Shown: positions 1 through 64,000 of the stretch, piece by piece
Layout: each line of letters starts with the position of its first letter
Position numbering within the stretch: the stretch's first letter is position 1
Assembly: GCA_026415695.1 (NCBI GenBank)
Contig: JAOAGP010000090.1
Location: 1-64,000, forward strand
Direction: 5' to 3'
Origin: Thermodesulfovibrionales bacterium
GTDB lineage: Bacteria; Nitrospirota; Thermodesulfovibrionia; Thermodesulfovibrionales; Dissulfurispiraceae
DNA: 64,000 nucleotides
Position numbers and translations under genes: made by a program
The notes under the pieces: generated by a model
Told to the model about the DNA's origin: nothing
Database searches by the model: none
The model's input: only the letters and a program-made list of their open reading frames with translations

Positions 1-415
1 ACTGTCTGTGCATGCCACCACGCCATAAGGGTCTCATGTATTCATCCCTAAAAATAAAAGTGTTTTGGGAACCTTTGCATCTGCACTGTCTTGTGATAAT
101 GTATAATTCACCATTTCTTGATATCAACTTTGAACCTGTAATCTCTATCCTATCTCCAACCTTGAAATCAATATTATAACGGTTTATATACCAAATAGGT
201 GCGGTTAAGACATTGTAAACCCTGTTTTCCGTTTTTACCTTTATCACCACAGGACCCCTTACAGGTTTGATTACATCCAATATTTCCCCTTTAATTGTTA
301 TCTCGGTGTTTTCATCATAGACATCAGGTGTGATTTCATCTTGGGCAAACGATGTTGATGCAATACAAAGTATGAATATTATTAGAAAAATTTGTTTTTT
401 TATTGATAATCTCAT
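1..415 (-). CDS. Exported OB-fold-like protein, partial (C-terminus beyond left edge)
   Basis: The reading frame starts at the ATG whose complement is 413-415 and stays open to the left edge, giving about 138 residues. Residues 1-24 form a Sec signal peptide (basic start, hydrophobic core, cleavage near SFA/QD), so the protein is probably periplasmic. The mature part begins with strands such as ITIKGEILDV and later DFKVGDRIEITGSKL, a pattern typical of small OB-fold ligand- or metal-binding proteins. I do not recognise a named family. It lies directly downstream of the zraP-like gene, separated only by a perfect hairpin, so it is probably its operon partner in an envelope- or metal-stress response. 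No Shine-Dalgarno is obvious before the ATG. Reading frame and export are well supported; function is inference. Confidence 0.7.
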   Translation of the reverse strand, partial: MRLSIKKQIFLIIFILCIASTSFAQDEITPDVYDENTEITIKGEILDVIKPVRGPVVIKVKTENRVYNVLTAPIWYINRYNIDFKVGDRIEITGSKLISRNGELYIITRQCRCKGSQNTFIFRDEYMRPLWRGGMHRQ

Positions 416-425
416 TTTTTAATTT

Positions 426-452
426 ACAAAGGCGGAGGTTTTCCGCCTTTGT
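426..452 (-). other. Intercistronic 11-bp perfect hairpin
   Basis: Arms 426-436 and 442-452 are perfectly complementary (ACAAAGGCGGA/TCCGCCTTTGT) around a 5-nt loop. Read on the minus strand it follows the zraP-like stop codon and ends about 10 nt before the next ATG. The downstream side is A-rich, not T-rich, so it is a poor intrinsic terminator. It may stabilise the upstream message or limit translation of the next gene. Confidence 0.6.
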
Positions 453-461
453 TACCCTATT

Positions 462-890
462 TTAAAATCCCATGCGACCCATTCCTGCTTTAAATCCACC
501 TGCAGGGCCATAACCCATGCAACCACCTCTACCATACCCAGGATAGATTGGTAATCCAGACTCTTTAGCCTTTTTCTGCATCTCAACCCTCAAGTCAACC
601 ATCTGTTTTTCTTTTTCTGCAATAGCCTTGAAGTCTGGATTTGGATTGTTGTACAAGACTGCTAATTCAGTCTTTAACTGCATCATCTTCTGCCTTAATG
701 GTAAGGTGTCAGTCAAAAACTTGTTGTGTTTTTCAACCTGCTCAGGTGTGAGTTGTGGTGGTGGGACTTGCCCAATCATCCGAGGACAGTTACCAAAACC
801 ATAACCTCCACCTGGTCCAAATGCCTGTGCTGTGTTGATTAGGGTTAAAACCAACACTGATACAACCAATCCTAATACGATCCGTTTCAT
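462..890 (-). CDS. Spy/CpxP/ZraP-like periplasmic metal-stress chaperone
   Basis: A 142-residue exported protein with a signal peptide at residues 1-23 (cleavage after AQA). A Gly-rich start with one Cys (GNCPRM) is followed by the Spy/ZraP-type segment LTPEQVEKHNKFL and a long amphipathic helical region. The tail is Gly/Met-rich with another Cys (GGCMGYG). ZraP of E. coli has about the same length, binds zinc and acts as a periplasmic chaperone. The context matches: a ZraSR-like kinase and sigma-54 activator lie just upstream on the same strand, and a -24/-12 promoter sits between them. The Shine-Dalgarno AGGAGGTAAAGGAG precedes the ATG. Family assignment is good; the inducing metal or stress is unknown. 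Confidence 0.8.
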   Translation of the reverse strand: MKRIVLGLVVSVLVLTLINTAQAFGPGGGYGFGNCPRMIGQVPPPQLTPEQVEKHNKFLTDTLPLRQKMMQLKTELAVLYNNPNPDFKAIAEKEKQMVDLRVEMQKKAKESGLPIYPGYGRGGCMGYGPAGGFKAGMGRMGF

Positions 891-923
891 CTCCTTTACC
901 TCCTTTTGTTTTTTTATCTATAT

Positions 924-940
924 AACAAAAGGTATGCCAA
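924..940 (-). promoter_or_regulatory. Sigma-54 (-24/-12) promoter of the zraP-like gene
   Basis: The minus strand reads TTGGCATACCTTTTGTT, with GG and GT separated by exactly 10 nt as in the consensus TGGCAC-N5-TTGC. A transcript would begin near 912, about 20 nt before the ATG, and would include the strong ribosome binding site. The adjacent regulator carries the GAFTGA loop needed to activate sigma-54 polymerase. Confidence 0.7.
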
Positions 941-963
941 TCTGTAACACTTTGTATAATAAA

Positions 964-1026
964 GACAATCTGTCAAAATGTATCAAGAATGTGCAAAGAT
1001 TGCATGCCTTAAATGAAGATTTTGCA
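964..1026 (-). promoter_or_regulatory. Candidate upstream activator sites for the ZraR-like regulator
   Basis: TGCAA-N3-TTGCA is a perfect inverted repeat at 992-1004. A degenerate copy lies at 1014-1026, with centres 22 nt (two helical turns) apart. A separate GACA-N3-TGTC repeat is at 964-974. All lie 25-100 bp upstream of the -24 element, where enhancer sites for NtrC-type activators are expected. Which repeat is bound is inference. Confidence 0.4.
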
Positions 1027-1033
1027 CCTTCAT

Positions 1034-2356
1034 CTATAGACCATACTCTTTAATCTTGTATTGTAATGCCCGAAGTGAGATTCCCAAAATGTCAGCAGCC
1101 CTTTTGCGGTTACCCTCTGTTTCTTTAAGGGCATTTTGTATTGCAATCCGTTCAACCTCTTTGATACTGCCTTGCACCTGTATTGTCTGTGGCTCAATCT
1201 CAAGCTCAGGAATGACAATGCCTTCACCTTTTGATATTATTACTGCCCGTTCTAATACATTTTCAAGTTCCCTGATGTTGCCTTTCCAACTGTAATCTAA
1301 AAGTCTCTGTATTGAGTTTTTATCAATAACTTTTTTGGGTTTTCCAAGTCTTTTTGAGATTGTATCTAAAAGGTATTGAGCAATTGTTGGTATATGTTGT
1401 TTCCTTTGTCTTAAAGGTGGTATGGTAATTGGGAAGACATTTAACCTATAGTAAAGGTCTTCTCTAAAGCGTTTTTCAGTAACCATCTCTTTTAGGTTCC
1501 TGTTTGTAGCAGCAATTATCCTTGCAGTTGTTCTTAATTCATTTAGTGAGCCAAGCCTTTGGAAGGTCTTATCCTGCAATACCTTTAAAAACTTTGCCTG
1601 AAGTCCAAGTGACATCTCTGATACCTCATCAAGAAAAACCGTCCCGTCATCTGCGACCTCAAACTTGCCCTTCTTCATCTGTATTGCCCCTGTGAATGCG
1701 CCCTTTTCATATCCAAAAAGTTCGGATTCAAGTAGTGTTTCAGGTATTGCAGCACAATTTATATCAACAAAAAGCCCTTTTCTTTTACTTATGTTGTGTA
1801 TGACCTTTGCAATAAGGCTTTTACCTACGCCTGTCTCGCCATAGAGTATTACTGTTGCATCTGTTGGGGCTACATCCTTGATGTCTGAAAGTATATGCTC
1901 AATGCCTGCAAAGATGATATCAAGTGGTGGGATGTCAGAGACTTGCAGTCCTTTTAAGACGGTGTTTTCATATCTTAGTCTCTGTTTGTCGTAGATATTG
2001 AAGACAAGCCTTCTTAGTTCTTCAGGTTCCTTAAGTGGTTTTGTAATGTAGTCTGTAGCTCCTAATTTCATCGCGGAGACGGCAGTCTGCACAGTCGCAT
2101 AGCCAGTGATGACAATGAAGTCCACCTCATCTGACATCTCCTTAATCTTATTCATAAGTGTAATACCGTCAATCTTTGGCATCTTTAGATCCGTTATCAC
2201 AAGATTAGGATTAATCTTAGAAAACAGATTTAAGGCATCGTTAGGGTCGTTTGTAACACTGACATCGTATCCTTCATCTTGCAGTATCCTTTTAAGTAAT
2301 AAAGAAAAAGACTCATCGTCATCTACTATCAAGATTCTAAAACCCTTTGTGCTCAT
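1034..2356 (-). CDS. Sigma-54-dependent response regulator, ZraR/NtrC type
   Basis: About 440 residues with three domains: a receiver (phospho-acceptor Asp near residue 56 in VITDLKMPKIDG), a AAA+ sigma-54 activation domain (Walker A GETGVGKS; GAFTGA loop) and a Fis-type helix-turn-helix (AADILGISLRALQYKIK) at the C-terminus. The ATG at 2354-2356 is preferred over the GTG one codon upstream because it has the better-placed purine-rich site. The 5' end overlaps the sensor kinase gene by 20 bp, so the two are translationally coupled. With the sigma-54 promoter at 924-940 next door, its most likely target is the zraP-like gene. Confidence 0.88.
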   Translation of the reverse strand: MSTKGFRILIVDDDESFSLLLKRILQDEGYDVSVTNDPNDALNLFSKINPNLVITDLKMPKIDGITLMNKIKEMSDEVDFIVITGYATVQTAVSAMKLGATDYITKPLKEPEELRRLVFNIYDKQRLRYENTVLKGLQVSDIPPLDIIFAGIEHILSDIKDVAPTDATVILYGETGVGKSLIAKVIHNISKRKGLFVDINCAAIPETLLESELFGYEKGAFTGAIQMKKGKFEVADDGTVFLDEVSEMSLGLQAKFLKVLQDKTFQRLGSLNELRTTARIIAATNRNLKEMVTEKRFREDLYYRLNVFPITIPPLRQRKQHIPTIAQYLLDTISKRLGKPKKVIDKNSIQRLLDYSWKGNIRELENVLERAVIISKGEGIVIPELEIEPQTIQVQGSIKEVERIAIQNALKETEGNRKRAADILGISLRALQYKIKEYGL

Positions 2357-3599
2357 CACCTATATCCCTTATCAGTATTGTAAATTCAGTCCCTTTGTCT
2401 TTCTCACTTTTAAAACTGATCTCACAGTTTAAGGCATCAATGATGTTTTTTACAATCGCCAATCCTAAACCTGTGCCTTTTGCCTTTGTAGTAAAAAAGG
2501 GAGTAAATATCTTTTCTTTTAGTTCTTTGTCAATACCACACCCAAAGTCCTTGATGGTTACAACTGCACCTTCGTTGTGGTCAAAAATAGATATTTCAAT
2601 GCTACCCTGATACTGCATTGCCTCAATTGCATTGTTGATGATGTTGATAAAGACCTGTTTTAGTTTATCCCTGTCTGATGAAATAGTTTTTTTTAGGTGG
2701 TTTTTTAAGATGAATTTTGTCCTATCCGATGAATAGATGTTTACTACCTCTTCTATCAACTCATTAATATAAAACCTTTCAACCTTTACATCTATAGGTT
2801 TTGAGTAGTAGAGGAGCTCTTCTACAAGGTTTTCAATCCGCTTTGATTCCTTTATAATGATGTTTAACGCCTCTTCATCCTTCATGGCATCTGACTCAAG
2901 CATGTATTGGGCAAATCCTTTGATGCTACCTATGGGGTTTCTTATCTCATGTGCAAGGATTGCTGACATCTGGCCAATGGCCGCCAGTTTTTCCTGCCTT
3001 GCTATTTTTTCTTGCAGTTGCTCTGCATTTTTTGTGTATCTCCATATGATGAAATAGAATGACCAAAGTATTATTAGGACTACTGTCATTGCAAGTATCT
3101 TAACCCTTGCAAATTCAATTATCCTGTTTATCTCATGAGTATGTGTTGCGACCCTTAATGTTAGTTTTTCTGATAGACTGTGTATCTGCATGTCCATTAC
3201 AAATACCCTTTCAAGTGTTCCAAGCGTAAGGTAACCATATGTTATATCATCCACTATCACCTGTGATTCAAGGGATGTCTCTTTTAATTTCCTACCGATA
3301 AGGTTTTGGTTAGAATGTAGTAAGATTGTGTGTTTGTCATCGTATAAAACTATAAATGCCACACCTTCCCATCTGCCTTCAGAGACTATCTTTTGGAATA
3401 CCTGTTCATTTTTCAAATCTGAAACGCCTCTTTGCTGGATTATAGCCTCTAAACTAACACCTATACCAAGAAGTTGTAGTCGGGATGTATCCTCTGCAAC
3501 CTGCTTTGACCTTTTGTAAGTGAAGATGTTGTCTCCGAAGATTATAAATGTTGCTATCAGCATCAGGACAAGAAAGTATAGATTGTGTTTCTTTGACAT
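2337..3599 (-). CDS. Membrane sensor histidine kinase, ZraS-like
   Basis: A 420-residue kinase with membrane segments at about residues 7-24 and 167-186 enclosing a roughly 140-residue periplasmic sensor domain. A short linker leads to HisKA (phospho-acceptor His217 in LAHEIRNP) and a HATPase_c domain with N, G1 (DFGCGID) and G2 (GTGLGLAIVKNI) boxes. There is no HAMP of normal length. It is the first gene of the pair and overlaps the sigma-54 regulator. The periplasmic domain is PAS/Cache-like in size, but I see no clear metal-ligand cluster, so zinc sensing is assumed only from the context. Confidence 0.87.
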   Translation of the reverse strand: MSKKHNLYFLVLMLIATFIIFGDNIFTYKRSKQVAEDTSRLQLLGIGVSLEAIIQQRGVSDLKNEQVFQKIVSEGRWEGVAFIVLYDDKHTILLHSNQNLIGRKLKETSLESQVIVDDITYGYLTLGTLERVFVMDMQIHSLSEKLTLRVATHTHEINRIIEFARVKILAMTVVLIILWSFYFIIWRYTKNAEQLQEKIARQEKLAAIGQMSAILAHEIRNPIGSIKGFAQYMLESDAMKDEEALNIIIKESKRIENLVEELLYYSKPIDVKVERFYINELIEEVVNIYSSDRTKFILKNHLKKTISSDRDKLKQVFINIINNAIEAMQYQGSIEISIFDHNEGAVVTIKDFGCGIDKELKEKIFTPFFTTKAKGTGLGLAIVKNIIDALNCEISFKSEKDKGTEFTILIRDIGDEHKGF

Positions 3600-3653
3600 G
3601 ATTTTAGTTTTTAGTAGCCTTTATTTTAAAAGTCATTTCTTTTTGTGATTCTC

Positions 3654-4070
3654 TCACTGACCAATAATCTTAACAAGTACCCTCTTTCTTCTCCTACCAT
3701 CAAACTCACCATAAAATATCTGCTCCCACGGCCCTAAATCCAATCTGCCTTCTGTGATTGCCACAACCACCTCTCTGCCCATTATTTGTCTCTTTAGGTG
3801 TGCATCGGCATTGTCTTCACCTACATTGTGCTGATATTGACGCACTGGTTCATGAGGGGCTAATTTTTCAAGCCACACCTCAAAATCGTGATGAAGTCCT
3901 GACTCATCATCATTGATAAAGACAGATGCGGTGATATGCATGGCATTTACAAGCACGAGACCTTCTTTGATGCCACTTTCTTTGAGGCATTCATTGACCT
4001 GTGGTGTAATGTTGACAAAGGCCCGTCTTGTAGGGATATGAAACCACAGTTCTTTGCGATAGGTTTTCAT
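3654..4070 (-). CDS. yjbQ: YjbQ-family protein (UPF0047)
   Basis: A 138-residue protein covering the whole YjbQ fold. Conserved signatures include the [12 protein letters not shown] stretch (about residues 46-57), the [13 protein letters not shown] segment and the [13 protein letters not shown] stretch near the C-terminus. Members are small trimeric proteins reported to have weak thiamine-phosphate synthase activity; their physiological role is unsettled. The ATG is at 4068-4070. The gene is divergent from the HD-GYP gene, with a 9-bp inverted repeat in the shared intergenic space. Confidence 0.85.
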
Positions 4071-4089
4071 AAACTCACCTCAATTTTGT

Positions 4090-4111
4090 TTATAATTATG
4101 GTTAATTATAA
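4090..4111. promoter_or_regulatory. Inverted repeat in divergent intergenic region
   Basis: TTATAATTA (4090-4098) and TAATTATAA (4103-4111) are perfect inverted arms around TGGT. The repeat lies 20 bp from the yjbQ start and about 80 bp before the HD-GYP start, so it could be an operator. It is very AT-rich, so chance is a real alternative. TATACT at 4154-4159 could be a -10 box for the plus-strand gene. Confidence 0.3.
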
Positions 4112-4187
4112 CCTAATATCCTCAAAAGTGAACAAAATTCCGATAAATTTGTGTATACTAAACTACAAAGGTTTAAGAGCAATACAA

Positions 4188-5096
4188 ATGGAACCATACA
4201 ACAAACTTATCCAACTTCTTATATCTGTTACAAATGAGGTATCAAAAGGCAATTATAAGCATGTTGAAAAACTCTTTGAACTGACCAATTCCCAACAATA
4301 TCCAAGCGAGATATCTACTCTTGCAGAGGCATTTGGTTTGATGATTGTTCAACTTGAGGCAAGACAACACAAGCTTGAGGACCTCATTGATGACCTTCAA
4401 AAAACAAACGCAAATCTCAAGAGTATTTCTAATCAGTTGTTTAATGCAAATATTGGTATGCTTGAGACATTAGGCAGTGTCATTGCTAAAAGAGACAGTG
4501 ATACAAGTAGCCACAATTATAGGGTTACTATTTATTCAATAAATATTGCACAGGCTTTGAATCTTGATGATAATAGCATAAGAGGATTGATAAAAGGTGC
4601 TTTTCTTCATGATGTTGGTAAGATTGCCATAAGTGATAGCATATTATTAAAGCCCGATAAACTTACAGAGTATGAATTTGAGATTATGAAGACACATGTC
4701 AATCATGGTTCAGATATCGTAAGTAATTACGCATGGTTACATGATGCACTTGATGTTGTGCAATATCATCACGAGAGGTTTAACGGTTCGGGGTATCAAA
4801 AGGGGCTCAAGGGCACAGAGATTCCGTTTAATGCAAGGATATTTTCCATAGCCGATGTCTTTGATGCATTGACCAGTGTTCGTCCCTATAAGAAGGCATT
4901 CAGTCTTGACAAGTCGTTGTATATAATGCAGAAAGGAAGTTCAACATTCTTTGACCCTGACATAATCCAAGTTTTTTTGACAATTGCTCAAGATGTTTAT
5001 AAACAGGTATTTTCAGAAGACACAGATAACCTAAAGATACAACTAAATTCATACCTTAATAGATATTTTTCTCCTGAAACAATAATGAATTTATAG
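4188..5096 (+). CDS. HD-GYP domain protein with variant GYQ motif
   Basis: A 302-residue cytoplasmic protein. An N-terminal helical segment (about residues 1-90, coiled coil around 55-85) is followed by an HD-GYP domain with HD at 141-142 (LHDVGKI) and HHE at 194-196. The usual GYP signature reads GSGYQKGLKG, so Pro is replaced by Gln. HD-GYP enzymes hydrolyse cyclic di-GMP; whether this variant is active is unknown. I chose the ATG at 4188: longer in-frame extensions cross the divergent yjbQ gene and look non-coding. No receiver domain is present. Confident on family, moderate on start. Confidence 0.85.
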   Translation: MEPYNKLIQLLISVTNEVSKGNYKHVEKLFELTNSQQYPSEISTLAEAFGLMIVQLEARQHKLEDLIDDLQKTNANLKSISNQLFNANIGMLETLGSVIAKRDSDTSSHNYRVTIYSINIAQALNLDDNSIRGLIKGAFLHDVGKIAISDSILLKPDKLTEYEFEIMKTHVNHGSDIVSNYAWLHDALDVVQYHHERFNGSGYQKGLKGTEIPFNARIFSIADVFDALTSVRPYKKAFSLDKSLYIMQKGSSTFFDPDIIQVFLTIAQDVYKQVFSEDTDNLKIQLNSYLNRYFSPETIMNL

Positions 5097-5135
5097 GATT
5101 AACAACCTTTACAACCTCACATTTAGGCATTAACC

Positions 5136-5165
5136 TTGACTAAAATATGACATTAATGTTAAATT
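5136..5165 (+). promoter_or_regulatory. Probable sigma-70-type promoter of rpsU-yqeY
   Basis: TTGACT (5136-5141) and TAAATT (5160-5165) are separated by 18 nt and lie about 36 bp before the rpsU ATG. A good ribosome binding site (GAGAGGGGTG) follows. Confidence 0.45.
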
Positions 5166-5201
5166 TCTGCTCAAACTTTAAAAGAGAGGGGTGATTATAA
5201 G

Positions 5202-5402
5202 ATGCCCTCTGTAAAGGTCAAGGATACTGAAAACTTTGAGGTTGCTTTAAGGAACTTCAAGAAAAAGTGTGAGAGAGAAGGTATTCTTTCAGAGATCAAA
5301 AAGAGGGAGCATTACGAGAAACCAAGCGTAAAGAAGAAAAAGAAGATACTCGCTGCTCGTAAAAAGGCTGCCAAAAGACTCAAGGTTTCAGTTGCGAGGT
5401 AA
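5202..5402 (+). CDS. rpsU: 30S ribosomal protein S21
   Basis: A 66-residue, strongly basic protein. The order [20 protein letters not shown], then CEREGIL, then [10 protein letters not shown], then a lysine-rich tail matches bacterial S21 over its full length. It binds the small subunit near the anti-Shine-Dalgarno region and aids initiation. It is followed after 3 bp by yqeY, a common pairing in bacteria. A promoter candidate and strong ribosome binding site precede it. Confidence 0.95.
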
Positions 5403-5405
5403 ATA

Positions 5406-5858
5406 GTGGATATCCTTGCAAAAGTTGATAGTGATCTCAAAGAGGCCTTAAAACAGAAGGATGAGATAAGGTTATCTGTTCTTCGGTTGATAAAGGCCTC
5501 TACAAAAAATAAAGAAATACAAAAACAATCCCCCCTTAATGAAGAAGATATAATATCTGTTTTATCCTCAATGATCAAACAAAGAAAGGAATCCATTGAG
5601 CATTACCAAAAGGCATCAAGAAGTGATTTAGTACAAAGGGAAGAAAAAGAGATTGAAATCATAAAGTCATACCTACCCCAAGAATTATCAACACAAGAAT
5701 TAGACAACATCATAAGTGAGGCAATAAAAGAGAGCAATGCCGTGAGTGTAAATGACATTGGTAAAGTCATGAGGTTGATTATGCCAAAGGTGAAAGGTCG
5801 TGCTGATGGTAAATACATAAACGAAAGGGTCAAAGCATTTTTACAAGATCTTGGTTGA
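5406..5858 (+). CDS. yqeY: GatB/YqeY domain protein
   Basis: A 150-residue protein that fits YqeY end to end: DLKEALKQKDEIRLSVLRLI at the start, a helical middle with SYLPQELS, and the C-terminal VMRLIMPKVKGRADGKYIN motif. YqeY resembles the tail domain of the GatB amidotransferase subunit and may bind tRNA; its own role is unclear. The start is a GTG at 5406, three bases after the rpsU stop, so translation is probably coupled to S21. No ATG lies near a better position. Confidence 0.9.
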   Translation: MDILAKVDSDLKEALKQKDEIRLSVLRLIKASTKNKEIQKQSPLNEEDIISVLSSMIKQRKESIEHYQKASRSDLVQREEKEIEIIKSYLPQELSTQELDNIISEAIKESNAVSVNDIGKVMRLIMPKVKGRADGKYINERVKAFLQDLG

Positions 5859-5998
5859 TGTCAGACCAAATAATTAACTATCTCAATCTTATGTCTTTTT
5901 GATTATCTTATCTCATAAATGGACACAATCCTTGTTGGCTAATTAAAATTATCTGAAAGCAATTATTAACATCCAAAATAAAAAGAGGAGAATGAATT

Positions 5999-6952
5999 AT
6001 GAAATTGTTAGATTTTTACAGAAAGGCAATCCAAACTGCAATTGATAACGACCCAAGAGGCATTGACGAGGTTAACAGGCAATTACAACAAAAGAAAAAG
6101 GAATATGAGAAACTTGATGACAAAGAGAAGGAATTTTTTGATTTAGAATCCCTTTCTAACCCTTATAGTGATTCTCGTATTATCTATGGAAGTGGCGATG
6201 AGGAAATAAAAACCCTTATGGTTGGAATTGATATTGATACCGCTGAAATAGTGCTTGCAGAACTCTTAAGACAAAGAGGGACATCTATAGATGCAATACT
6301 TTCACACCACCCATCTGCAAGACCTTTTGCAAGTTTGTATGCTGTGATGGGTATGCAAGCAGAGATATTGTCAGTTGCTGGGGTACCTATCAATGTGGCT
6401 GAAAGTCTTACGGAAACAAGGGCAAAGGAGGTTGAGAGAAAAATAATGCCTGCAAATCACACGAGGGCATATGACACTGCTAAACTTCTAAATATTCCTC
6501 TTATGAGTATGCACACTGCAGGTGATAATATGGTTACAACATATCTAAAGAACCTTTTTGATGCCAAAAAACCTGTTACACTTTCAGATATACTGGACAT
6601 TTTACTTGAGATACCAGAATACAAAGAGGCATCGAAGATAAACAATGGTCCAAAGATCTTAATAGGGAACAAAAACAGGAAGGCTGGAAAGATATTTGTT
6701 GATATGACTGGTGGAACGGAAGGTTCAAAAGACATCTATGAGATAATAAAATCAAGTGGTATCAACACTATTGTTGGAATGCACATAAGCGAAGAACATC
6801 GTAAGGAGGCTGAAAAACATCACATAAATGTCGTCATTGCAGGGCATATATCAAGTGATAATCTTGGAATGAACCTCCTAATTGATGAGGTTACTAAAGG
6901 GCATGATATAAATATTGTAGAATGTTCGGGGTTTAGACGAGTAAAAAGGTAG
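5999..6952 (+). CDS. NIF3-like (NGG1p-interacting factor 3 family) protein
   Basis: A 317-residue protein with an N-terminal helical segment (DPRGIDEVNRQL) and then the NIF3-type core. Visible metal-site motifs are ILSHHPSARP near residue 100 and a C-terminal VVIAGHISSDNLGMNLL. A conserved VDMTGGTEGSKDIYE block sits around residue 240. NIF3 proteins form toroidal hexamers with a dinuclear metal site; the reaction is not known. The gene abuts dnaG with a single base between stop and start, so the two are probably co-transcribed. The ATG has GAGGAG 8 bp upstream. Confidence 0.75.
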   Translation: MKLLDFYRKAIQTAIDNDPRGIDEVNRQLQQKKKEYEKLDDKEKEFFDLESLSNPYSDSRIIYGSGDEEIKTLMVGIDIDTAEIVLAELLRQRGTSIDAILSHHPSARPFASLYAVMGMQAEILSVAGVPINVAESLTETRAKEVERKIMPANHTRAYDTAKLLNIPLMSMHTAGDNMVTTYLKNLFDAKKPVTLSDILDILLEIPEYKEASKINNGPKILIGNKNRKAGKIFVDMTGGTEGSKDIYEIIKSSGINTIVGMHISEEHRKEAEKHHINVVIAGHISSDNLGMNLLIDEVTKGHDINIVECSGFRRVKR

Positions 6953-8662
6953 ATGGATAGTTTTAATTTTACAGATGAGATAAAAGAAAGGATAGACATC
7001 GTTGAATTTATTTCAGAGTATGTGCCACTAAAAAAGGCTGGAAGCAACTTCAAAGGACTTTGTCCTTTTCATAAAGAAAAGACCCCTTCCTTCATGGTAA
7101 ATCCTGCAAAAAAGATCTTTCACTGTTTTGGATGTCATAAGGGTGGAGATGTATTTAACTTCTTGATGTATTACGAAAACATCACATTTCAAGAGGCAGT
7201 AAACAGATTGAGTCTCATAACAGGGATAAAGATAGGTAGTCAGAGGGGATTGTCTAAAGATAGAGAAACACTTCTAAAGATATACGATTTGACAGCAACC
7301 CTTTTTTATGAAAATCTTATAAATCACAACAAGCCTATTTCTTATCTAAAAAAAAGGGGGATAAAACAGGATGTTATTGACATTTACAAGATTGGATACA
7401 GTATCAATGATGTAAGTTTTCTGTTTAGGTATCTCAAGGAAAAAGGCTTTAAGGATGATGATATATTTAAATCAAGATTGGTGCATAAGGACGGCGATAG
7501 GATTTGGGATTTTTTCAGGGATAGGATTATGTTTCCAATATACGATAAGGATGGGCATGTAATTGCATTTGGTGGTAGGACATTATCAGACTCAAAGTCT
7601 ATTCCTAAATACATAAATTCACCTGATACTGAAATCTTCAAAAAGGGTAGTTCTTTGTTTGGCTTGCATCAATCAAAAAACTCTATCATTCATAAGGGAT
7701 ATGCAATACTTGTTGAAGGTTACATTGATGTCATCATGTGTTTTCAACATGGCATAGAAAATGTAGTGGCGCCACTTGGCACGGCACTGACAGAACAACA
7801 GTTAGAAAGGATTAAGAAATACACAAACAACATACTGCTCATGTTTGACGGTGATACTGCTGGGATTAGTGCTACAAAGAGGGCTATTGAGTTAGTGATG
7901 CAGAAGTCGTTGAATGCAAAGATCGTATTGTTACCAAAAAATGAAGACCCAGACTCAATGCTGACAAAACAAGGGCATGAAGCCTTAAGACAACTCATCT
8001 CAAGGTCTGTCACGCCTGTTGGATTCTATTTTAGGTTGTTTGAGGGTAAAAACAAGATTGATTGTATAAGGGCTCTACTCAATGTGATAATGCTAAATGG
8101 TGATGTATTACAAAGAGAAGACTATATCAAACAAATATCAGAGTATTCAGGACTTAATGAATTGGCGATAAGGCATGAAGCAGATAATGTTTTAAAGAGA
8201 TTGACAAAGAGGATTGTAAAGGAAGATAAGATTTCAACCGATTCAAACACAAATCACAAAACAGCTGAAGAGTATGTAGTTCAGATGGTATTAGAAGCCT
8301 CTGCTGAACTACGACAAGAGGTTTGTAACATGATAAAAATTGATGGGATACAAGATTGTGCATCTTTAAGGATTATTAATAAGATAAAGAAATACAACGA
8401 TTTGGATGGTCATGACCTTTATAATGCCCTGCTTTTAGAGTCAGATGACGAAGAAAGGGCATTTTTGACAAGGCTTGGTTTTAAGCAAGGTTATAGTCAA
8501 GATGTTACTCATATGTCCCTCAATGAATGTGTAAAAAACATGTTAATAAAGATTGTGGAGAAGCAGATGAAGGAAGAAACCCAAAAGGGAAACCTTGCTT
8601 TAGCAAACAAGTTGTTGGCTCAAAAGAGAATACTTTCAAAACTCAATGTTGACAATGATTAA
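6953..8662 (+). CDS. dnaG: DNA primase
   Basis: A 569-residue DnaG. The N-terminal zinc-binding domain has Cys37, His40, Cys58 and Cys61 (CPFH...CFGCHKGGD). The catalytic core follows with a TOPRIM fold (LVEGYIDVIMCFQHG; LMFDGDTAGISA). The last 150 residues are the less conserved helicase-binding region. It synthesises RNA primers at the replication fork. The gene begins one base after the NIF3-like gene. Unlike the common rpsU-dnaG-rpoD order, no rpoD follows; rpsU lies 1.6 kb upstream with yqeY and the NIF3-like gene in between. Confidence 0.95.
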   Translation: MDSFNFTDEIKERIDIVEFISEYVPLKKAGSNFKGLCPFHKEKTPSFMVNPAKKIFHCFGCHKGGDVFNFLMYYENITFQEAVNRLSLITGIKIGSQRGLSKDRETLLKIYDLTATLFYENLINHNKPISYLKKRGIKQDVIDIYKIGYSINDVSFLFRYLKEKGFKDDDIFKSRLVHKDGDRIWDFFRDRIMFPIYDKDGHVIAFGGRTLSDSKSIPKYINSPDTEIFKKGSSLFGLHQSKNSIIHKGYAILVEGYIDVIMCFQHGIENVVAPLGTALTEQQLERIKKYTNNILLMFDGDTAGISATKRAIELVMQKSLNAKIVLLPKNEDPDSMLTKQGHEALRQLISRSVTPVGFYFRLFEGKNKIDCIRALLNVIMLNGDVLQREDYIKQISEYSGLNELAIRHEADNVLKRLTKRIVKEDKISTDSNTNHKTAEEYVVQMVLEASAELRQEVCNMIKIDGIQDCASLRIINKIKKYNDLDGHDLYNALLLESDDEERAFLTRLGFKQGYSQDVTHMSLNECVKNMLIKIVEKQMKEETQKGNLALANKLLAQKRILSKLNVDND

Positions 8663-8697
8663 AATGGGTTTAATTTTTCATATCTTTTTTGAAATAA

Positions 8698-8727
8698 TTG
8701 ACTTTGCAAACTAAAAAAAATTAGTAT
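8698..8727 (+). promoter_or_regulatory. Probable promoter of tRNA-Met
   Basis: TTGACT (8698-8703), an 18-nt spacer and TAGTAT (8722-8727) would start transcription about 11 bp before the tRNA. Confidence 0.45.
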
Positions 8728-8744
8728 ATTTATTCCTAATTAGA

Positions 8745-8817
8745 GGGCCCATAGCTCAGTTGGTAGAGCTACCGGCTCATAACCGGTTGGTCCCAGGTTC
8801 GAGTCCTGGTGGGCCCA
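8745..8817 (+). tRNA. tRNA-Met (CAT)
   Basis: A 73-nt cloverleaf: acceptor GGGCCCA pairs with TGGGCCC and is followed by discriminator A, the D-arm contains AGCTCAGTTGGTAGAGC, the anticodon loop is CTCATAA (anticodon CAT) on a CCGG stem, and the T-loop is GTTCGAGTC. CCA is not encoded. The first acceptor base pair and D-arm fit an elongator tRNA. A tRNA-Ile2 with lysidine at C34 also has anticodon CAT and cannot be excluded without identity-element analysis. Confidence 0.93.
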
Positions 8818-8860
8818 TATTTGACAAAAAGTTAAGGAGTCTAAACTTTATATTCAGACT

Positions 8861-9628
8861 ATGCACCCTGTCTTAGAGTTACTCATAAAACTTCAGGAGA
8901 TAGACAAAGAAATAATAAAAACGACCAACGAGATTGATGAGATACCTAAAAAGATTTCCCTCTTTCAAAAACCTGTAAAGGATGCACAAGATGCCTTAAA
9001 TCAAGAGAAGGCAAAATACCAATCTTTAGAAAAGAAAAAGAAGGCTCAAGAGATGGATATTGAGGAATCTCTTGACAAACTAAATAAACTCAAATCAAAG
9101 ACAGCCGACATCAAGAGTAATAAGGAATACCAAGCATTCCTAAAAGAAATAGAGACAGCTGAAAATAACATTAGAAAAAAGGAAAACGAGTTGTTAGACT
9201 TGATGGAGATATTGGAGGATGTGAAAAAGGTTGTTAACGAGAAGGAAAAGGCATTTCTTGAAGAGGATAAAAGACTAAAAGAGCAACAAAAAATACTGGA
9301 TAAAGAGATAGAGGATAAGAAGATTAGGTTAAAAGAACTCAAACAGCAAAGGGCGGCATTTATCAAAAACATTGATGAAGATATCTACAAAGACTACATG
9401 CATTTGTTGAAGATATCTGGAGGGATTGCAGTAGCTGAAACCAAAAAAGAGGTTTGTTACGGTTGTAATCTACACATCCCCCCTCAATTATATGTTGAGA
9501 TTATGAAAGGTAATGAGATATTAAGGTGTCCACACTGTAGAAGGATACTTTTTTCAAGGGAAGAACCAAACTTCGAAAATATCCGCATAAAAGAAACCAC
9601 AGACAACCTTCAAGAAAGTGATGACTAA
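8861..9628 (+). CDS. Coiled-coil zinc-ribbon protein (zf-RING_7 / DUF164 type)
   Basis: A 255-residue cytoplasmic protein. Residues about 1-180 are a highly charged helical coiled-coil hairpin with the conserved LKSKTADIKSNKEYQAFL turn. The C-terminus carries a four-Cys zinc ribbon (Cys199, Cys202, Cys223, Cys226: CYGC...CPHC). The architecture is widespread in bacteria and is often annotated as a nucleic-acid-binding zinc-ribbon protein; a precise function is not established. It starts 43 bp after the tRNA and converges with the HIT gene. Confidence 0.8.
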   Translation: MHPVLELLIKLQEIDKEIIKTTNEIDEIPKKISLFQKPVKDAQDALNQEKAKYQSLEKKKKAQEMDIEESLDKLNKLKSKTADIKSNKEYQAFLKEIETAENNIRKKENELLDLMEILEDVKKVVNEKEKAFLEEDKRLKEQQKILDKEIEDKKIRLKELKQQRAAFIKNIDEDIYKDYMHLLKISGGIAVAETKKEVCYGCNLHIPPQLYVEIMKGNEILRCPHCRRILFSREEPNFENIRIKETTDNLQESDD

Positions 9629-9634
9629 TATGCC

Positions 9635-10120
9635 TTAAGGCTTTTTATTAAAAATGGGGTAGAGTTTGTCGTATGTATCAAGTATGTGTTCTGGAATAAC
9701 CCTTATTTCACCAACAACTGTCATGAAGTTTGTATCACCACCCCAACGGGGGACTATGTGGATGTGGATATGCTCCTCAATACCAGCACCTGCAACGACC
9801 CCAAGATTGATTCCGATATTAAATCCTTCTGGTCTAAATGCCTCTCTTAGACAATCAACCGAATATTTAGTTACATCCATTAGTGAATGGAGTTCATCAG
9901 CACTTAAACCGTCAAAAGAAGAGGTGTGGTAGTAAGGGACTACCATTATGTGAGCGTTGTTGTATGGATATTTGTTCATGATTACGAAACATAGTTTGTG
10001 CCTGTATAAGATGAGATTATCCCTGTCAGAGTCTTCCTTTGGCTTTTCACAAAATATACACTCTTTTGGTTTTGTAGAAAGGATATACTCCATCCTCCAT
10101 GGTGCCCATATAGTTTTCAT
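9635..10120 (-). CDS. HIT-family nucleotide hydrolase
   Basis: A 161-residue HIT protein with the histidine triad His117-x-His119-x-His121 (EHIHIHIVPRW) and the N-terminal IWAPWRMEYI block. A CIFC pair at 21-24 probably contributes a zinc site, as in the Ap4A-phosphorylase-like branch. Such enzymes split dinucleoside polyphosphates or nucleoside phosphoramidates. It overlaps the upstream peptidase gene by 4 bp, so the two form an operon. The 10-bp palindrome GCCTTAAGGC at 9632-9641 near the stop is followed by five T on the plus strand and could be a weak terminator for the convergent gene. Confidence 0.88.
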   Translation of the reverse strand: MKTIWAPWRMEYILSTKPKECIFCEKPKEDSDRDNLILYRHKLCFVIMNKYPYNNAHIMVVPYYHTSSFDGLSADELHSLMDVTKYSVDCLREAFRPEGFNIGINLGVVAGAGIEEHIHIHIVPRWGGDTNFMTVVGEIRVIPEHILDTYDKLYPIFNKKP

Positions 10121-11244
10121 CGTTTGATGTCCCCCATTTTTTTGATTACCTCAACGATGACCATTGAACCTTTTATCAGATCATCTATCATTATAAACTC
10201 CTCATTGGTGTGCACTGCTTGCATGCCGTTTGAGATGTTTATTGCCTTAATCCCACGACTGTTAAATATATTTGCATCAGAACCTCCACCTGATATCTCT
10301 AATTGTGCAGTAAATCCTAATATTTCATAAGCAGACTTAACGAAGGATAAAAAGACATCATCTTTGTCAATATAAAAGGATTCGTATTGAATGGTTTCTT
10401 GAAATTCATAATCTGCACAAGACTTTTTACAAACTTCAGATACCAGATTTACAAGCGTATCTCTTTTATTTTGAAGTGTATCTCTGTGATGACTTCTTAT
10501 CTCCCCGCTAATCTTTACCTCTGATGGAACTACATTTGTTGCCACACCGCCATGTATGTAGCCAATATTGGCAGTGGTCATGTTGTCAATGCGACCATCT
10601 GATATCTTTGTAATAATATCTGCAGCAACCTTGATTGCATTTACTCCTTTTTCTGGTTCAATACCTGCATGTGCTGACTTGCCTTTTATGGTAAGTTCAT
10701 ATGTTAGATGTGTTGGAGCACCAACGATTATCTTACCCACATGCCCACTGCTATCAATTACAAGGGCAAACTGACCTTTGATATGAGAGAAGTCAAGATT
10801 TTTCGCACCTACAAGTCCTTTTTCTTCTGCAGAGGTAAGGACTATTTCTATATCACCGTGTCTAATCTTATTTTCATCAATTACCATTATTGCCTCTATA
10901 ATCTGGGCTATTGCACTTTTATCATCAGCTCCTATAACAGTTCTGCCCACACTCATTATTTTTTCATCATCTATCTTATACATCAGTCCGTCGGTTGACT
11001 GCACTGTATCCATGTGGGCGTTTAGTATCAAGGGGGGGATTTCTTTATCATTGCCTTCCTTTTTGCAGATGAGATTTATTGATTGTCCATAGTCCTGAAT
11101 AAAGGTCTTACATCCGCATCGTTTCAGCAATCTTACAATGTGATTGCAAATCTCCTTTTCTGAAAAACTTGGGGAGTTTATTTTAATGAGTCCAATAAAA
11201 TGGTTGATGAGACGGTTTTTGTTTATTATTGGTCTGTCAGTCAT
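10117..11244 (-). CDS. M20-family peptidase, PepT-like
   Basis: A 375-residue dinuclear zinc peptidase of the tripeptidase T-like branch. Metal and catalytic residues are visible: His77-x-Asp79 (NAHMDT), Asp107/Asp108 (GADDKSA), the catalytic Glu140-Glu141 pair (SAEEKGL) and a late His in MQAVHTNEE. The dimerisation domain sits between them (GKSAHAGIEPEKG). The protein is cytoplasmic, without a signal peptide, and probably clips small peptides. It is the first gene of a two-gene operon with the HIT protein (ATGA overlap). Confidence 0.85.
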   Translation of the reverse strand: MTDRPIINKNRLINHFIGLIKINSPSFSEKEICNHIVRLLKRCGCKTFIQDYGQSINLICKKEGNDKEIPPLILNAHMDTVQSTDGLMYKIDDEKIMSVGRTVIGADDKSAIAQIIEAIMVIDENKIRHGDIEIVLTSAEEKGLVGAKNLDFSHIKGQFALVIDSSGHVGKIIVGAPTHLTYELTIKGKSAHAGIEPEKGVNAIKVAADIITKISDGRIDNMTTANIGYIHGGVATNVVPSEVKISGEIRSHHRDTLQNKRDTLVNLVSEVCKKSCADYEFQETIQYESFYIDKDDVFLSFVKSAYEILGFTAQLEISGGGSDANIFNSRGIKAINISNGMQAVHTNEEFIMIDDLIKGSMVIVEVIKKMGDIKR

Positions 11245-11353
11245 AGCAACAGTGGAGAGATTATATCATAAAAATAGTCAGTAGTATAAAGTGTTAAAGA
11301 TTAATCAATTATAATCACTTGCCCTATAATGTGGTTTACTGTAAAATTTAACC

Positions 11354-12895
11354 ATGATTGATTTAAACGAGCAATTCTTAAAGGCATTAAGGATTATTGA
11401 AGAGACCAATAAAAGTGTTTTCATCACAGGCAGGGCAGGATCTGGCAAGTCAACACTTCTACAATATTTTAGGGATCATACTAATAAAAGGATTGCGGTT
11501 GTTGCCCCTACAGGTGTAGCAGCCCTTAATATAAAAGGTCAGACCTTACACTCATTCTTTAACTTCAAACCTGATATAACACCAGAAAAGGCAAAAAAGA
11601 TTAAGCCTATCAATAAGGATATCTACAAGAAGGTTGATACAATTGTGATTGATGAGGTCTCTATGGTTAGGGCTGATATAATGGATTGTATTGACACATT
11701 CTTAAGATTACATGGGAAATCAAAAAATTTGCCTTTTGGTGGGATCCAGATGGTTTTTATCGGTGATTTATACCAATTACCACCAGTTGTAACCCCAAAG
11801 GAAAGGGAAATGTTTAATACAGTATATAAAAGCCCATATTTTTTCTCTTCCCATGTATTTGAAAACAATTTTTCATTTGAATTCGTTGAGCTTCAGAAGA
11901 TATATCGTCAATCTGACGAGGAATTTATCAGGATTCTTAATTCAATAAGGAACAACACTGTAACTGACAACGACATTGAGATTATAAATCAACGATATAT
12001 CCCTGATTTTGATGATGACAAGGATTTTTACATATATCTTACAACGACCAATGAAATTGCAAATTCTATAAACACAAAAAAACTGCAGGGTATAAAAGGC
12101 AAGGCATATACCTTCAAGGCAATAATAGATGGTAGTTTTAATACCAAAGAATTGCCGACATCTGTTGATCTCACAATCAAAAAAGGTGCCCAAATTATGC
12201 TTTTAAATAACGACTCCATGGGAAGATGGGTAAATGGCACTATAGGGATGGTAATGGATGTAGAGAGAGGTCAAGATGGTGAGAATGTGATAATCATTGA
12301 GACTGACGATGGTGATGAGGTTGAGGTTTTAAGACACACATGGGAGATGTTTGAGTTTGTATATGACAAGGAGTCAGGTCGTATAAAGACAAAGGTGATA
12401 GGCAGTTTTATACAATATCCCCTTAAATTAGCATGGGCTATTACCATTCACAAGGCACAAGGGCTAACATTTGACAAGGTAGTGATTGATATCGGTAGGG
12501 GAACCTTTTCTCACGGACAGATGTATGTAGCCCTTTCAAGGTGTAAGACATTACAAGGCATGGTGTTAAAAAGCAGGATTTCTAAAAAAAACATCTTGAT
12601 GGATAGAAGGGTGCTTAATTTTATTACAAGATATCAATACAATCAAGCCCATAGGGATTTGCCGATTGAAGACAAGGTAGCACTCATTGAAAAGGCAATC
12701 GCTTGTAAACAAAGGATTGAGATAGTGTATTTAAAGACTACCGATGAGAAATCCTGCAGGACTGTAATACCTGAATATGTTGGACATCTTCAATACAATG
12801 GCAGGGATTTTATTGGTCTAAAGGGATTTTGCACTCAAAAAAAAGAGACAAGGACATTCCATTTAGGCAGAATATTGCAGATTAGAATATTGTAA
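11354..12895 (+). CDS. Pif1-like helicase with C-terminal WYL domain
   Basis: A 513-residue superfamily 1B helicase. Walker A GRAGSGKS at 26-33, APTGVAALNIKGQTLHSFF (motif Ia), VIDEVSMV (Walker B), a GDLYQLPPV motif III and the late AITIHKAQGLTFDKV and YVALSRCKTL motifs are all present. The last 70 residues, IEIVYLKT through HLGRI, resemble a WYL domain. Pif1-WYL fusions are known in thermophilic bacteria, where the WYL part affects single-strand binding. The likely role is unwinding replication obstacles or recombination intermediates. It is divergent from the peptidase gene and has its own intergenic region. Confidence 0.85.
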   Translation: MIDLNEQFLKALRIIEETNKSVFITGRAGSGKSTLLQYFRDHTNKRIAVVAPTGVAALNIKGQTLHSFFNFKPDITPEKAKKIKPINKDIYKKVDTIVIDEVSMVRADIMDCIDTFLRLHGKSKNLPFGGIQMVFIGDLYQLPPVVTPKEREMFNTVYKSPYFFSSHVFENNFSFEFVELQKIYRQSDEEFIRILNSIRNNTVTDNDIEIINQRYIPDFDDDKDFYIYLTTTNEIANSINTKKLQGIKGKAYTFKAIIDGSFNTKELPTSVDLTIKKGAQIMLLNNDSMGRWVNGTIGMVMDVERGQDGENVIIIETDDGDEVEVLRHTWEMFEFVYDKESGRIKTKVIGSFIQYPLKLAWAITIHKAQGLTFDKVVIDIGRGTFSHGQMYVALSRCKTLQGMVLKSRISKKNILMDRRVLNFITRYQYNQAHRDLPIEDKVALIEKAIACKQRIEIVYLKTTDEKSCRTVIPEYVGHLQYNGRDFIGLKGFCTQKKETRTFHLGRILQIRIL

Positions 12896-12938
12896 AGCAA
12901 AATTATTATTTTAAATTTCACAATTATTTCAATGAATA

Positions 12939-12968
12939 TTTACAAATCAATCAAAAAACTGGTATTTT
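12939..12968 (+). promoter_or_regulatory. Possible promoter of the nuo operon
   Basis: TTTACA (12939-12944) and TATTTT (12963-12968) are 18 nt apart. They are followed by a leader with the strong AGAGGGGGA ribosome binding site of nuoA. This is the best-spaced pair I see in the 106-bp gap, but the boxes are poor. Confidence 0.3.
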
Positions 12969-13001
12969 ATTAGGCTTAAAAAAAGACTTTTTAGAGGGGG
13001 A

Positions 13002-13379
13002 ATGGTGCAGCCGGGTAGTTATGTCCCAACGGAATACCTTCCAATATTAGTAATCATGGTAGTATCAGTCATCTTTGGTATCGTTACCTTGATGGTTGGA
13101 AACCTCTTTAGAATCAGACGACCATATCCTGAGAAACTTGTAGCATATGAATCTGGTAATCCACCAGTAGGGGAAGCAAGAGAAAAATTTAGTGTTAGAT
13201 ACTACATTATAGCTATGCTCTTTGTAGTCTTTGATGTAGAGGCAGTGTTTCTATATCCATGGGCTATTGTCTATGACAAGATTGGGTTTTACGCACTTAT
13301 AGAAATGATTATTTTTATTGTTATCCTTGTTATTGGCTATATATATGCATGGCGTAAAGACGCATTTAAGTGGGGCTGA
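13002..13379 (+). CDS. nuoA: NADH-quinone oxidoreductase subunit A
   Basis: A 125-residue membrane subunit with three transmembrane helices. The conserved loop KLVAYESGNPPVGEAREKFS (about residues 46-65) and the FDVEAVFLYPWA motif (about 80-91) identify NuoA. It helps form the quinone-site junction between the peripheral and membrane arms. It is the first gene of an eleven-gene run (A-B-C-D-H-I-J-K-L-M-N) with overlaps or gaps of at most about 10 bp. Confidence 0.95.
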   Translation: MVQPGSYVPTEYLPILVIMVVSVIFGIVTLMVGNLFRIRRPYPEKLVAYESGNPPVGEAREKFSVRYYIIAMLFVVFDVEAVFLYPWAIVYDKIGFYALIEMIIFIVILVIGYIYAWRKDAFKWG

Positions 13380-13382
13380 TTT

Positions 13383-13922
13383 ATGGGTAATTCTGTAAAA
13401 GAAGTCAAAGATATTCATACAGGACTTGAGGAGATAGAAGAAGGCATTAGAATAATCCCCGGTGTGAGCGCTCTAATTGCAGGGTTTGACAAGATTATTA
13501 ACTGGTCAAGATATTCTTCCCTATGGCCTATGACCTTTGGTCTTGCCTGTTGTGGGATTGAGATGATGACAAGTGGCTCATCTCATTACGATTTAGACCG
13601 TTTTGGAATAATCTTTAGGGGTTCGCCAAGACAGGCAGATTGTTTAATAATCGCAGGGACTGTGACCAAAAAGATGGCACCCATTGTTAGAAGGGTGTAT
13701 GACCAGATGCCCGAGCCAAGATATGTGATTGCTATGGGAAGTTGTGCTTGCACTGGTAATGTATATGATACATACAGCACTGTTCAGGGTTGTGATAAGT
13801 TTCTTCCAATTGATATTTATATCCCGGGTTGTCCACCAAGACCTGAGGCGTTTATGCATGGTTTGGTCAAATTACAAGAAAAGATTGCTAAAGAAGAATT
13901 TAGATGGAGTAAGTGGAGATGA
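13383..13922 (+). CDS. nuoB: NADH-quinone oxidoreductase subunit B
   Basis: A 179-residue subunit that carries cluster N2. The four ligands are visible as the tandem Cys pair in [10 protein letters not shown], the Cys in GSCACTG and the Cys in PGCPPRPEA. It hands electrons to quinone at the NuoB/NuoD interface on the cytoplasmic side. It starts 3 bp after nuoA, and its stop overlaps the nuoC ATG. Confidence 0.96.
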
Positions 13923-14473
13923 CACCATCTGAGATAGCCAGTTTAGTCAGGGAAAGGTTTCCAGATGATTTCATTGCACAAGAGGATTTCAGGGGACAGG
14001 TCTCTATCTTAATTAAGAAACAAAACTCAAAGAATATTCTCAAGTATTTATACGAAGATGATTCGCTTAACTTTGATTACCTCGTTGATATATGCGGTGT
14101 TGATTATCTAAACATCAAAAAGCCTCGTTTTGAGGTTGTATATCATCTCTACTCAATGGCACATAAACATTTTATCAGGATAAAGGTTCAGGTTCCTGAT
14201 AAGGAAAATGACCAAGATAAAGAACCTTTTTTAGATTCTGTTACTGACATCTGGAAGGGTGCAAACTGGCACGAAAGGGAGTGCTACGACATGTTTGGTA
14301 TCGTTTTTGAGGGACATCCTGACTTAAGACGAATTCTAATGCCAGAGGATTGGATTGGGTATCCACTAAGAAAAGACTATCCTTTAAAGAGTGATTTAGG
14401 AAAGGATGAATGGCAAGGATACAAGGAACTTATTGAGTTTTCTAAAAAGGCAATGAGATACGAGGTAAGGTAG
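13919..14473 (+). CDS. nuoC: NADH-quinone oxidoreductase subunit C
   Basis: About 184 residues of the 30-kDa subunit family. The signature [29 protein letters not shown] lies at about residues 119-147. NuoC is a separate gene, not fused to NuoD as in E. coli. I chose the ATG at 13919, which overlaps the nuoB stop as ATGA with GGAG just upstream; a GTG two codons earlier is possible. It supports the peripheral arm next to NuoD. Confidence 0.93.
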
Positions 14474-14483
14474 ATATAGATTC

Positions 14484-15674
14484 ATGCAAAAAGACGCATT
14501 AAGAAGACGAGAACTGACAATCAACATGGGACCTCAACACCCTGCAACACATGGGGTGCTTAGACTCGTGCTTGAGATAGACGGTGAAACGGTTGTTAAA
14601 TGCACTCCTTATGTTGGCTACCTCCACAGAGGCACTGAAAAACTCTGTGAGCATAGAAACTATCTATCAATAATACCTCTGATGGATAGATTGGATTACA
14701 TCTCAAGCATGGCGAATGATGTTGGTTATTGTGTAGCGGTTGAAAGACTTTTTGGTATTGAACCTCCTCCAAGGGCAAGGTTTATACGCACGATGATGTG
14801 CGAGATGACAAGGATTAGTAGCCACATACTTTGGCTTGGCACACATGCTTTGGATATTGGGGCGATGACTGTGTTTTTGTATTCCTTCAGGGAAAGGGAA
14901 TGGTTAATGGATCTATTTGAGATGGCATGTGGTGCAAGACTCACAGTATCTTATCCGAGGATTGGGGGCGTAAGAAACGACATCACACAAGAATTTTTGG
15001 ATAGTTTAAATAGATTTGCAGATGAGTTCCCAAGTAGGATAAAGGAATATGAAACACTTATTGATGAAAATAGGATATGGCTTCAGAGGACGAAGGGTAT
15101 AGGCGTGATTAGCGCCGAGGAGGCTATAAACTGGGGATTTACAGGTCCTACATTGCGTGGTTCTGGTGTGGATTACGATGTAAGAAAGGTATTTCCATAC
15201 GATGCCTACAACGAGGTGGATTTTGATGTGCCATTAGGAAAGGCAGGGGATGTCTATGATAGATATAGATGCAGGATGGAGGAGATGCGGCAGTCCATAA
15301 GGATTATTAAGCGGTGCATTGAGAAACTACCCAAAGGACCCATCATGTCTCCTGATGCCCCTAAATTTACACTCCCACCAAAAGAACAGGTGCTAAGCAG
15401 CATGGAGGCAATGATACATCACTTTGTTTTGATTACAAAGGGTAGCATTTCTGCACCGGTTGGTGAAATATATTCGGCGGTAGAGGTTCCTAAGGGGGAA
15501 TTAGGTTTTTATATCATCAGTGATGGTAGCGGAAGACCATACAGGCTAAGACTCAGATCCCCGTCTTTTGTGCATGTATCGGCACTGCCAAGACTTTGTG
15601 AGGGGTATTTAGTGGCAGATGTTATAGCAAATATCGGCACTATAGATGTAGTTTTAGGAGAATGCGATAGATGA
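14484..15674 (+). CDS. nuoD: NADH-quinone oxidoreductase subunit D
   Basis: A 396-residue subunit of the 49-kDa family. The N-terminal [14 protein letters not shown] block forms part of the quinone pocket, followed by [12 protein letters not shown] and the C-terminal [20 protein letters not shown] with the terminal GECDR. NuoD is related to NiFe hydrogenase large subunits but lacks the nickel-binding CxxC pairs, as expected. In most complete complex I operons nuoE, F and G follow; here nuoH follows directly with a 4-bp overlap. Confidence 0.95.
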
Positions 15675-16699
15675 TTGATACCATTAAAACATACACAGGG
15701 GATGTAATCTTTGACATTATTGTTATCTTCGTCAAGACATTTGTAGTCTTCACCATAGCGATGATACATGTAGCCTATGCTACATACTTTGAGCGTAAGG
15801 TCATAGGACACATGCAGGTAAGATTAGGTCCTATGAGGGTAGGTTTTCATGGGATACTTCAACCTATTGCTGATGGTATAAAGTGCTTTTTTAAAGAAGA
15901 TATTATTCCTGATAAGGCAGACAGAAAGGTATTTATTGTTGCACCACTAATTGCCATCTTTGCAACCATTAGTTCACTTGCGGTTGTGCCAATCACAGAT
16001 GGTTTTGTTATTGCTAATATAAATGTTGGTTTACTCTTTCTTTTGGCTATGTCCTCTTTAGGTGCTTATGGGATAGTGATGGCAGGTTGGGCATCAAACT
16101 CAAAATACTCGTTTTTAGGAGGATTGAGGTCATCAGCACAGGTTGTAAGTTACGAAATAGCGATGGGTTTGAGTCTCGTTGGGGTGATGTTGATGGCCGG
16201 TTCCTTAAACCTCTCTGATATTGTAAAAGGACAGCAGGAATTCTGGCATGGCATGTATGTAATACCTCAGTTTCTTGCATTCTTTATATTCACAGTTGGA
16301 GCATTTGCTGAGACCAATAGAACCCCCTTTGACCTACCGGAGGCAGAGAGCGAACTCGTTGCAGGATACTTTGTAGAGTATAGTGGAATGAGGTTTGCAT
16401 TTTTCTACCTTGCAGAGTATGTGGGTATGATAGTCATGTCAAGCATCTCAGTAGTTTGTTTTTGGGGTGGTTGGACAATACCTCCATTTTTGGTCAATAT
16501 AATGCCTTTTTTAAAGGAAATACCGGGTGTATTTGTTTTTTTGGCAAAGGTTTATTGTCATATATTCTTGTTTTATTGGGTTAGGGCAACACTTCCCCGT
16601 TATAGATATGATCAACTCATGTCTTTGGGGTGGAAGGTCTTGATACCGCTGTCACTCTTTAACATTGTTATTACAGCACTTGCGAAGTTCTTTTGGTAA
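15671..16699 (+). CDS. nuoH: NADH-quinone oxidoreductase subunit H
   Basis: A 342-residue membrane subunit with about eight or nine helices. [20 protein letters not shown] (about residues 39-58), the acidic loop [19 protein letters not shown] and the C-terminal [15 protein letters not shown] are typical NuoH signatures that line the quinone channel. Translation is coupled to nuoD through ATGA. Confidence 0.95.
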
Positions 16700-16702
16700 G
16701 GT

Positions 16703-17251
16703 ATGACTGTTAAGCAATTGATAAAAAGGATTTTTCTAATTGAGATACTCAAGGGCATGGCACTTACCCTAAGAACCATGTTTACAAAGGCTGTTACAAG
16801 GCAATACCCTGAAGAAAAAAGGGAGGCAATGCTTGGTTTTAGAGGGTTACATGCACTTTCAAAGGACAGCAGTGGCAATATGAAGTGCGTTGGATGCGGA
16901 CTTTGTGTGGCAATATGTCCGTCAAAGTGTATAACCGTTGTCACATCTGCAGGTGTAAGACACGAAAAGGTTGTGGATAGATACGAGGTTGATACCCTTA
17001 AGTGTCTTTTCTGTGCCTTATGCGTGGAGGCTTGTCCATACGGTGCAATTGTGCTTACAAGACACTATGAGTATTCAGGTTATAACAAAGATGATTTCTA
17101 TATGACAAAGGAGAGACTCCTTGAAAACTACGACAAATACATGGGTGAAGAAGAGGGTAGGGTGTATCTTGAAAGATTTTGGAAACCAAGACTTGAGGAT
17201 TTTACTACCCCTGAAGATCAGGCGGTGTTTGACAAAGGTAAGAAGGCATGA
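16703..17251 (+). CDS. nuoI: NADH-quinone oxidoreductase subunit I (2x[4Fe-4S])
   Basis: A 182-residue ferredoxin-like subunit with two CxxCxxCxxxCP motifs: CVGCGLCVAICPSKC (about residues 53-67) and CLFCALCVEACP (about 95-106). These bind clusters N6a and N6b. A non-canonical extra Cys follows the first motif. In an 11-subunit complex, NuoI is the natural docking point for an external reductant such as ferredoxin. The gene overlaps nuoJ by 4 bp. Confidence 0.94.
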   Translation: MTVKQLIKRIFLIEILKGMALTLRTMFTKAVTRQYPEEKREAMLGFRGLHALSKDSSGNMKCVGCGLCVAICPSKCITVVTSAGVRHEKVVDRYEVDTLKCLFCALCVEACPYGAIVLTRHYEYSGYNKDDFYMTKERLLENYDKYMGEEEGRVYLERFWKPRLEDFTTPEDQAVFDKGKKA

Positions 17252-17760
17252 CAACTGTTGAATATTTTTTCATCTACTTTGCGGTTTCTATGGTGTTTTT
17301 GTCTTTATTGATTATCACGGTGAAAAATCCTGTCCACAGCATCCTCTTGATGCTTGTGCTTTTTTTCCACATAGCAGGGCTTTATCTATTTTTAAACGCA
17401 GAGTTTTTGGCTGCAGTGCAGGTGATACTCTATGCAGGTGCAATACTTGTCTTGTTCTTGTTTGTCATCATGATGCTCAATCTCAAAGAAGAACTTGTAT
17501 CTCACCGTTTCATCGGTGAATGGCCTGTAGGGGTAGCGATTGGTTTGTCTATTAGTCTATTTTGTATCTTCGCAATATCTCACTTTCAGATAAAATACGA
17601 AGGCAACATGACTATTGAGATCATCAAGACACTAACAAACACAAAGGCACTTGGAAAGATACTTTATACAGAATTCCTCTTGCCTTTTGAGATAGCATCC
17701 ATAATATTACTTATAGCGATAGTTGGTGCAATAGTCCTTGCCAAAAAGGAGCAGTCTTAA
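17248..17760 (+). CDS. nuoJ: NADH-quinone oxidoreductase subunit J
   Basis: A 170-residue, five-helix membrane protein. The conserved [20 protein letters not shown] stretch (about residues 50-69), followed by FLFVIMMLN, is the NuoJ signature with the pi-bulge helix. A C-terminal [10 protein letters not shown] ends the protein. It lies between nuoI and nuoK with a 4-bp overlap upstream. Confidence 0.94.
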
Positions 17761-17762
17761 GT

Positions 17763-18065
17763 ATGGTTCCGCTTAATTGGTATCTGTATCTGAGTTCTGT
17801 GATTTTCGTAATTGGTGTGGTTGGTTTTTTAATAAGGAGAAATCTCATAATCATGTTTATGTCTATTGAACTCATGCTCAATGCCGTTAACATTAGTCTT
17901 ATAGCATTTAGCCATTATATACAAGATTTAAAAGGACAAATAATGGTCTTTTTCATAATCACAGTGGCAGCAGCAGAAGCAGCTATTGGGCTTGCTATCT
18001 TAGTAGCCCTATTTAGAAATAAAAACTCCATAAATACCGACGACATAGCAATAATGAAAGGGTAG
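17763..18065 (+). CDS. nuoK: NADH-quinone oxidoreductase subunit K
   Basis: A 100-residue, three-helix antiporter-like subunit. The [14 protein letters not shown] helix contains the first conserved Glu of the proton path. The third helix begins [20 protein letters not shown] and holds the second Glu. Length and motif order match NuoK exactly. It starts two bases after the nuoJ stop. Confidence 0.95.
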
Positions 18066-18069
18066 GGGC

Positions 18070-19995
18070 ATGCAAGAATTATTCTTATTGATACCATTAT
18101 CTCCGCTGATTACCTTCTTTGTAAACATCATATTTGGTAAAAACTACATCAAGGACAATGCCCATATCGTAGCTATCTTGGGAGTTGGTGTCTCGTTTGT
18201 TGTCTCCATTTTAGCGATGATTGAGGTATTAAGTGGGAATGTTTATAACTACGATGTCTATAGTTGGATTGTAAGTGGTAACTTCAAGGTAACGATTGGT
18301 TTCCTGATAGACCAACTTACCGCAATAATGCTCATGGTTGTCACGAGCATAAGCCTCCTTGTCCATATCTATTCAGTAGGTTACATGCATGGGGATAAGG
18401 GGTATTACAGGTTTTTCAGTTACTTAAATCTCTTCACCTTCTCTATGTTGATGCTTGTGTTGTCAAACAACCTACTTCAGTTGTATTTAGGTTGGGAGGC
18501 AGTGGGTCTGTGTTCGTATTTTTTAATAGGCTATTGGTATGAGAAAAAGACAGCAGCAGATGCAGGTAAAAAGGCATTTATCGTAAATAGGTTTGGCGAC
18601 TTTGGTTTTGGACTCGGTGTTATACTTATATTTTTATACATTGGTAGCATACATTATTCAGATATATTTGCCAATGTTGGTGGATTAAAAGGTCATACCA
18701 TATACATACTCGGATACAATGTTGATTTGATTACCTTGATAGCACTGCTGTTATTCTGTGGTGCGGTTGGCAAGTCTGCACAGATACCCCTTCATGTATG
18801 GCTTCCTGATGCAATGGAAGGTCCTACACCTGTGAGTGCATTAATTCATGCTGCAACTATGGTTACGGCAGGTGTGTTTATGGTAGCAAGATTCAACCCC
18901 CTATTTAATCTATCCGAGATCGCAATGATGGTAGTAGCACTAACTGGTGCAATAACGAGCCTATTTGCTGCCACTATTGCCCTTGTTCAAAATGACATTA
19001 AGAGGATCATCGCTTATTCTACTGTGAGTCAATTAGGATATATGTTTTTGGCATGCGGTGTAGGTGCATATGGTGCTGGTATCTTTCATCTATACACACA
19101 TGCCTATTTTAAGGCACTTTTGTTTTTAGGTGCAGGCAGTGTAATGCATGCAATGGCTGGAGAACTTGATATACAAAAAATGGGCGGACTTAAAAAATAC
19201 ATGCCAGTTACCTATTGGACATTTCTCATAGCCTCATTGAGCATTGCTGGTATTCCGGGACTTGCTGGATTTTTCTCAAAGGATGAGATACTCTGGCTTG
19301 CATACAATGCGGGCCCAGTAGGGAAGGTTGTTTGGTTGATTGGGACAGTAGTTGCAGGTCTGACAGCATTTTATAGTTTTAGGATAGTCTTTTTGGCCTT
19401 TCATGGAAACTTTAGGGGAACTCACGAGCAGGAGCACCACTTACACGAATCCCCACCATCTATGACAGTGCCTTTGATCATACTTGCAATTGGCGCATTG
19501 GCTGCTGGATGGGTTGGTATACCATCGGTGTTGGGCGGTCATAACCAGATAGGGCATTTCCTTGAGCCTGTATTAGGACATCCTAATGTTTCGGCTTCTC
19601 ATTCAGAAGAAATCAAGGTAATGGCTATATCGGTGGCAATTGCATCTTTAGGCATATTTATCTCGTGGTTTTTCTATGTTAAAAAACCAATAATACCAAG
19701 GCTCTTGGCAAGATGGTTTAACAATATTTATAAGATTCTGTGGAATAAATACTATGTTGACGAACTATATGAATACATCTTTGTAAAATCCTCTTTCCTG
19801 TTAAGTAGGGCATTTCTGATTGGTTTTACAGATATGAAGGTTATTGAAGGGATAGTAAACGGTATCCCTAAGGCGATAGGGAGGTTTGGAGGGTTCTTAA
19901 GCAAACTCCAAACAGGGCAGTTACAACACTATGGTATCGGAATGGCATTAGGTCTGTTTATTGTTTATACAATCGTATTGATACTAACAAAATGA
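18070..19995 (+). CDS. nuoL: NADH-quinone oxidoreductase subunit L
   Basis: A 641-residue, Mrp-antiporter-like proton pump subunit. LGWEAVGLCSYFLIGYW (key Glu) is near residue 140, VGKSAQIPLHVWLPDAMEGPTPVSALIHAATMV around 235-270, and a long lateral helix is expected near the C-terminus. The His-rich stretch THEQEHHLHESPP around 455 sits in a loop and is more His-dense than usual. It overlaps nuoM by 4 bp. Confidence 0.95.
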   Translation: MQELFLLIPLSPLITFFVNIIFGKNYIKDNAHIVAILGVGVSFVVSILAMIEVLSGNVYNYDVYSWIVSGNFKVTIGFLIDQLTAIMLMVVTSISLLVHIYSVGYMHGDKGYYRFFSYLNLFTFSMLMLVLSNNLLQLYLGWEAVGLCSYFLIGYWYEKKTAADAGKKAFIVNRFGDFGFGLGVILIFLYIGSIHYSDIFANVGGLKGHTIYILGYNVDLITLIALLLFCGAVGKSAQIPLHVWLPDAMEGPTPVSALIHAATMVTAGVFMVARFNPLFNLSEIAMMVVALTGAITSLFAATIALVQNDIKRIIAYSTVSQLGYMFLACGVGAYGAGIFHLYTHAYFKALLFLGAGSVMHAMAGELDIQKMGGLKKYMPVTYWTFLIASLSIAGIPGLAGFFSKDEILWLAYNAGPVGKVVWLIGTVVAGLTAFYSFRIVFLAFHGNFRGTHEQEHHLHESPPSMTVPLIILAIGALAAGWVGIPSVLGGHNQIGHFLEPVLGHPNVSASHSEEIKVMAISVAIASLGIFISWFFYVKKPIIPRLLARWFNNIYKILWNKYYVDELYEYIFVKSSFLLSRAFLIGFTDMKVIEGIVNGIPKAIGRFGGFLSKLQTGQLQHYGIGMALGLFIVYTIVLILTK

Positions 19996-21512
19996 TACAA
20001 GCAAAGTTTCCACTGTTAAGTGTATTGATTTTCGTGCCTGTTGTAGGGGCGATACTCGTTGCCCTAATCAGCAGGCAAAGGGAAAACCTCATAAGATCTG
20101 CAACATTATTTATAACCCTTATAGTCTTTCTAATCAGCCTTTCACTTTTTACATCCTTTGATAAGACAACAAGGTCAATGCAATTTGTTGAGGTCTATGA
20201 GTGGGTGCCTACCTTCGGTATCAAGTATTTTCTCGGCATTGACGGTATCAGTGTGCTTTTTATCCTACTTTCAACACTACTTTCGGTATTATGTGTAACT
20301 ATCTCATGGTTTAGCATAACTAAAAAGGTAAAGGAGTTTTATGCCTCTTTGCTTTTGATTGAAGGGGCTATGATAGGTGTATTTTGTAGCCTTGATCTAT
20401 TCCTCTTTTACATCTTTTGGGAGGCTATGCTCATTCCTATGTATCTGCTAATTGGGGTATGGGGTGGACCTAATAGGATATATGCAGCCATTAAGTTTTT
20501 CTTATACACATTAGTAGGAAGTCTCTTGATGCTAATTGGCATCATTGTCTTATTCCTAATCGGTGGAGGCACATTTGATTTACTAAAACTAATGCAATAC
20601 AACTATCCTTACCATATTCAACTCCTACTTTTCTGGGCATTTTTTACAGCCTTTGCCGTTAAGGTGCCTATGTTTCCAGTGCATACATGGTTACCAGACG
20701 CACATACAGAGGCTCCCACTGCGGGGAGTGTGATACTTGCAGGAGTGTTGATAAAAATGGGGGCTTATGGTTTTTTGAGATTTAGCATACCGCTTTTCCC
20801 CGATGCCACAATATCAATGGCACCTGTGATGATGATACTTTCTGTAATTGCCATTGTTTATGGTGGTTTTATCTGTTTAGGTCAGACCGATTTAAAGAGA
20901 CTCATAGCCTATAGTTCAGTAAGTCATATGGGGTTTGTCACACTTGGTATCTTTGCCCTTAATACACAAGGACTTCAAGGTGGGATTCTGCAGATGATAA
21001 ATCATGGAATAGTAACTGGTGCATTGTTTTTATGTGTAGGTGTGATTTATGACAGAACGCACACAAGAGAGATGGCAGATTACGGGGGATTGGCAACAGT
21101 AATGCCTGTTTATTCTGCGTTTTTTATGGTCTTTACACTTGCATCCATTGGACTTCCGGGGACTAATGGCTTTGTTGGAGAGTTCCTTATACTCGTTGGA
21201 GGATTTACCGCATCTAAACCGTTAGGTGTTATTGCTGCAACTGGTATCATCATTGGTGCAGCATACATGCTCATGCTTTACCAAAAGGTCTTTTTTGTTG
21301 AGACCAATGAAAAGGTAGCAAATCTAAAGGACATGGACAAGAGGGAGATACTCACATTGTTACCGCTTTTAATACTCGTCTTATGGATTGGTGTGTATCC
21401 AAATGCCTTTTTAGGCTTCATGGATGAATCAGTAAAGGGGGTATTAGAAAGGATTGATATGCAGAACCAATCTGTTGATTTAATTGAGAAACTTCTTGAG
21501 GGGCTCAAATGA
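19992..21512 (+). CDS. nuoM: NADH-quinone oxidoreductase subunit M
   Basis: A 506-residue antiporter-like subunit. FYIFWEAMLIPMYLLIGVWG holds the essential Glu, KVPMFPVHTWLPDAHTEAPT follows, and TDLKRLIAYSSVSHMG contains the Lys of the central hydrophilic axis. About 14 helices are expected. It overlaps nuoL and nuoN by 4 bp each. Confidence 0.95.
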   Translation: MIQAKFPLLSVLIFVPVVGAILVALISRQRENLIRSATLFITLIVFLISLSLFTSFDKTTRSMQFVEVYEWVPTFGIKYFLGIDGISVLFILLSTLLSVLCVTISWFSITKKVKEFYASLLLIEGAMIGVFCSLDLFLFYIFWEAMLIPMYLLIGVWGGPNRIYAAIKFFLYTLVGSLLMLIGIIVLFLIGGGTFDLLKLMQYNYPYHIQLLLFWAFFTAFAVKVPMFPVHTWLPDAHTEAPTAGSVILAGVLIKMGAYGFLRFSIPLFPDATISMAPVMMILSVIAIVYGGFICLGQTDLKRLIAYSSVSHMGFVTLGIFALNTQGLQGGILQMINHGIVTGALFLCVGVIYDRTHTREMADYGGLATVMPVYSAFFMVFTLASIGLPGTNGFVGEFLILVGGFTASKPLGVIAATGIIIGAAYMLMLYQKVFFVETNEKVANLKDMDKREILTLLPLLILVLWIGVYPNAFLGFMDESVKGVLERIDMQNQSVDLIEKLLEGLK

Positions 21513-22900
21513 TAATAGTTCCACCACCATTTCCTAATCTAACCCCTTTTATCCCTGAACTCATTGTCTTGTCAGTTGCTATGGTCTTGTTGCTCCTTGA
21601 GATTTGGGTAAAGAACAGGGTATTCATTGCAGGTATATGTATCCTTACGGGGTTTGCGGTCATTTATTGTCTAAATATGAGCATTGGAATAACATTTAAC
21701 GGCATGTTTATAAACGACATTTATAGTGTCCTCTTTAAGATTATCTTTATGGTTTGTCTTATCCTTACTGTTCTCATATCTCTAAATTACATTGACAGGG
21801 AAAAACCGATACGAGGGGAATACTACAGTCTTTTGCTTTTTGCCACTGCGGGAATGATGCTCATGGCATCTGCGAAGGATCTAATGGTGCTTTATCTTGG
21901 TTTGGAATTGATGGCATTAAGCACATATATCCTTGCTGGTATAAAAACTCTCAACATAAAATCCAATGAGGCAGCAATAAAATACTTCATGCTTGGGGCA
22001 TTTTCCTCTGCATTCCTGCTTTTTGGTATCTCAATGTTGTATGGACTTACCGCTACAACAGACATTTACCTAATCGCAGAAAGACTTAAGGATACAGAAA
22101 GGTCTCTTCCTCTTATCTTAAGTATGATTATGATTGTAGTTGCATTTTCGTTTAAGATTGCTGCTGCACCTTTCCACATGTGGTCTCCTGATGTGTATGA
22201 GGGTGCGCCTACATCTGTTACAGCATTCTTGTCAGTGGGACCTAAGGCTGCAGGCTTTGCAGTAATAGGAAGGGTATTTTATATAGCATTTGAGGGGATA
22301 CAACCTGATTGGACAACTGCATTTATCATAATATCAGTAATAACTATGGCTATTGGAAATATAGTTGCGCTTGCGCAAACAAATATCAAAAGGATGCTTG
22401 CATATTCATCAATAGCGCATGCTGGTTATATCCTAATAGGGATTGTCACCTCTACATACGAAAGCCTTCAGGCAGTAATCAACTACCTAATGATTTATAC
22501 ATTTATGAATATAGGGGCTTTTGCAATAGTGATATTACTTGACAAAGGTGAAGAGATACAAGATTATAATGGTTTGAGCAAGCACAGACCACTTGTTGCT
22601 GCAATCATGCTTTTATTTATGTTTTCATTGGTAGGGATACCACCTACAGCAGGGTTTATTGCAAAGTTTAATCTTTTTGTTAGTGCAATCCATGGTGGTC
22701 AGATATGGTTGGTTGTAATCGCAGTCATCTTTAGTGCGGTATCAGCCTTTTATTACTTGAGGGTAGTGATGAACATGTATATGAAAGACCCGTTAGTTGA
22801 AGAACATCAGATCCACCTTTCACCTTCTTTAGGATTTGCAATATTTATAACTGTAGTTATGGTAATGGTGTTAGGTCTATTCCCATCTTTGATTATTTGA
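21509..22900 (+). CDS. nuoN: NADH-quinone oxidoreductase subunit N
   Basis: A 463-residue antiporter-like subunit and the last gene of the operon. YLGLELMALSTYILAG (key Glu near residue 131), FKIAAAPFHMWSPDVYEGAPT and TNIKRMLAYSSIAHAGYI are diagnostic. A TAATAGC/GCTATTA hairpin with a 14-nt loop lies shortly after the stop but has no T-run. No nuoE, F or G appears before or after it. Confidence 0.95.
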   Translation: MIIVPPPFPNLTPFIPELIVLSVAMVLLLLEIWVKNRVFIAGICILTGFAVIYCLNMSIGITFNGMFINDIYSVLFKIIFMVCLILTVLISLNYIDREKPIRGEYYSLLLFATAGMMLMASAKDLMVLYLGLELMALSTYILAGIKTLNIKSNEAAIKYFMLGAFSSAFLLFGISMLYGLTATTDIYLIAERLKDTERSLPLILSMIMIVVAFSFKIAAAPFHMWSPDVYEGAPTSVTAFLSVGPKAAGFAVIGRVFYIAFEGIQPDWTTAFIIISVITMAIGNIVALAQTNIKRMLAYSSIAHAGYILIGIVTSTYESLQAVINYLMIYTFMNIGAFAIVILLDKGEEIQDYNGLSKHRPLVAAIMLLFMFSLVGIPPTAGFIAKFNLFVSAIHGGQIWLVVIAVIFSAVSAFYYLRVVMNMYMKDPLVEEHQIHLSPSLGFAIFITVVMVMVLGLFPSLII

Positions 22901-22986
22901 TTTTGTTTTGCATTGCAGATAATAGCATTTCATCTCCCTTGCTATTAAAAATAAACCCCTTTAATCCCACTTTAACAAAGAGGTAA

Positions 22987-23094
22987 ACTAAAGATACCGA
23001 TACATCTGCCGTTGAGCAAAAGACTGATGGAATGTTCTATAAATTATACAGTCTCACAGATGATGAAATTGCCATTGTTAAGGGGAAGAGGTAA
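22987..23094 (+). pseudogene. C-terminal remnant of an Eco57I/TaqI-type DNA methylase
   Basis: A short frame without a start codon encodes DTDTSAVEQKTDGMFYKLYS followed by LTDDEIAIVKGKR and a stop at 23092-23094. The pattern DTS-L-x-IDxxVYxLYxLTxEEIxIVEG is, from memory, the usual extreme C-terminus of large adenine-specific methylase or restriction-methylase proteins. A TAA lies in frame at 22984-22986 and no upstream gene remains: nuoN ends at 22900. I read this as the tail of a gene lost by deletion. Identity rests on about 30 residues. Confidence 0.5.
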
Positions 23095-23115
23095 AATAAA
23101 GCAGGAGATTAAGAC

Positions 23116-23409
23116 ATGAAGACGCTTGATGATATTAAAAAAATCTTATTAAAACATAAGTCAGAAATCCAAGAAAAATATGGCGTTAAGAAGATAGGTA
23201 TATTCGGTTCTTTTGTAAGGGGGCAACAGAGGAGGCAAAGCGACATAGATATATTGGTTGAGTATTTTGAAACCCCTGATATTTTCTTAATGATTGATTT
23301 AGAAGACCATCTTACAAAAATATTAAAGAAAAAAGTTGAATTAGTCAGGAAAGAAGCGATAAGACCAGAGTTAAAAGACATTATCTCAAAAGAGGTAATT
23401 TATATATGA
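23116..23409 (+). CDS. mntA: MntA-like nucleotidyltransferase antitoxin
   Basis: A 97-residue minimal nucleotidyltransferase. The catalytic motif GSFVRGQQRRQSDIDILVEY (Gly31-Ser32, Asp43-x-Asp45) is the GSx10DxD signature of MNT/MntA proteins. MntA antitoxins AMPylate their HepT partner and neutralise it. The stop overlaps the hepT start as ATGA. Because the partner gene carries a nonsense codon, this antitoxin may be a leftover without a functional toxin. Confidence 0.85.
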   Translation: MKTLDDIKKILLKHKSEIQEKYGVKKIGIFGSFVRGQQRRQSDIDILVEYFETPDIFLMIDLEDHLTKILKKKVELVRKEAIRPELKDIISKEVIYI

Positions 23410-23753
23410 CAAGAGACTATAAGTTGTTTGTAAAAGATATTTTTGAGGCAATAAAAGATATAGAAGATTTCATTGGTGAAATGGATTACTAAGACTTCAT
23501 CAAGGATAGGAAGACCCAGAAGGCTGTTGTGTGGCAAATCCATGTAATCGGCGAAGCCACAAAAAATATTCCTCTACAAATCAGAGAGAAATATAAAGAA
23601 GTGCCTTGGAAATATATGGCAAGGATAAGAGATAAGATTGCCCATTTTTATTTTGGAATAGATTATGAGATTGTTTGGAATGTTACCAAACAAAAGATAC
23701 CTAATATCAAAGGTTTGATAGAAAACATTCTAAAAGACTTAGAAAATACATGA
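23406..23753 (+). pseudogene. hepT: HepT-like HEPN toxin, interrupted by an in-frame TAA
   Basis: The frame from the ATG at 23406 reads through 28 codons (ending GEMDY), then TAA at 23490-23492, then continues in the same frame with DFIKDRKTQKAVVWQIHVIG to a TGA at 23753 (116 codons in total). Intact HepT proteins have an acidic residue at the stop position (pattern Y-E-x-F-x-x-D-R-K-T), so a GAA to TAA change explains it. The toxin RNase motif R-x4-H-x-Y (RDKIAHFY) is intact after the stop. I call it a recent point-mutation pseudogene; re-initiation could still make a C-terminal fragment. Confidence 0.8.
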
Positions 23754-23824
23754 AAAAAACTCTTTATCCCTCTTTGATGCATCAAATTTATAGTTGCCAG
23801 ATGGTGAGATTCAAATATGAATAT

Positions 23825-25765
23825 CTATCTCTTGGCTGGCTGACTGTGTTTTTGATTGTAAACTTGCGATATTACAGAATATAGATTTTCTGAAGAAATT
23901 GGTTTTGAGATAAATCCGTCCATCCCTGCGTCAAGATAGTTTCTGACATCTTCTTTCATTACATTTGCTGTGGTTGCAATGATTGGCACAGATGGGTTTA
24001 GCACACCAGAGGCATCTTTTCTTATCAATCTTGTCAGTTCAACCCCATCAATATCAGGCAGCATTATGTCCATGAGGACAATATCAACTGACTGTTTTTT
24101 TAGTATTTCAAGTGCTTGGGTAGCATTGTTTGCAAGTATTACCTCATGACCTCTTTTGCTTAAAAGCCTTGAGATGACTATCTGATTAAAATCATTATCC
24201 TCAACAACAAGTATCTTTAATGGCATATCAAGGATTTGCTGAATTGTTGTTTGTTCGTCCTCTTGAATCTTTTTAGATATATTAAGCGTCAGTTCAAAGA
24301 TGAAGGTGCTTCCCCTGTTTACCTCACTCTGCAATGTTATCTTACCACCCATCATCTCAGCGAGTTTTTTGCATATATTTAGCCCTAATCCTGTGCCACC
24401 GTATTTTCTTGTGGTAGAGCCATCAACCTGAACAAAGGGTTCAAATATAGCAGACTGCTTTTCCTTTGGTATTCCAATACCTGTGTCTTTAACGGTAAAC
24501 ACAATGTTGCATTTATCTTGTGTCTTTTCTATGCATTTTACATCAACAGACACAGAACCCTCTTTAGTAAACTTTATCGCATTTCCAATCAGATTTATCA
24601 GTATCTGCTTTATCCTTACCCTATCTCCTAAAAGGTATTCAGGTAGGTTTTTGTCTATGTTTACAGTAAATGCCAAGTTTTTTTCTTTTGCTGGTTTTTC
24701 AAACAAGAGTCTAATCTCCTCAAGGAGTCTTAATATATTGAATGTTTTTTGTTCAATCTCCATCTTACCGCTTTCAATCTTTGATAAATCAAGTATATCA
24801 TTTATTATCTCAAGGAGTGTGTTAGATGCACTTTTTATTATATTGAGATTCTGTCTTGTTTCATTATCGAGTGGTTTCTGTAGGGTTAGTTCTACCATAC
24901 CTACTATGGAGTTCATCGGTGTCCTTATCTCATGACTCATATTTGCAAGAAACTCACTCTTTGCCTTGTTTGCTATCTCTGCCTTGTCCTTACTAATCTT
25001 TAGTTCTCTAAAGAGGTTATCAAAAGGATTTTTTAGATTAGCCCGTATAATTGACAGATAAATAAAGTAGAAAGATATTATCTTTGTAAGATGTCCTATA
25101 AAATTTTCAATTGCATATGGGTGGACATACTTTGTAAAACAAAACTCTGAAATTGTAGTTGTGGATATTGAAATGCAGAGAAAAATAAAGGTTTTTTTTT
25201 CAAAATACGACTTGTGTTTGTATAAGCCCAGTAATGATACGAGTAATATGAAGATTATTGCATACTCGCTATGTATCTTGAAATCTGTCAAACCAGTTTC
25301 AAGACTAAATGCAATAGGAAATACCTGAAAGTAAAATATTGAAGACAGTAAAACTGTTACTAATAAGAAGTTTATGAGTAGTAACAACTCAACCTTGAGG
25401 GTTTTTACCCTTAAAAAATATGGGGCAAGCAAAAGTGTAAATGCCTCAAGATATCTTGCTACAAGCCAAAGTTGAGTAGCGAGGTTTGCTGCATCGTAGC
25501 CTTGAAAGACATTCATGCCCTTATACGCAAGGGTGTGTAGCAAATCAACAAATGATACTGAAAGGTAGTTAATACCTATGAAAAGCAGATATCTGTTTGG
25601 AACATACTTTTCGGTGTTGTAGGCAATGACAAATATGCCAAATCCAATGGTGATGCTATAAAACTCGGCAAGAGAATGAAATAAAAGATAGTTTTTTGTG
25701 CTGATGTAGTAAAGTATTACAAAAGATACAAGTATTACTGCATAGAATAATTTTTTGTGAAGCAT
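23825..25765 (-). CDS. MASE3-domain hybrid histidine kinase with C-terminal receiver
   Basis: A 646-residue protein. The first 250 residues form about seven or eight membrane helices with the MASE3-type signature [16 protein letters not shown]. HisKA follows ([15 protein letters not shown], His near 285), then HATPase_c ([18 protein letters not shown]) and a C-terminal receiver with the phospho-acceptor Asp in [13 protein letters not shown]. No output domain or Hpt is present, so it must signal through another phosphotransfer protein. It is the last gene of the minus-strand nitrate block, 45 bp after the OmpR-type regulator. MASE3 ligands are unknown. Confidence 0.87.
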
Positions 25766-25810
25766 ATGTTGGGTATTATAACAGATGTCAAAGGTTTTGA
25801 ATTGACTAAA

Positions 25811-26491
25811 TTATTCCACTATCATATAGCCAACAGAAGGCACTGTTTTTATGTATCTTTCTGGCTCATCAGGTGATAATTTATGCCTTAAGTGTTGGAT
25901 ATGGACATCAATGACCCTACTCCATGAATATATGCTTGATTCCTTGTAAAGGAATTTCCGTATATCCTCTCTGCTCGTTACCTCACCTTTTTTGTTCAGT
26001 AAGAAGCACAAGAGATTAAATTCCTTCGGAGTTAGTGTAATCTCTTTATTTGCTATCTTTACTTGTCTCTTTGCTAAATCTATCTCAATGTCTTTATGTT
26101 TCAATATATTTGCCGTGCCTCTTGTTTTAATTCTTCTTAAGCAGGCATTTATACGAGCAATGAGTTCAAGTGTCTCAAATGGTTTCACAACATAGTCATC
26201 TGCACCACTTTCAAGTCCGATAATCTTATCAGAGAGTTTATCCCTTGCAGTAAGCATTATAATAGGCAACATCATCCCTGTTTGTCTTATTTCCTTACAT
26301 ATCTGAAGACCATCTTTATCTGGCAAAGTGAGGTCAAGAAGTAATAAGTCAATCTGTGTTTCTGATAATTTTTTTCTGGCATCACGCCAATCTTCTGATG
26401 TATAGACATCAAACCCTTGCAGTTCAAGGTTTGCCTTTAGCACCTTGAGAATATCAACATCGTCATCAACTATGAGTATGGAGTGTCTCAT
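25811..26491 (-). CDS. OmpR/PhoB-family response regulator
   Basis: A 226-residue regulator: a receiver with Asp53 (LLLDLTLPDKDG) and the late Lys of VVKPFETLELI, then a winged-helix Trans_reg_C domain (LTPKEFNLLCFLLNKKGEV...VIDVHIQHLRHKL). It overlaps the heme-c sensor kinase gene by 26 bp and is surely its partner. Proteins of this family bind tandem direct repeats of about 11 bp; such repeats occur upstream of the octaheme nitrite reductase at 35717-35747, at the other end of the same block. Confidence 0.9.
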   Translation of the reverse strand: MRHSILIVDDDVDILKVLKANLELQGFDVYTSEDWRDARKKLSETQIDLLLLDLTLPDKDGLQICKEIRQTGMMLPIIMLTARDKLSDKIIGLESGADDYVVKPFETLELIARINACLRRIKTRGTANILKHKDIEIDLAKRQVKIANKEITLTPKEFNLLCFLLNKKGEVTSREDIRKFLYKESSIYSWSRVIDVHIQHLRHKLSPDEPERYIKTVPSVGYMIVE

Positions 26492-28130
26492 CTTGAAGTA
26501 TCTTTAAGGCAAAATAGAAACAGCTCCCCTTTAACCCGTCATCTCTGTCTTTTACTCCTATAATGCCGTCATGCAGTCTTATTATGCTTTTACATATTGC
26601 AAGCCCAAGACCAGAGCTGTCTTTTCTGCCCTTACCTTTATAAAATTTATCAAATATCCTTTCTTTGTCTTCAAGGTCAATCCCACTTCCTTCATCAATC
26701 ACATAGGTATATAGGTGTGTTTCATCTGCATCTGTCTTGATTAAAATAGAAGAACCTTCAGGTGAAAATTTTATAGCATTGCTAATAATATTTGTGAGCA
26801 CTTGTCTTATCATATCCTCATCTGCAAAAACTGGTTTACTTATTGAGGTATCAACTTTAAAGTATATACCCTTTTCTTGAGCCTGCGGGGTAAGAGAGGT
26901 TATAGTTTCATTGATTATGTTGGTGAGTTCAAGGGGTCGTATGTTTGTTTCAATCACGCCTGATTCAATCTTTTCTATGTCAAGCATAGTGTTTACCATC
27001 CTGATAAGCCTCTCACAGTTCTTTTTTATGAGTTCACAAAACTCAAGCAATTCGTTTGCAGACTGACAAGATGTGTTGATGTTTTGTAATTTTGCTGTGA
27101 TAAAGTCCATTGAACCTTTGATGGTTGTAAGGGGTGTCCTTAACTCATGAGACACATCTGCTATAAAGTCAGATTTTTTCTTGTTCGACTCATCAAGTAT
27201 CTTGTTGTATTGTATCAACTTCTGGTTTATCTCTTCTAACTCCTTCGTTGACTCCTTGACCTTTTCTGAAAGTTCAATATTGTGTTTACTAATCCTCTGT
27301 GCCATTGTATAAAGTGCATTGCATATATCTTCAAATTCATCTCCTGTGGTCAATCTTTTTTCTGGTATGTATCTGCCTTCAGAATAGTCATTTATGGAGT
27401 TTTTGAGTCTTTTCATTGGTATAAGCACCGTCTTTTGAAGTATCACAAATAGGATTGACATTACGCTTACTACAGTAAGGACTGCCAGTAAAATCATTGT
27501 TTTTTTGTTTTTTTCTATCTCTAACAAAGTCTTTTCAATTGGAATCATTACACTTATTGCACCTCTTACTTCACCGATGCTATAGCCTTGTTTACCATGA
27601 CAGGTAAGACAGGGTTTTTCAATAAAAAGTGGTGAGACATATCTAAGATATGTAGTGTTGTTTATTCTCTCAAGATTAATTGCCTCTTTTTTGCTGCCGT
27701 TAGCAAATTCTACAAGCATCCTTTTTTCAAACTCATCCGGCTGATTTTCGGGATTTACAAGTTTTAGGCTTGTTATGTGAAACCAGTAAAGTTCCATCCC
27801 TTTTGCGTATTTAGATATCTCCTTTGTAACCATCGCAGGTGATGAACGAATGTATTTTTTACCTTGAATGTCAATGATTTCAGACTGTTCAAGATAGGGA
27901 TTTGGTTTCATTGTCCCTTTTTGCTCAATAAAAATACCGCCATGGTCTGCTATCCATTGTCTTGTAATCACAATCTGCCTAAAAATTGCCCTTGCCTCAT
28001 GCTCTATTTGAGCCATGATGAGTCTTTTTTGCATGGTGTAGATGATGTAAAAGGTTATCCCAAGGGCAATAGATAAAGCGACTGATAATGAAATGATGAT
28101 CTTTGTAGAAAGGTTGAGCCTCATTTGCAT
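26466..28130 (-). CDS. Heme-c-binding (Tll0287/DUF3365-type) sensor histidine kinase
   Basis: A 554-residue kinase. Membrane helices at about residues 10-32 and 211-232 enclose a periplasmic Tll0287-like domain with a single heme-c motif, Cys174-x2-Cys177-His178 (CLTCHGKQG). HAMP and coiled coil follow, then HisKA (DVSHELRTPLTTIKG, His near 330) and HATPase_c (GSGLGLAICKSI variant SSGLGLAI). The heme could sense NO, nitrite-derived species or redox state; that is inference. It lies 15 bp downstream of napD and upstream of its OmpR-type regulator, so it is embedded in the nitrate-reduction operon. A second kinase with the same sensor design is at 40867-42465. Confidence 0.87.
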   Translation of the reverse strand: MQMRLNLSTKIIISLSVALSIALGITFYIIYTMQKRLIMAQIEHEARAIFRQIVITRQWIADHGGIFIEQKGTMKPNPYLEQSEIIDIQGKKYIRSSPAMVTKEISKYAKGMELYWFHITSLKLVNPENQPDEFEKRMLVEFANGSKKEAINLERINNTTYLRYVSPLFIEKPCLTCHGKQGYSIGEVRGAISVMIPIEKTLLEIEKNKKTMILLAVLTVVSVMSILFVILQKTVLIPMKRLKNSINDYSEGRYIPEKRLTTGDEFEDICNALYTMAQRISKHNIELSEKVKESTKELEEINQKLIQYNKILDESNKKKSDFIADVSHELRTPLTTIKGSMDFITAKLQNINTSCQSANELLEFCELIKKNCERLIRMVNTMLDIEKIESGVIETNIRPLELTNIINETITSLTPQAQEKGIYFKVDTSISKPVFADEDMIRQVLTNIISNAIKFSPEGSSILIKTDADETHLYTYVIDEGSGIDLEDKERIFDKFYKGKGRKDSSGLGLAICKSIIRLHDGIIGVKDRDDGLKGSCFYFALKILQDETLHTHS

Positions 28131-28145
28131 CTATTTTATTTTAAC

Positions 28146-28391
28146 TCATGCCGTATCCTCAAGACTAAAATAGGTAAGGCAGACATCCCTAATACCTTCA
28201 ATATACTTCATCGTTTCAAGGGTATCTTTTACCTCCTGTGAGACTGACCTTTCAATGATGAAAAGAGCCTTGTTGTTTAAGGTTTCTTTTATTTCAACAT
28301 CAATGCTGTTTAATCTCTCTATAACAATAGGCATCATTACCTCATCAACGGTTTCAATATAACCACTTGCAATAACCATTATTTCCTCCAT
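28146..28391 (-). CDS. napD: NapD-like molybdoenzyme maturation chaperone
   Basis: An 81-residue ferredoxin-fold protein: VIASGYIETVDEVMMPIVIE at the start, a central hydrophobic strand (KALFIIERS) and a second helix-strand half ending CLTYFSLEDT. Length and pattern match NapD, which binds the Tat signal peptide of NapA and holds it back until cofactor insertion. NapA at 30051-33374 has such a signal. It overlaps napH by 13 bp. Confidence 0.8.
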   Translation of the reverse strand: MEEIMVIASGYIETVDEVMMPIVIERLNSIDVEIKETLNNKALFIIERSVSQEVKDTLETMKYIEGIRDVCLTYFSLEDTA

Positions 28392-29266
28392 AGTCTAAAG
28401 TTCATTGACTGTGTTATCTTTGAGCATGTATCTATGCACCTTCCACACATAATACAATCCATATCCCTTATTGCTTCCTTGTTTGAAGGTTTTATTTCCA
28501 TATAACAAACATCATCACAAGCCCGACATTGTATGCAGGTTTTAGTATCCCTTTTTATAGTTAAAATGCTGACCTTATTAAAAACCCCATATGTTCTTCC
28601 CACAGGACAGATGACCTTACACCAAAGCCTTGGGGAAAAAAGGTCAAATACAATAAAAGACAAGAGCATGCCAAAGGAAAATAAAAAGACTGATATTTCA
28701 AAAGGCAAGTCCATGAATGCGAAATAGCCCAATGTGATAGCCCTATAAAGGTTTGTAAGATGAGAAAGATAGTTTGTAAATACAGGGATGCTGATAAGAG
28801 CCGACATTGTTAAAAAAAAGAATGCAATCAAAAAACTTATAGTCTTCTTGTTGTTGACTAACTTTTTAGATGGCTTTTTTGTCAGAAATATTCTCATTTT
28901 TTCATTCAAAGAAAAGAGCAAATCAAATGGACAAATCCATCCACAAAACGCCCTGCCAAAAAACAGATACAGGATTATTATTGGAATGACTGAAATAAAT
29001 GATAATATTGTAAAGGTCTTACTGGCAAAGACAGTTTCAAGGTAGGCAAAAATGTCAAGCAGACTTATATAGGATAAAAATACAGACCCTGTTAAACTCC
29101 CAACAAGAATGTTGATATTTACAATTTGTAATAGGAACAACATCAAAATGATGAGCATTATACATCGTCTTATGATGTTATACTTGAGATATGATGATTT
29201 TGAAACTGCATTGTTTGATTGGATTTGCTGCGGTTGTATCATAGAATTATCTGTATTCTCTTTCAA
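28379..29266 (-). CDS. napH: NapH-like quinol-oxidising iron-sulfur membrane protein
   Basis: A 295-residue protein with about four transmembrane helices. The membrane-face motifs GRAFCGWICPFD and WCKVICPVG are typical of the NapH/CcoG/RdxA group. Two C-terminal [4Fe-4S] motifs follow: CIQCRACDDVC...C and CIMCGRCIDTC. NapH takes electrons from menaquinol and passes them to NapG. It overlaps napG by 20 bp and napD by 13 bp. There is no napC or napB in the block. Confidence 0.87.
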   Translation of the reverse strand: MKENTDNSMIQPQQIQSNNAVSKSSYLKYNIIRRCIMLIILMLFLLQIVNINILVGSLTGSVFLSYISLLDIFAYLETVFASKTFTILSFISVIPIIILYLFFGRAFCGWICPFDLLFSLNEKMRIFLTKKPSKKLVNNKKTISFLIAFFFLTMSALISIPVFTNYLSHLTNLYRAITLGYFAFMDLPFEISVFLFSFGMLLSFIVFDLFSPRLWCKVICPVGRTYGVFNKVSILTIKRDTKTCIQCRACDDVCYMEIKPSNKEAIRDMDCIMCGRCIDTCSKITQSMNFRLWRK

Positions 29267-30017
29267 TGATCCTTCCCCGTGCCATTATCTCTGGTAGGTT
29301 TTTGTTGTAAACAAGGTTGTATCTTTCTTCCATAGACATTTTAAGAACCATATTGAAATTTTTATGATACTGATTTCTTATCTTCTCATACTGTCTTTTT
29401 GAAACAACCTTTATTGCAGACCCACCTAAAGGACAGTATTTTACACACAATCCGCATCCAACACACCTTTCATTTATGAAAGGCTGGTTTCCCCACTCAC
29501 CATTGTAGAAATCAAAGACACTTGCTCCCAATGGACAAGCCTTACTGCAGCTTAGACATACATCCCCGTTCCATCCAAAACACAATCCTAAGTCTATTAG
29601 AGCCATCCCCATCTTGACATCTTCTTTAGCGATAGGCATGAGTGCTCCTGTTGGACAGTGTTGAGGACACTCCATACAAAGACTACAAGGGAAATCTCGC
29701 ATATTTTTAACATAGGGCAAACCAAAATCAACTAAAGACGAGATGCCTCTTGACAAAGAAATGCTTGATGGAGTTAGGGCATCATACTTCATTACATGGC
29801 AAACATTTATACAAACACCACAACCTGTACATCTTGCACGAAATTGCTCTTCATTTAACACACCGGGAGGTTTAATGCGATCTTCTAATCTTATATCTGG
29901 CAGTGGTTCAAACGATTCAAGGTTTGTTTGAACAGATTTGCAGGATGATAATAAAGGCATCAGGAGGGATATTCCGAGGAACTCCCTCCTTGTCAGTTTG
30001 ATATGGTTGTAACTCAT
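29247..30017 (-). CDS. napG: NapG-like Tat-exported four-cluster ferredoxin
   Basis: A 256-residue protein with a twin-arginine signal (LTRREFLGISLL) ending in LLSSC, which could be a lipobox, so it may be a Tat lipoprotein. Four cysteine clusters follow in NapG order: CTGCGVCINVC, CSLCMECPQHC, CLSCSKAC and CVGCGLCVKYC. Its role is to carry electrons from NapH to the terminal reductase on the periplasmic side. It lies 33 bp downstream of napA. Confidence 0.87.
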   Translation of the reverse strand: MSYNHIKLTRREFLGISLLMPLLSSCKSVQTNLESFEPLPDIRLEDRIKPPGVLNEEQFRARCTGCGVCINVCHVMKYDALTPSSISLSRGISSLVDFGLPYVKNMRDFPCSLCMECPQHCPTGALMPIAKEDVKMGMALIDLGLCFGWNGDVCLSCSKACPLGASVFDFYNGEWGNQPFINERCVGCGLCVKYCPLGGSAIKVVSKRQYEKIRNQYHKNFNMVLKMSMEERYNLVYNKNLPEIMARGRIIEREYR

Positions 30018-30050
30018 TTCAAGAAATAAGGTTTAGAGACTATGAAATTT

Positions 30051-33000
30051 CTATGCAATTATCTTTGCCTCTACTTGTCTTTGTTTGGTTTTACCTTTGT
30101 AAATCTTTACTGAAAACATCTTATAATCCATTTGGAAACTAAATGGGTCAAAATACTCGTTCATTATCATGTTTACAAGTTTATACTCATCAAAGAAAGG
30201 AATAAAGACATAGTCATGTCTCGGACCACCTGTTGCCTTTGTTACATCCAGAACCTTTGCAGGTAGTTCTACCTTGCCTCTTCTTGATTCAATTATCACA
30301 CTATCACCATTTTTTATCCCTAATTTCTTTGCCAATATCTCATTTATCTCTACATAGGCTCCCGGCACAGCACGATTTAGTTCGCTTACCCTTGTTGTCA
30401 TACTGCCTGTATGCCAATGTTCAACAATCCTGCCTGTGCAAGCACCGTATGAGTAGCCCTTTGTATCGTAAATAATTAGCCTTGAACCATCAGGTTTTGT
30501 GAATTGCTCTGTGTGGTCTTGTATATCTGCAGGGCTTAGAAGTATGGTCTTTAGAGCCTTCATGTCTTTATCGGGATCACCTATTACAGAGAGTGTGGTT
30601 TTGGATACTAAGTCAAAGGGTAGGGTTGAGTTTTCATCCACTTTTTTGGGATTAAATCTCCTCTCAACATAATCAACTGTCTTGTATTTGACAAATTGTT
30701 TGCCATCAAATCTGCATGCCCACCATGGATTTGCCCATGCTACTGCCCTGCCATCAATACCGGGTGCCTTTTTACCATCAGACAGGTCTATCATCCCATT
30801 AATAAATGGGTTTGACGCATAGAAACTTGCATACCAACCATCTGGAACGAAATGACTTTTTTGGTATTCTTTGTCCGATTTCATATTGTTTATGTTTTTT
30901 TCTAACCAGTTGCCGTATATCGGGTTAAAAGACTTCATCGTAGTTAGGTATGAAGCAGTTGGTTTTTCAATGTTTGTATCATAAGGATATGCATATTGAA
31001 TCCTTGATTCGTATTTGTCATATCTTGCCTTTAGGGCTGGGTCAGTGTGGACTTCAGCAGGGAAAGGAATCCGGTAACCGTGATTTCTATCAAGTAGAAT
31101 CTTTCTATTCATTCCTGTAAAGTTGTAGCCTGTGCCGCCAGAAAGAGCCATTAGTTCTTCCCAGATATTTGAGCTAAATTCTCTATTCCACTCCTTTGTC
31201 TTTGCTGCCTCAATGGTCTTTTTGAGCCAATCCTTGCCGTCGTATCTTGTTGGCCAAAATTGAGATATATGCCCCTTTGGTATTAGTCCTTTTTCCTCAA
31301 GCCTTCTCATGATACAGGCAAATATCGTATGGTCTGGCATGGTGTTTCCATATGGTTCAATAACCTGTTTGATGATTTGATACCGTCTTTCAAGGTTGCC
31401 AAAGATAAACTCCTTTTCATACCAACTTGATGCCCCCAAAAATACATCAGATACCATTGTAGTAGCAGTAGGAAATGCCTCAAGGGTAATGGTTATTGGC
31501 CATGGACTTCCCTTTTGTGAAGCTGCCATTGCCAATCTATATGGCCATGAGTATGCAAGCGATTGTCCCGGATTTACACAAGCGTTTATCTGTATCTTTA
31601 TCTGACCGCTTGCAAGCCTTCTAAACATCTCTTGGGTATGAGGGCCTGGCTTATCGTGTATCTTTATTTTTGATGTCTCTGTCTTTATCACATCATCTGA
31701 CATGCCTATCTTTTTAAGGTAGGCAGATGCCCTATCAACCCAGAGTTTTTCTACATGTGCTCTGTGTAGTGGATTTGCTACCAGCCTTCCATAAGGCAAT
31801 GCATGACAAAGTGCACCCGGTGCCCTAATACCTCCACAAGCGTTTGGTTGACCAGTGAGACTAAATGAGTGGTTACCCGGTTTTACAGTCTTACCAGTGA
31901 TGAGATGAAGCATATGTAGGGTTGCATTAGTCCAAGTGCCTTGTATCTTTTGATTGACGCCCATACACCACATTGATGTCGTAATACCATCGGCAAACCA
32001 CCTTGCAGCGAGTCTTATTGCCTCAGGACCTTTAATCTTCTTCCAAGTCCTTTCCTTTCTATCATATAAAAGTGGAGACTCTCCTTCAAAGATTATATCT
32101 GATACTACCTCTGGTCTATAATCAGACAAAAACTTGAGGAAAATCGCAAATCCTTTGTAAAGGTCTTTCATTATCTCTTCTTCTGAATTATACTTTTTCT
32201 TTAAGTCAGGGTAAACCTTACGCACCAAACCATCTGAATAACTCATGTCAAGTGCCTTGCCTCTTATACCGCCATATTCGGTCATTACCCAAGTCTTTTT
32301 GACATCTTCATGGATGCCAAAGTTGACATGTCTTTCAATGAACTTCTTGTCTAAATACTTCCAGTCTGCAGTAACAGTCCCTTTTTCAACATCGTATCTT
32401 ACATGGTCAAGTTCGTGTGTAATGACATAGGCAATGGAGTTTAATAATGCAAGGTCTCTACCACTTGCAAACGGTAGCCACAAATCTGCAATAGTTCCAG
32501 ATCGAGTCTTACGAGGATCTGCAAGGATGACCTTAATACCATCTGGGTTTTTATGCTTTATAGACGCTATCCTGTTAAAAGGTATTGGGTGTGCCTCAGC
32601 AGTGTTATTACCTATAATAAAAAAGGTATTTGCATGTCTTTTAAAATCTGGGTCTGGCACATCTAAATCATCATAGCTACCATACGGTTCATCCTTACCA
32701 AAGGCATAAAGGTAACCCACTACTGCAGATGCCATACAGGTGCGAGGTTGCCCCTCAATTGCATTATTTGCAAGCATGCCTCCACCTTTAAACGCCTTGT
32801 TCATTATATGCGTTTCTTCGGTTCCTAACTGACCACTTCCATAATATGCAACGCTGTGCTTACCATTTTCCTTAATAGTCTTTTCTATGGCATCAGCGAC
32901 AAAATTAATCGCATCTTCCCATGTAACTAATACAAAGTTTTCTTTAAAATCAACCTCTGATGGTTTTAATCCCTTAGGATCTTTTGTTGTAACACCTTTT

Positions 33001-33374
33001 AGGACACGAGGTGACTTAACTAAATCAGGCTTGCCTGTTTGAGGATTTATCCATTCTTTTCTCACATAGGCACCTTTAGGTCTATCTTTATACATCAAAG
33101 CCTTATGCAGATAAAACCCCTTTGTGCATAGAACACCACGATTAACAGAACTTTTAGGGTCACCTTTTATAGCCAATACCTTTGTTACTTTTCCGCTTGA
33201 ATCTACCTCACAGTCAGCAAGACAAGTGCATCCAACAGCACAATATCTACATTGACCAACTGGGAATGTTTTTATGTTTGCTGAAAACACTATGTCATGA
33301 TGCAAAAGACCCATTGCCGTTGCAGCAGAGGCAATAGCACATGTCCTTAAAAAATCTCTTCTTGATAACTCCAT
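30051..33374 (-). CDS. napA: Very long NapA-type periplasmic nitrate reductase catalytic subunit
   Basis: An 1107-residue Mo-bis-MGD enzyme of the NapA branch with a Tat signal (ELSRRDFLRTCAIASAATA). The [4Fe-4S] ligands are Cys42, Cys45, Cys49 and Cys83 (VLCTKGFYLHK). The Mo ligand is Cys213 in RTCMASAVVGY, followed by FGKDEPYGSYDDL as in NapA. GVNQKIQGTW, SLTGQPNACGG and VEHWHTGSMTTRV are further NapA landmarks. Ordinary NapA is about 830 residues; the extra length lies mainly in insertions around 100-145, 330-450 and a block around 650-900. Nitrate is the expected substrate, but such large insertions could change partner or substrate. NapB is absent; NapG/NapH and the neighbouring one-heme protein may replace it. 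Confidence 0.82.
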   Translation of the reverse strand: MELSRRDFLRTCAIASAATAMGLLHHDIVFSANIKTFPVGQCRYCAVGCTCLADCEVDSSGKVTKVLAIKGDPKSSVNRGVLCTKGFYLHKALMYKDRPKGAYVRKEWINPQTGKPDLVKSPRVLKGVTTKDPKGLKPSEVDFKENFVLVTWEDAINFVADAIEKTIKENGKHSVAYYGSGQLGTEETHIMNKAFKGGGMLANNAIEGQPRTCMASAVVGYLYAFGKDEPYGSYDDLDVPDPDFKRHANTFFIIGNNTAEAHPIPFNRIASIKHKNPDGIKVILADPRKTRSGTIADLWLPFASGRDLALLNSIAYVITHELDHVRYDVEKGTVTADWKYLDKKFIERHVNFGIHEDVKKTWVMTEYGGIRGKALDMSYSDGLVRKVYPDLKKKYNSEEEIMKDLYKGFAIFLKFLSDYRPEVVSDIIFEGESPLLYDRKERTWKKIKGPEAIRLAARWFADGITTSMWCMGVNQKIQGTWTNATLHMLHLITGKTVKPGNHSFSLTGQPNACGGIRAPGALCHALPYGRLVANPLHRAHVEKLWVDRASAYLKKIGMSDDVIKTETSKIKIHDKPGPHTQEMFRRLASGQIKIQINACVNPGQSLAYSWPYRLAMAASQKGSPWPITITLEAFPTATTMVSDVFLGASSWYEKEFIFGNLERRYQIIKQVIEPYGNTMPDHTIFACIMRRLEEKGLIPKGHISQFWPTRYDGKDWLKKTIEAAKTKEWNREFSSNIWEELMALSGGTGYNFTGMNRKILLDRNHGYRIPFPAEVHTDPALKARYDKYESRIQYAYPYDTNIEKPTASYLTTMKSFNPIYGNWLEKNINNMKSDKEYQKSHFVPDGWYASFYASNPFINGMIDLSDGKKAPGIDGRAVAWANPWWACRFDGKQFVKYKTVDYVERRFNPKKVDENSTLPFDLVSKTTLSVIGDPDKDMKALKTILLSPADIQDHTEQFTKPDGSRLIIYDTKGYSYGACTGRIVEHWHTGSMTTRVSELNRAVPGAYVEINEILAKKLGIKNGDSVIIESRRGKVELPAKVLDVTKATGGPRHDYVFIPFFDEYKLVNMIMNEYFDPFSFQMDYKMFSVKIYKGKTKQRQVEAKIIA

Positions 33375-33388
33375 AGCTTTTTACCCCC

Positions 33389-33877
33389 TCATTTTGCCTT
33401 AATTGTATAACTCTGTGCACCTATTTCATCACCTGCAGATGAGTAGTCTCCGTTTGATGCAACCACCATTACAGTGATGTTTGCATCTACCTTATCATTA
33501 GGTGCCTGCCATTTAAAATTCCACCTTCTTTTTTGGCTACCTTGCAGTGTATGAGTGAGTACACCATTGATAATCTGCGTATTTTTATTATCTGATATGA
33601 TTATTTTCCCATTTGTAGCCTCAAGGGCAAAACCACCCTGTGCCTCCCCTTGAGCAATCAATTCACTATTGATTTGTATTGTAAGGTTATAAACCTTATT
33701 AGGTATGAAAGTCTGCGGCAGACCACTTATTGACACAATGTCTGGTTTTAACTCCCCCTGATGGCAAGTCATACAGTCAATAACTGGTGCACTGTTTGAA
33801 TGACTCAATACATCGGGAAGATAGTAAAAAAGCATAATTGATACAACAAGTAATAGTAATAATACTGTTTTTTTCAT
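33389..33877 (-). CDS. Exported one-heme protein with Reeler-like beta domain
   Basis: A 162-residue protein with an N-terminal signal peptide or anchor (residues 4-20) and a single heme-c motif Cys35-x2-Cys38-His39 (IDCMTCHQG). The rest is a beta-sandwich: PQTFIPNKVYNLTIQI, GFALEATNGKIIIS, RRWNFKWQAP and VMVVASNGDYSSAGDEIG. This matches the Reeler-like or choice-of-anchor domains found with cytochromes. It sits between the octaheme reductase and NapA, so it is a candidate electron shuttle in the place of NapB. The domain call is from pattern memory; the role is inference. Confidence 0.65.
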   Translation of the reverse strand: MKKTVLLLLLVVSIMLFYYLPDVLSHSNSAPVIDCMTCHQGELKPDIVSISGLPQTFIPNKVYNLTIQINSELIAQGEAQGGFALEATNGKIIISDNKNTQIINGVLTHTLQGSQKRRWNFKWQAPNDKVDANITVMVVASNGDYSSAGDEIGAQSYTIKAK

Positions 33878-33904
33878 AGACTTCCCTCTCTTTTTTGGTT
33901 AAAT

Positions 33905-33927
33905 GGGCAGGGAAACTATCCCTGCCC
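33905..33927 (-). other. Intercistronic hairpin between octaheme reductase and Reeler-heme gene
   Basis: GGGCAGGGA (33905-33913) and TCCCTGCCC (33919-33927) pair perfectly around a 5-nt loop. Read in the direction of transcription (minus strand) it starts 7 nt after the reductase stop and is followed by ATTTAACC rather than a T-run. It is more likely an mRNA-processing or partial-attenuation element than a full terminator. Confidence 0.55.
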
Positions 33928-33934
33928 GTTTTTG

Positions 33935-35605
33935 TTATTTCTTTGCTGTTTTTACTTCCTCAATTGCCTTTTCAAGAAACTTTACCCCATCAATTGATGT
34001 CTGGATTGACTCAAGGAGTGATGCCTTTGCCTGCTCGGGATTGTGGAAACCATCAGAGTTTTCAGCAGTCCACCACTCCCATTTTGTGTGTGCCTTTGTG
34101 TGAAATTTTCTTGATTCTGCAAGTTTTTCTTCAGGCACTCCTGCGTCCTTTGCCCTCGTATATGTCTTTACAAACTCAGCAAGCCAGAATTCTGCCTTAC
34201 GCATCTTACCTCTAATGTAGTTTTGAATTGCCTCAATCTGATATTCTGCCTCTTTCTCACTCCAGTTTGAGTGGCATTTTAAACATGTGTCCTTCTTCAT
34301 GTATTTTGAACTCTTCTGACCATGCCATGTGTATGTCTTTTTGCCATCTTTTGTCTTTACTTTTGGCATGTGGCAGTCTTTACACTCAACACCTGCCCTT
34401 TCGTGCTTGCTTCCCCAATAAACCTCTGTCTCCGGATGCTGTATCTTTGATACAAGGGCACCTGTAACCTCGTTTTTAAAGTCCCTGTATCCCTGTTTTT
34501 CAACCCATGCATCATAATCAAAGACATTCTTCCATTGGAATTCATTTGTCCTTCTGTCCGTCATTCCAATCATCTTTCCCGTTTTTAGGTCAACCACAGG
34601 ATTACAATTGTATTCTACGTGACACTGTGCACACATAAGCGTGGAATCGGGTTTGTTTAAGATACCGATTGCACGATAGTCTCTAAACATGACCTTCTGC
34701 ATAGTAATCTTTTTGCTCTTTTCCTTGTCATAAGGGTATGTGCCTTCTGCCCTATCAACTACTGCTTCAATGAGAGCATCACGAATGACCCTTGGATTAG
34801 TCCCATGAGGGTCATGACACTGAATACATCCCATAGGCCTATGGGCATCCCTTGCGTATTCAATCACATTTGACATCCTGTCCCACTTTGCCCTTGGATT
34901 CTTATCACCCATGTAAGCCCATTTTAGAACAAAATCGGAGGTTTTACACTGTAAGCACACTGGGTTTGCGGCAGTAAAACCTGTCCTCGCAGTGTAAGGT
35001 TTAAAGAGTTTTTGCTCATTTGTATTTGGTTCAAGATCCTTGACTATACTCCATGCAGACTTCTCAGCAGACTTTGCATCTGAAATCTTCTCCCAAGATT
35101 TAAGTTGAAATCTTCCACCATATGCCCTGTCAACTAATAACTGGTCAACAAGCATAAAGACATGACTTCTTGGCTCGGAGTGTTCTCTTGTAAATCCATG
35201 TGGCATCATGATGGCATCAAATAGAGGTGAACGACTTGTGGAGGTTGCCTTTTCTACCTTTGGTTTTGATTCAAGATTGTTGTGGACAAGGGATTCGTAT
35301 TGTTCTTTGTGACATCTTCCACAATTTGATAAATCTAAATTCGTTACTGGTTTGTTCTTGAAATCAGAAAGGTGCAAGTTTGTTTCTGAGTGGCACTCTG
35401 CACAGTTTAGTTTTGAGTGTTTACCTTTTGAGTGAAAATCCTTGATATTTGAGTGGCAACCATAGCAGGTGTTTACATTGACTTGAGACATCTTTTCGTC
35501 TTTAGGTTTTGCCTTTTGAGCATCAGCAGACTTTTCAATAATTGCCATCAACAAAAAACATGCTAAAATAACCAACAGACCTATGAAACAAGCCTTCTTC
35601 ATCAT
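33935..35605 (-). CDS. Octaheme cytochrome c nitrite reductase (TvNiR/ONR type)
   Basis: A 556-residue exported protein with signal peptide 1-29 and eight heme motifs: CxxCH at 47, 68, 95, 260, 325, 408 and 441, and CLQCK at 217-221. A Lys-ligated heme at position four, with three extra N-terminal hemes before an NrfA-like core, is the arrangement of octaheme nitrite reductases from Thioalkalivibrio. Catalytic residues are visible: Tyr332-x-Cys334 (HVEYNC; in that family Tyr and Cys are cross-linked) and His428 (TWHGQKSS). It should reduce nitrite to ammonium in the periplasm with six electrons. It heads the minus-strand block that includes NapA, so nitrate-to-ammonium reduction is likely. 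Confidence 0.88.
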   Translation of the reverse strand: MMKKACFIGLLVILACFLLMAIIEKSADAQKAKPKDEKMSQVNVNTCYGCHSNIKDFHSKGKHSKLNCAECHSETNLHLSDFKNKPVTNLDLSNCGRCHKEQYESLVHNNLESKPKVEKATSTSRSPLFDAIMMPHGFTREHSEPRSHVFMLVDQLLVDRAYGGRFQLKSWEKISDAKSAEKSAWSIVKDLEPNTNEQKLFKPYTARTGFTAANPVCLQCKTSDFVLKWAYMGDKNPRAKWDRMSNVIEYARDAHRPMGCIQCHDPHGTNPRVIRDALIEAVVDRAEGTYPYDKEKSKKITMQKVMFRDYRAIGILNKPDSTLMCAQCHVEYNCNPVVDLKTGKMIGMTDRRTNEFQWKNVFDYDAWVEKQGYRDFKNEVTGALVSKIQHPETEVYWGSKHERAGVECKDCHMPKVKTKDGKKTYTWHGQKSSKYMKKDTCLKCHSNWSEKEAEYQIEAIQNYIRGKMRKAEFWLAEFVKTYTRAKDAGVPEEKLAESRKFHTKAHTKWEWWTAENSDGFHNPEQAKASLLESIQTSIDGVKFLEKAIEEVKTAKK

Positions 35606-35716
35606 TTACCTCCTTTCTTTTTTATGATAAAAAATAAGACACAATCACCTCCTTTCCTTTTTTAAAAGGTTTAAAAAATTGTGTGTTTTCTGCAACAATA
35701 ATATACCAATAAGTGT

Positions 35717-35747
35717 CTGTAAATTTTCTGTTAATTTTTGTTAATTG
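35717..35747. promoter_or_regulatory. Three tandem 11-bp repeats, Pho-box-like operator
   Basis: CTGTAAATTTT (35717-35727), CTGTTAATTTT (35728-35738) and TTGTTAATTG (from 35738) follow each other with a 10-11 bp period. The first two are identical at 10 of 11 positions. Direct repeats with this period are bound by OmpR/PhoB-family regulators. They lie about 115 bp upstream of the octaheme reductase start and directly before the divergent TIGR02757 gene. Confidence 0.5.
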
Positions 35748-35756
35748 TAGTAAATC

Positions 35757-36587
35757 ATGAAAAAACTGAAAGATCTACTTGATAAACTTTACAACGAATT
35801 TGATTTTACCAGTCGGATGTCCTTTGACCCTATTCAGTTTCCAAAGAGATATAGCAGAGATGAGGATATAGAGACATCCGCTCTTATTTCTTCATGTCTT
35901 TCTTATGGTCAGGTGAATGTGTTTATGCCTGTGATAGAAAAACTCTTAAGTATCTGTGGCAACAGCCCTTATGACTTTTTGATTGATTTGAGATTGGATA
36001 GGCATAAGAGATTGTTTAACAAAATGAGATATCGTTTTAATGATACCGATGACCTAATCTGTCTTTTTTACTGCATTAGTGAAATACTCAAAAGACATAA
36101 AACCCTAAAATCACTTTTTATATCAATATTTAATAATAAAGACAAAGATATCCTTCTATCATTGGAGTCGTTTGTTGATGAGTTTTTGTCAATAGATACA
36201 ACGGTTGTTTATGGAATCAATATAAAACCTGTTGGGTTTAGACAACTCTTACCATCACCAAAAGGCAAAAGTCCTTGTAAAAGATTAAACCTCTTTTTAA
36301 GGTGGATGGTCAGGGATAAGGACATAGATTTCGGACTTTGGGATGAAATTCCAAAAGATAGGTTGATTATCCCTCTTGATACACATATTGCAAGGATTTC
36401 AAGGTGTTTAGGATTGACAAAGAGGCATTCAGTTGATATCAAAACAGCACTTGAGATTACTGAAAGTCTCAAAAAACTTGACCCTTATGACCCTTTAAAA
36501 TACGACTTTGCACTATGTCATTTAGGGATATCAGGCAATTGCAATAAGAAACATTGTTTTAATTGTAGTATCAATGAGATATTATAA
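35757..36587 (+). CDS. TIGR02757 (DUF2400) family protein
   Basis: A 276-residue protein that matches the family from end to end: a start of the FDPIQFPKRYSRDEDIET type, SCLSYGQVNVF, RFNDTDDLICLF, LPSPKGKSPCKRLNLFLRWM, DTHIARISRCLGL and a C-terminal DYALCHLGI-type segment (here DFALCHLGISGNC) with several Cys. Family function is not established; the fold resembles HhH-GPD base-excision glycosylases, including the helix-hairpin-helix and a late Cys cluster. It is divergent from the octaheme reductase and has no tight operon partner. Confidence 0.85.
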   Translation: MKKLKDLLDKLYNEFDFTSRMSFDPIQFPKRYSRDEDIETSALISSCLSYGQVNVFMPVIEKLLSICGNSPYDFLIDLRLDRHKRLFNKMRYRFNDTDDLICLFYCISEILKRHKTLKSLFISIFNNKDKDILLSLESFVDEFLSIDTTVVYGINIKPVGFRQLLPSPKGKSPCKRLNLFLRWMVRDKDIDFGLWDEIPKDRLIIPLDTHIARISRCLGLTKRHSVDIKTALEITESLKKLDPYDPLKYDFALCHLGISGNCNKKHCFNCSINEIL

Positions 36588-36697
36588 GTTTCTTAATAAA
36601 TATTTTAGGTTAATCCCTTTTGCTTTAAAAAACATCTTGTTGACTATAACTATGAAATATGTAACAATATAAGTCTTTACTATAATAAGAAATGGTT

Positions 36698-36771
<74 letters not shown>

Positions 36772-36862
36772 TATAAACCTCCACACCTGACAATTAGTTA
36801 CATAACAACAATTTTCTTCTCTTTTATTGTAAAATAAGAAAACATCAAAAAAGGACTTTTAT

Positions 36863-38230
36863 ATGGCTAACGAGACAGTATTGGTAGTTGACGATGAATC
36901 TGCCATAAGAGATACATTAGCAGATATCATAAGTGATGAAGGGTATTCGGTTATTACTGCCTCTACAGGACAAGAGGCACTAAATATCATACAAGAAAAC
37001 CCACCTGATATCATCCTGTTAGATATTTGGCTTAACGACATGGACGGATTAGAGATGTTGCCATTAATAACGCAAAAGAACACTGAGTCTATCGTTATAA
37101 TGATATCAGGACACGGCAATATTGAGACGGCAGTCAAGGCAATTAAATTTGGTGCTTATGATTTCTTGGAAAAGCCTCTTTCTATTGATAAGGTAATTCT
37201 AACACTAAACAGGGCATTAGAAAGACGAAGACTTGAAAGGGAAAACAAACATCTCAAATCCACAATATTAACAAGCTCAACTCTCATTGGAAATTCACCC
37301 CCGATGCAGAGGGTTAAACAGCAGATTGAGTTAGCAAGTAAGAGCAATAGTAGGGTGCTTATACTTGGAGAAAGTGGCACTGGAAAAGAGATAGTTGCAC
37401 GGTTATTGCATGAAAAAAGTAACAGGGCAAGTTTTCCTTTCATAGAGGTAAATTGTGCTGCAATACCTCATGAACTAATAGAAAGTGAGTTGTTTGGTCA
37501 TGAAAAAGGTGCTTTCACAGGGGCGTCAGAGAGGAAGATAGGTAAATTTGAATTAGCACACAGAGGCACACTCTTTTTAGATGAAATAGGGGATATGAGC
37601 TTGCAAACACAGGCAAAGGTCTTAAGGGTGATAGAGACCCAGTTTTTTCAAAGGGTTGGCGGTAATAAAAATATAAGCGTTGAGGTAAGGATAATATCTG
37701 CTACTAATAAAGACCTTCAAGAAGAGGTTAGAAAACAAAAGTTTAGAGAAGACCTTTTTTTCAGGCTCAATGTAATCCCAATCCAAATACCCCCCTTAAG
37801 AGAAAGGAGAGAGGACATACCCGATTTAATAAACCATTTCATGAGGAAATATCAATTAGAAAGTGCTGTAAAACCAAAAACATTTACAAAAGAAGTTATA
37901 AATTTATTTAAACAATACGACTGGCCAGGCAATGTAAGAGAACTTAGAAACGCTGTTGAGAGGATAATGATTATGACTCAATCGGATGTTATATCTAACG
38001 AACACATTGAGAACCTTGGTCTCTTTGGTAATAACCTTGCTGTAAGGGATGATAGCCTTTTTGGATATAAGACGCTCAAGGAGGCAAGGGATGCGTTTGA
38101 ATGTGAGTTTATAAAGAAAAAACTTATTGAAAATCACTGGAACATCTCAAGGACGGCTGACTCTATTGACATTGAAAGAAGCAACCTTCATAAAAAGATT
38201 AAGGCTTACAATATAACTATACAGGATTAA
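36863..38230 (+). CDS. NtrX-like sigma-54-dependent response regulator
   Basis: A 455-residue regulator: receiver with Asp54 (IILLDIWLNDMDG, an NtrX-like motif), AAA+ domain with GESGTGKE Walker A, the GAFTGA loop and DEIGDMSLQTQAK, and a C-terminal Fis-type HTH (ISRTADSIDIERSNLHKKI) that also looks NtrX-like. No NtrY-type kinase is adjacent. It is followed one base later by der, so the regulator and the GTPase are probably co-transcribed. Its targets cannot be told from the window. Confidence 0.85.
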   Translation: MANETVLVVDDESAIRDTLADIISDEGYSVITASTGQEALNIIQENPPDIILLDIWLNDMDGLEMLPLITQKNTESIVIMISGHGNIETAVKAIKFGAYDFLEKPLSIDKVILTLNRALERRRLERENKHLKSTILTSSTLIGNSPPMQRVKQQIELASKSNSRVLILGESGTGKEIVARLLHEKSNRASFPFIEVNCAAIPHELIESELFGHEKGAFTGASERKIGKFELAHRGTLFLDEIGDMSLQTQAKVLRVIETQFFQRVGGNKNISVEVRIISATNKDLQEEVRKQKFREDLFFRLNVIPIQIPPLRERREDIPDLINHFMRKYQLESAVKPKTFTKEVINLFKQYDWPGNVRELRNAVERIMIMTQSDVISNEHIENLGLFGNNLAVRDDSLFGYKTLKEARDAFECEFIKKKLIENHWNISRTADSIDIERSNLHKKIKAYNITIQD

Positions 38231-38231
38231 G

Positions 38232-39572
38232 ATGGGTAATATAGTCGCTATCGTTGGTCAGCCCAATGCAGGCAAAACAACATTGTTTAATAGACTGTTA
38301 AAAAGGTCACAGAGAAAGGATGTTTTACTTGCAATCACTGACAAAACACCCGGAGTAACAAGGGATAGGAATTACGGGCAGGCAATAATTGACGGTAAAG
38401 AGGTTGTATTTGTTGACACAGGAGGTTTTTTATCTGAAACATTAGATGACGACAATGCAAAAATCAATGAGCAGGTAAAAGAACAGGCGATGCTTGCAAT
38501 AGATGAGGCTCATCTTGTCATTCACCTTTTAGACAGCAAATCTGGTCTGACACCAACTGATATTGAACTATCAAAGATCTTTAGAAGACTCTCCAAACCT
38601 TTTTTAACAGTTGCAAATAAGGTTGATAGCAAGGAAGGAGAAAAAAACATCCTTGAGTTTTATGCTTTAGGTGTTGATGAGATAATCCCGATTTCTGCCC
38701 TTTCAGGTTACAACATAGACTATCTTGAGGAAAAGATATGCCAAATCGTAACCCCATCAGAACCCAAATCAACACTTGATTTACCAAAGATAGCGATTGT
38801 TGGAAGACCTAATACCGGGAAATCAACGCTAATAAATAACCTTCTTGGCAAGAATAGGTTGATAGTTGATAGTAGTCCGGGGACAACCAGAGATCCAATT
38901 GACACCATTGTTAGATTTTATAATAGACCCTATCTACTCATAGACACAGCAGGTATAAGAAGAAAAACAAAGGCATCTCAGATAGAAAGATATGCAATTA
39001 TGAGGGCAATAAAGTCTATACAAAGAAGTGATATTGTAGTATTTCTCCTTGATGCCATTAGTGGTGTAGTTGATTACGACCAAAAAATAGGGGGGATTAT
39101 TAGTGATTTTCAAAAACCCTTGATATTATTAGTAAACAAGTGGGATCTTGTAGATAACCCAGAGGAGTATTTTAAGAGGTATAATGAAATTATTAGGGAA
39201 AAATTGTGGTTTCTTGACTATGCCCCAATCCTTACTGCATCTGCTCTTACAAAAAAGAGGATAACCAATATATTCTCCCTAATAGACAATGTCCTTGAAC
39301 AATCTAAGTTGAGGATTGCAACTGCTGAGTTAAATACCCTAATAAGACAAAATAAGGCGATATTACAACAGGTTGAGGATACTGCCAGTGGCTTAAAGGT
39401 GCTTTACATGACTCAGGTCTCGGTCTCACCACCACATTTTGTAATCTTCATAAACAAAAAGAAACCTATTAAAAAGCAATACATAAGGTTTTTTGAAAGG
39501 ATGATTAGACAAAGGTATGGCTTTGTAGGGTGTCCGATAGTAATAACTGTGAAAACAAAAGGTGAAAATTAG
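38232..39572 (+). CDS. der: Ribosome-associated GTPase Der (EngA)
   Basis: A 446-residue tandem GTPase. The first G domain has GQPNAGKTT, TPGVTRD, DTGG and NKVD. The second has GRPNTGKST, PGTTRD, DTAG and NKWD. A C-terminal KH-like domain follows (PPHFVIFINKKKPIKKQYIR). Der assists 50S subunit maturation. The Walker A of the first domain has Gln-Pro rather than the more usual Arg-Pro. Translation starts one base after the NtrX-like gene. Confidence 0.95.
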   Translation: MGNIVAIVGQPNAGKTTLFNRLLKRSQRKDVLLAITDKTPGVTRDRNYGQAIIDGKEVVFVDTGGFLSETLDDDNAKINEQVKEQAMLAIDEAHLVIHLLDSKSGLTPTDIELSKIFRRLSKPFLTVANKVDSKEGEKNILEFYALGVDEIIPISALSGYNIDYLEEKICQIVTPSEPKSTLDLPKIAIVGRPNTGKSTLINNLLGKNRLIVDSSPGTTRDPIDTIVRFYNRPYLLIDTAGIRRKTKASQIERYAIMRAIKSIQRSDIVVFLLDAISGVVDYDQKIGGIISDFQKPLILLVNKWDLVDNPEEYFKRYNEIIREKLWFLDYAPILTASALTKKRITNIFSLIDNVLEQSKLRIATAELNTLIRQNKAILQQVEDTASGLKVLYMTQVSVSPPHFVIFINKKKPIKKQYIRFFERMIRQRYGFVGCPIVITVKTKGEN

Positions 39573-39597
39573 CAAATGTTTTGTGTTAGAATATACT
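39569..39597 (+). promoter_or_regulatory. Possible promoter of the universal stress protein gene
   Basis: TTAGCA (39569-39574), a 17-nt spacer and TATACT (39592-39597) precede the gene by 33 bp. The -35 overlaps the der stop codon. Confidence 0.35.
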
Positions 39598-39630
39598 GAA
39601 TTTTAATTTAGAAATTAGGAGGAATTAAGT

Positions 39631-40050
39631 ATGCAAAAGATACTTGTTGCACATGATGGCTCAAAATCATCTGATAAGGCATTAAAAAGGGCAGTAGAAT
39701 TAGCCCTGAAATTTAATTCTACATTAACGGTTCTTGCAGTTGTGCCAGAGCTTTATCTCACCGAACTTTCAGAAGGCGATAAACAAAAGATTTTTAATTC
39801 TTTATCAAAAGAAACATCAGATGCAATGGAAAAGATAAGGAAATCTTTATCGGGTAAATCCATTGAGGTAAAAACCCTTGTAAGACAAGGAGACCCTGCC
39901 GAAAAGATACTTGAAACAGCCCAAAAGATGAAGGCAGATGTTATTGTTACTGGTTCTCACGGCAGGCATGGGACAAAGAAATTTTTGATGGGTAGTGTTT
40001 CATCAAAGGTTGTTGACTATTCAAAGTGTCCGGTCCTTGTTGTTAAATAA
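39631..40050 (+). CDS. Universal stress protein (ATP-binding type)
   Basis: A 139-residue single-domain USP. It begins KILVAHDGSKSSDKALKRAV and ends with the nucleotide-binding signature GSHGRHGTKKFLMGSVSSKV (G-x2-G-x9-G-S) and CPVLVV. It is preceded by AGGAGG. It probably forms dimers and binds ATP in the cytoplasm; the specific role is unknown. The 8 bp to the CooC-like gene suggests co-transcription. Confidence 0.9.
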   Translation: MQKILVAHDGSKSSDKALKRAVELALKFNSTLTVLAVVPELYLTELSEGDKQKIFNSLSKETSDAMEKIRKSLSGKSIEVKTLVRQGDPAEKILETAQKMKADVIVTGSHGRHGTKKFLMGSVSSKVVDYSKCPVLVVK

Positions 40051-40061
40051 TAATCTGCTTG

Positions 40062-40835
40062 ATGGGTTTTACAATTGCCCTTGCAGGTAAGGGTGGTACT
40101 GGTAAGACAACAGTAGCTGCCTTAATCATTAAGTATCTAAAAAGACACGGTAAGACTCCTATACTTGCAGTTGACGCAGATAGCAATGCATGTTTAAACG
40201 AGGCATTGGGACTTGAGGTTCATACAACAATAGGGCGTATTAGAGAACAGTCTTTAGATTCTATTAGGTCAAGCAATGAAAGATTAGGCGGAATGTCTAT
40301 TGAACAATTGTTTGAGTATCAGGTGCAACAATCAATTGTAGAATCCGATGGACTTGACTTGATAGTTATGGGGAGACCTGAAGGTCCTGGATGTTATTGT
40401 GCAGCAAACAACATCATAAGAAAATACACTGATTTACTATCCCAAAAATACCCATATATAGTCATTGACAATGAGGCAGGGATGGAACATCTAAGCAGAA
40501 GGACAAATACGGATGTTGACATCTTAATGCTCGTAAGTGATGCAACTATAAAAGGGATTATGACTATGAATCGGATAAACGATCTGATAAAAGAACTAAA
40601 TCTAAAGGTAAAAAGGGTATTTCCAATCGTCAACATGGCAGATTCAAACCAGTTTGATTTGTTGTCACAGAAGGCAAAGGAATATGGTTTTAATGACATT
40701 AGATTCATCCCTAAAGACAATATCATTTCAGAGTATGACATCAAAGGCAGACCGATTATACAGATACCTGAAGATTCCGTTAGCTACTTAGCCGTAAAAA
40801 ACATCTTGGATTGTGCTGACCTGCCGTCATCTTAA
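40062..40835 (+). CDS. CooC-like P-loop ATPase (CODH nickel-insertion family)
   Basis: A 257-residue MinD/CooC-type ATPase with deviant Walker A GKGGTGKTT at residues 8-16 and VDADSNACLNEALG next. The CooC metal-site motif is GPGCYCAANN (Cys-x-Cys near residue 112). Switch II is VIDNEAGMEHLSRRT. CooC dimers bind nickel and activate carbon monoxide dehydrogenase; relatives serve acetyl-CoA synthase. No CODH gene is in the window. I prefer the ATG at 40062 over the TTG one codon upstream. A heme-c sensor kinase follows 31 bp later. Confidence 0.82.
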   Translation: MGFTIALAGKGGTGKTTVAALIIKYLKRHGKTPILAVDADSNACLNEALGLEVHTTIGRIREQSLDSIRSSNERLGGMSIEQLFEYQVQQSIVESDGLDLIVMGRPEGPGCYCAANNIIRKYTDLLSQKYPYIVIDNEAGMEHLSRRTNTDVDILMLVSDATIKGIMTMNRINDLIKELNLKVKRVFPIVNMADSNQFDLLSQKAKEYGFNDIRFIPKDNIISEYDIKGRPIIQIPEDSVSYLAVKNILDCADLPSS

Positions 40836-40866
40836 ACTACAAGATGATGATTTTATTTCCTCTTAA

Positions 40867-42465
40867 ATGATTATGAAAGTCGCAAATCTCAAACTTAGCA
40901 CCAAGTTTTCCCTTGCTGTTGGAGTTATTCTCTTACTCTTTTGCACGACCTTTTCTATTATCCTTTACTATTATCTTAAAAATCAGGTTTTAACCGATGC
41001 AGAAGAGAAGACCATGATAATTATGAGTCAGATTAGATCAGTAGGTGCTTATGTGAGGGAAACATTAAGACCAGCAATGTTTGAGACCCTATCCAAATTT
41101 GGAGCAAGTGATAAAATTATCATAGAAGCTATGTCCACTACACATGTAAGTCTTCAGGTTATGGCGAGGTTTAAAAAAGAGGTTGAAGACTACGGTTTTG
41201 CAAGGGTTTCTGAAAATCCTATGAACCCAAATAACAAGGCTGACGACTTTCACCTTGCTATGATCAATTATTTTAGCAGAAACAAGAATGAAAAACTTTG
41301 GAAAGGTATCATAAATACAGAGGAAGGCAAACGACTCTTTACCGTTAGACCAATAATCATGGAGTATGAATGTCTTAGATGTCATGGCAACCCTCATGAT
41401 GCACCGAAAGAATTATTAGTTAAATACGGCACTTCAGGTGGTTTTTACAGAAAGGTAGGGGATGTCATAGGCGTTGAATCAGTTTCGTATGTTTTAGATA
41501 GGGATTTGGCAAATGTAAAAAGGATTGCATTTGATACCTTCTTTTTTGGACTGTCAACATTGGGGATATTGTTTTTGGCTTTACAATCAACCTTTGTTCA
41601 CCTCGTAACTAAACCATTAAACAATCTTGCAAGGACATTCAAAGATATTGTTGAAGGCAAAGAAAAACTTGGCAGTGAAATACCAAGTAGTAGAACGGAT
41701 GAAATAGGTGAGTTGACTAATTCATTTAATATTTTGTCACGACATCTCTATGAGGCAGAAGAAAAACTAAAAAAGGCTGCTACATTGGAAAAGCAGATGA
41801 TGGAAACCGAAAAACTTGCCTCTCTTGGACAACTATCTGCTGGCATCGCACATGAAATCAACAATCCTTTAGGGGGGATGAGATTGTGCTTTAACAATCT
41901 TATTGAGTCTAATATGGATGAACAGAGCAGACAATTACACATCTCAACAATAAATTCTGGGTTTGACAGGATACAAAGGATCACTAAGCAGTTGTTGGAT
42001 TTTGCAAAGGGTTCACCCTTAAGTATGAAGATGATTTCTATATGTAAGGTTATGGACAATGTCTTGCAACTGTCAAGTTATCTAATATCAAAAAAATCAC
42101 TGAAAATAGTCAAGGAGTTTGATGAAAACATCCCACTAATCAATGCAGACAGTAACAAATTAGAACAGGTATTTTTAAACTTGATAATCAATGCAATACA
42201 CGCAACTGACACACAAGGTATCATTACTGTTAGATGCTGGAAGGAAGACAACTATTGTTTTGTCTCGGTCTCTGATACCGGTAAGGGTATCCCTGAAGGT
42301 ATTAGGTCAAAGATATTTGATCCGTTTTTTACTACAAAAGGTGTTGAACAGGGAACTGGTCTTGGTCTAACAGTAGCAAAATCTATCATTGAGCAGCATA
42401 AAGGTGATATTACCTTTGAGACATCTGAAAAGGGCACCACTTTCTTTGTAAAACTTCCAATATAA
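40867..42465 (+). CDS. Heme-c-binding (Tll0287/DUF3365-type) sensor histidine kinase of the selenoprotein module
   Basis: A 532-residue kinase. Helices at about residues 14-36 and 222-244 enclose a periplasmic Tll0287-like domain with one heme-c site, Cys169-x2-Cys172-His173 (CLRCHGNPHD). HAMP (about 245-300), a coiled coil, HisKA (His329 in GIAHEINNPLGG) and HATPase_c (GTGLGLTVAKSIIEQH) follow. The kinase part is NtrB/ZraS-like, which suits its partner, the sigma-54 activator that starts at its last base (TAATG). An ATG two codons in is an alternative start. The heme probably senses redox state or a small ligand; the signal is inference. Confidence 0.87.
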   Translation: MIMKVANLKLSTKFSLAVGVILLLFCTTFSIILYYYLKNQVLTDAEEKTMIIMSQIRSVGAYVRETLRPAMFETLSKFGASDKIIIEAMSTTHVSLQVMARFKKEVEDYGFARVSENPMNPNNKADDFHLAMINYFSRNKNEKLWKGIINTEEGKRLFTVRPIIMEYECLRCHGNPHDAPKELLVKYGTSGGFYRKVGDVIGVESVSYVLDRDLANVKRIAFDTFFFGLSTLGILFLALQSTFVHLVTKPLNNLARTFKDIVEGKEKLGSEIPSSRTDEIGELTNSFNILSRHLYEAEEKLKKAATLEKQMMETEKLASLGQLSAGIAHEINNPLGGMRLCFNNLIESNMDEQSRQLHISTINSGFDRIQRITKQLLDFAKGSPLSMKMISICKVMDNVLQLSSYLISKKSLKIVKEFDENIPLINADSNKLEQVFLNLIINAIHATDTQGIITVRCWKEDNYCFVSVSDTGKGIPEGIRSKIFDPFFTTKGVEQGTGLGLTVAKSIIEQHKGDITFETSEKGTTFFVKLPI

Positions 42466-43859
42466 TGGCTAAACAAATACTCATAGTTGAAGATGACCCT
42501 ATCATGAGGCTCGGTATGGAGCATTTCTTGAGGTCTCGTGGATATGAGATAATGACATGCACAGACGGCAAGGAAGCCATTGAATTAATTGATAAAATGT
42601 CTTTTGACATCATTATCTCTGATCTAAAGATGCCTTACTATGACGGTTTTGAGGTGCTAAAAAGGGCAAAAAGTGTTCAGCCGCATGCATATTTCATTAT
42701 TATCACGGCATATGCAGATATTAAAGATGCTGTAGAGGCGATAAGACAAGGTGCTTTTGACTACATTGCAAAACCTTTTTCAAACGAGGAGTTGTTGATT
42801 GCAATAGAAAAATGTCTTCACTTCCAAAAACTTGAAAATGAGATTTCCCAACTTAAAGAAACCCTTAAAGAAAAGGTTGTGTTTGAAAACATCATAGGGG
42901 TAAGTCCGCAGATGCAACAGGTATTTAAGCAGATATCCTCTGTGGCAGTTACAGATGCACCTGTTTTGATACAAGGACAGAGTGGCACAGGTAAGGAACT
43001 TGTTGCCAATGCAATACACAATCTAAGTAAGAGGGCAGATAAGATTTTAGTGAAGATTAACTGTGCTGCTATTCCTGAAAACCTGTTTGAATCCGAACTA
43101 TTTGGGTATGAAAGGGGTGCCTTTACAGGTGCTACTAAAACAAAGATTGGAAAGATTGAATATGCCCATGAAGGCACAATATTTTTTGATGAAATAGGCG
43201 ATATCCCCCTTTTTTTACAACCAAAGTTATTAAGGCTCCTTGAGGATCATTCTATCACAAGGTTAGGAGATAACAGAGAGATAAAGGTTGACATCAGGAT
43301 GATATATGCAACAAGTAAAAACCTAAAAGACCTCGTTTCTAAAGGTTTGTTTAGAGAAGACCTTTTTTATAGGATAAATATCGTCCCTATAACCCTACCA
43401 CCTTTAAAAGAACGCACTGAGGATATACCTTATTTGGTTGACTACTTTTTAAGGCAATTTTGTAAAAAATTCAATAAGCCTAATCTAAAGATATCCCCAC
43501 ATGCCTTTGATGTGTTGATGTCTTACAGTTATCCCGGTAATGTAAGGGAACTAAAACATGCAATAGAAAGAGCCGTTATACTTGCCCAATCAGATACAAT
43601 AAATGTGCAAGACCTACCTCAAGAGATGAGGATAACGGGTAATATTGAAGCATCATGTATGTCTGAGCATATACCTCTTGAGCAAAGCATCAAGTGTTTT
43701 GAAAAGCAAAAGATAATAATAGCATTAAGAGAAACAGGTGGTAAAAAGATAGAGGCTGCAAAACTACTTGGTATAAGCAGAAAGGTCTTGTGGTCAAAGA
43801 TAAAAGAGTATGGTATAGATGAGTTCTTCAGCCTTTCTCAGCAATTAGAAGAAGACTGA
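42465..43859 (+). CDS. NtrC-type sigma-54 activator of the selenoprotein module
   Basis: A 464-residue regulator: receiver with Asp53 (IIISDLKMPYYDG), AAA+ domain with GQSGTGKE Walker A, GAFTGA loop (GYERGAFTGATK) and DEIGDIPLF, then a Fis-type HTH (AAKLLGISRKVLWSKIKEYG). It is translationally coupled to the heme-c kinase. The next 120 bp hold two matching palindromes and a sigma-54 promoter for the selenoprotein-transporter genes, so its target is very likely that operon. Confidence 0.9.
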   Translation: MAKQILIVEDDPIMRLGMEHFLRSRGYEIMTCTDGKEAIELIDKMSFDIIISDLKMPYYDGFEVLKRAKSVQPHAYFIIITAYADIKDAVEAIRQGAFDYIAKPFSNEELLIAIEKCLHFQKLENEISQLKETLKEKVVFENIIGVSPQMQQVFKQISSVAVTDAPVLIQGQSGTGKELVANAIHNLSKRADKILVKINCAAIPENLFESELFGYERGAFTGATKTKIGKIEYAHEGTIFFDEIGDIPLFLQPKLLRLLEDHSITRLGDNREIKVDIRMIYATSKNLKDLVSKGLFREDLFYRINIVPITLPPLKERTEDIPYLVDYFLRQFCKKFNKPNLKISPHAFDVLMSYSYPGNVRELKHAIERAVILAQSDTINVQDLPQEMRITGNIEASCMSEHIPLEQSIKCFEKQKIIIALRETGGKKIEAAKLLGISRKVLWSKIKEYGIDEFFSLSQQLEED

Positions 43860-43874
43860 TTCCCTATCCTGATT

Positions 43875-43925
43875 TGTTACCATTTCGTAACATAAAAAGA
43901 TATCTGATGTTACTCGTTGGTATCA
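43875..43925 (+). promoter_or_regulatory. Tandem palindromic enhancer sites (TGTTAC-N6-GTAACA)
   Basis: Site 1 (43875-43892) is a perfect TGTTAC-N6-GTAACA. Site 2 (43908-43925) is TGTTAC-N6-GTATCA, with one mismatch. Their centres are 33 bp apart, close to three helical turns, and they lie about 55-105 bp upstream of the -24 element. That is the usual layout of NtrC-type activator sites. The activator gene ends 15 bp before site 1. Confidence 0.7.
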
Positions 43926-43977
43926 TTCCCTCTACATCTGATGTCTTAAAACCAAAATAAAACAGAGAGATATGTAT

Positions 43978-43995
43978 TAGGTATTGCTTTTGCAT
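43978..43995 (+). promoter_or_regulatory. Sigma-54 (-24/-12) promoter of the selenorhodanese operon
   Basis: TTAGGTATTGCTTTTGCA has GG at 43980-43981 and GC at 43992-43993, separated by exactly 10 nt, with the TTTGCA box typical of -12. The transcript would start near 44005 and include the GGAGGAGG ribosome binding site before the ATG at 44034. Confidence 0.78.
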
Positions 43996-44033
43996 TTTTT
44001 ACATGAAGAAAAAAAATTCTATGGAGGAGGACT

Positions 44034-44513
44034 ATGAAAAGACTGTTTGTGTGTTTAGTTGTAGGGTTGTTTGTTTTGGGTCTTTTGGGTGTGGCAAATG
44101 CTCAATGGCCACCTGATGTGATGGCAAAGGTCAAGCAGTACAAGGAATTGGCAGATCAGAAAAAAGACATGCCTAAAACTATTGAGGGTGTTAACTTGAT
44201 CACCGGTAAGGAACTGAAAAAATGGATGGATCAGAAAAAGCAATTTATCTTAGTTGACAACAGGGTGAAAGAACAATATGATGCTGAGAGGATTAAGGGT
44301 GCAAAGTGGTTTTTAGCAGATCATCTACTTGCAGACCCCAAAATGGCTGATCAGTTCAAAAAGGATGATGTCATAGTCTTTTATTGAAACGGCGTTCAGT
44401 GCTGGAGGTCTCCAGCAGCAGTTGTAATGATGAAACACCTTGGCTACAAGAATCTCTACTGGTATAGAGAAGGACTACCAGATTGGAAAAAGGAAAAGTT
44501 CCCTACTGAATAA
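44034..44513 (+). CDS. Exported rhodanese-like selenoprotein (Sec118 encoded by TGA)
   Basis: Reading the TGA at 44385-44387 as selenocysteine gives 159 residues ending at TAA 44511-44513. Signal peptide 1-23 (cleavage after ANA) puts it in the periplasm. The rhodanese fold is clear: FILVDNRVKEQYDAERIKGA, a helix, VIVFY, then Sec-N-G-V-Q-Cys as the active-site loop, WRSPAAVVMMKHLGYKN and a last LYWYREGLPDWK. Other rhodaneses have the catalytic Cys exactly where TGA stands (pattern VFYCNGxxC). The loop would hold Sec118 and Cys123. A SECIS-like hairpin follows 12 nt after TGA. Without recoding the protein would stop just before its active site. It is the first gene after the sigma-54 promoter. 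Confidence 0.87.
44385..44417 (+). promoter_or_regulatory. Sec codon and bacterial SECIS-like hairpin
   Basis: After TGA (44385-44387), TGCTGG (44400-44405) and CCAGCA (44412-44417) pair perfectly around the loop AGGTCT (44406-44411). The loop begins 18 nt after TGA. Bacterial SECIS elements are short hairpins with a GGU-containing apical loop at this distance; from memory the loop of E. coli fdhF is the same hexanucleotide with a 17-nt spacing. Confidence 0.82.
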
Positions 44514-44522
44514 TTGTGATAA

Positions 44523-44557
44523 AAAGGGCTTGTATCAGAAAAAGAGGCAAGCCCTTT
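44523..44557 (+). terminator. Intercistronic hairpin after selenorhodanese, weak terminator or attenuator
   Basis: AAAGGGCTTG (44523-44532) and CAAGCCCTTT (44548-44557) form a 10-bp stem with a 15-nt loop, 9 nt after the rhodanese stop. The following AAGTTTGTTTAAA is only partly T-rich, so read-through into the small membrane protein and the transporter is expected. It could set a high rhodanese-to-transporter ratio. Confidence 0.5.
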
Positions 44558-44598
44558 AAGTTTGTTTAAACCATTTAATTATTAACAATGGAGGTTTT

Positions 44599-44763
44599 AT
44601 GGCAGAAGACAAGGCAAGTAAAGAATGGGAGGAAAAGGCAAAAAGTACCTTTTCAGCAGAGCGCAAAGAAGATTTCGTGGTGTTGGTGTTAGCTGCAATA
44701 ACTGTTGTATTGGTGATGACTGGTGCAATTGGACCAAACTTTTTTAAATCACTATTCTTTTAA
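44599..44763 (+). CDS. 54-residue single-helix membrane protein
   Basis: ATG at 44599, 7 nt after GGAGG, with a stop at 44761-44763. The first 27 residues are charged and helical (KEWEEKAKSTFSAERKED); then comes one membrane helix of about 20 residues (FVVLVLAAITVVLVMTG) and a short AIGPNFFKSLFF tail. The orientation by charge is N-in. It is placed 15 bp before the YeiH-type transporter with its own good ribosome binding site, which suggests an accessory subunit of the transporter. I do not recognise the family. Confidence 0.75.
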   Translation: MAEDKASKEWEEKAKSTFSAERKEDFVVLVLAAITVVLVMTGAIGPNFFKSLFF

Positions 44764-44778
44764 ATGGAGGGATAAAAC

Positions 44779-46107
44779 ATGGGAAGTGGTGGAGGAATTG
44801 GTGTATCCTATGAATTAAAGAACCTACCTGCAATGCTACCAGGGTTGATATTGTGTATCTTCCTTGGCTGGCTTGCACTTCAATGGGACCACACGATGAG
44901 TGAATATAGAAGGGCATATGGAGAGGCAAAGAATATCTTAAAACCATTTCAAGAACTTGGAAAGCCTATACCAACTTATGAAGAATATAAGGCGAAGAAG
45001 GAGGATGCTTATAAAGGGGCTATGACCCTTTTTCAGATGGGTATAGAAAAAAAGAAACCTTCAAAACCTTATATGTTGCAAAAAGAAGACTATGATTATG
45101 TTGCAACAAATAAAGACATACCGACAAAATTTGTTTTAGGGGAAAGGGTAAATCAATTTCAACTTACTTATGTTGCCGTGCTACTTTTAGGTGGCATGTT
45201 GATAAGAAATACTGTTGGTGTTCCAAAGATATTTCAGGCTGGAACTGTTGCAGCAAGACCACTAATTAAACCGGGTATTATTATCCTTGGTGCATACTAC
45301 ATGTGGTCTGATGTTTTAAAGGTTGGTGCGATTGGGCTCTTTCTTGTTGTGTTGTTCGTTTTAGGAACTCAAATAATGATATCTGTTTGGGGTAGAAGAT
45401 CTAATGTGGATGATGGACTTTCAGGATTAATGGGTGCTGGAGTGGGTGTATGTGGTGTGTCAGCCGCTGTGGCAGCTGCACCTGTTGTAAATGCAAAACC
45501 CAGAGACTTCTTTTATGCAATAGGCACGATACTATTATTTGGAACGCTTTGTCTGTTTACATTCCCATACATTGGAAAGGCGCTTGGAATGAGCCAGCCG
45601 ATATTTGGTGCATGGTGTGGGACTGCTATTTTAAATACTGCCCAACTTGTAGCAGCAGCTTCATGGTATGGTCATGAGGCACTTCTTACAGCAAATATAA
45701 TCAATATTGTTAGGGTAGGTTTTATACCAATAATCGTTATGTGGGCAATCTACTACTATGTTATCAGACCTGCTAAACAAGCAACCGGTGAGGCTCAAAA
45801 ACTCAACGCTTGGCAGGTTATCAAGGAAAAATTCCCCATATTTGTATTTGGATTTTTCATAATGGTTACCTTAAACGAGGCAGGGTTTTTCACGAAGGAT
45901 CAGGCAAGGATACTCGGTAGCGACTTGCTAAAGATTTGGTTTGCAATTGGCTTTGCAGGGGTTGGTCTTAATATTGCGTTTGATGATTTAAGAAAGGCAG
46001 GAGGTAAGGCATTTGTAATAGGTTTCTCATCAGCATTATTAAAGGCAGTACTGTCAGCTGCCGTAATTATGGCAATTGGTGAAGAAGTATTTAAGGTAAA
46101 AGGATAA
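44779..46107 (+). CDS. YeiH-type (UPF0324) putative sulfate/sulfite exporter
   Basis: A 442-residue membrane protein with about ten helices. The family signature GVGVCGVSAAVAAAPVVNAK lies near residue 230, followed by FGAWCGTAILNTAQLVAAAS and a late NIAFDDLRKAGGKAF. Proteins of this family (PF03601, E. coli YeiH) are annotated as putative sulfate exporters; transport has rarely been tested. It differs from YeiH by a long hydrophilic insert after the first helix (about residues 40-125, including a lysine-rich KKEDAYKG part). Co-transcription with an exported Sec-rhodanese supports a sulfur compound as substrate; that is inference. A strong terminator follows. Confidence 0.83.
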   Translation: MGSGGGIGVSYELKNLPAMLPGLILCIFLGWLALQWDHTMSEYRRAYGEAKNILKPFQELGKPIPTYEEYKAKKEDAYKGAMTLFQMGIEKKKPSKPYMLQKEDYDYVATNKDIPTKFVLGERVNQFQLTYVAVLLLGGMLIRNTVGVPKIFQAGTVAARPLIKPGIIILGAYYMWSDVLKVGAIGLFLVVLFVLGTQIMISVWGRRSNVDDGLSGLMGAGVGVCGVSAAVAAAPVVNAKPRDFFYAIGTILLFGTLCLFTFPYIGKALGMSQPIFGAWCGTAILNTAQLVAAASWYGHEALLTANIINIVRVGFIPIIVMWAIYYYVIRPAKQATGEAQKLNAWQVIKEKFPIFVFGFFIMVTLNEAGFFTKDQARILGSDLLKIWFAIGFAGVGLNIAFDDLRKAGGKAFVIGFSSALLKAVLSAAVIMAIGEEVFKVKG

Positions 46108-46115
46108 CAGGTTTC

Positions 46116-46148
46116 AAAAAGGGGCTATTAGAAAGTAGCCCCTTTTTT
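46116..46148 (+). terminator. Intrinsic terminator closing the selenorhodanese operon
   Basis: AAAAAGGGGCTA (46116-46127) and TAGCCCCTTTTT (46136-46147) form a perfect 12-bp stem with an 8-nt loop that runs directly into six T. This is the clearest rho-independent terminator in the window. Confidence 0.88.
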
Positions 46149-46153
46149 ATCTA

Positions 46154-46597
46154 ATGAAAAAAATCCTACTCTGCACAGATAACGAACCTCAAAGCCAAAG
46201 GGCTGAAGACTGTGCAATATTAATTGCCAAGGCACTCTCCTATGAGATAACTGCAATTCATGTCGTGGATCCCTTCCTAAAAAAATTTACTAATGAAATC
46301 TATGCAGTCAATAGGGATGAGTGCAGACTATATCTTGATAGGGAATTAACAAATGAGGGGGAAATAGCCCTTAAAAGATTTTTTGATAAGTCAAATCTTG
46401 AAGGTTTGCAAACGACAATCATCTTGAAAAATGGAGACCCTGAAGAGATTATAATGTCAGAGATACAGACTAATGAATACGAGTTTTTGGTAATGGGTGC
46501 AAAGTTACTGAAAGGGTGGAAGGAAAGATTTGAATCCTACAAACTGTCAGAGAGAATCTTTAAAAAGTCACCAATTTCAATGATATTTGTAAGATAG
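46154..46597 (+). CDS. Universal stress protein, degenerate nucleotide site
   Basis: A 147-residue USP-fold protein: KKILLCTDNEPQSQRAEDCA at the start, ITAIHVVDP, a GDPEEIIM motif and VMGAKLLKGW near the end. The G-x2-G-x9-G-S signature of ATP-binding members is missing, so it is probably non-ATP-binding. It starts 6 bp after the terminator of the selenorhodanese operon and overlaps the next gene by one base. Confidence 0.78.
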   Translation: MKKILLCTDNEPQSQRAEDCAILIAKALSYEITAIHVVDPFLKKFTNEIYAVNRDECRLYLDRELTNEGEIALKRFFDKSNLEGLQTTIILKNGDPEEIIMSEIQTNEYEFLVMGAKLLKGWKERFESYKLSERIFKKSPISMIFVR

Positions 46598-47166
46598 TGC
46601 AAGAATTTATTTGCTCCATATCATTAGTTGCAAAAATAGATGAGGTATTTAAGTGTTTTTGTAACATGCCAATATTATTTGCTCTTAATCCTCAATGGGA
46701 AGTGAGGTCTTTAGAAAAGATAGATAACATTAGATGTGGTATTAACTTTTCACTTAAAATAAGGTATGACCGCACTAATGAGGACAACGAATTTAAAGTT
46801 AGTATAGAAGATTTTAATGAACCCAATCACATTTCTATAAATCTTGCCTCTGATAAACCACGAAGGATTACATTCAATCTGTCTCAAGAGGGGGATAGAA
46901 CTACAATACAATTTATTGAATCAAGACAATATGATTTTTCAAATGAAGAAAAGAGAGAACTCATTTATTGGCTCAAGAGTATAGGGAACTACCACTTGAT
47001 ATGTAAGAGCAAAACACCTTGGGGTAGAGTATGGAGGTGGTTTATTGATAGATTTTGGTTAAAGATGTCTCCTGCAGGAAGAAGGTTTGTATTCTTGGTT
47101 GTTGTATTTGAGATCGTTACAGTATTACTATTGGTAGTTTTTATCATCTTCAAGATGTTTTTTTAA
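46597..47166 (+). CDS. START/SRPBCC-like protein with C-terminal membrane anchor
   Basis: A 189-residue protein starting with GTG at the last base of the stress-protein stop codon. Residues 1-140 have the helix-grip pattern of polyketide-cyclase/START-like proteins (ISLVAKIDEVFKCFCNMP at the start, FKVSIEDFNEPNHISI, TTIQFIESRQYDF). A hydrophobic helix at about 164-187 (FVFLVVVFEIVTVLLLVVFI) anchors the C-terminus. The ligand is unknown. Four Cys in the first third are notable but not in a known motif. Confidence 0.6.
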   Translation: MQEFICSISLVAKIDEVFKCFCNMPILFALNPQWEVRSLEKIDNIRCGINFSLKIRYDRTNEDNEFKVSIEDFNEPNHISINLASDKPRRITFNLSQEGDRTTIQFIESRQYDFSNEEKRELIYWLKSIGNYHLICKSKTPWGRVWRWFIDRFWLKMSPAGRRFVFLVVVFEIVTVLLLVVFIIFKMFF

Positions 47167-47308
47167 AAGTATTTTCAGGGTGTTAGATAGGTTCTTTTGT
47201 GTTATTTCAAAACATAACCCTTTTCACAGTTTTCTATTTTGTGTTACCTTAATTGTATCTACTAAAATCAAAAGGATTCTTAAATTTTCTTTTTAAAAAG
47301 GTGATTAG

Positions 47309-48790
47309 ATGAAAAAGAGATTAAAGGTATTATTTGTAGCATCAGAAGCAGTGCCGTTTGCAAAAGAAGGTGGACTTGGAGATGTTGTAGGAACTCTCCC
47401 AAGATTTCTTAAAAGATTAGGTCATGATGTCAGGGTAGTTATTCCAAGATATTATAAGATTGACAGAGATTTTTATAAGTTACAACTACTTCCATATTCT
47501 TTAGGTGTACCAATGGGGATTATTGGCACATTGTGGGCTGGGGTTTATGAAGGTAAACTACCAAACTCTGAAGTGCCAATTAACTTCATTGAATTTGAAC
47601 AATATTTTGGCAGGGATGGACTTTACAATGATACAAATGGACAAGGCTTTTTAGATAATGACAATCGTTTTGTATTTCTTTCAAGGGGAGCAATTGAATT
47701 GGCAAGGATGATTGGTTTTGCTCCTGACATTATTCATGTGCACGATTGGCAGACCGCTATTATCCCAGTTTATATAAATACAATTTACAAACAGGATGAG
47801 ACGGTTGGCAAAGCTGCAACAGTCTTAACGATACACAACATGCAGCATCAAGGCGACTTTTATGCAGGTTTAATGGATGTTCTTGGGGTAGGATGGGAAC
47901 ACTTTAATTTTTTAGAGTTGGAGGCATTCAATAAGGTAAATCTCTTAAAAGGAGGTATTTACCATGCAACCTTGCTTACAACCGTAAGCAAGACATATGC
48001 ACAAGAGATACAAACCCCGTATTATGGATATAGGTTAGAAGGGGTTGTAAGGGAAAGGGCGAAGGATTTATATGGTATCCTCAATGGCGTGGATTATGAG
48101 GAGTGGAATCCAGAGACCGATAAGTATATAGTAGCCAATTATTCACACGACAACCTTGAGGGGAAACTGTTGTGTAAGTCTGATTTGCAAGAAACTATGG
48201 GTTTACCTAAAAGACAAGATGTGCCAATCATTGGACTTGTATCTCGACTCGTTTATCAAAAGGGCATTGATGTTTTTGCTGAGGCAATCCACAGACTTTT
48301 AGGGCTTGACATACAAATAGTCATGTTAGGAACAGGTGAACCATGGACACACTTTTTCTTTCCTGATATGGCAAACAAACACCCTCAAAAATTTGCCTGC
48401 AAGATTGGATACAACAACTCATTAGCCCATAAGATAGAGGCTGGGGCTGATTTCTTTTTGATGCCGTCAAGATTTGAACCGTGTGGGTTAAATCAGATGT
48501 ATAGTTTGAGATATGGAACACTACCTATAGTAAGGGCTACTGGAGGACTTAACGATACAGTTGAAAACTTTAATGAAGATACCCTCGAAGGAACAGGTTT
48601 TAAATTTTACGACCTTACAGCAGATGCTATTTTCAATACTGTGGGGTGGGCTGTGCACACTTACTACAACAATAAAAATGCAATGGATACACTCATAAAA
48701 AGGGCTATGCAGAAGAGATTCACTTGGGAGGATTCTGCGAAACTGTATGAGGATTGTTATTATAAGGCTGTAAAGGCTAAAAGGGGATAA
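47309..48790 (+). CDS. glgA: Glycogen synthase (ADP-glucose type, GT5)
   Basis: A 493-residue GT5 enzyme. The ADP-glucose-binding KEGGLGDVVGTLPRFL lies at residues 20-35, followed by HVHDWQTAIIPVY, LTIHNMQHQGDF, GLVSRLVYQKGIDV and the C-terminal MPSRFEPCGLNQMYSLRYGT. It extends alpha-1,4-glucan chains. The central domain is the full length of the family. It is followed by glgB after 21 bp; no glgC is present here. The decamer TTTTGTGTTA occurs twice in its 142-bp upstream region (47195, 47237). Confidence 0.94.
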   Translation: MKKRLKVLFVASEAVPFAKEGGLGDVVGTLPRFLKRLGHDVRVVIPRYYKIDRDFYKLQLLPYSLGVPMGIIGTLWAGVYEGKLPNSEVPINFIEFEQYFGRDGLYNDTNGQGFLDNDNRFVFLSRGAIELARMIGFAPDIIHVHDWQTAIIPVYINTIYKQDETVGKAATVLTIHNMQHQGDFYAGLMDVLGVGWEHFNFLELEAFNKVNLLKGGIYHATLLTTVSKTYAQEIQTPYYGYRLEGVVRERAKDLYGILNGVDYEEWNPETDKYIVANYSHDNLEGKLLCKSDLQETMGLPKRQDVPIIGLVSRLVYQKGIDVFAEAIHRLLGLDIQIVMLGTGEPWTHFFFPDMANKHPQKFACKIGYNNSLAHKIEAGADFFLMPSRFEPCGLNQMYSLRYGTLPIVRATGGLNDTVENFNEDTLEGTGFKFYDLTADAIFNTVGWAVHTYYNNKNAMDTLIKRAMQKRFTWEDSAKLYEDCYYKAVKAKRG

Positions 48791-48811
48791 AATCTTTAGG
48801 AGGTTTGATAG

Positions 48812-51007
48812 ATGTTTATAAAGAGAGAGGTTGGTTTTTTATGTAGAGGTGAACATGGCAATCCTCACAGTGTATTAGGGATGCATTTTATAGAGGATAA
48901 AACAATTATTAGGGCTTTTATGCCTGAAGCAAAACAGGCATGGATAATAAAAGACCCTCCATCTGATGATGGTATTTATGAGATGCAAAAGGTATATAGG
49001 GTGGGCTTTTTTGTGTATAAATCTGAATCAAAAGAGATATTTAGATATAAAATAAGGATTCTTACACATTGGGATGAGGTAAGGGAATTTTACGACCCGT
49101 ATTTCTTTAAGCCTTCTTTGATTACAGACTTTGATTTATACTTGATAGGAGAGGGGACACATTATAAGATATTTGATAAATTAGGTGCACATGTTGTTGA
49201 AATGGATGGTATTAAAGGTGTGCATTTTGCAGTATGGGCTCCAAATGCAACAAGGGTTAGTGTGATAGGGGATTTTAATGGATGGGATGGCAGAAGACAT
49301 CCTATGAGCAAGCGTTCAACAATCGGGGTATGGGAATTGTTTATCCCCGGACTTGACGAAGGAGCACTTTATAAATTTGAAATTAAAACGATTTTTAGTA
49401 ACTACCTTGAGCAAAAGGCAGACCCCTATGCCTTCAAAACGGAGCTAAGACCCAAAACTGCATCAATAGTCTATAACCTTACAGATAAGTATCAATGGAA
49501 TGATGATTCATGGCTAAAAAAGAGGGCTGCGACTAACTGGTTTGAATCACCAATAACAATCTATGAGGTTCATTTAGGTTCATGGATGAGAAGATCAGAA
49601 AATGAAAACGATGTCTACAATTATAGAGAAATAGCAGACAAATTAATACCTTATATCAAGGAGTTAGGATATACACATGTTGAGTTGTTGCCTGTGTCAG
49701 AGCATCCATTAGATGCGTCTTGGGGATATCAAGTTACTGGATATTATGCACCTACAAGTAGGTTTGGAGAGCCTCATGATTTTATGTATTTTGTGGATAA
49801 ATGCCACCAAAATGATTTAGGGGTGATTGTAGATTGGGTGCCTGCTCATTTTCCAAAAGATGGTCACGGACTGCGTTTTTTTGATGGCACAGCCTTATAC
49901 GAACACGAAGATCCCAGAAAAGGTGAGCATAAAGATTGGGGGACTTTGATATTTAACTACGGGAGAAATGAGGTCAGGAATTTCTTGATTGCAAATGCAC
50001 TGTTTTGGTTACATTACTATCATATTGATGGTTTAAGGGTTGATGCGGTAGCCTCAATGTTGTATCTTGACTATTCAAAGCAAGAAGGTGAATGGATACC
50101 CAATAAATACGGAGGTAGGGAAAACCTCGAGGCTATAGAATTCATAAAGCAATTCAATGAGGTAGTCCATAGGGAATTTCATGGTATCCTGACCATAGCA
50201 GAGGAATCAACATCTTGGCCAAGTGTCTGTAAACCGACCTATTTAGGTGGATTGGGATTTTCAATGAAATGGAATATGGGGTGGATGCATGACACACTTG
50301 ATTACTTCACCAAAGATCCTATTTTTAGAAAGTATCATACATACGATTTGACCTTTAGTTTGATTTATGCCTTTACTGAAAACTTCATCTTGTCTTTTTC
50401 TCATGATGAGGTCGTTTATGGTAAAAAATCATTGCTTAATAAAATGCCAGGCGACCTATGGCAAAAGTTTGCAAACCTGCGAGCTTTATATGGATATATG
50501 TATGGACACCCCGGGAAAAAATTGTTGTTTATGGGTGGTGAGTTTGGACAGTGGGATGAATGGTGCTTCTTTAGAAGCCTTGATTGGCATCTTCTTGAAT
50601 ACGAGCATCATAAAAAACTCTTAAAGTATGTGCAAGACCTCAATAACATATACAGGTCTGAACCGGCAATGTATGAGGTAGATTTCAAACCTAAAGGATT
50701 TGAATGGATAGATTTTCATGATCATGACAACAGCATTGTTTCATTTATTAGAAAGGCAAAAAATCCTCATGATTTTCTTGTTTTTGTCTTTAACTTTACA
50801 CCTATTCCAAGAGAGGATTATGTAATTGGTGTACCATATGATGGATTTTATAAAGAGTTATTAAACAGTGATTCAGAGATATATTTTGGTAGCAATTTGG
50901 GTAATGCTGGTGGTGTCTTTGCTGAATACCGACATAGTCATGGCAGACCTTTTTCTATAAAGGTATTGTTGCCACCTTTGAGTATGTTAATCTTTAAAAA
51001 GGTATAA
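48812..51007 (+). CDS. glgB: 1,4-alpha-glucan branching enzyme (GH13)
   Basis: A 731-residue enzyme with two N-terminal carbohydrate-binding-like domains ([30 protein letters not shown]) and a catalytic barrel. The nucleophile Asp is in [16 protein letters not shown], the acid Glu in TIAEEST, and the transition-state Asp in [11 protein letters not shown]-terminal beta domain follows. It introduces alpha-1,6 branches into the glucan made by GlgA. AGGAGG precedes the ATG. Confidence 0.94.
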
Positions 51008-51009
51008 GT

Positions 51010-51039
51010 TTGACAACATCATTCATTACAAATTAATAT
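51010..51039 (+). promoter_or_regulatory. Sigma-70-type promoter of clpC
   Basis: A perfect -35 TTGACA (51010-51015), an 18-nt spacer and TAATAT (51034-51039) lie between glgB and clpC. No CIRCE-like inverted repeat or CtsR-type repeat is visible nearby. Confidence 0.6.
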
Positions 51040-51076
51040 CAATATATATATATATTTAACAATTAAGAGGTGTGCG

Positions 51077-53530
51077 ATGATATTTGATAGATTTACTGAA
51101 AGAGGCAGGAAGATTATCATATATGCAAGAGAAGAAGCCGAGGCAAGAAACAACGATTATTTAGGAACAGAACACATACTTTTAGGTCTCATAAGGGAAG
51201 AAGACAGTATTCCTTGTATCATCATCAAAAAAATGGGTATCAATATTGACGATATAAGGTTTGAAGTCAATAAGACATTGGGTAATCAAGGTGGTAATAT
51301 ACTTACCTTTGGAAATATTCCATTTACACCAAAGGCTAAAAAGGTCATAGAATTGGCGATTGAGGAGGCTCACCTTTTAGGACATTCTCACATAGGCAGT
51401 GAACACCTATTGTTAGGACTGCTTAGAGAAGACGAGGGTATTGGTGGTAAGATTTTAAGGAGATTTGGTGCGAGTTTACTTTCTGCGCGGCAGTTAACAA
51501 TAAATATAGGTATAAAACCTCAATACAACAATCCACAACAAAAAGAAAGAAAGAAATCAAATACACCAACCCTTGATGAATTTGGTAGAGACCTTACTCA
51601 ATATGCAATAGAAGGCAAATTAGACCCTGTAATCGGCAGAGAAGACGAGATTGAAAGGATAATACAGATACTCGGTAGGAGGCTAAAGAATAATCCAGCA
51701 ATAATAGGTGAGCCAGGTATCGGCAAGACTGCCATTGTGGAAGGTTTAGCCCAAAGGATAGTATATGGGGATATTCCAGATAACCTGATTGGTAAACGGA
51801 TAATAACATTAGACTTGGGCTTACTTATTGCAGGAACCAAATACAGAGGTCAGTTTGAAGAGAGACTCAAGAATATAATGAAAGAGATAGTATCATCAGA
51901 AAATGTGATACTCTTTATTGATGAACTTCATACAATCATCGGTGCTGGTGCAGCTGAAGGGACAGTAGATGCATCAAACATGCTTAAGCCAGCACTTTCA
52001 AGAGGGGAGATACAATGTATTGGAGCTACAACTCCTAACGAATACAGAAAATACATTGAAAAAGATGGGGCACTTGAAAGGAGATTTCAACCCATATTCG
52101 TTGAACCACCAACCATTGAGATAACTTGCAACATACTTCATGGCATTAAATCAAGATATGAAAGCCATCATAAGGTCAAGATAACAGACTCTGCTATTGA
52201 GACAGCAGTTTCACTTGCGGATAGATATATAACTGATAGATACCTGCCTGACAAAGCCATTGATGTTATAGATGAAACAGGTTCTCGTTTAAGGATGAAG
52301 AGAAATACCACTCCACAACATATTCGTGAACTTGAGATGAGGATAATTGCCTTGTCAAAGGAAAAGTTGATATACCTAAAACAACACAACATTGAGATGG
52401 CACAACAACTAAAAGCTCAAGAGGAAAGGCTCAAAAAGATTTATGACAACGAATACAGAAGTTGGAAAGAACAACATGAAAATGATATCCCTATAGTAAC
52501 AGAAGAAGATATAGCCTATACTGTATCTAAGATGACAGGCATCCCACTATTTAAGATAGAAGAGACCGAAACTGAAAAACTACTCAATATGGAGTCGCAC
52601 CTTCACAAGAGGATTGTTGGTCAGGAAGAAGGGATTAGGAGCGTTTGTAGGGCTATAAGGAGGTCTCGTTTAGGTCTAAAAACAAAAAACAGACCTATTG
52701 GCTCCTTTTTCTTCTTAGGTCCTACAGGGGTTGGCAAGACAGAACTTGCAAAGACACTCGCTCAGTTTATTTTTAATGATGAAAACGCCTTAATCAAGAT
52801 TGATATGTCTGAATACATGGAAAGGTTTACTGTATCAAGACTAACTGGTGCACCTCCGGGATATATTGGATACGATGAAGGAGGTCAACTTACTGAAAAA
52901 ATAAGGAAAAAACCTTACTCTGTTGTCCTATTTGATGAAATAGAAAAGGCACACCCAGATGTCTATAACATCCTTTTGCAGATACTTGATGAAGGGGTTA
53001 TTACTGACAATGTAGGAAGGAAGATTGATTTTAAAAACACGATTATAATCATGACCTCAAATTTAGGTGCAAGGGTCATTGAAAAGAACACTCCTCTTGG
53101 ATTTACTAAATCGTCATCAGAGGAATCGTATGAAAAGATGAAGTCCCATGTCTTGTCAGAACTTAAAAAACACTTTAATCCAGAGTTTATAAACCGAGTA
53201 GATGAGATTATCGTATTTCATCAACTCAACAGAGAGCACCTTTTGTCTATCATAGACCTTTTAATTCAGGAGACAAATGCAAAATTGTCAACCATTGGTA
53301 TTACCATAGATGTATCAAGAGAGGTCAAGGAGTGGATCCTTGACAAATATTACCAACCACAATATGGAGCTAGACCTATGCGAAGGGCGATAATCAAGGA
53401 GATAGAAGATCGTCTCTCTGAAGAGATACTCATTGGAAGGTTTAAAAATTCTGATAATGTTTATGTATGTTTGGATAACAACACAATAGTATTTCAAAAG
53501 GCAAAAGACCCGGAATTAGTTGAATTTTGA
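51077..53530 (+). CDS. clpC: ClpC-type AAA+ chaperone/protease ATPase
   Basis: An 817-residue Hsp100 protein. Two Clp_N repeats (residues about 1-145, FTERGRKIIIYAREEA) are followed by AAA1 (GEPGIGKT, LFIDELHTIIGAG), a short middle domain with a UVR-like helix, and AAA2 (GPTGVGKT; LFDEIEKAHPDV). An LGF tripeptide in the ClpP-contact region (NTPLGF) and the lack of the long ClpB coiled coil favour ClpC. It unfolds substrates for ClpP. It has its own promoter and is followed by a thioredoxin-like gene after 17 bp. Confidence 0.92.
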   Translation: MIFDRFTERGRKIIIYAREEAEARNNDYLGTEHILLGLIREEDSIPCIIIKKMGINIDDIRFEVNKTLGNQGGNILTFGNIPFTPKAKKVIELAIEEAHLLGHSHIGSEHLLLGLLREDEGIGGKILRRFGASLLSARQLTINIGIKPQYNNPQQKERKKSNTPTLDEFGRDLTQYAIEGKLDPVIGREDEIERIIQILGRRLKNNPAIIGEPGIGKTAIVEGLAQRIVYGDIPDNLIGKRIITLDLGLLIAGTKYRGQFEERLKNIMKEIVSSENVILFIDELHTIIGAGAAEGTVDASNMLKPALSRGEIQCIGATTPNEYRKYIEKDGALERRFQPIFVEPPTIEITCNILHGIKSRYESHHKVKITDSAIETAVSLADRYITDRYLPDKAIDVIDETGSRLRMKRNTTPQHIRELEMRIIALSKEKLIYLKQHNIEMAQQLKAQEERLKKIYDNEYRSWKEQHENDIPIVTEEDIAYTVSKMTGIPLFKIEETETEKLLNMESHLHKRIVGQEEGIRSVCRAIRRSRLGLKTKNRPIGSFFFLGPTGVGKTELAKTLAQFIFNDENALIKIDMSEYMERFTVSRLTGAPPGYIGYDEGGQLTEKIRKKPYSVVLFDEIEKAHPDVYNILLQILDEGVITDNVGRKIDFKNTIIIMTSNLGARVIEKNTPLGFTKSSSEESYEKMKSHVLSELKKHFNPEFINRVDEIIVFHQLNREHLLSIIDLLIQETNAKLSTIGITIDVSREVKEWILDKYYQPQYGARPMRRAIIKEIEDRLSEEILIGRFKNSDNVYVCLDNNTIVFQKAKDPELVEF

Positions 53531-53547
53531 TCTAAAAAAGGTTTTAC

Positions 53548-54078
53548 ATGTCAAATAAAAAAGGGGTAATCCTCATTACTATCTTTTCAATAAGTATCAT
53601 CCTAATATATATGCTTACAAGGGATGATACTGATTCTAAAGTTAAAAGACTCATAATAGGTGATACTATACCCACCATACAGATGCAAGACATTGATGGA
53701 AAAGAATGGAATCTGGATAACCTAAAAGGAAAGGTTGTTTTAATCAACTTCTGGGCAACATGGTGTGATACCTGTAAGATGGAAAAGCCCTACTTTATTA
53801 AACTAATAGAAGAGATGAGGGACAAAAAAGATGTAGTTTTTCTCACCGTTTTATACAACGACGATAAACAAAAGGCAATTGAATACATGAAAAAAAATAA
53901 TTATAACTTTCCTGTTTTGATAGACTCTATGAGGTTTGCTAATATCTTTGGTGTAGTAGGAGTCCCTGAAACTGTTGTTTTAGATAAAAAATCAAGATAT
54001 ACCCAAAAAATCACCGGTCCTGTAAAGTGGGATTCTAAAGAGATAAAAGATGCAATTATTAGTTTAGCATCGAAATAA
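53548..54078 (+). CDS. TlpA/ResA-like membrane-anchored thioredoxin
   Basis: A 176-residue protein with an N-terminal membrane anchor (residues about 8-22, VILITIFSISIILIYML) and a periplasmic thioredoxin fold. The redox motif is WATWCDTCKMEKPYF (CDTC at about 74-77), with the cis-Pro in GVPETVVLD. Such proteins reduce apocytochrome c cysteines during heme attachment, a plausible need in a cell with many c-type hemes. The partner is not shown by the context. Unlike typical ResA, the active site is CDTC, not CEPC. Confidence 0.85.
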   Translation: MSNKKGVILITIFSISIILIYMLTRDDTDSKVKRLIIGDTIPTIQMQDIDGKEWNLDNLKGKVVLINFWATWCDTCKMEKPYFIKLIEEMRDKKDVVFLTVLYNDDKQKAIEYMKKNNYNFPVLIDSMRFANIFGVVGVPETVVLDKKSRYTQKITGPVKWDSKEIKDAIISLASK

Positions 54079-54089
54079 AGGGATAAATT

Positions 54090-54614
54090 ATGGGCACCCC
54101 GTCTCATCCCCAAAAAGCCCTTTTGTTTTGTTCTACACTTTATAATCAAGAATCTGTGTTTGCAGAGGCGTTGAAGCATATGACCTCTATTTTTGGAGAG
54201 ATACTATTCTACAGCCCTCCTTTGATGTGGAACTTTACAGACTACTACAACGATGAGTTAGGCGAAGGCATCTTACGAAGGTATGTTTTTTTTGAAAACT
54301 TAGTAGAACAAGACAGCCTTTCTGATATAAAACTACTATCTAATAAGATTGAACAAGATCTTTCTACTAACAACAAACGAAAAATTAATCTTGATACAGG
54401 ATATTTAACACCAGCAAAGATAGTGCTTGCCTCTACGAAGGATTATTCTCACAGGATTTACTTGCGTAATGGTATATTTGCAGAGGTAACCTTGATATTC
54501 AAAAAGGGACAATTCATATCACATATAAATACCTATCCTGATTATAAAGATAAAAAACACCAATTTTATTTCTACATAGCCCGAAATTACTTGATAAATA
54601 ACTTAAGGAATTAG
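54090..54614 (+). CDS. DUF4416 family protein
   Basis: A 174-residue protein with the family landmarks PSHPQKALLFCSTLYNQESV, YYNDELGEGILRRYVFFENL, IKLLSNKIEQDL, NLDTGYLTPAKIVLASTKDY and SHRIYLRNGIFAEVTL. The family is found in Nitrospirota, Desulfobacterota and related lineages and has no known function. There is no signal peptide or membrane helix. It starts 11 bp after the thioredoxin gene. Confidence 0.82.
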   Translation: MGTPSHPQKALLFCSTLYNQESVFAEALKHMTSIFGEILFYSPPLMWNFTDYYNDELGEGILRRYVFFENLVEQDSLSDIKLLSNKIEQDLSTNNKRKINLDTGYLTPAKIVLASTKDYSHRIYLRNGIFAEVTLIFKKGQFISHINTYPDYKDKKHQFYFYIARNYLINNLRN

Positions 54615-54717
54615 AAAAAGTAGTAAGTATTTATTCTTGAAAGGGTAGGGCAATGAACATTTTTTATGTTATAATTATTGCAAAACTAATTAATATCTAA
54701 AAGGCTAACCCTATTTT

Positions 54718-55491
54718 ATGAATAATGTTAGTTTTCTTATTGTTGACGATTCAAAGGTGGTAAGAAGTGTAGTTAAAACGGTTATTCAAACCCATATTGG
54801 TAGCACGAAGATTTTTGAGGCATCTAAAGCTTCTGAAGCATTAGAAATCATGAGGACTAAACCAGTAGATATAATAATATCGGATTGGGAGATGCCGGGG
54901 ATGAAAGGAGACGAGTTTTTGTATGAAATAAGGAATAACCCAAAGACAAAGAACACACCCTTCATCATGATGACTACACACGGCGAAAAGGACTTTATAA
55001 TCACAGCTATTCAATTGGGTGTGAGTCAGTATCTTGTAAAGCCTTTTACTCCTGCAGAACTTGAGGATGCAATAAGAAAATCATGGAATAGTGCCACAAA
55101 GCGTGCTGCCCAAAGATATGCCTCATTACCTCCGCATGCAGGACTGCTTAAAATGAATGATAAATTAAAAATACCCTTTACAATTATAAATATAAGCAGG
55201 ACTGGTGTGCTGATAAGATTAATCTATTCTGAACAGATAAAACTGTATGGTGCATATGAAGTATTGATTAAGGCTTCAAAAGACAATAACGAAGAGCATT
55301 GGATAATAGGACCTCTTTTAGGAAAGGTAGTTAGGATTGAATCTGATAGTAGTGACATTGAAAAGAAGGATATGGCATTAGTTGCACTGTCTTTTGATCC
55401 TAAAGGGATGTCAAAACAGGTTGAAACGATATTCTTATCCTTTCTCAAGTGGCTTAATAGCCGTACTCCTAATTCAATACCAGCAGAATAG
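54718..55491 (+). CDS. Response regulator with C-terminal PilZ-like domain
   Basis: A 257-residue protein. The receiver has Asp56 ([16 protein letters not shown], CheY-like) and Lys in [13 protein letters not shown]. The C-terminal 120 residues have a PilZ-like pattern: RAAQR (R-x3-R) near 135 and [10 protein letters not shown] near 165, where the usual D-x-S-x2-G is N-x-S-x2-G. Cyclic di-GMP binding is therefore possible but not certain. With two HD-GYP proteins in the window, a local c-di-GMP circuit is plausible. No cognate kinase is adjacent. Confidence 0.75.
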
Positions 55492-55502
55492 GTAAAAGAA
55501 CA

Positions 55503-56582
55503 TTGGAATTTCAGCCTAAATGGATAGCATGGGAGATAACCCGAAGATGCAATCTTCACTGCATCCATTGTCGTTCATCATCAGATTTTGAAAGCAAAGG
55601 ACACCCTGATATACCTAAAACTGATGCATTTAGGTTTTTAGATGATATTAGTAATTACGCCAAACCTGTACTTGTATTATCTGGTGGAGAACCACTAATA
55701 AGGGAAGATGTTTTTGAAATAGCACAGTATGGGTCAAAAAAAGGTTTAAGGATGTGTCTTGCAACAAATGGTTCATTGGTAACTGATGAAATCTGTAAAG
55801 AAATACTTAGGTCAGATATAAAAATGGTATCTATGAGTTTAGATGGTTCAAATAGTGAAATACATGATAATTTTAGGGATCAAAAGGGATCGTTTGACGC
55901 TGTAATAAAAGCGATTGAACTTTTCAAAAAACATAAAATAGATTTCTTGATAAATTCTTCTTTTTCAAATAGAAACAAACATGATATTGAAAATGTTTAT
56001 AAGCTCGTAAAATCATTAGGTGCTACAGCATGGTATCTATTTATGGTGGTCCCTACAGGGAGAGCAGAGGAGATTATCAATGAATTGATACCCAAGGATG
56101 AATATGAGGCTATCTTAAATTGGCACTATGAGATGGAAAAGTCTGAAAAGGAGCTGCTTGTGAGACCAACTTGTGCCCCTCATTACTATAGGATTATCTT
56201 ACAAAGGTCTAAAAGAGATAGCGAAACATTTCAAAAAAGGACCCTGAAGTTCTCTACTGGTGGTGCTAAGGGTTGCATTGCAGGTCAGCTAATCTGTTTT
56301 ATAAATGTTGATGGTGATGTCTATCCATGTAGTTATTTCCCAAAACCAGCAGGAAATTTGTACAAAGAAACCTTTAAGAGTATATGGGAAGGTTCAGAAC
56401 TGTTTATCCAATTGAGAGATTTTAAAAAATACAAAGGCAAGTGCGGTAAGTGTCAGTATCTAAAAGTCTGTGGTGGGTGTAGAGCAAGGGCATATGCAAT
56501 TAACGGGGATTACCTCTCTGAAGAGCCTTTTTGTAGTTATATCCCCGAAAGGAGTTCAAAGCATCTTATAAAACAAGGTTAA
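55503..56582 (+). CDS. Radical SAM/SPASM enzyme of the heme-synthesis (AhbC/AhbD/NirJ) type
   Basis: A 359-residue enzyme starting at TTG 55503. The radical SAM motif is [14 protein letters not shown] (Cys-x3-Cys-x2-Cys) at residues 14-27. [28 protein letters not shown] and VPTGRAEE follow. The C-terminal SPASM region has [39 protein letters not shown] and the last EPFCSY. This pattern is that of AhbC/AhbD and NirJ-like enzymes that modify tetrapyrroles. It lies 5 bp before hemE, which supports a heme role. Which reaction it performs I cannot tell. Confidence 0.78.
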
Positions 56583-56587
56583 TCAGT

Positions 56588-57628
56588 ATGTTAAACGATA
56601 CTTTTTTACTTGCATGTAAAGGTCAAAAGACCGATTATACTCCTATCTGGCTTATGAGACAGGCTGGTAGATACATGGCTGAATATAGGGAGATTAGACA
56701 AAGGTATGATTTTCTAACCCTCTGTAAGACACCAGAACTTGCTGTAGAGGTTACTCTTCAGCCTGTAAATATACTTGGTGTGGACGCAGCCATACTGTTT
56801 TCTGACATTCTAATCCCTTTAGAGCCTGTTGGTTTTGATTTAGAATTCTCTGATAAGATAGGTCCTGTTATTCACAATCCTGTCAGATGCAGAGAGGACT
56901 TAAAACAATTAAAAAGATTAAACCCAAATCAAGATATTGATTTTATTAGCAAAACAATTAAACTATTAAAAAATGAACTGAAGGTCCCTTTGATAGGTTT
57001 TTCAGGTGCACCCTTTACCCTTGCTACATATATAATTGAGGGGGGTGTATCAAAGAATTTTGTAAACACAAAGTCAATATTATATGGAGAAAGAGACCTT
57101 TTTGACGATATTATGGAATATCTGACACAACTTGTCCTTGATTACCTACATTTTCAGATTGAAGCAGGTGTTGATGCAATTCAGATTTTTGATACTTGGC
57201 TTGGCGTTCTAATTCCAGCCGATATATTAGAGATTATCTCAAGGTATATAAATTATATCATTGATAACATTAAAAATAAATATACTTTACCAATAATCTA
57301 TTTTCCCTTTAACTGTTCAGCTATATTTGAACAAATAGATCTTTGTAATTGTGATGTATTAGGTGTTGACTGGAGGATAGATATTGCAAGGCTTGTTGGT
57401 TTTTCAAGTTCAAAGGCAATACAAGGCAATTTAGACCCTTGTGCCCTATTTGGTAACAAGAGATACATAAAGGACAAGGCACTTGATATCATTTCAAGTG
57501 CAAAAGACTCAAAAGGTCATATCTTTAACCTTGGACACGGTATCTTACCCGATACTCCTGTTGATAATGTAAAATATCTCGTTGAAGTAGTTCATAATTC
57601 AAAAAACTTGATAAAAGGAGGTGTGTGA
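56588..57628 (+). CDS. hemE: Uroporphyrinogen decarboxylase
   Basis: A 346-residue enzyme. PIWLMRQAGRYMAEYREIRQ (about residues 17-36), the Asp-containing AAILFSDILIPLEP, GFSGAPFTLATYIIEGG, FDTWLG and the C-terminal FNLGHGILPDTPVDNV are all present. It removes four carboxyl groups to make coproporphyrinogen III. It is coupled upstream to the radical SAM gene and overlaps purN by one base. Confidence 0.95.
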   Translation: MLNDTFLLACKGQKTDYTPIWLMRQAGRYMAEYREIRQRYDFLTLCKTPELAVEVTLQPVNILGVDAAILFSDILIPLEPVGFDLEFSDKIGPVIHNPVRCREDLKQLKRLNPNQDIDFISKTIKLLKNELKVPLIGFSGAPFTLATYIIEGGVSKNFVNTKSILYGERDLFDDIMEYLTQLVLDYLHFQIEAGVDAIQIFDTWLGVLIPADILEIISRYINYIIDNIKNKYTLPIIYFPFNCSAIFEQIDLCNCDVLGVDWRIDIARLVGFSSSKAIQGNLDPCALFGNKRYIKDKALDIISSAKDSKGHIFNLGHGILPDTPVDNVKYLVEVVHNSKNLIKGGV

Positions 57629-58272
57629 TGTTAAATCTTGGGGTGTTGGCATCAGGTAGAGGTTCAAATTTTCAATCAATAATTAATGAGATCAATGCTG
57701 GTAGGCTTGATGCAAAGATTAAGATACTTATTACTGATAATCCAAATGCGTATGCAATTCAAAGGGCAAAACAACATGGTATTAATTGGATGTATGTTAA
57801 TCCTAAAGAGTTTTCTTCAAAGGATAGTTTTTACGAGAAACTTGCTGATTTATTGATTGCCGAGGAGGTTGAATTAGTTATACTTGCTGGCTTTATGAGG
57901 ATAATAGGAAAACCTTTGATTGACGCATATCCAATGAAGATAATGAATATACATCCTGCACTCTTACCATCTTTTCCCGGGTTGCATGGACAGAAAAAAG
58001 CAATCCAATATGGGGTTAAAATAAGCGGTTGCACCGTGCATTTTGTAGATGAGGGGATGGACACTGGTCCAATTATAATCCAAGCTGCTATCAGTGTAAG
58101 CCCTGAAGACACAGAACAATCATTATCTGACAAGATATTACAACTTGAACACAAGATATACCCAGAGGCAATAAGACTATACCAGCAGGGAAGAATAAGA
58201 TTAGAGGGTAGGGTGGTAAAGATATTGGATTATGTTGAAAATAACAATTATATAATTAATCCAAGATTATGA
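57628..58272 (+). CDS. purN: Phosphoribosylglycinamide formyltransferase
   Basis: A 214-residue GART. GVLASGRGSNFQSIINEI is at the start. The catalytic NIHPALLPSFPGLHG holds Asn and His, and TVHFVDEGMDTGPII contains the essential Asp. It performs the third purine step with 10-formyl-THF. I chose the ATG at 57628, which has AAAGGAGG 7 bp upstream; the GTG one codon earlier is less likely. Confidence 0.94.
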   Translation: MLNLGVLASGRGSNFQSIINEINAGRLDAKIKILITDNPNAYAIQRAKQHGINWMYVNPKEFSSKDSFYEKLADLLIAEEVELVILAGFMRIIGKPLIDAYPMKIMNIHPALLPSFPGLHGQKKAIQYGVKISGCTVHFVDEGMDTGPIIIQAAISVSPEDTEQSLSDKILQLEHKIYPEAIRLYQQGRIRLEGRVVKILDYVENNNYIINPRL

Positions 58273-58871
58273 AGATTATTGGAGGAGCACAAAAAGGCAG
58301 ATTAATAAAGATAAAAAAATCTAAATTTAATAAAAACTTAAGACCCACTTCTAATAAAGTAAGAAAAGCCATTTTTGATATTTTACAGGATAGGATTAAA
58401 GGGAGAAAATTCCTTGATCTCTTTGCAGGAACTGGAGCGGTTGGGTTTGAGGCATTAAGTAGAGGGGCTAACAAGGTGACCATGGTTGAATCAAATAAAG
58501 AACTCATACATTTCATGAGAGATACTGCTATCTCTTTGAAATGTATAAATGATGTTATTATAATCCATGATGATGTCAAAAGATTCTTAAAGGTCACAGA
58601 TAATGTTTATGATATTATTTTTGTTGATCAACCATATGAAAGTGATGATTACGAATTTATAAAAAAGATTATCATGGAAAGAGATATATTATTTGACAAT
58701 GGTATTTTAATATTTGAACATAGTTCAAGAAAAGACATTTCAAATATATATTCTAATCTGCAATACATCAAAACTTATAAATATGGTGATAGCGCGTTGA
58801 GTATATTTATGAAAGGATATCAAATTAAGGGAAAAGAGGATGAAGATTGCAATATATCCGGGGACATTTGA
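58269..58871 (+). CDS. rsmD: 16S rRNA (guanine966-N2)-methyltransferase, variant motif IV
   Basis: A 200-residue RsmD: MKIIGGAQKGRLIK, RPTSNKVRKAIFDIL, FLDLFAGTGAVGFEALSRGA (SAM site) and MVESNKELI are normal. The catalytic [DN]PPY motif reads VDQPYES, so the first Pro is Gln. This residue lies in the catalytic pocket, and such a change is unusual. The gene overlaps coaD by 32 bp, which is a common rsmD-coaD arrangement. Confidence 0.88.
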   Translation: MKIIGGAQKGRLIKIKKSKFNKNLRPTSNKVRKAIFDILQDRIKGRKFLDLFAGTGAVGFEALSRGANKVTMVESNKELIHFMRDTAISLKCINDVIIIHDDVKRFLKVTDNVYDIIFVDQPYESDDYEFIKKIIMERDILFDNGILIFEHSSRKDISNIYSNLQYIKTYKYGDSALSIFMKGYQIKGKEDEDCNISGDI

Positions 58872-59346
58872 CCCTATTACTAATGGACATATTGATTTAA
58901 TCAAAAGGGGGCTTAGAATCTTTGATGAGATTATTGTTGCTGTAGCTATTAACCCTAAAAAGACCCCCCTTTTTTCGCTTCAAGAAAGACTGGAATTTAT
59001 AAATAAAACAATACGATTGATTGACAATCAGAGAATACTTGTGGATTCTCTTAATGGTTTGGTTGTGGATTATGCATCACAAAGAGGGAGTGTGGCAATT
59101 ATAAGGGGATTGAGGGCTGTTTCAGACTTTGAGTTTGAATTACAAATGGCATTGATGAACAGAAGACTAAACAACAATATTGAAACAGTTTTCATGATGC
59201 CATCAGAGGAGTATTCCTATCTTACATCTACATTGGTAAAAGAAGTAGTCTTATTTGGTGGTAATGTAGAAGGTTTGGTCCCAGATTTTGTTGAAACAGC
59301 ACTCAAAGAAAGGTTAGAAGGTATTTCCAAAAAATCATCATATTAA
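58840..59346 (+). CDS. coaD: Phosphopantetheine adenylyltransferase
   Basis: A 168-residue enzyme. The nucleotidyltransferase motif YPGTFDPITNGHIDLIKRG (T-x-G-H at residues 15-18) and EYSYLTSTLVKEV near 130 identify CoaD, which makes dephospho-CoA. It starts inside rsmD and ends 11 bp before the convergent HD-GYP gene. Confidence 0.95.
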   Translation: MKIAIYPGTFDPITNGHIDLIKRGLRIFDEIIVAVAINPKKTPLFSLQERLEFINKTIRLIDNQRILVDSLNGLVVDYASQRGSVAIIRGLRAVSDFEFELQMALMNRRLNNNIETVFMMPSEEYSYLTSTLVKEVVLFGGNVEGLVPDFVETALKERLEGISKKSSY

Positions 59347-59357
59347 ATCTTTTAATT

Positions 59358-60596
59358 TTATCTCACCTTTCCTAACATCTTTATGAACATCTTTAGAATC
59401 TCAGGGTCATAATCCCCTTTATCCTTTGCAATCACAGACAGTGCATAAAAAGGCGTAAATGCAGGTTTGTATGGTCTTTGAGTTGTTAGAGCATCATAGC
59501 AATCTGCAATAGCGGTAATCCTGCCAAATAGTTTTATTTCTTTGTCAGTTAACTTGTTAGGATAGCCTTTACCTGTTAGTTTTTCATGGTGTTGAACCAA
59601 TGGAATATGTGACTCTGGTGGTAAGTCTTTTCTTTCTTTTATGATATTGTAACCATCAAGAACATGGTTTGTAATAATTTTATATTCAATGCTGTCTAAT
59701 TTACCTTGTTTATTTAGTATCTCAGGGGGCACCATACTTTTACCTATATCATGAAGAAGGGCACCATTACCAAGTGCATGAATTTCATTTTTTGAAAGAC
59801 CTACTTCAACCCCTAATCCAATTGATAGGACAGCTACATTTACACTATGGGTATATGTATAATAGTCATAATTTTTTAAGGATAACATATCATAGATTGA
59901 ATCTCTGTTTTCTAAAATATTATCCACTATGCCGGATACTAATTCTTGGGATTTCTTTATTGCTTCACCGCTTCTTGGGTCTTCAAGTAATTTCTTCATA
60001 ATAGTTTTAGAGTTTTCTCTTAATGCTATTGATTTAATTTGTTTTAAATCATCAGTTGATATTTCTTTTGATTTGACAATGTTGTTGATATATTGCTCAT
60101 AAAGAGGTATATCTGAATTAGAAATAACCAAGTCTCCTTCAATAAGTCTCAAATCAGGGATTTTTACAGGTTGATTATCTTTAATGGTTATTAAAGGTGT
60201 TAATGAAAATTTGTTAAAAAGATATATGTTAAAGTTTACCTCACTTCCCGGTATCAACAAGAGTTTATCAATCTGATGATGTGATTCCTTTGCAAATGAA
60301 TAGTTTTTAAACTTTATTGGGTCATCTAAAACTGATTCTTTAGTAATAATCTTGTTTGCGTCATAGGAGTTTAAAGATTCTTGATCAATTTTTTGAATGT
60401 AAACCTCAGTTATCCCTTTGGATTTCAATGTATTTTTTGCAATCTGCGTAAAAACAGTCCCTTTATTAAACACTTGTTTCATAATCCCTTTGTCTTTTAC
60501 ATATACATCAAAGGGTAATCTGGTCCCTACCTTTAGACTATCTATTGATAGTCCTATTTCAGACCGTTCGCCTATAACTTTTTTCATCACAGCCAT
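59358..60596 (-). CDS. HD-GYP domain protein with N-terminal DUF3391-like region
   Basis: A 412-residue cytoplasmic protein. The first 60 residues (IGLSIDSLKVGTRLPFDVYV) resemble the DUF3391-type regulatory region. A long linker is followed by HD-GYP: LHDIGKSMVPPE, HVLDGYNII, HHEKLTGKGYPNKL and DCYDALTTQRPYKPA. All catalytic positions of active c-di-GMP phosphodiesterases appear conserved, unlike the GYQ protein at 4188. The start could be the Met at residue 4. It is convergent with coaD and divergent from the EamA gene. Confidence 0.87.
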   Translation of the reverse strand: MAVMKKVIGERSEIGLSIDSLKVGTRLPFDVYVKDKGIMKQVFNKGTVFTQIAKNTLKSKGITEVYIQKIDQESLNSYDANKIITKESVLDDPIKFKNYSFAKESHHQIDKLLLIPGSEVNFNIYLFNKFSLTPLITIKDNQPVKIPDLRLIEGDLVISNSDIPLYEQYINNIVKSKEISTDDLKQIKSIALRENSKTIMKKLLEDPRSGEAIKKSQELVSGIVDNILENRDSIYDMLSLKNYDYYTYTHSVNVAVLSIGLGVEVGLSKNEIHALGNGALLHDIGKSMVPPEILNKQGKLDSIEYKIITNHVLDGYNIIKERKDLPPESHIPLVQHHEKLTGKGYPNKLTDKEIKLFGRITAIADCYDALTTQRPYKPAFTPFYALSVIAKDKGDYDPEILKMFIKMLGKVR

Positions 60597-60635
60597 AAAT
60601 GTTATTATAACAAAAAAAGTTCATAAATATAATTC

Positions 60636-61526
60636 ATGCTTGATATACTAATTGCCATACTAATATGGAGTAGTCTCGGTGTCATAATCAAGACAACCCC
60701 AATATCTATACAAGATTTGATTTTTTTTGCAGGCTCAACCTCGTCATTGATACTTTTTGTTTTTTTCATTATAAAAGATAAAAAAGCACTAAAGATCAGT
60801 TTCAAGTTTCTTTCTATAATATTTGCAATCTCTATAGTAGGGTTAGTAAATACCTTCACCTTCTTTTATGCTTATAAAAATACATCCATCCCTCTTGCTG
60901 TGCTTACACACTATACTGCGCCCTTTTTTGTTGCTATATTTGCCCATATTTTCTTAAAAGAAAGAATAACATATAAAACCATTTTGTCAATTATTACTGC
61001 AACAATTGGGATGTATATAATGTTAGATATAAAATCAGAAGAAATACTAACTTTAATCTCAAAAAAAGACAGAAATACATTAGGGATTATATCTGGTTTA
61101 CTATCAGGTATTTTTTATGCATTTCTTATAATAATGTTTAAATATTTTATAGATTTTATTAAACCAACTATCTTAACGATGTATCAAAACTTATTCGTTG
61201 TCTGCATGCTAACTCCATTTGTTTCTTTTGATTATGATTTCTTTTCTGTTGCTATTGTAGTCTTTATTTTGGGGGTACTTCATTCCACTATAGCACCTAT
61301 TATTTACTTGAGAGGTATCAAGAAGGTTAGGGCAAACATAGCAGCAATTTTAGGATATAGTGAACCAATCTGTGCAATAATTCTTGGGATAATCCTTTTA
61401 GGAGAAAAAATAACTTTTAATATATTGGTTGGTGGTTCAATGATCCTAATTTCTGGACTTTATTGCATATTATCAAAAAGTGATTCTAAAAGAACTGAAC
61501 AAATTGAATTAAATAATCTTAAATAG
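60636..61526 (+). CDS. EamA-family (DMT superfamily) transporter
   Basis: A 296-residue protein with ten predicted helices in two EamA repeats. AVLTHYTAPFFVAIFAHIFL ends repeat 1, and the second repeat ends with NIAAILGYSEPICAIILGII and KITFNILVGGSMIL. Members export amino acids, nucleosides or other metabolites; the substrate here is unknown. The C-terminus is a charged tail. No operon partner is near. Confidence 0.88.
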   Translation: MLDILIAILIWSSLGVIIKTTPISIQDLIFFAGSTSSLILFVFFIIKDKKALKISFKFLSIIFAISIVGLVNTFTFFYAYKNTSIPLAVLTHYTAPFFVAIFAHIFLKERITYKTILSIITATIGMYIMLDIKSEEILTLISKKDRNTLGIISGLLSGIFYAFLIIMFKYFIDFIKPTILTMYQNLFVVCMLTPFVSFDYDFFSVAIVVFILGVLHSTIAPIIYLRGIKKVRANIAAILGYSEPICAIILGIILLGEKITFNILVGGSMILISGLYCILSKSDSKRTEQIELNNLK

Positions 61527-61754
61527 ATCATACATCAATAAAATCAAAACATTATTATAAAAATAAATAGCAATTTTAATGATAATATTTTACATAATAT
61601 ATCTTATCAGACATTTATAGTTAACCATTTCTGTTAAAAATTTGTTATGTTTTCTGTAAAAAAATCTAAAAAGTTAACCCTGATTTAACATTAGGCATGA
61701 GTGAATATTATTTAGGCAATAAAAAAAGTAATGGTTTATATTTAGTTAAAATCA
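61527..61754. other. Convergent AT-rich intergenic region with tandem TGT repeats
   Basis: This 228-bp space between two convergent genes has no convincing gene. CTGTTAAAAAT (61631), TTGTTATGTTTT (61642) and CTGTAAAAAAA (61654) follow each other with an 11-12 bp period and resemble the repeats at 35717-35747. AGTTAACC occurs at 61619 and 61672. Small frames of 13 and 25 codons are present but have no ribosome binding site. No terminator hairpin is clear. Confidence 0.35.
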
Positions 61755-62990
61755 TCAAACACAGATGCCTGTAGGAATGCCCGATTTATATTTTGTAAGC
61801 TTAATCTTTATAATAGTTTTTTCTGGATAATCTTTTTGCTTATTAATGATTGCCTTGATATAATTATCAGTGGTTCCAATATAATGATTACCATGTCTTT
61901 TTTCTATTATATAATCAAGTTTTTTGTTAAGTTGGGACATTATATAGTTTGATTTCAACGAGGAAGACAGTTCCTTCATAATGGTTAATCGCCTATTTAA
62001 CTCTTGTGTTTTATAACATAAGTCAATCTTACCAGCGAGTGTATCCTTTCTTTTAGAAAAAGGAAAGACATGGAGATATGAAAAACCTATTTGTTTAACA
62101 AAATTAAAAGAGTTATCAAATTCAAATCCTGTTTCTGTTGGGAAACCAACAATGATGTCAGTTCCAATTGAGATATCCTTTGATATACTTCTTATCTCAT
62201 TGATTTTGTCTTCAAAAAAGACTGTGCTATAAGGTCTTTTCATTTTTTTTAAGGTATTATCATCCCCAGATTGTAACGGGATATGAAGGTGTTTACAAAC
62301 TCTGTCATCTTTTAATAATTCTAAAAATGAATTAGTAATGTACTTTACCTCAATTGAACTTATCCTTATCTTTTTTATCTCAGTTTTAAAAAGTATTTCA
62401 GATATTAATGTACAAATATTTATATTACCATTAAAATCGTTCCCATATTGTCCTATATTAGTTCCTGATAGCACTACTTCTGGAAATCCTTCTTTTGAAT
62501 AATTCTTTATCTTTTGAATGATAGTCTCCATGTCGATACTTCTTGCCCTACCCCTTGCATATATTATTGAACAATAACTACAGTTATCATTACAACCTTC
62601 TTGAACCTTTATTATAGGTCTTGAAACATTCAATGTTGTTTTAGATACATTCTGTCTATCAATTATGTTATGTTTCAGTAAGTTATTTATTAGTAGTTTA
62701 TTGTTATTATCAAATATTAAAACCTTATCTAAGTTAACAAGTTCTTTCTTGTTTAGATGCACATAACATCCAGTAACTATTACCTTTTTTGCATGCTTTA
62801 ATCCTTTTGCAATAGTCTGCCTTGATTGACTGTCTGCTTTTGATGTTACAGAACAGGTATTAATAATACAGATGTCTGGATTATCCATTAAATCAGCAAG
62901 TTGATAACCATTTCTTAATGCTTCATTTAAAATTTCTTGGGATTCCGATTGGTTTGTCCTACAGCCTATTGTAAGGATAGATATTTTCAT
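61755..62990 (-). CDS. mtaB: tRNA t6A37 methylthiotransferase
   Basis: A 411-residue radical SAM methylthiotransferase of the MtaB branch. The N-terminal UPF0004 domain has the first Cys in TIGCRTNQSESQ (the MtaB start), INTCSVTSKAD and VTGCY. The radical SAM motif is EGCNDNCSYCSIIYARG (Cys-x3-Cys-x2-Cys). A short TRAM-like domain ends it (IKLTKYKSGIPTG). It makes ms2t6A37 in ANN-decoding tRNAs. It starts 6 bp after the miaB stop. Confidence 0.9.
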   Translation of the reverse strand: MKISILTIGCRTNQSESQEILNEALRNGYQLADLMDNPDICIINTCSVTSKADSQSRQTIAKGLKHAKKVIVTGCYVHLNKKELVNLDKVLIFDNNNKLLINNLLKHNIIDRQNVSKTTLNVSRPIIKVQEGCNDNCSYCSIIYARGRARSIDMETIIQKIKNYSKEGFPEVVLSGTNIGQYGNDFNGNINICTLISEILFKTEIKKIRISSIEVKYITNSFLELLKDDRVCKHLHIPLQSGDDNTLKKMKRPYSTVFFEDKINEIRSISKDISIGTDIIVGFPTETGFEFDNSFNFVKQIGFSYLHVFPFSKRKDTLAGKIDLCYKTQELNRRLTIMKELSSSLKSNYIMSQLNKKLDYIIEKRHGNHYIGTTDNYIKAIINKQKDYPEKTIIKIKLTKYKSGIPTGICV

Positions 62991-62996
62991 TAAAAA

Positions 62997-64000
62997 TCAG
63001 ATTTCACCTTCTAAATTGTGCCTTTTAGGATTTTTTATAATGACACTTACAATATCTCCAATTTTTAACTTATTATTAGATTTTAAATAGACAATCTTGT
63101 TTGTTCTCGTTCTTCCAATAAAATCAAAGTCTTTTTTATCACTGATATCATCAATAAGAACCTCGACCTTTCTGCCTTTAATATATTCGTTTTTTTTGTC
63201 AGTAATTGTATCTTGGAGGTTGTTGATCTCAGATAGTCTTCTTTCCTTTACATCTTCTTCTACTTGGTTATCAAATGAACTTGCCTTGGTTCCTGGCCTT
63301 TTAGAATACTTAAATGAGAATATACCGTCAAACTCTATTTCCTGTAATGCCTTTAATGTGTCTTTATGGTCTTCTTCAGTTTCATAAGGGAAACCTGTAA
63401 TGATATCAGTTGTTATTGCTATATCAGGCACTTTTGACCTCAATCTTGATATTAGATTTAAGTAGTCCTGATAATTGTAACATCTATTCATAAGTTTTAA
63501 GATACGAGAAGAACCAGACTGTAAAGGCAGATGAATATGTTCGCATAACTTGTTCAGTTCACCAAAACTATTTATCAACCTGTCTGAAAGATCTTTAGGA
63601 TGAGATGTCATAAATCTAATTCTCTCAATACCATTTATATTGTTAATCTCTTTTAATAAGTCAACAAAATCATTATCTCCACTTTTATATGAATTAACAT
63701 TTTGTCCTAAAAGCATAACCTCTTTATAGCCTTTTTCAGCCAAGTCGGTGATTTCTTCTAAAATATTCTTCATTCCCCTACTCTTTTCGGGCCCCCTTGT
63801 GTATGGAACCACACAATAGCTACAAAAGTTATTACAACCAAACATAATATTGACTAATGCCTTAACGGAGGATTTTCTCTTTACAAAATTTATCTCTTCA
63901 ATATTGTTAGAATATTCTATGTGAGCATCTTTTATATAAAATGGGTCATGTTTTAGAAGTCTGTTTAATTGCATTGTTCCTAAAACGAAATCAACATGAC
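62997..64000 (-). CDS. miaB: tRNA i6A37 methylthiotransferase, N-terminus beyond right edge
   Basis: The frame is open to the right edge (HVDFVLGTMQLNRLLKH continues past the first internal Met), so the N-terminal part of the UPF0004 domain is missing. The visible part has the radical SAM motif FGCNNFCSYCVVPYTRG, the KEVMLLGQNVNSYK motif, and a C-terminal TRAM domain (FIGRTRTNKIVYLK). MiaB adds a methylthio group to i6A37 in tRNAs reading UNN. It is paired with mtaB in one operon. Confidence 0.92.
   Translation of the reverse strand, partial: HVDFVLGTMQLNRLLKHDPFYIKDAHIEYSNNIEEINFVKRKSSVKALVNIMFGCNNFCSYCVVPYTRGPEKSRGMKNILEEITDLAEKGYKEVMLLGQNVNSYKSGDNDFVDLLKEINNINGIERIRFMTSHPKDLSDRLINSFGELNKLCEHIHLPLQSGSSRILKLMNRCYNYQDYLNLISRLRSKVPDIAITTDIITGFPYETEEDHKDTLKALQEIEFDGIFSFKYSKRPGTKASSFDNQVEEDVKERRLSEINNLQDTITDKKNEYIKGRKVEVLIDDISDKKDFDFIGRTRTNKIVYLKSNNKLKIGDIVSVIIKNPKRHNLEGEI

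Follow-up and report, generated by a model that had tools for sequence, protein, structure and literature searches.

A predicted exported selenocysteine-containing rhodanese encoded near a YeiH-type transporter gene in a Nitrospirota genome

Results

A rhodanese gene with an in-frame TGA codon

The window, i.e. the whole stretch of 64,000 nucleotides that was analysed, belongs to a Thermodesulfovibrionales-related Nitrospirota MAG (2.2 Mb draft, 123 contigs, 99.7% complete). It contains a gene whose ATG start codon is preceded by a ribosome-binding-like site, GGAGGA, and whose reading frame includes a single TGA at the position of the catalytic Cys of rhodaneses. The features of this locus are summarized in Table 1. 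When the TGA is read as selenocysteine (Sec), translation proceeds for 159 residues up to the TAA, and the sequence around the TGA is FY-U-NGVQ-C-WRS (Sec-N-G-V-Q-Cys-W-R-S). An annotation pipeline that lacks a selenoprotein step would likely name the product a truncated 117-aa protein.

Table 1. Positions of genes and sequence features at the predicted Sec-rhodanese locus (coordinates of the window)
Feature	Position	Strand	Basis or remark
Sensor histidine kinase, Tll0287-like domain with CLRCH (c-haem type motif)	40867..42465	+	Conserved neighbour in close relatives
Sigma-54-dependent response regulator	42465..43859	+	Profile match; conserved neighbour
Pair of palindromes (TGTTACCATTTCGTAACA, TGTTACTCGTTGGTATCA) at a distance of 33 bp, probably bound by a regulator	43875..43926	+	TGTTAC-N6-GTAACA type
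GG-N10-GC sigma-54-like -24/-12 site, weak match	43980..43993	+	
Sec-rhodanese gene (predicted)	44034..44513	+	159 aa, Sec118, TAA stop; 33-member family alignment
Putative signal peptide coding part (MKRLFVCLVVGLFVLGLLGVANA, residues 1-23, probable cleavage ANA/Q)	44034..44102	+	Sequence; hydrophobic N-terminus in family
UGA codon for selenocysteine (predicted), residue 118	44385..44387	+	Opens rhodanese active-site loop
TGC codon, invariant Cys123 (Sec-x4-Cys)	44400..44402	+	Kept in 33/33 family members
Putative bacterial SECIS apical hairpin, TGCTGG-AGGTCT-CCAGCA	44400..44417	+	Fits published model (PMC13188914)
54-aa single-TM protein, conserved neighbour	44599..44763	+	tblastn in 6 related genomes
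Transporter of the YeiH family (PF03601/TIGR00698), putatively for sulfite export	44779..46107	+	Profile match, linkage
Universal stress protein, conserved neighbour	46154..46597	+	Profile match

The Pfam rhodanese domain (PF00581) was matched across the TGA, from residue 59 to residue 154, with 57.6 bits compared to a cut-off of 22.2. Downstream of the TGA the frame is conserved, and it stops at the usual C-terminus of the family. The initial annotation had placed the TGA at the expected active-site Cys of a rhodanese and had proposed that the frame continues as rhodanese up to the TAA. The first point was confirmed by the domain match across the TGA and by the Cys codon of 29 homologues, and the second by the matched residues and by coding-type differences downstream.

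Exchange of Sec and Cys in the family

Relatives were searched in 150 genomes of the class and 396 genomes of the phylum, and a well-defined subfamily of the same architecture was recovered. In the window gene and its relatives the codon in question was TGA in 9 genes and a Cys codon (TGC or TGT) in 29 genes, and another residue was found in none. The eight further TGA genes are L024, L031, L035, L037, L038, L039, L082, and L084. Homologues with Cys at the identical codon had been named as a check in the initial annotation, and they are represented by the 29 genes. In the 33 rows of the alignment the Cys at +5, Ser126, Gly137, Gly147, and Trp151 were invariant, and the Asp and Arg residues of the rhodanese fold were conserved.

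The differences between the genes after the TGA were found mostly at third codon positions, e.g. the pair L037 and L038 differed at 2, 0, and 19 sites of codon positions 1, 2, and 3, respectively. By this pattern, the stretch after the TGA evolves as coding DNA. In a maximum-likelihood tree Sec genes and Cys genes were interleaved, the well-supported branches forced at least four changes, and the window gene clustered with two Cys genes (support 100/98). A single Sec clade, in which the seven Sec genes on the tree were held together, was rejected with a p-AU of 0.0003. Together, the coding constraint after the TGA and the interleaving of Sec and Cys forms are a strong argument against a chance stop codon or gene decay. 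These related forms are, in addition, natural pairs for testing the benefit of selenium for an extracytoplasmic sulfurtransferase. Two further genomes from this genus lacked a close relative of the gene, and a tblastn search of PLSDB yielded distant rhodaneses only.

Selenocysteine machinery and further candidate selenoprotein genes

The initial annotation had proposed searching the same genome for selA to selD. All four genes were found with scores above the curated cut-offs, i.e. the tRNA-Sec gene selC with 71 bits, selA with 614 bits, selB with 381 bits, and selD with 326 bits, and the selB match covered positions 1-578 of 581. The selD gene (L056, contig C56) itself contains an in-frame TGA near the N-terminus (SAG-U-AGKL), so that the selenophosphate synthetase of this genome is probably also a selenoprotein. 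A further in-frame TGA was found on contig C75 in a gene on the minus strand (L045:401-1756), which encodes a 452-aa triple-rhodanese with a signal peptide. Its TGA is located at the second active-site position (YCMGPT-U-RLSP), a mirror image of the window protein. The sequence U-R-L-S of the triple-rhodanese represents the UxxS motif of the catalogued form 1; in size the protein resembles the 49-kDa ExtH of Geobacter (PMC5877670). The TGA codons of selD and of the triple-rhodanese gene therefore indicate that several genes of this genome require Sec decoding.

Among 32 genomes of relatives that were checked, selA was present in 30, which indicates that the Sec and the Cys form both live in selenium-using genomes. 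In the other two drafts selB was detected and selA was not; one of them carries the Cys form (G043) and the other the TGA form (G347, a MAG that is 95% complete). The TGA gene of the latter, L082, has the weakest hairpin of the nine.

A SECIS-type hairpin downstream of the TGA

A hairpin starts 12 nt past the TGA, and its AGGTCT loop is reached after 18 nt. The stem can be drawn with 7 bp and the loop GGTC, or with 6 bp and the loop AGGTCT, at a distance of 18-19 nt from the UGA. The published model for bacterial SECIS elements comprises a stem of 4-16 bp, a loop of 3-9 nt, a G in the first two loop positions, and a distance of 16-37 nt from the UGA (PMC13188914), and the hairpin lies within all of these limits. 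This agrees with the form and spacing of a bacterial SECIS element that had been claimed in the initial annotation. The SECIS element of E. coli fdhF has the same AGGTCT apical loop, 17 nt after the TGA versus 18 nt here, whereas the stem sequence differs. An Rfam search over the region returned no match to a SECIS family, and only chance hits were obtained.

Taken alone, the fold of the hairpin is unremarkable (z -1.5 compared to dinucleotide shuffles), because the protein motif CWRSPA partly encodes the hairpin. Synonymous-codon shuffles folded equally well in 3% of the cases for the window gene and in up to 13% for other Sec genes. Several Cys genes have retained a similar stem. The Arg/Lys codon had a final G in 9 of 9 Sec genes, compared to 6 of the 29 Cys genes (Fisher p 3e-5). 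A SECIS-type loop on a stem of 6 bp or more was present in 8 of 9 versus 5 of 29 (p 2e-4). Both p-values are uncorrected for kinship. On the basis of these sequences, it is the loop that tells the two groups apart. As the hairpin is weak by itself, the case for Sec rests on the nine TGA and 29 Cys codons at one site and on selA to selD.

One Cys-form relative, L083, has kept a perfect SECIS-type hairpin (TGCTGGA-AGTC-TCCAGCA), and this retention suggests that the gene may have changed from Sec to Cys recently.

The TGA could also be a real stop codon or a sequencing or assembly error, so that the gene would be a decaying pseudogene or would encode only the 117-aa protein, and the hairpin would be a by-product of the CWRSPA motif. 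The hairpin beats synonymous shuffles only modestly, the assembly is still a 123-contig draft, and a second sequence from this species was not found, all of which would be in line with this explanation. However, the TGA is present at the same codon in eight other genomes, a recurrence not expected from chance or error, and the alternative is always Cys. In addition, the frame past the TGA is conserved up to the usual C-terminus, and selA to selD are present in the genome. Because the TGA recurs at this codon and the frame behind it is constrained, the pseudogene or error explanation was rejected, and we regard it as highly improbable. Very probably, therefore, the gene encodes a genuine selenoprotein, an exported Sec-containing rhodanese.

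Predicted export and structure

Residues 1-23 look, by eye, like a Sec/SPI signal peptide with an n-region, a hydrophobic core, and an A-x-A site, and an N-terminal hydrophobic stretch is present in nearly all family members of the alignment. From this signal peptide we infer that the Sec-rhodanese is exported to the periplasm. The initial annotation had proposed a periplasmic Sec-sulfurtransferase with a Sec-x4-Cys redox pair. The putative signal peptide and the invariant Cys at +5 support this proposal, with export and the redox pair being its predicted parts. The additional statement that an exported Sec protein would be unusual was exaggerated. Predicted exported selenoproteins, namely a DsbA-like, a DsbG-like, and a "secreted serine protease" selenoprotein, have already been catalogued, and the triple-rhodanese of contig C75 is a second TGA-containing rhodanese with a signal peptide in the same genome. 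DsbA and DsbG function outside the cytoplasm.

An AlphaFold2 model based on the 33-row alignment had a mean pLDDT of 91, which rose to about 98 in the region of residue 118. In the model a strand comprising residues 113-117 has Tyr117 as its last residue, the active-site loop starts with residue 118, and residues 125-135 form a helix. Residue 118 thus occupies the catalytic position of rhodaneses in the predicted structure. The Foldseek matches in the PDB were rhodaneses, including the polysulfide-sulfur transferase Sud of Wolinella (1qxn; E 1.5e-5, 17% identity). Sud, a periplasmic sulfur carrier, shares the rhodanese fold, but is a Cys enzyme and a homodimer.

Comparison with known Sec-rhodaneses

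Sec-containing sulfurtransferases were described earlier from the Sargasso and GOS surveys, and catalogued forms have been reported (PMC9312934, PMC1088965). A 2026 review lists five forms of Sec-rhodaneses, with the motifs UxxS, UxxG, CxU, UxxG, and U-x4-U (PMC13188914). In common with forms 1-4, the window protein contains Sec near the active site of a rhodanese domain and has widespread Cys homologues. It differs from them in its motif, U-N-G-x-x-C-W-R-S, with a loop longer than the canonical CxxGxR, and in being a single domain that is predicted to be exported and is linked to YeiH.

The best NCBIfam match was TsoB (NF045694, "form 5", U-x4-U), with 64.7 bits over residues 50-159. The spacing of the active-site positions is the same, but both are Sec in TsoB and only the first one is Sec in the window protein. 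Furthermore, TsoB resembles a rhodanese/DsbD fusion, whereas the window protein stands alone with 159 aa and has no DsbD-like part. Membership in this family was rejected, as the score is far below the cut-off of 805 bits and the protein stops after the rhodanese domain. The PQQ-dependent catabolism-associated CXXCW motif protein (TIGR03865) has the C-terminal half including the active site in common with the window protein (53.9 bits, residues 104-158), but contains Cys instead of Sec, and such an operon context is missing at the window gene. With a cut-off of 128.05 bits, this assignment was also rejected. The same is true for the LYCAU rhodanese (NF041203), with 45.3 bits versus a cut-off of 115 and the motif U-x4-C instead of CxU. 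The stand-alone U-x4-C form with predicted export is absent from the catalogued motifs of Sec-rhodaneses; it extends a known kind of selenoprotein and does not found a new one. It enlarges the short list of Sec-sulfurtransferases by a single-domain Sec-x4-Cys rhodanese, predicted to be exported, that has a YeiH-type transporter as a defined partner.

Linkage to a YeiH-type transporter gene

Nineteen related regions were compared. A YeiH-type gene was located no more than a few kb away in each of the 6 Sec regions and in 9 of 13 Cys regions, with a variable gene order. This linkage had not been part of the initial annotation. The YeiH-type neighbour in the window clearly exceeded the threshold for PF03601 with 173.5 bits, but with 76.8 bits stayed under the TIGR00698 cut-off of 232.6. 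As it is a divergent member of PF03601 below the TIGR00698 cut-off, its substrate is uncertain. In Hyphomicrobium denitrificans, YeiH has been described as probably exporting sulfite (PMC12423496). For the 54-aa protein encoded between the two genes, neither a Pfam nor an NCBIfam match was obtained.

In the remaining 4 of the 13 Cys regions examined, no YeiH neighbour was found. L072, a Cys-form relative that lacks a YeiH neighbour, is flanked on one side by a chemotaxis receptor gene and on the other by a molybdopterin oxidoreductase cluster that includes a solute-binding protein.

Proposed chemistry

According to the mechanism that we propose, SelB and tRNA-Sec would decode UGA codon 118 as Sec via the adjacent downstream SECIS hairpin. 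The single-domain rhodanese would be exported to the periplasm, where Sec would be the catalytic residue and the Cys five residues further on the resolving residue. The selenium at position 118 would most likely accept sulfane sulfur (Se-S-) and hand the sulfur to an acceptor, and Cys123 could free the bound sulfur by a selenenylsulfide bond with Sec118. Given the linkage to a YeiH-type gene, periplasmic sulfite or thiosulfate would be the likeliest acceptor or product. We consider sulfurtransferase chemistry to be fairly probable, whereas the link to sulfite is put forward only tentatively. A literature search on the chemistry of Sec-substituted rhodaneses found no paper.

Two other functions were considered for a Sec-containing product. 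Firstly, the protein might mainly be a thiol-disulfide or selenenylsulfide oxidoreductase, or be peroxidase-like, on a rhodanese fold. The invariant Cys five residues past the Sec would suit such a function, thiol oxidoreductases are the majority of selenoproteins, and in the related TsoB, which has the motif U-x4-U, a rhodanese is fused to DsbD. In addition, a gene for a MauE/DoxX-type membrane protein, a family linked to thiol redox, adjoins two of the Sec relatives. However, the rhodanese fold with its conserved Asp and Arg residues and the linkage to the sulfite exporter family favour the chemistry of sulfur compounds, and we regard a mainly oxidoreductase function as possible, but rather unlikely.

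Secondly, the protein could serve selenium oxyanions or selenium delivery, i.e. periplasmic selenite detoxification, and not sulfur. The rhodanese ExtH is encoded in a selenite/tellurite cluster of Geobacter, in which the porin ExtI affects the reduction of selenite and tellurite (PMC5877670). In one relative a weak ExtJ-like match was found, and a TerC-family membrane protein is encoded near one Sec gene. Yet the ExtJ match is below the cut-off, and the window gene has YeiH as its conserved partner and no cytochrome or porin cluster around it. Such a function thus seems improbable, and sulfur transfer remains the preferred function.

In its widest form, the proposal would describe a selenium-dependent periplasmic sulfur module. 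It would consist of YeiH-type sulfite export and a co-inherited Sec-rhodanese that combines the sulfite with sulfane sulfur and so makes (or else cleaves) thiosulfate. In the lineage of the window genome, a haem-sensing kinase would control the module together with a sigma-54 regulator, and the catalytic position would have switched repeatedly between Cys and Sec. As a whole, this module is speculative, and we would rather doubt than assume that all of its parts apply.

Putative regulation by the adjacent two-component system

With its CLRCH motif, the histidine kinase with the Tll0287-like domain is possibly a periplasmic c-haem redox sensor. The GG-N10-GC site was not among the matches to the full sigma-54 consensus with up to three mismatches, a scan whose hits were near chance level. 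The palindromes and the GG-N10-GC site suggest, without proving it, that the adjacent two-component system may control the Sec-rhodanese gene. In the relative L010, a palindrome pair of the type TGTTCC-N6-GAAACA, 32 bp apart, is followed by a better -24/-12 site (positions 1852, 1884, and 1955).
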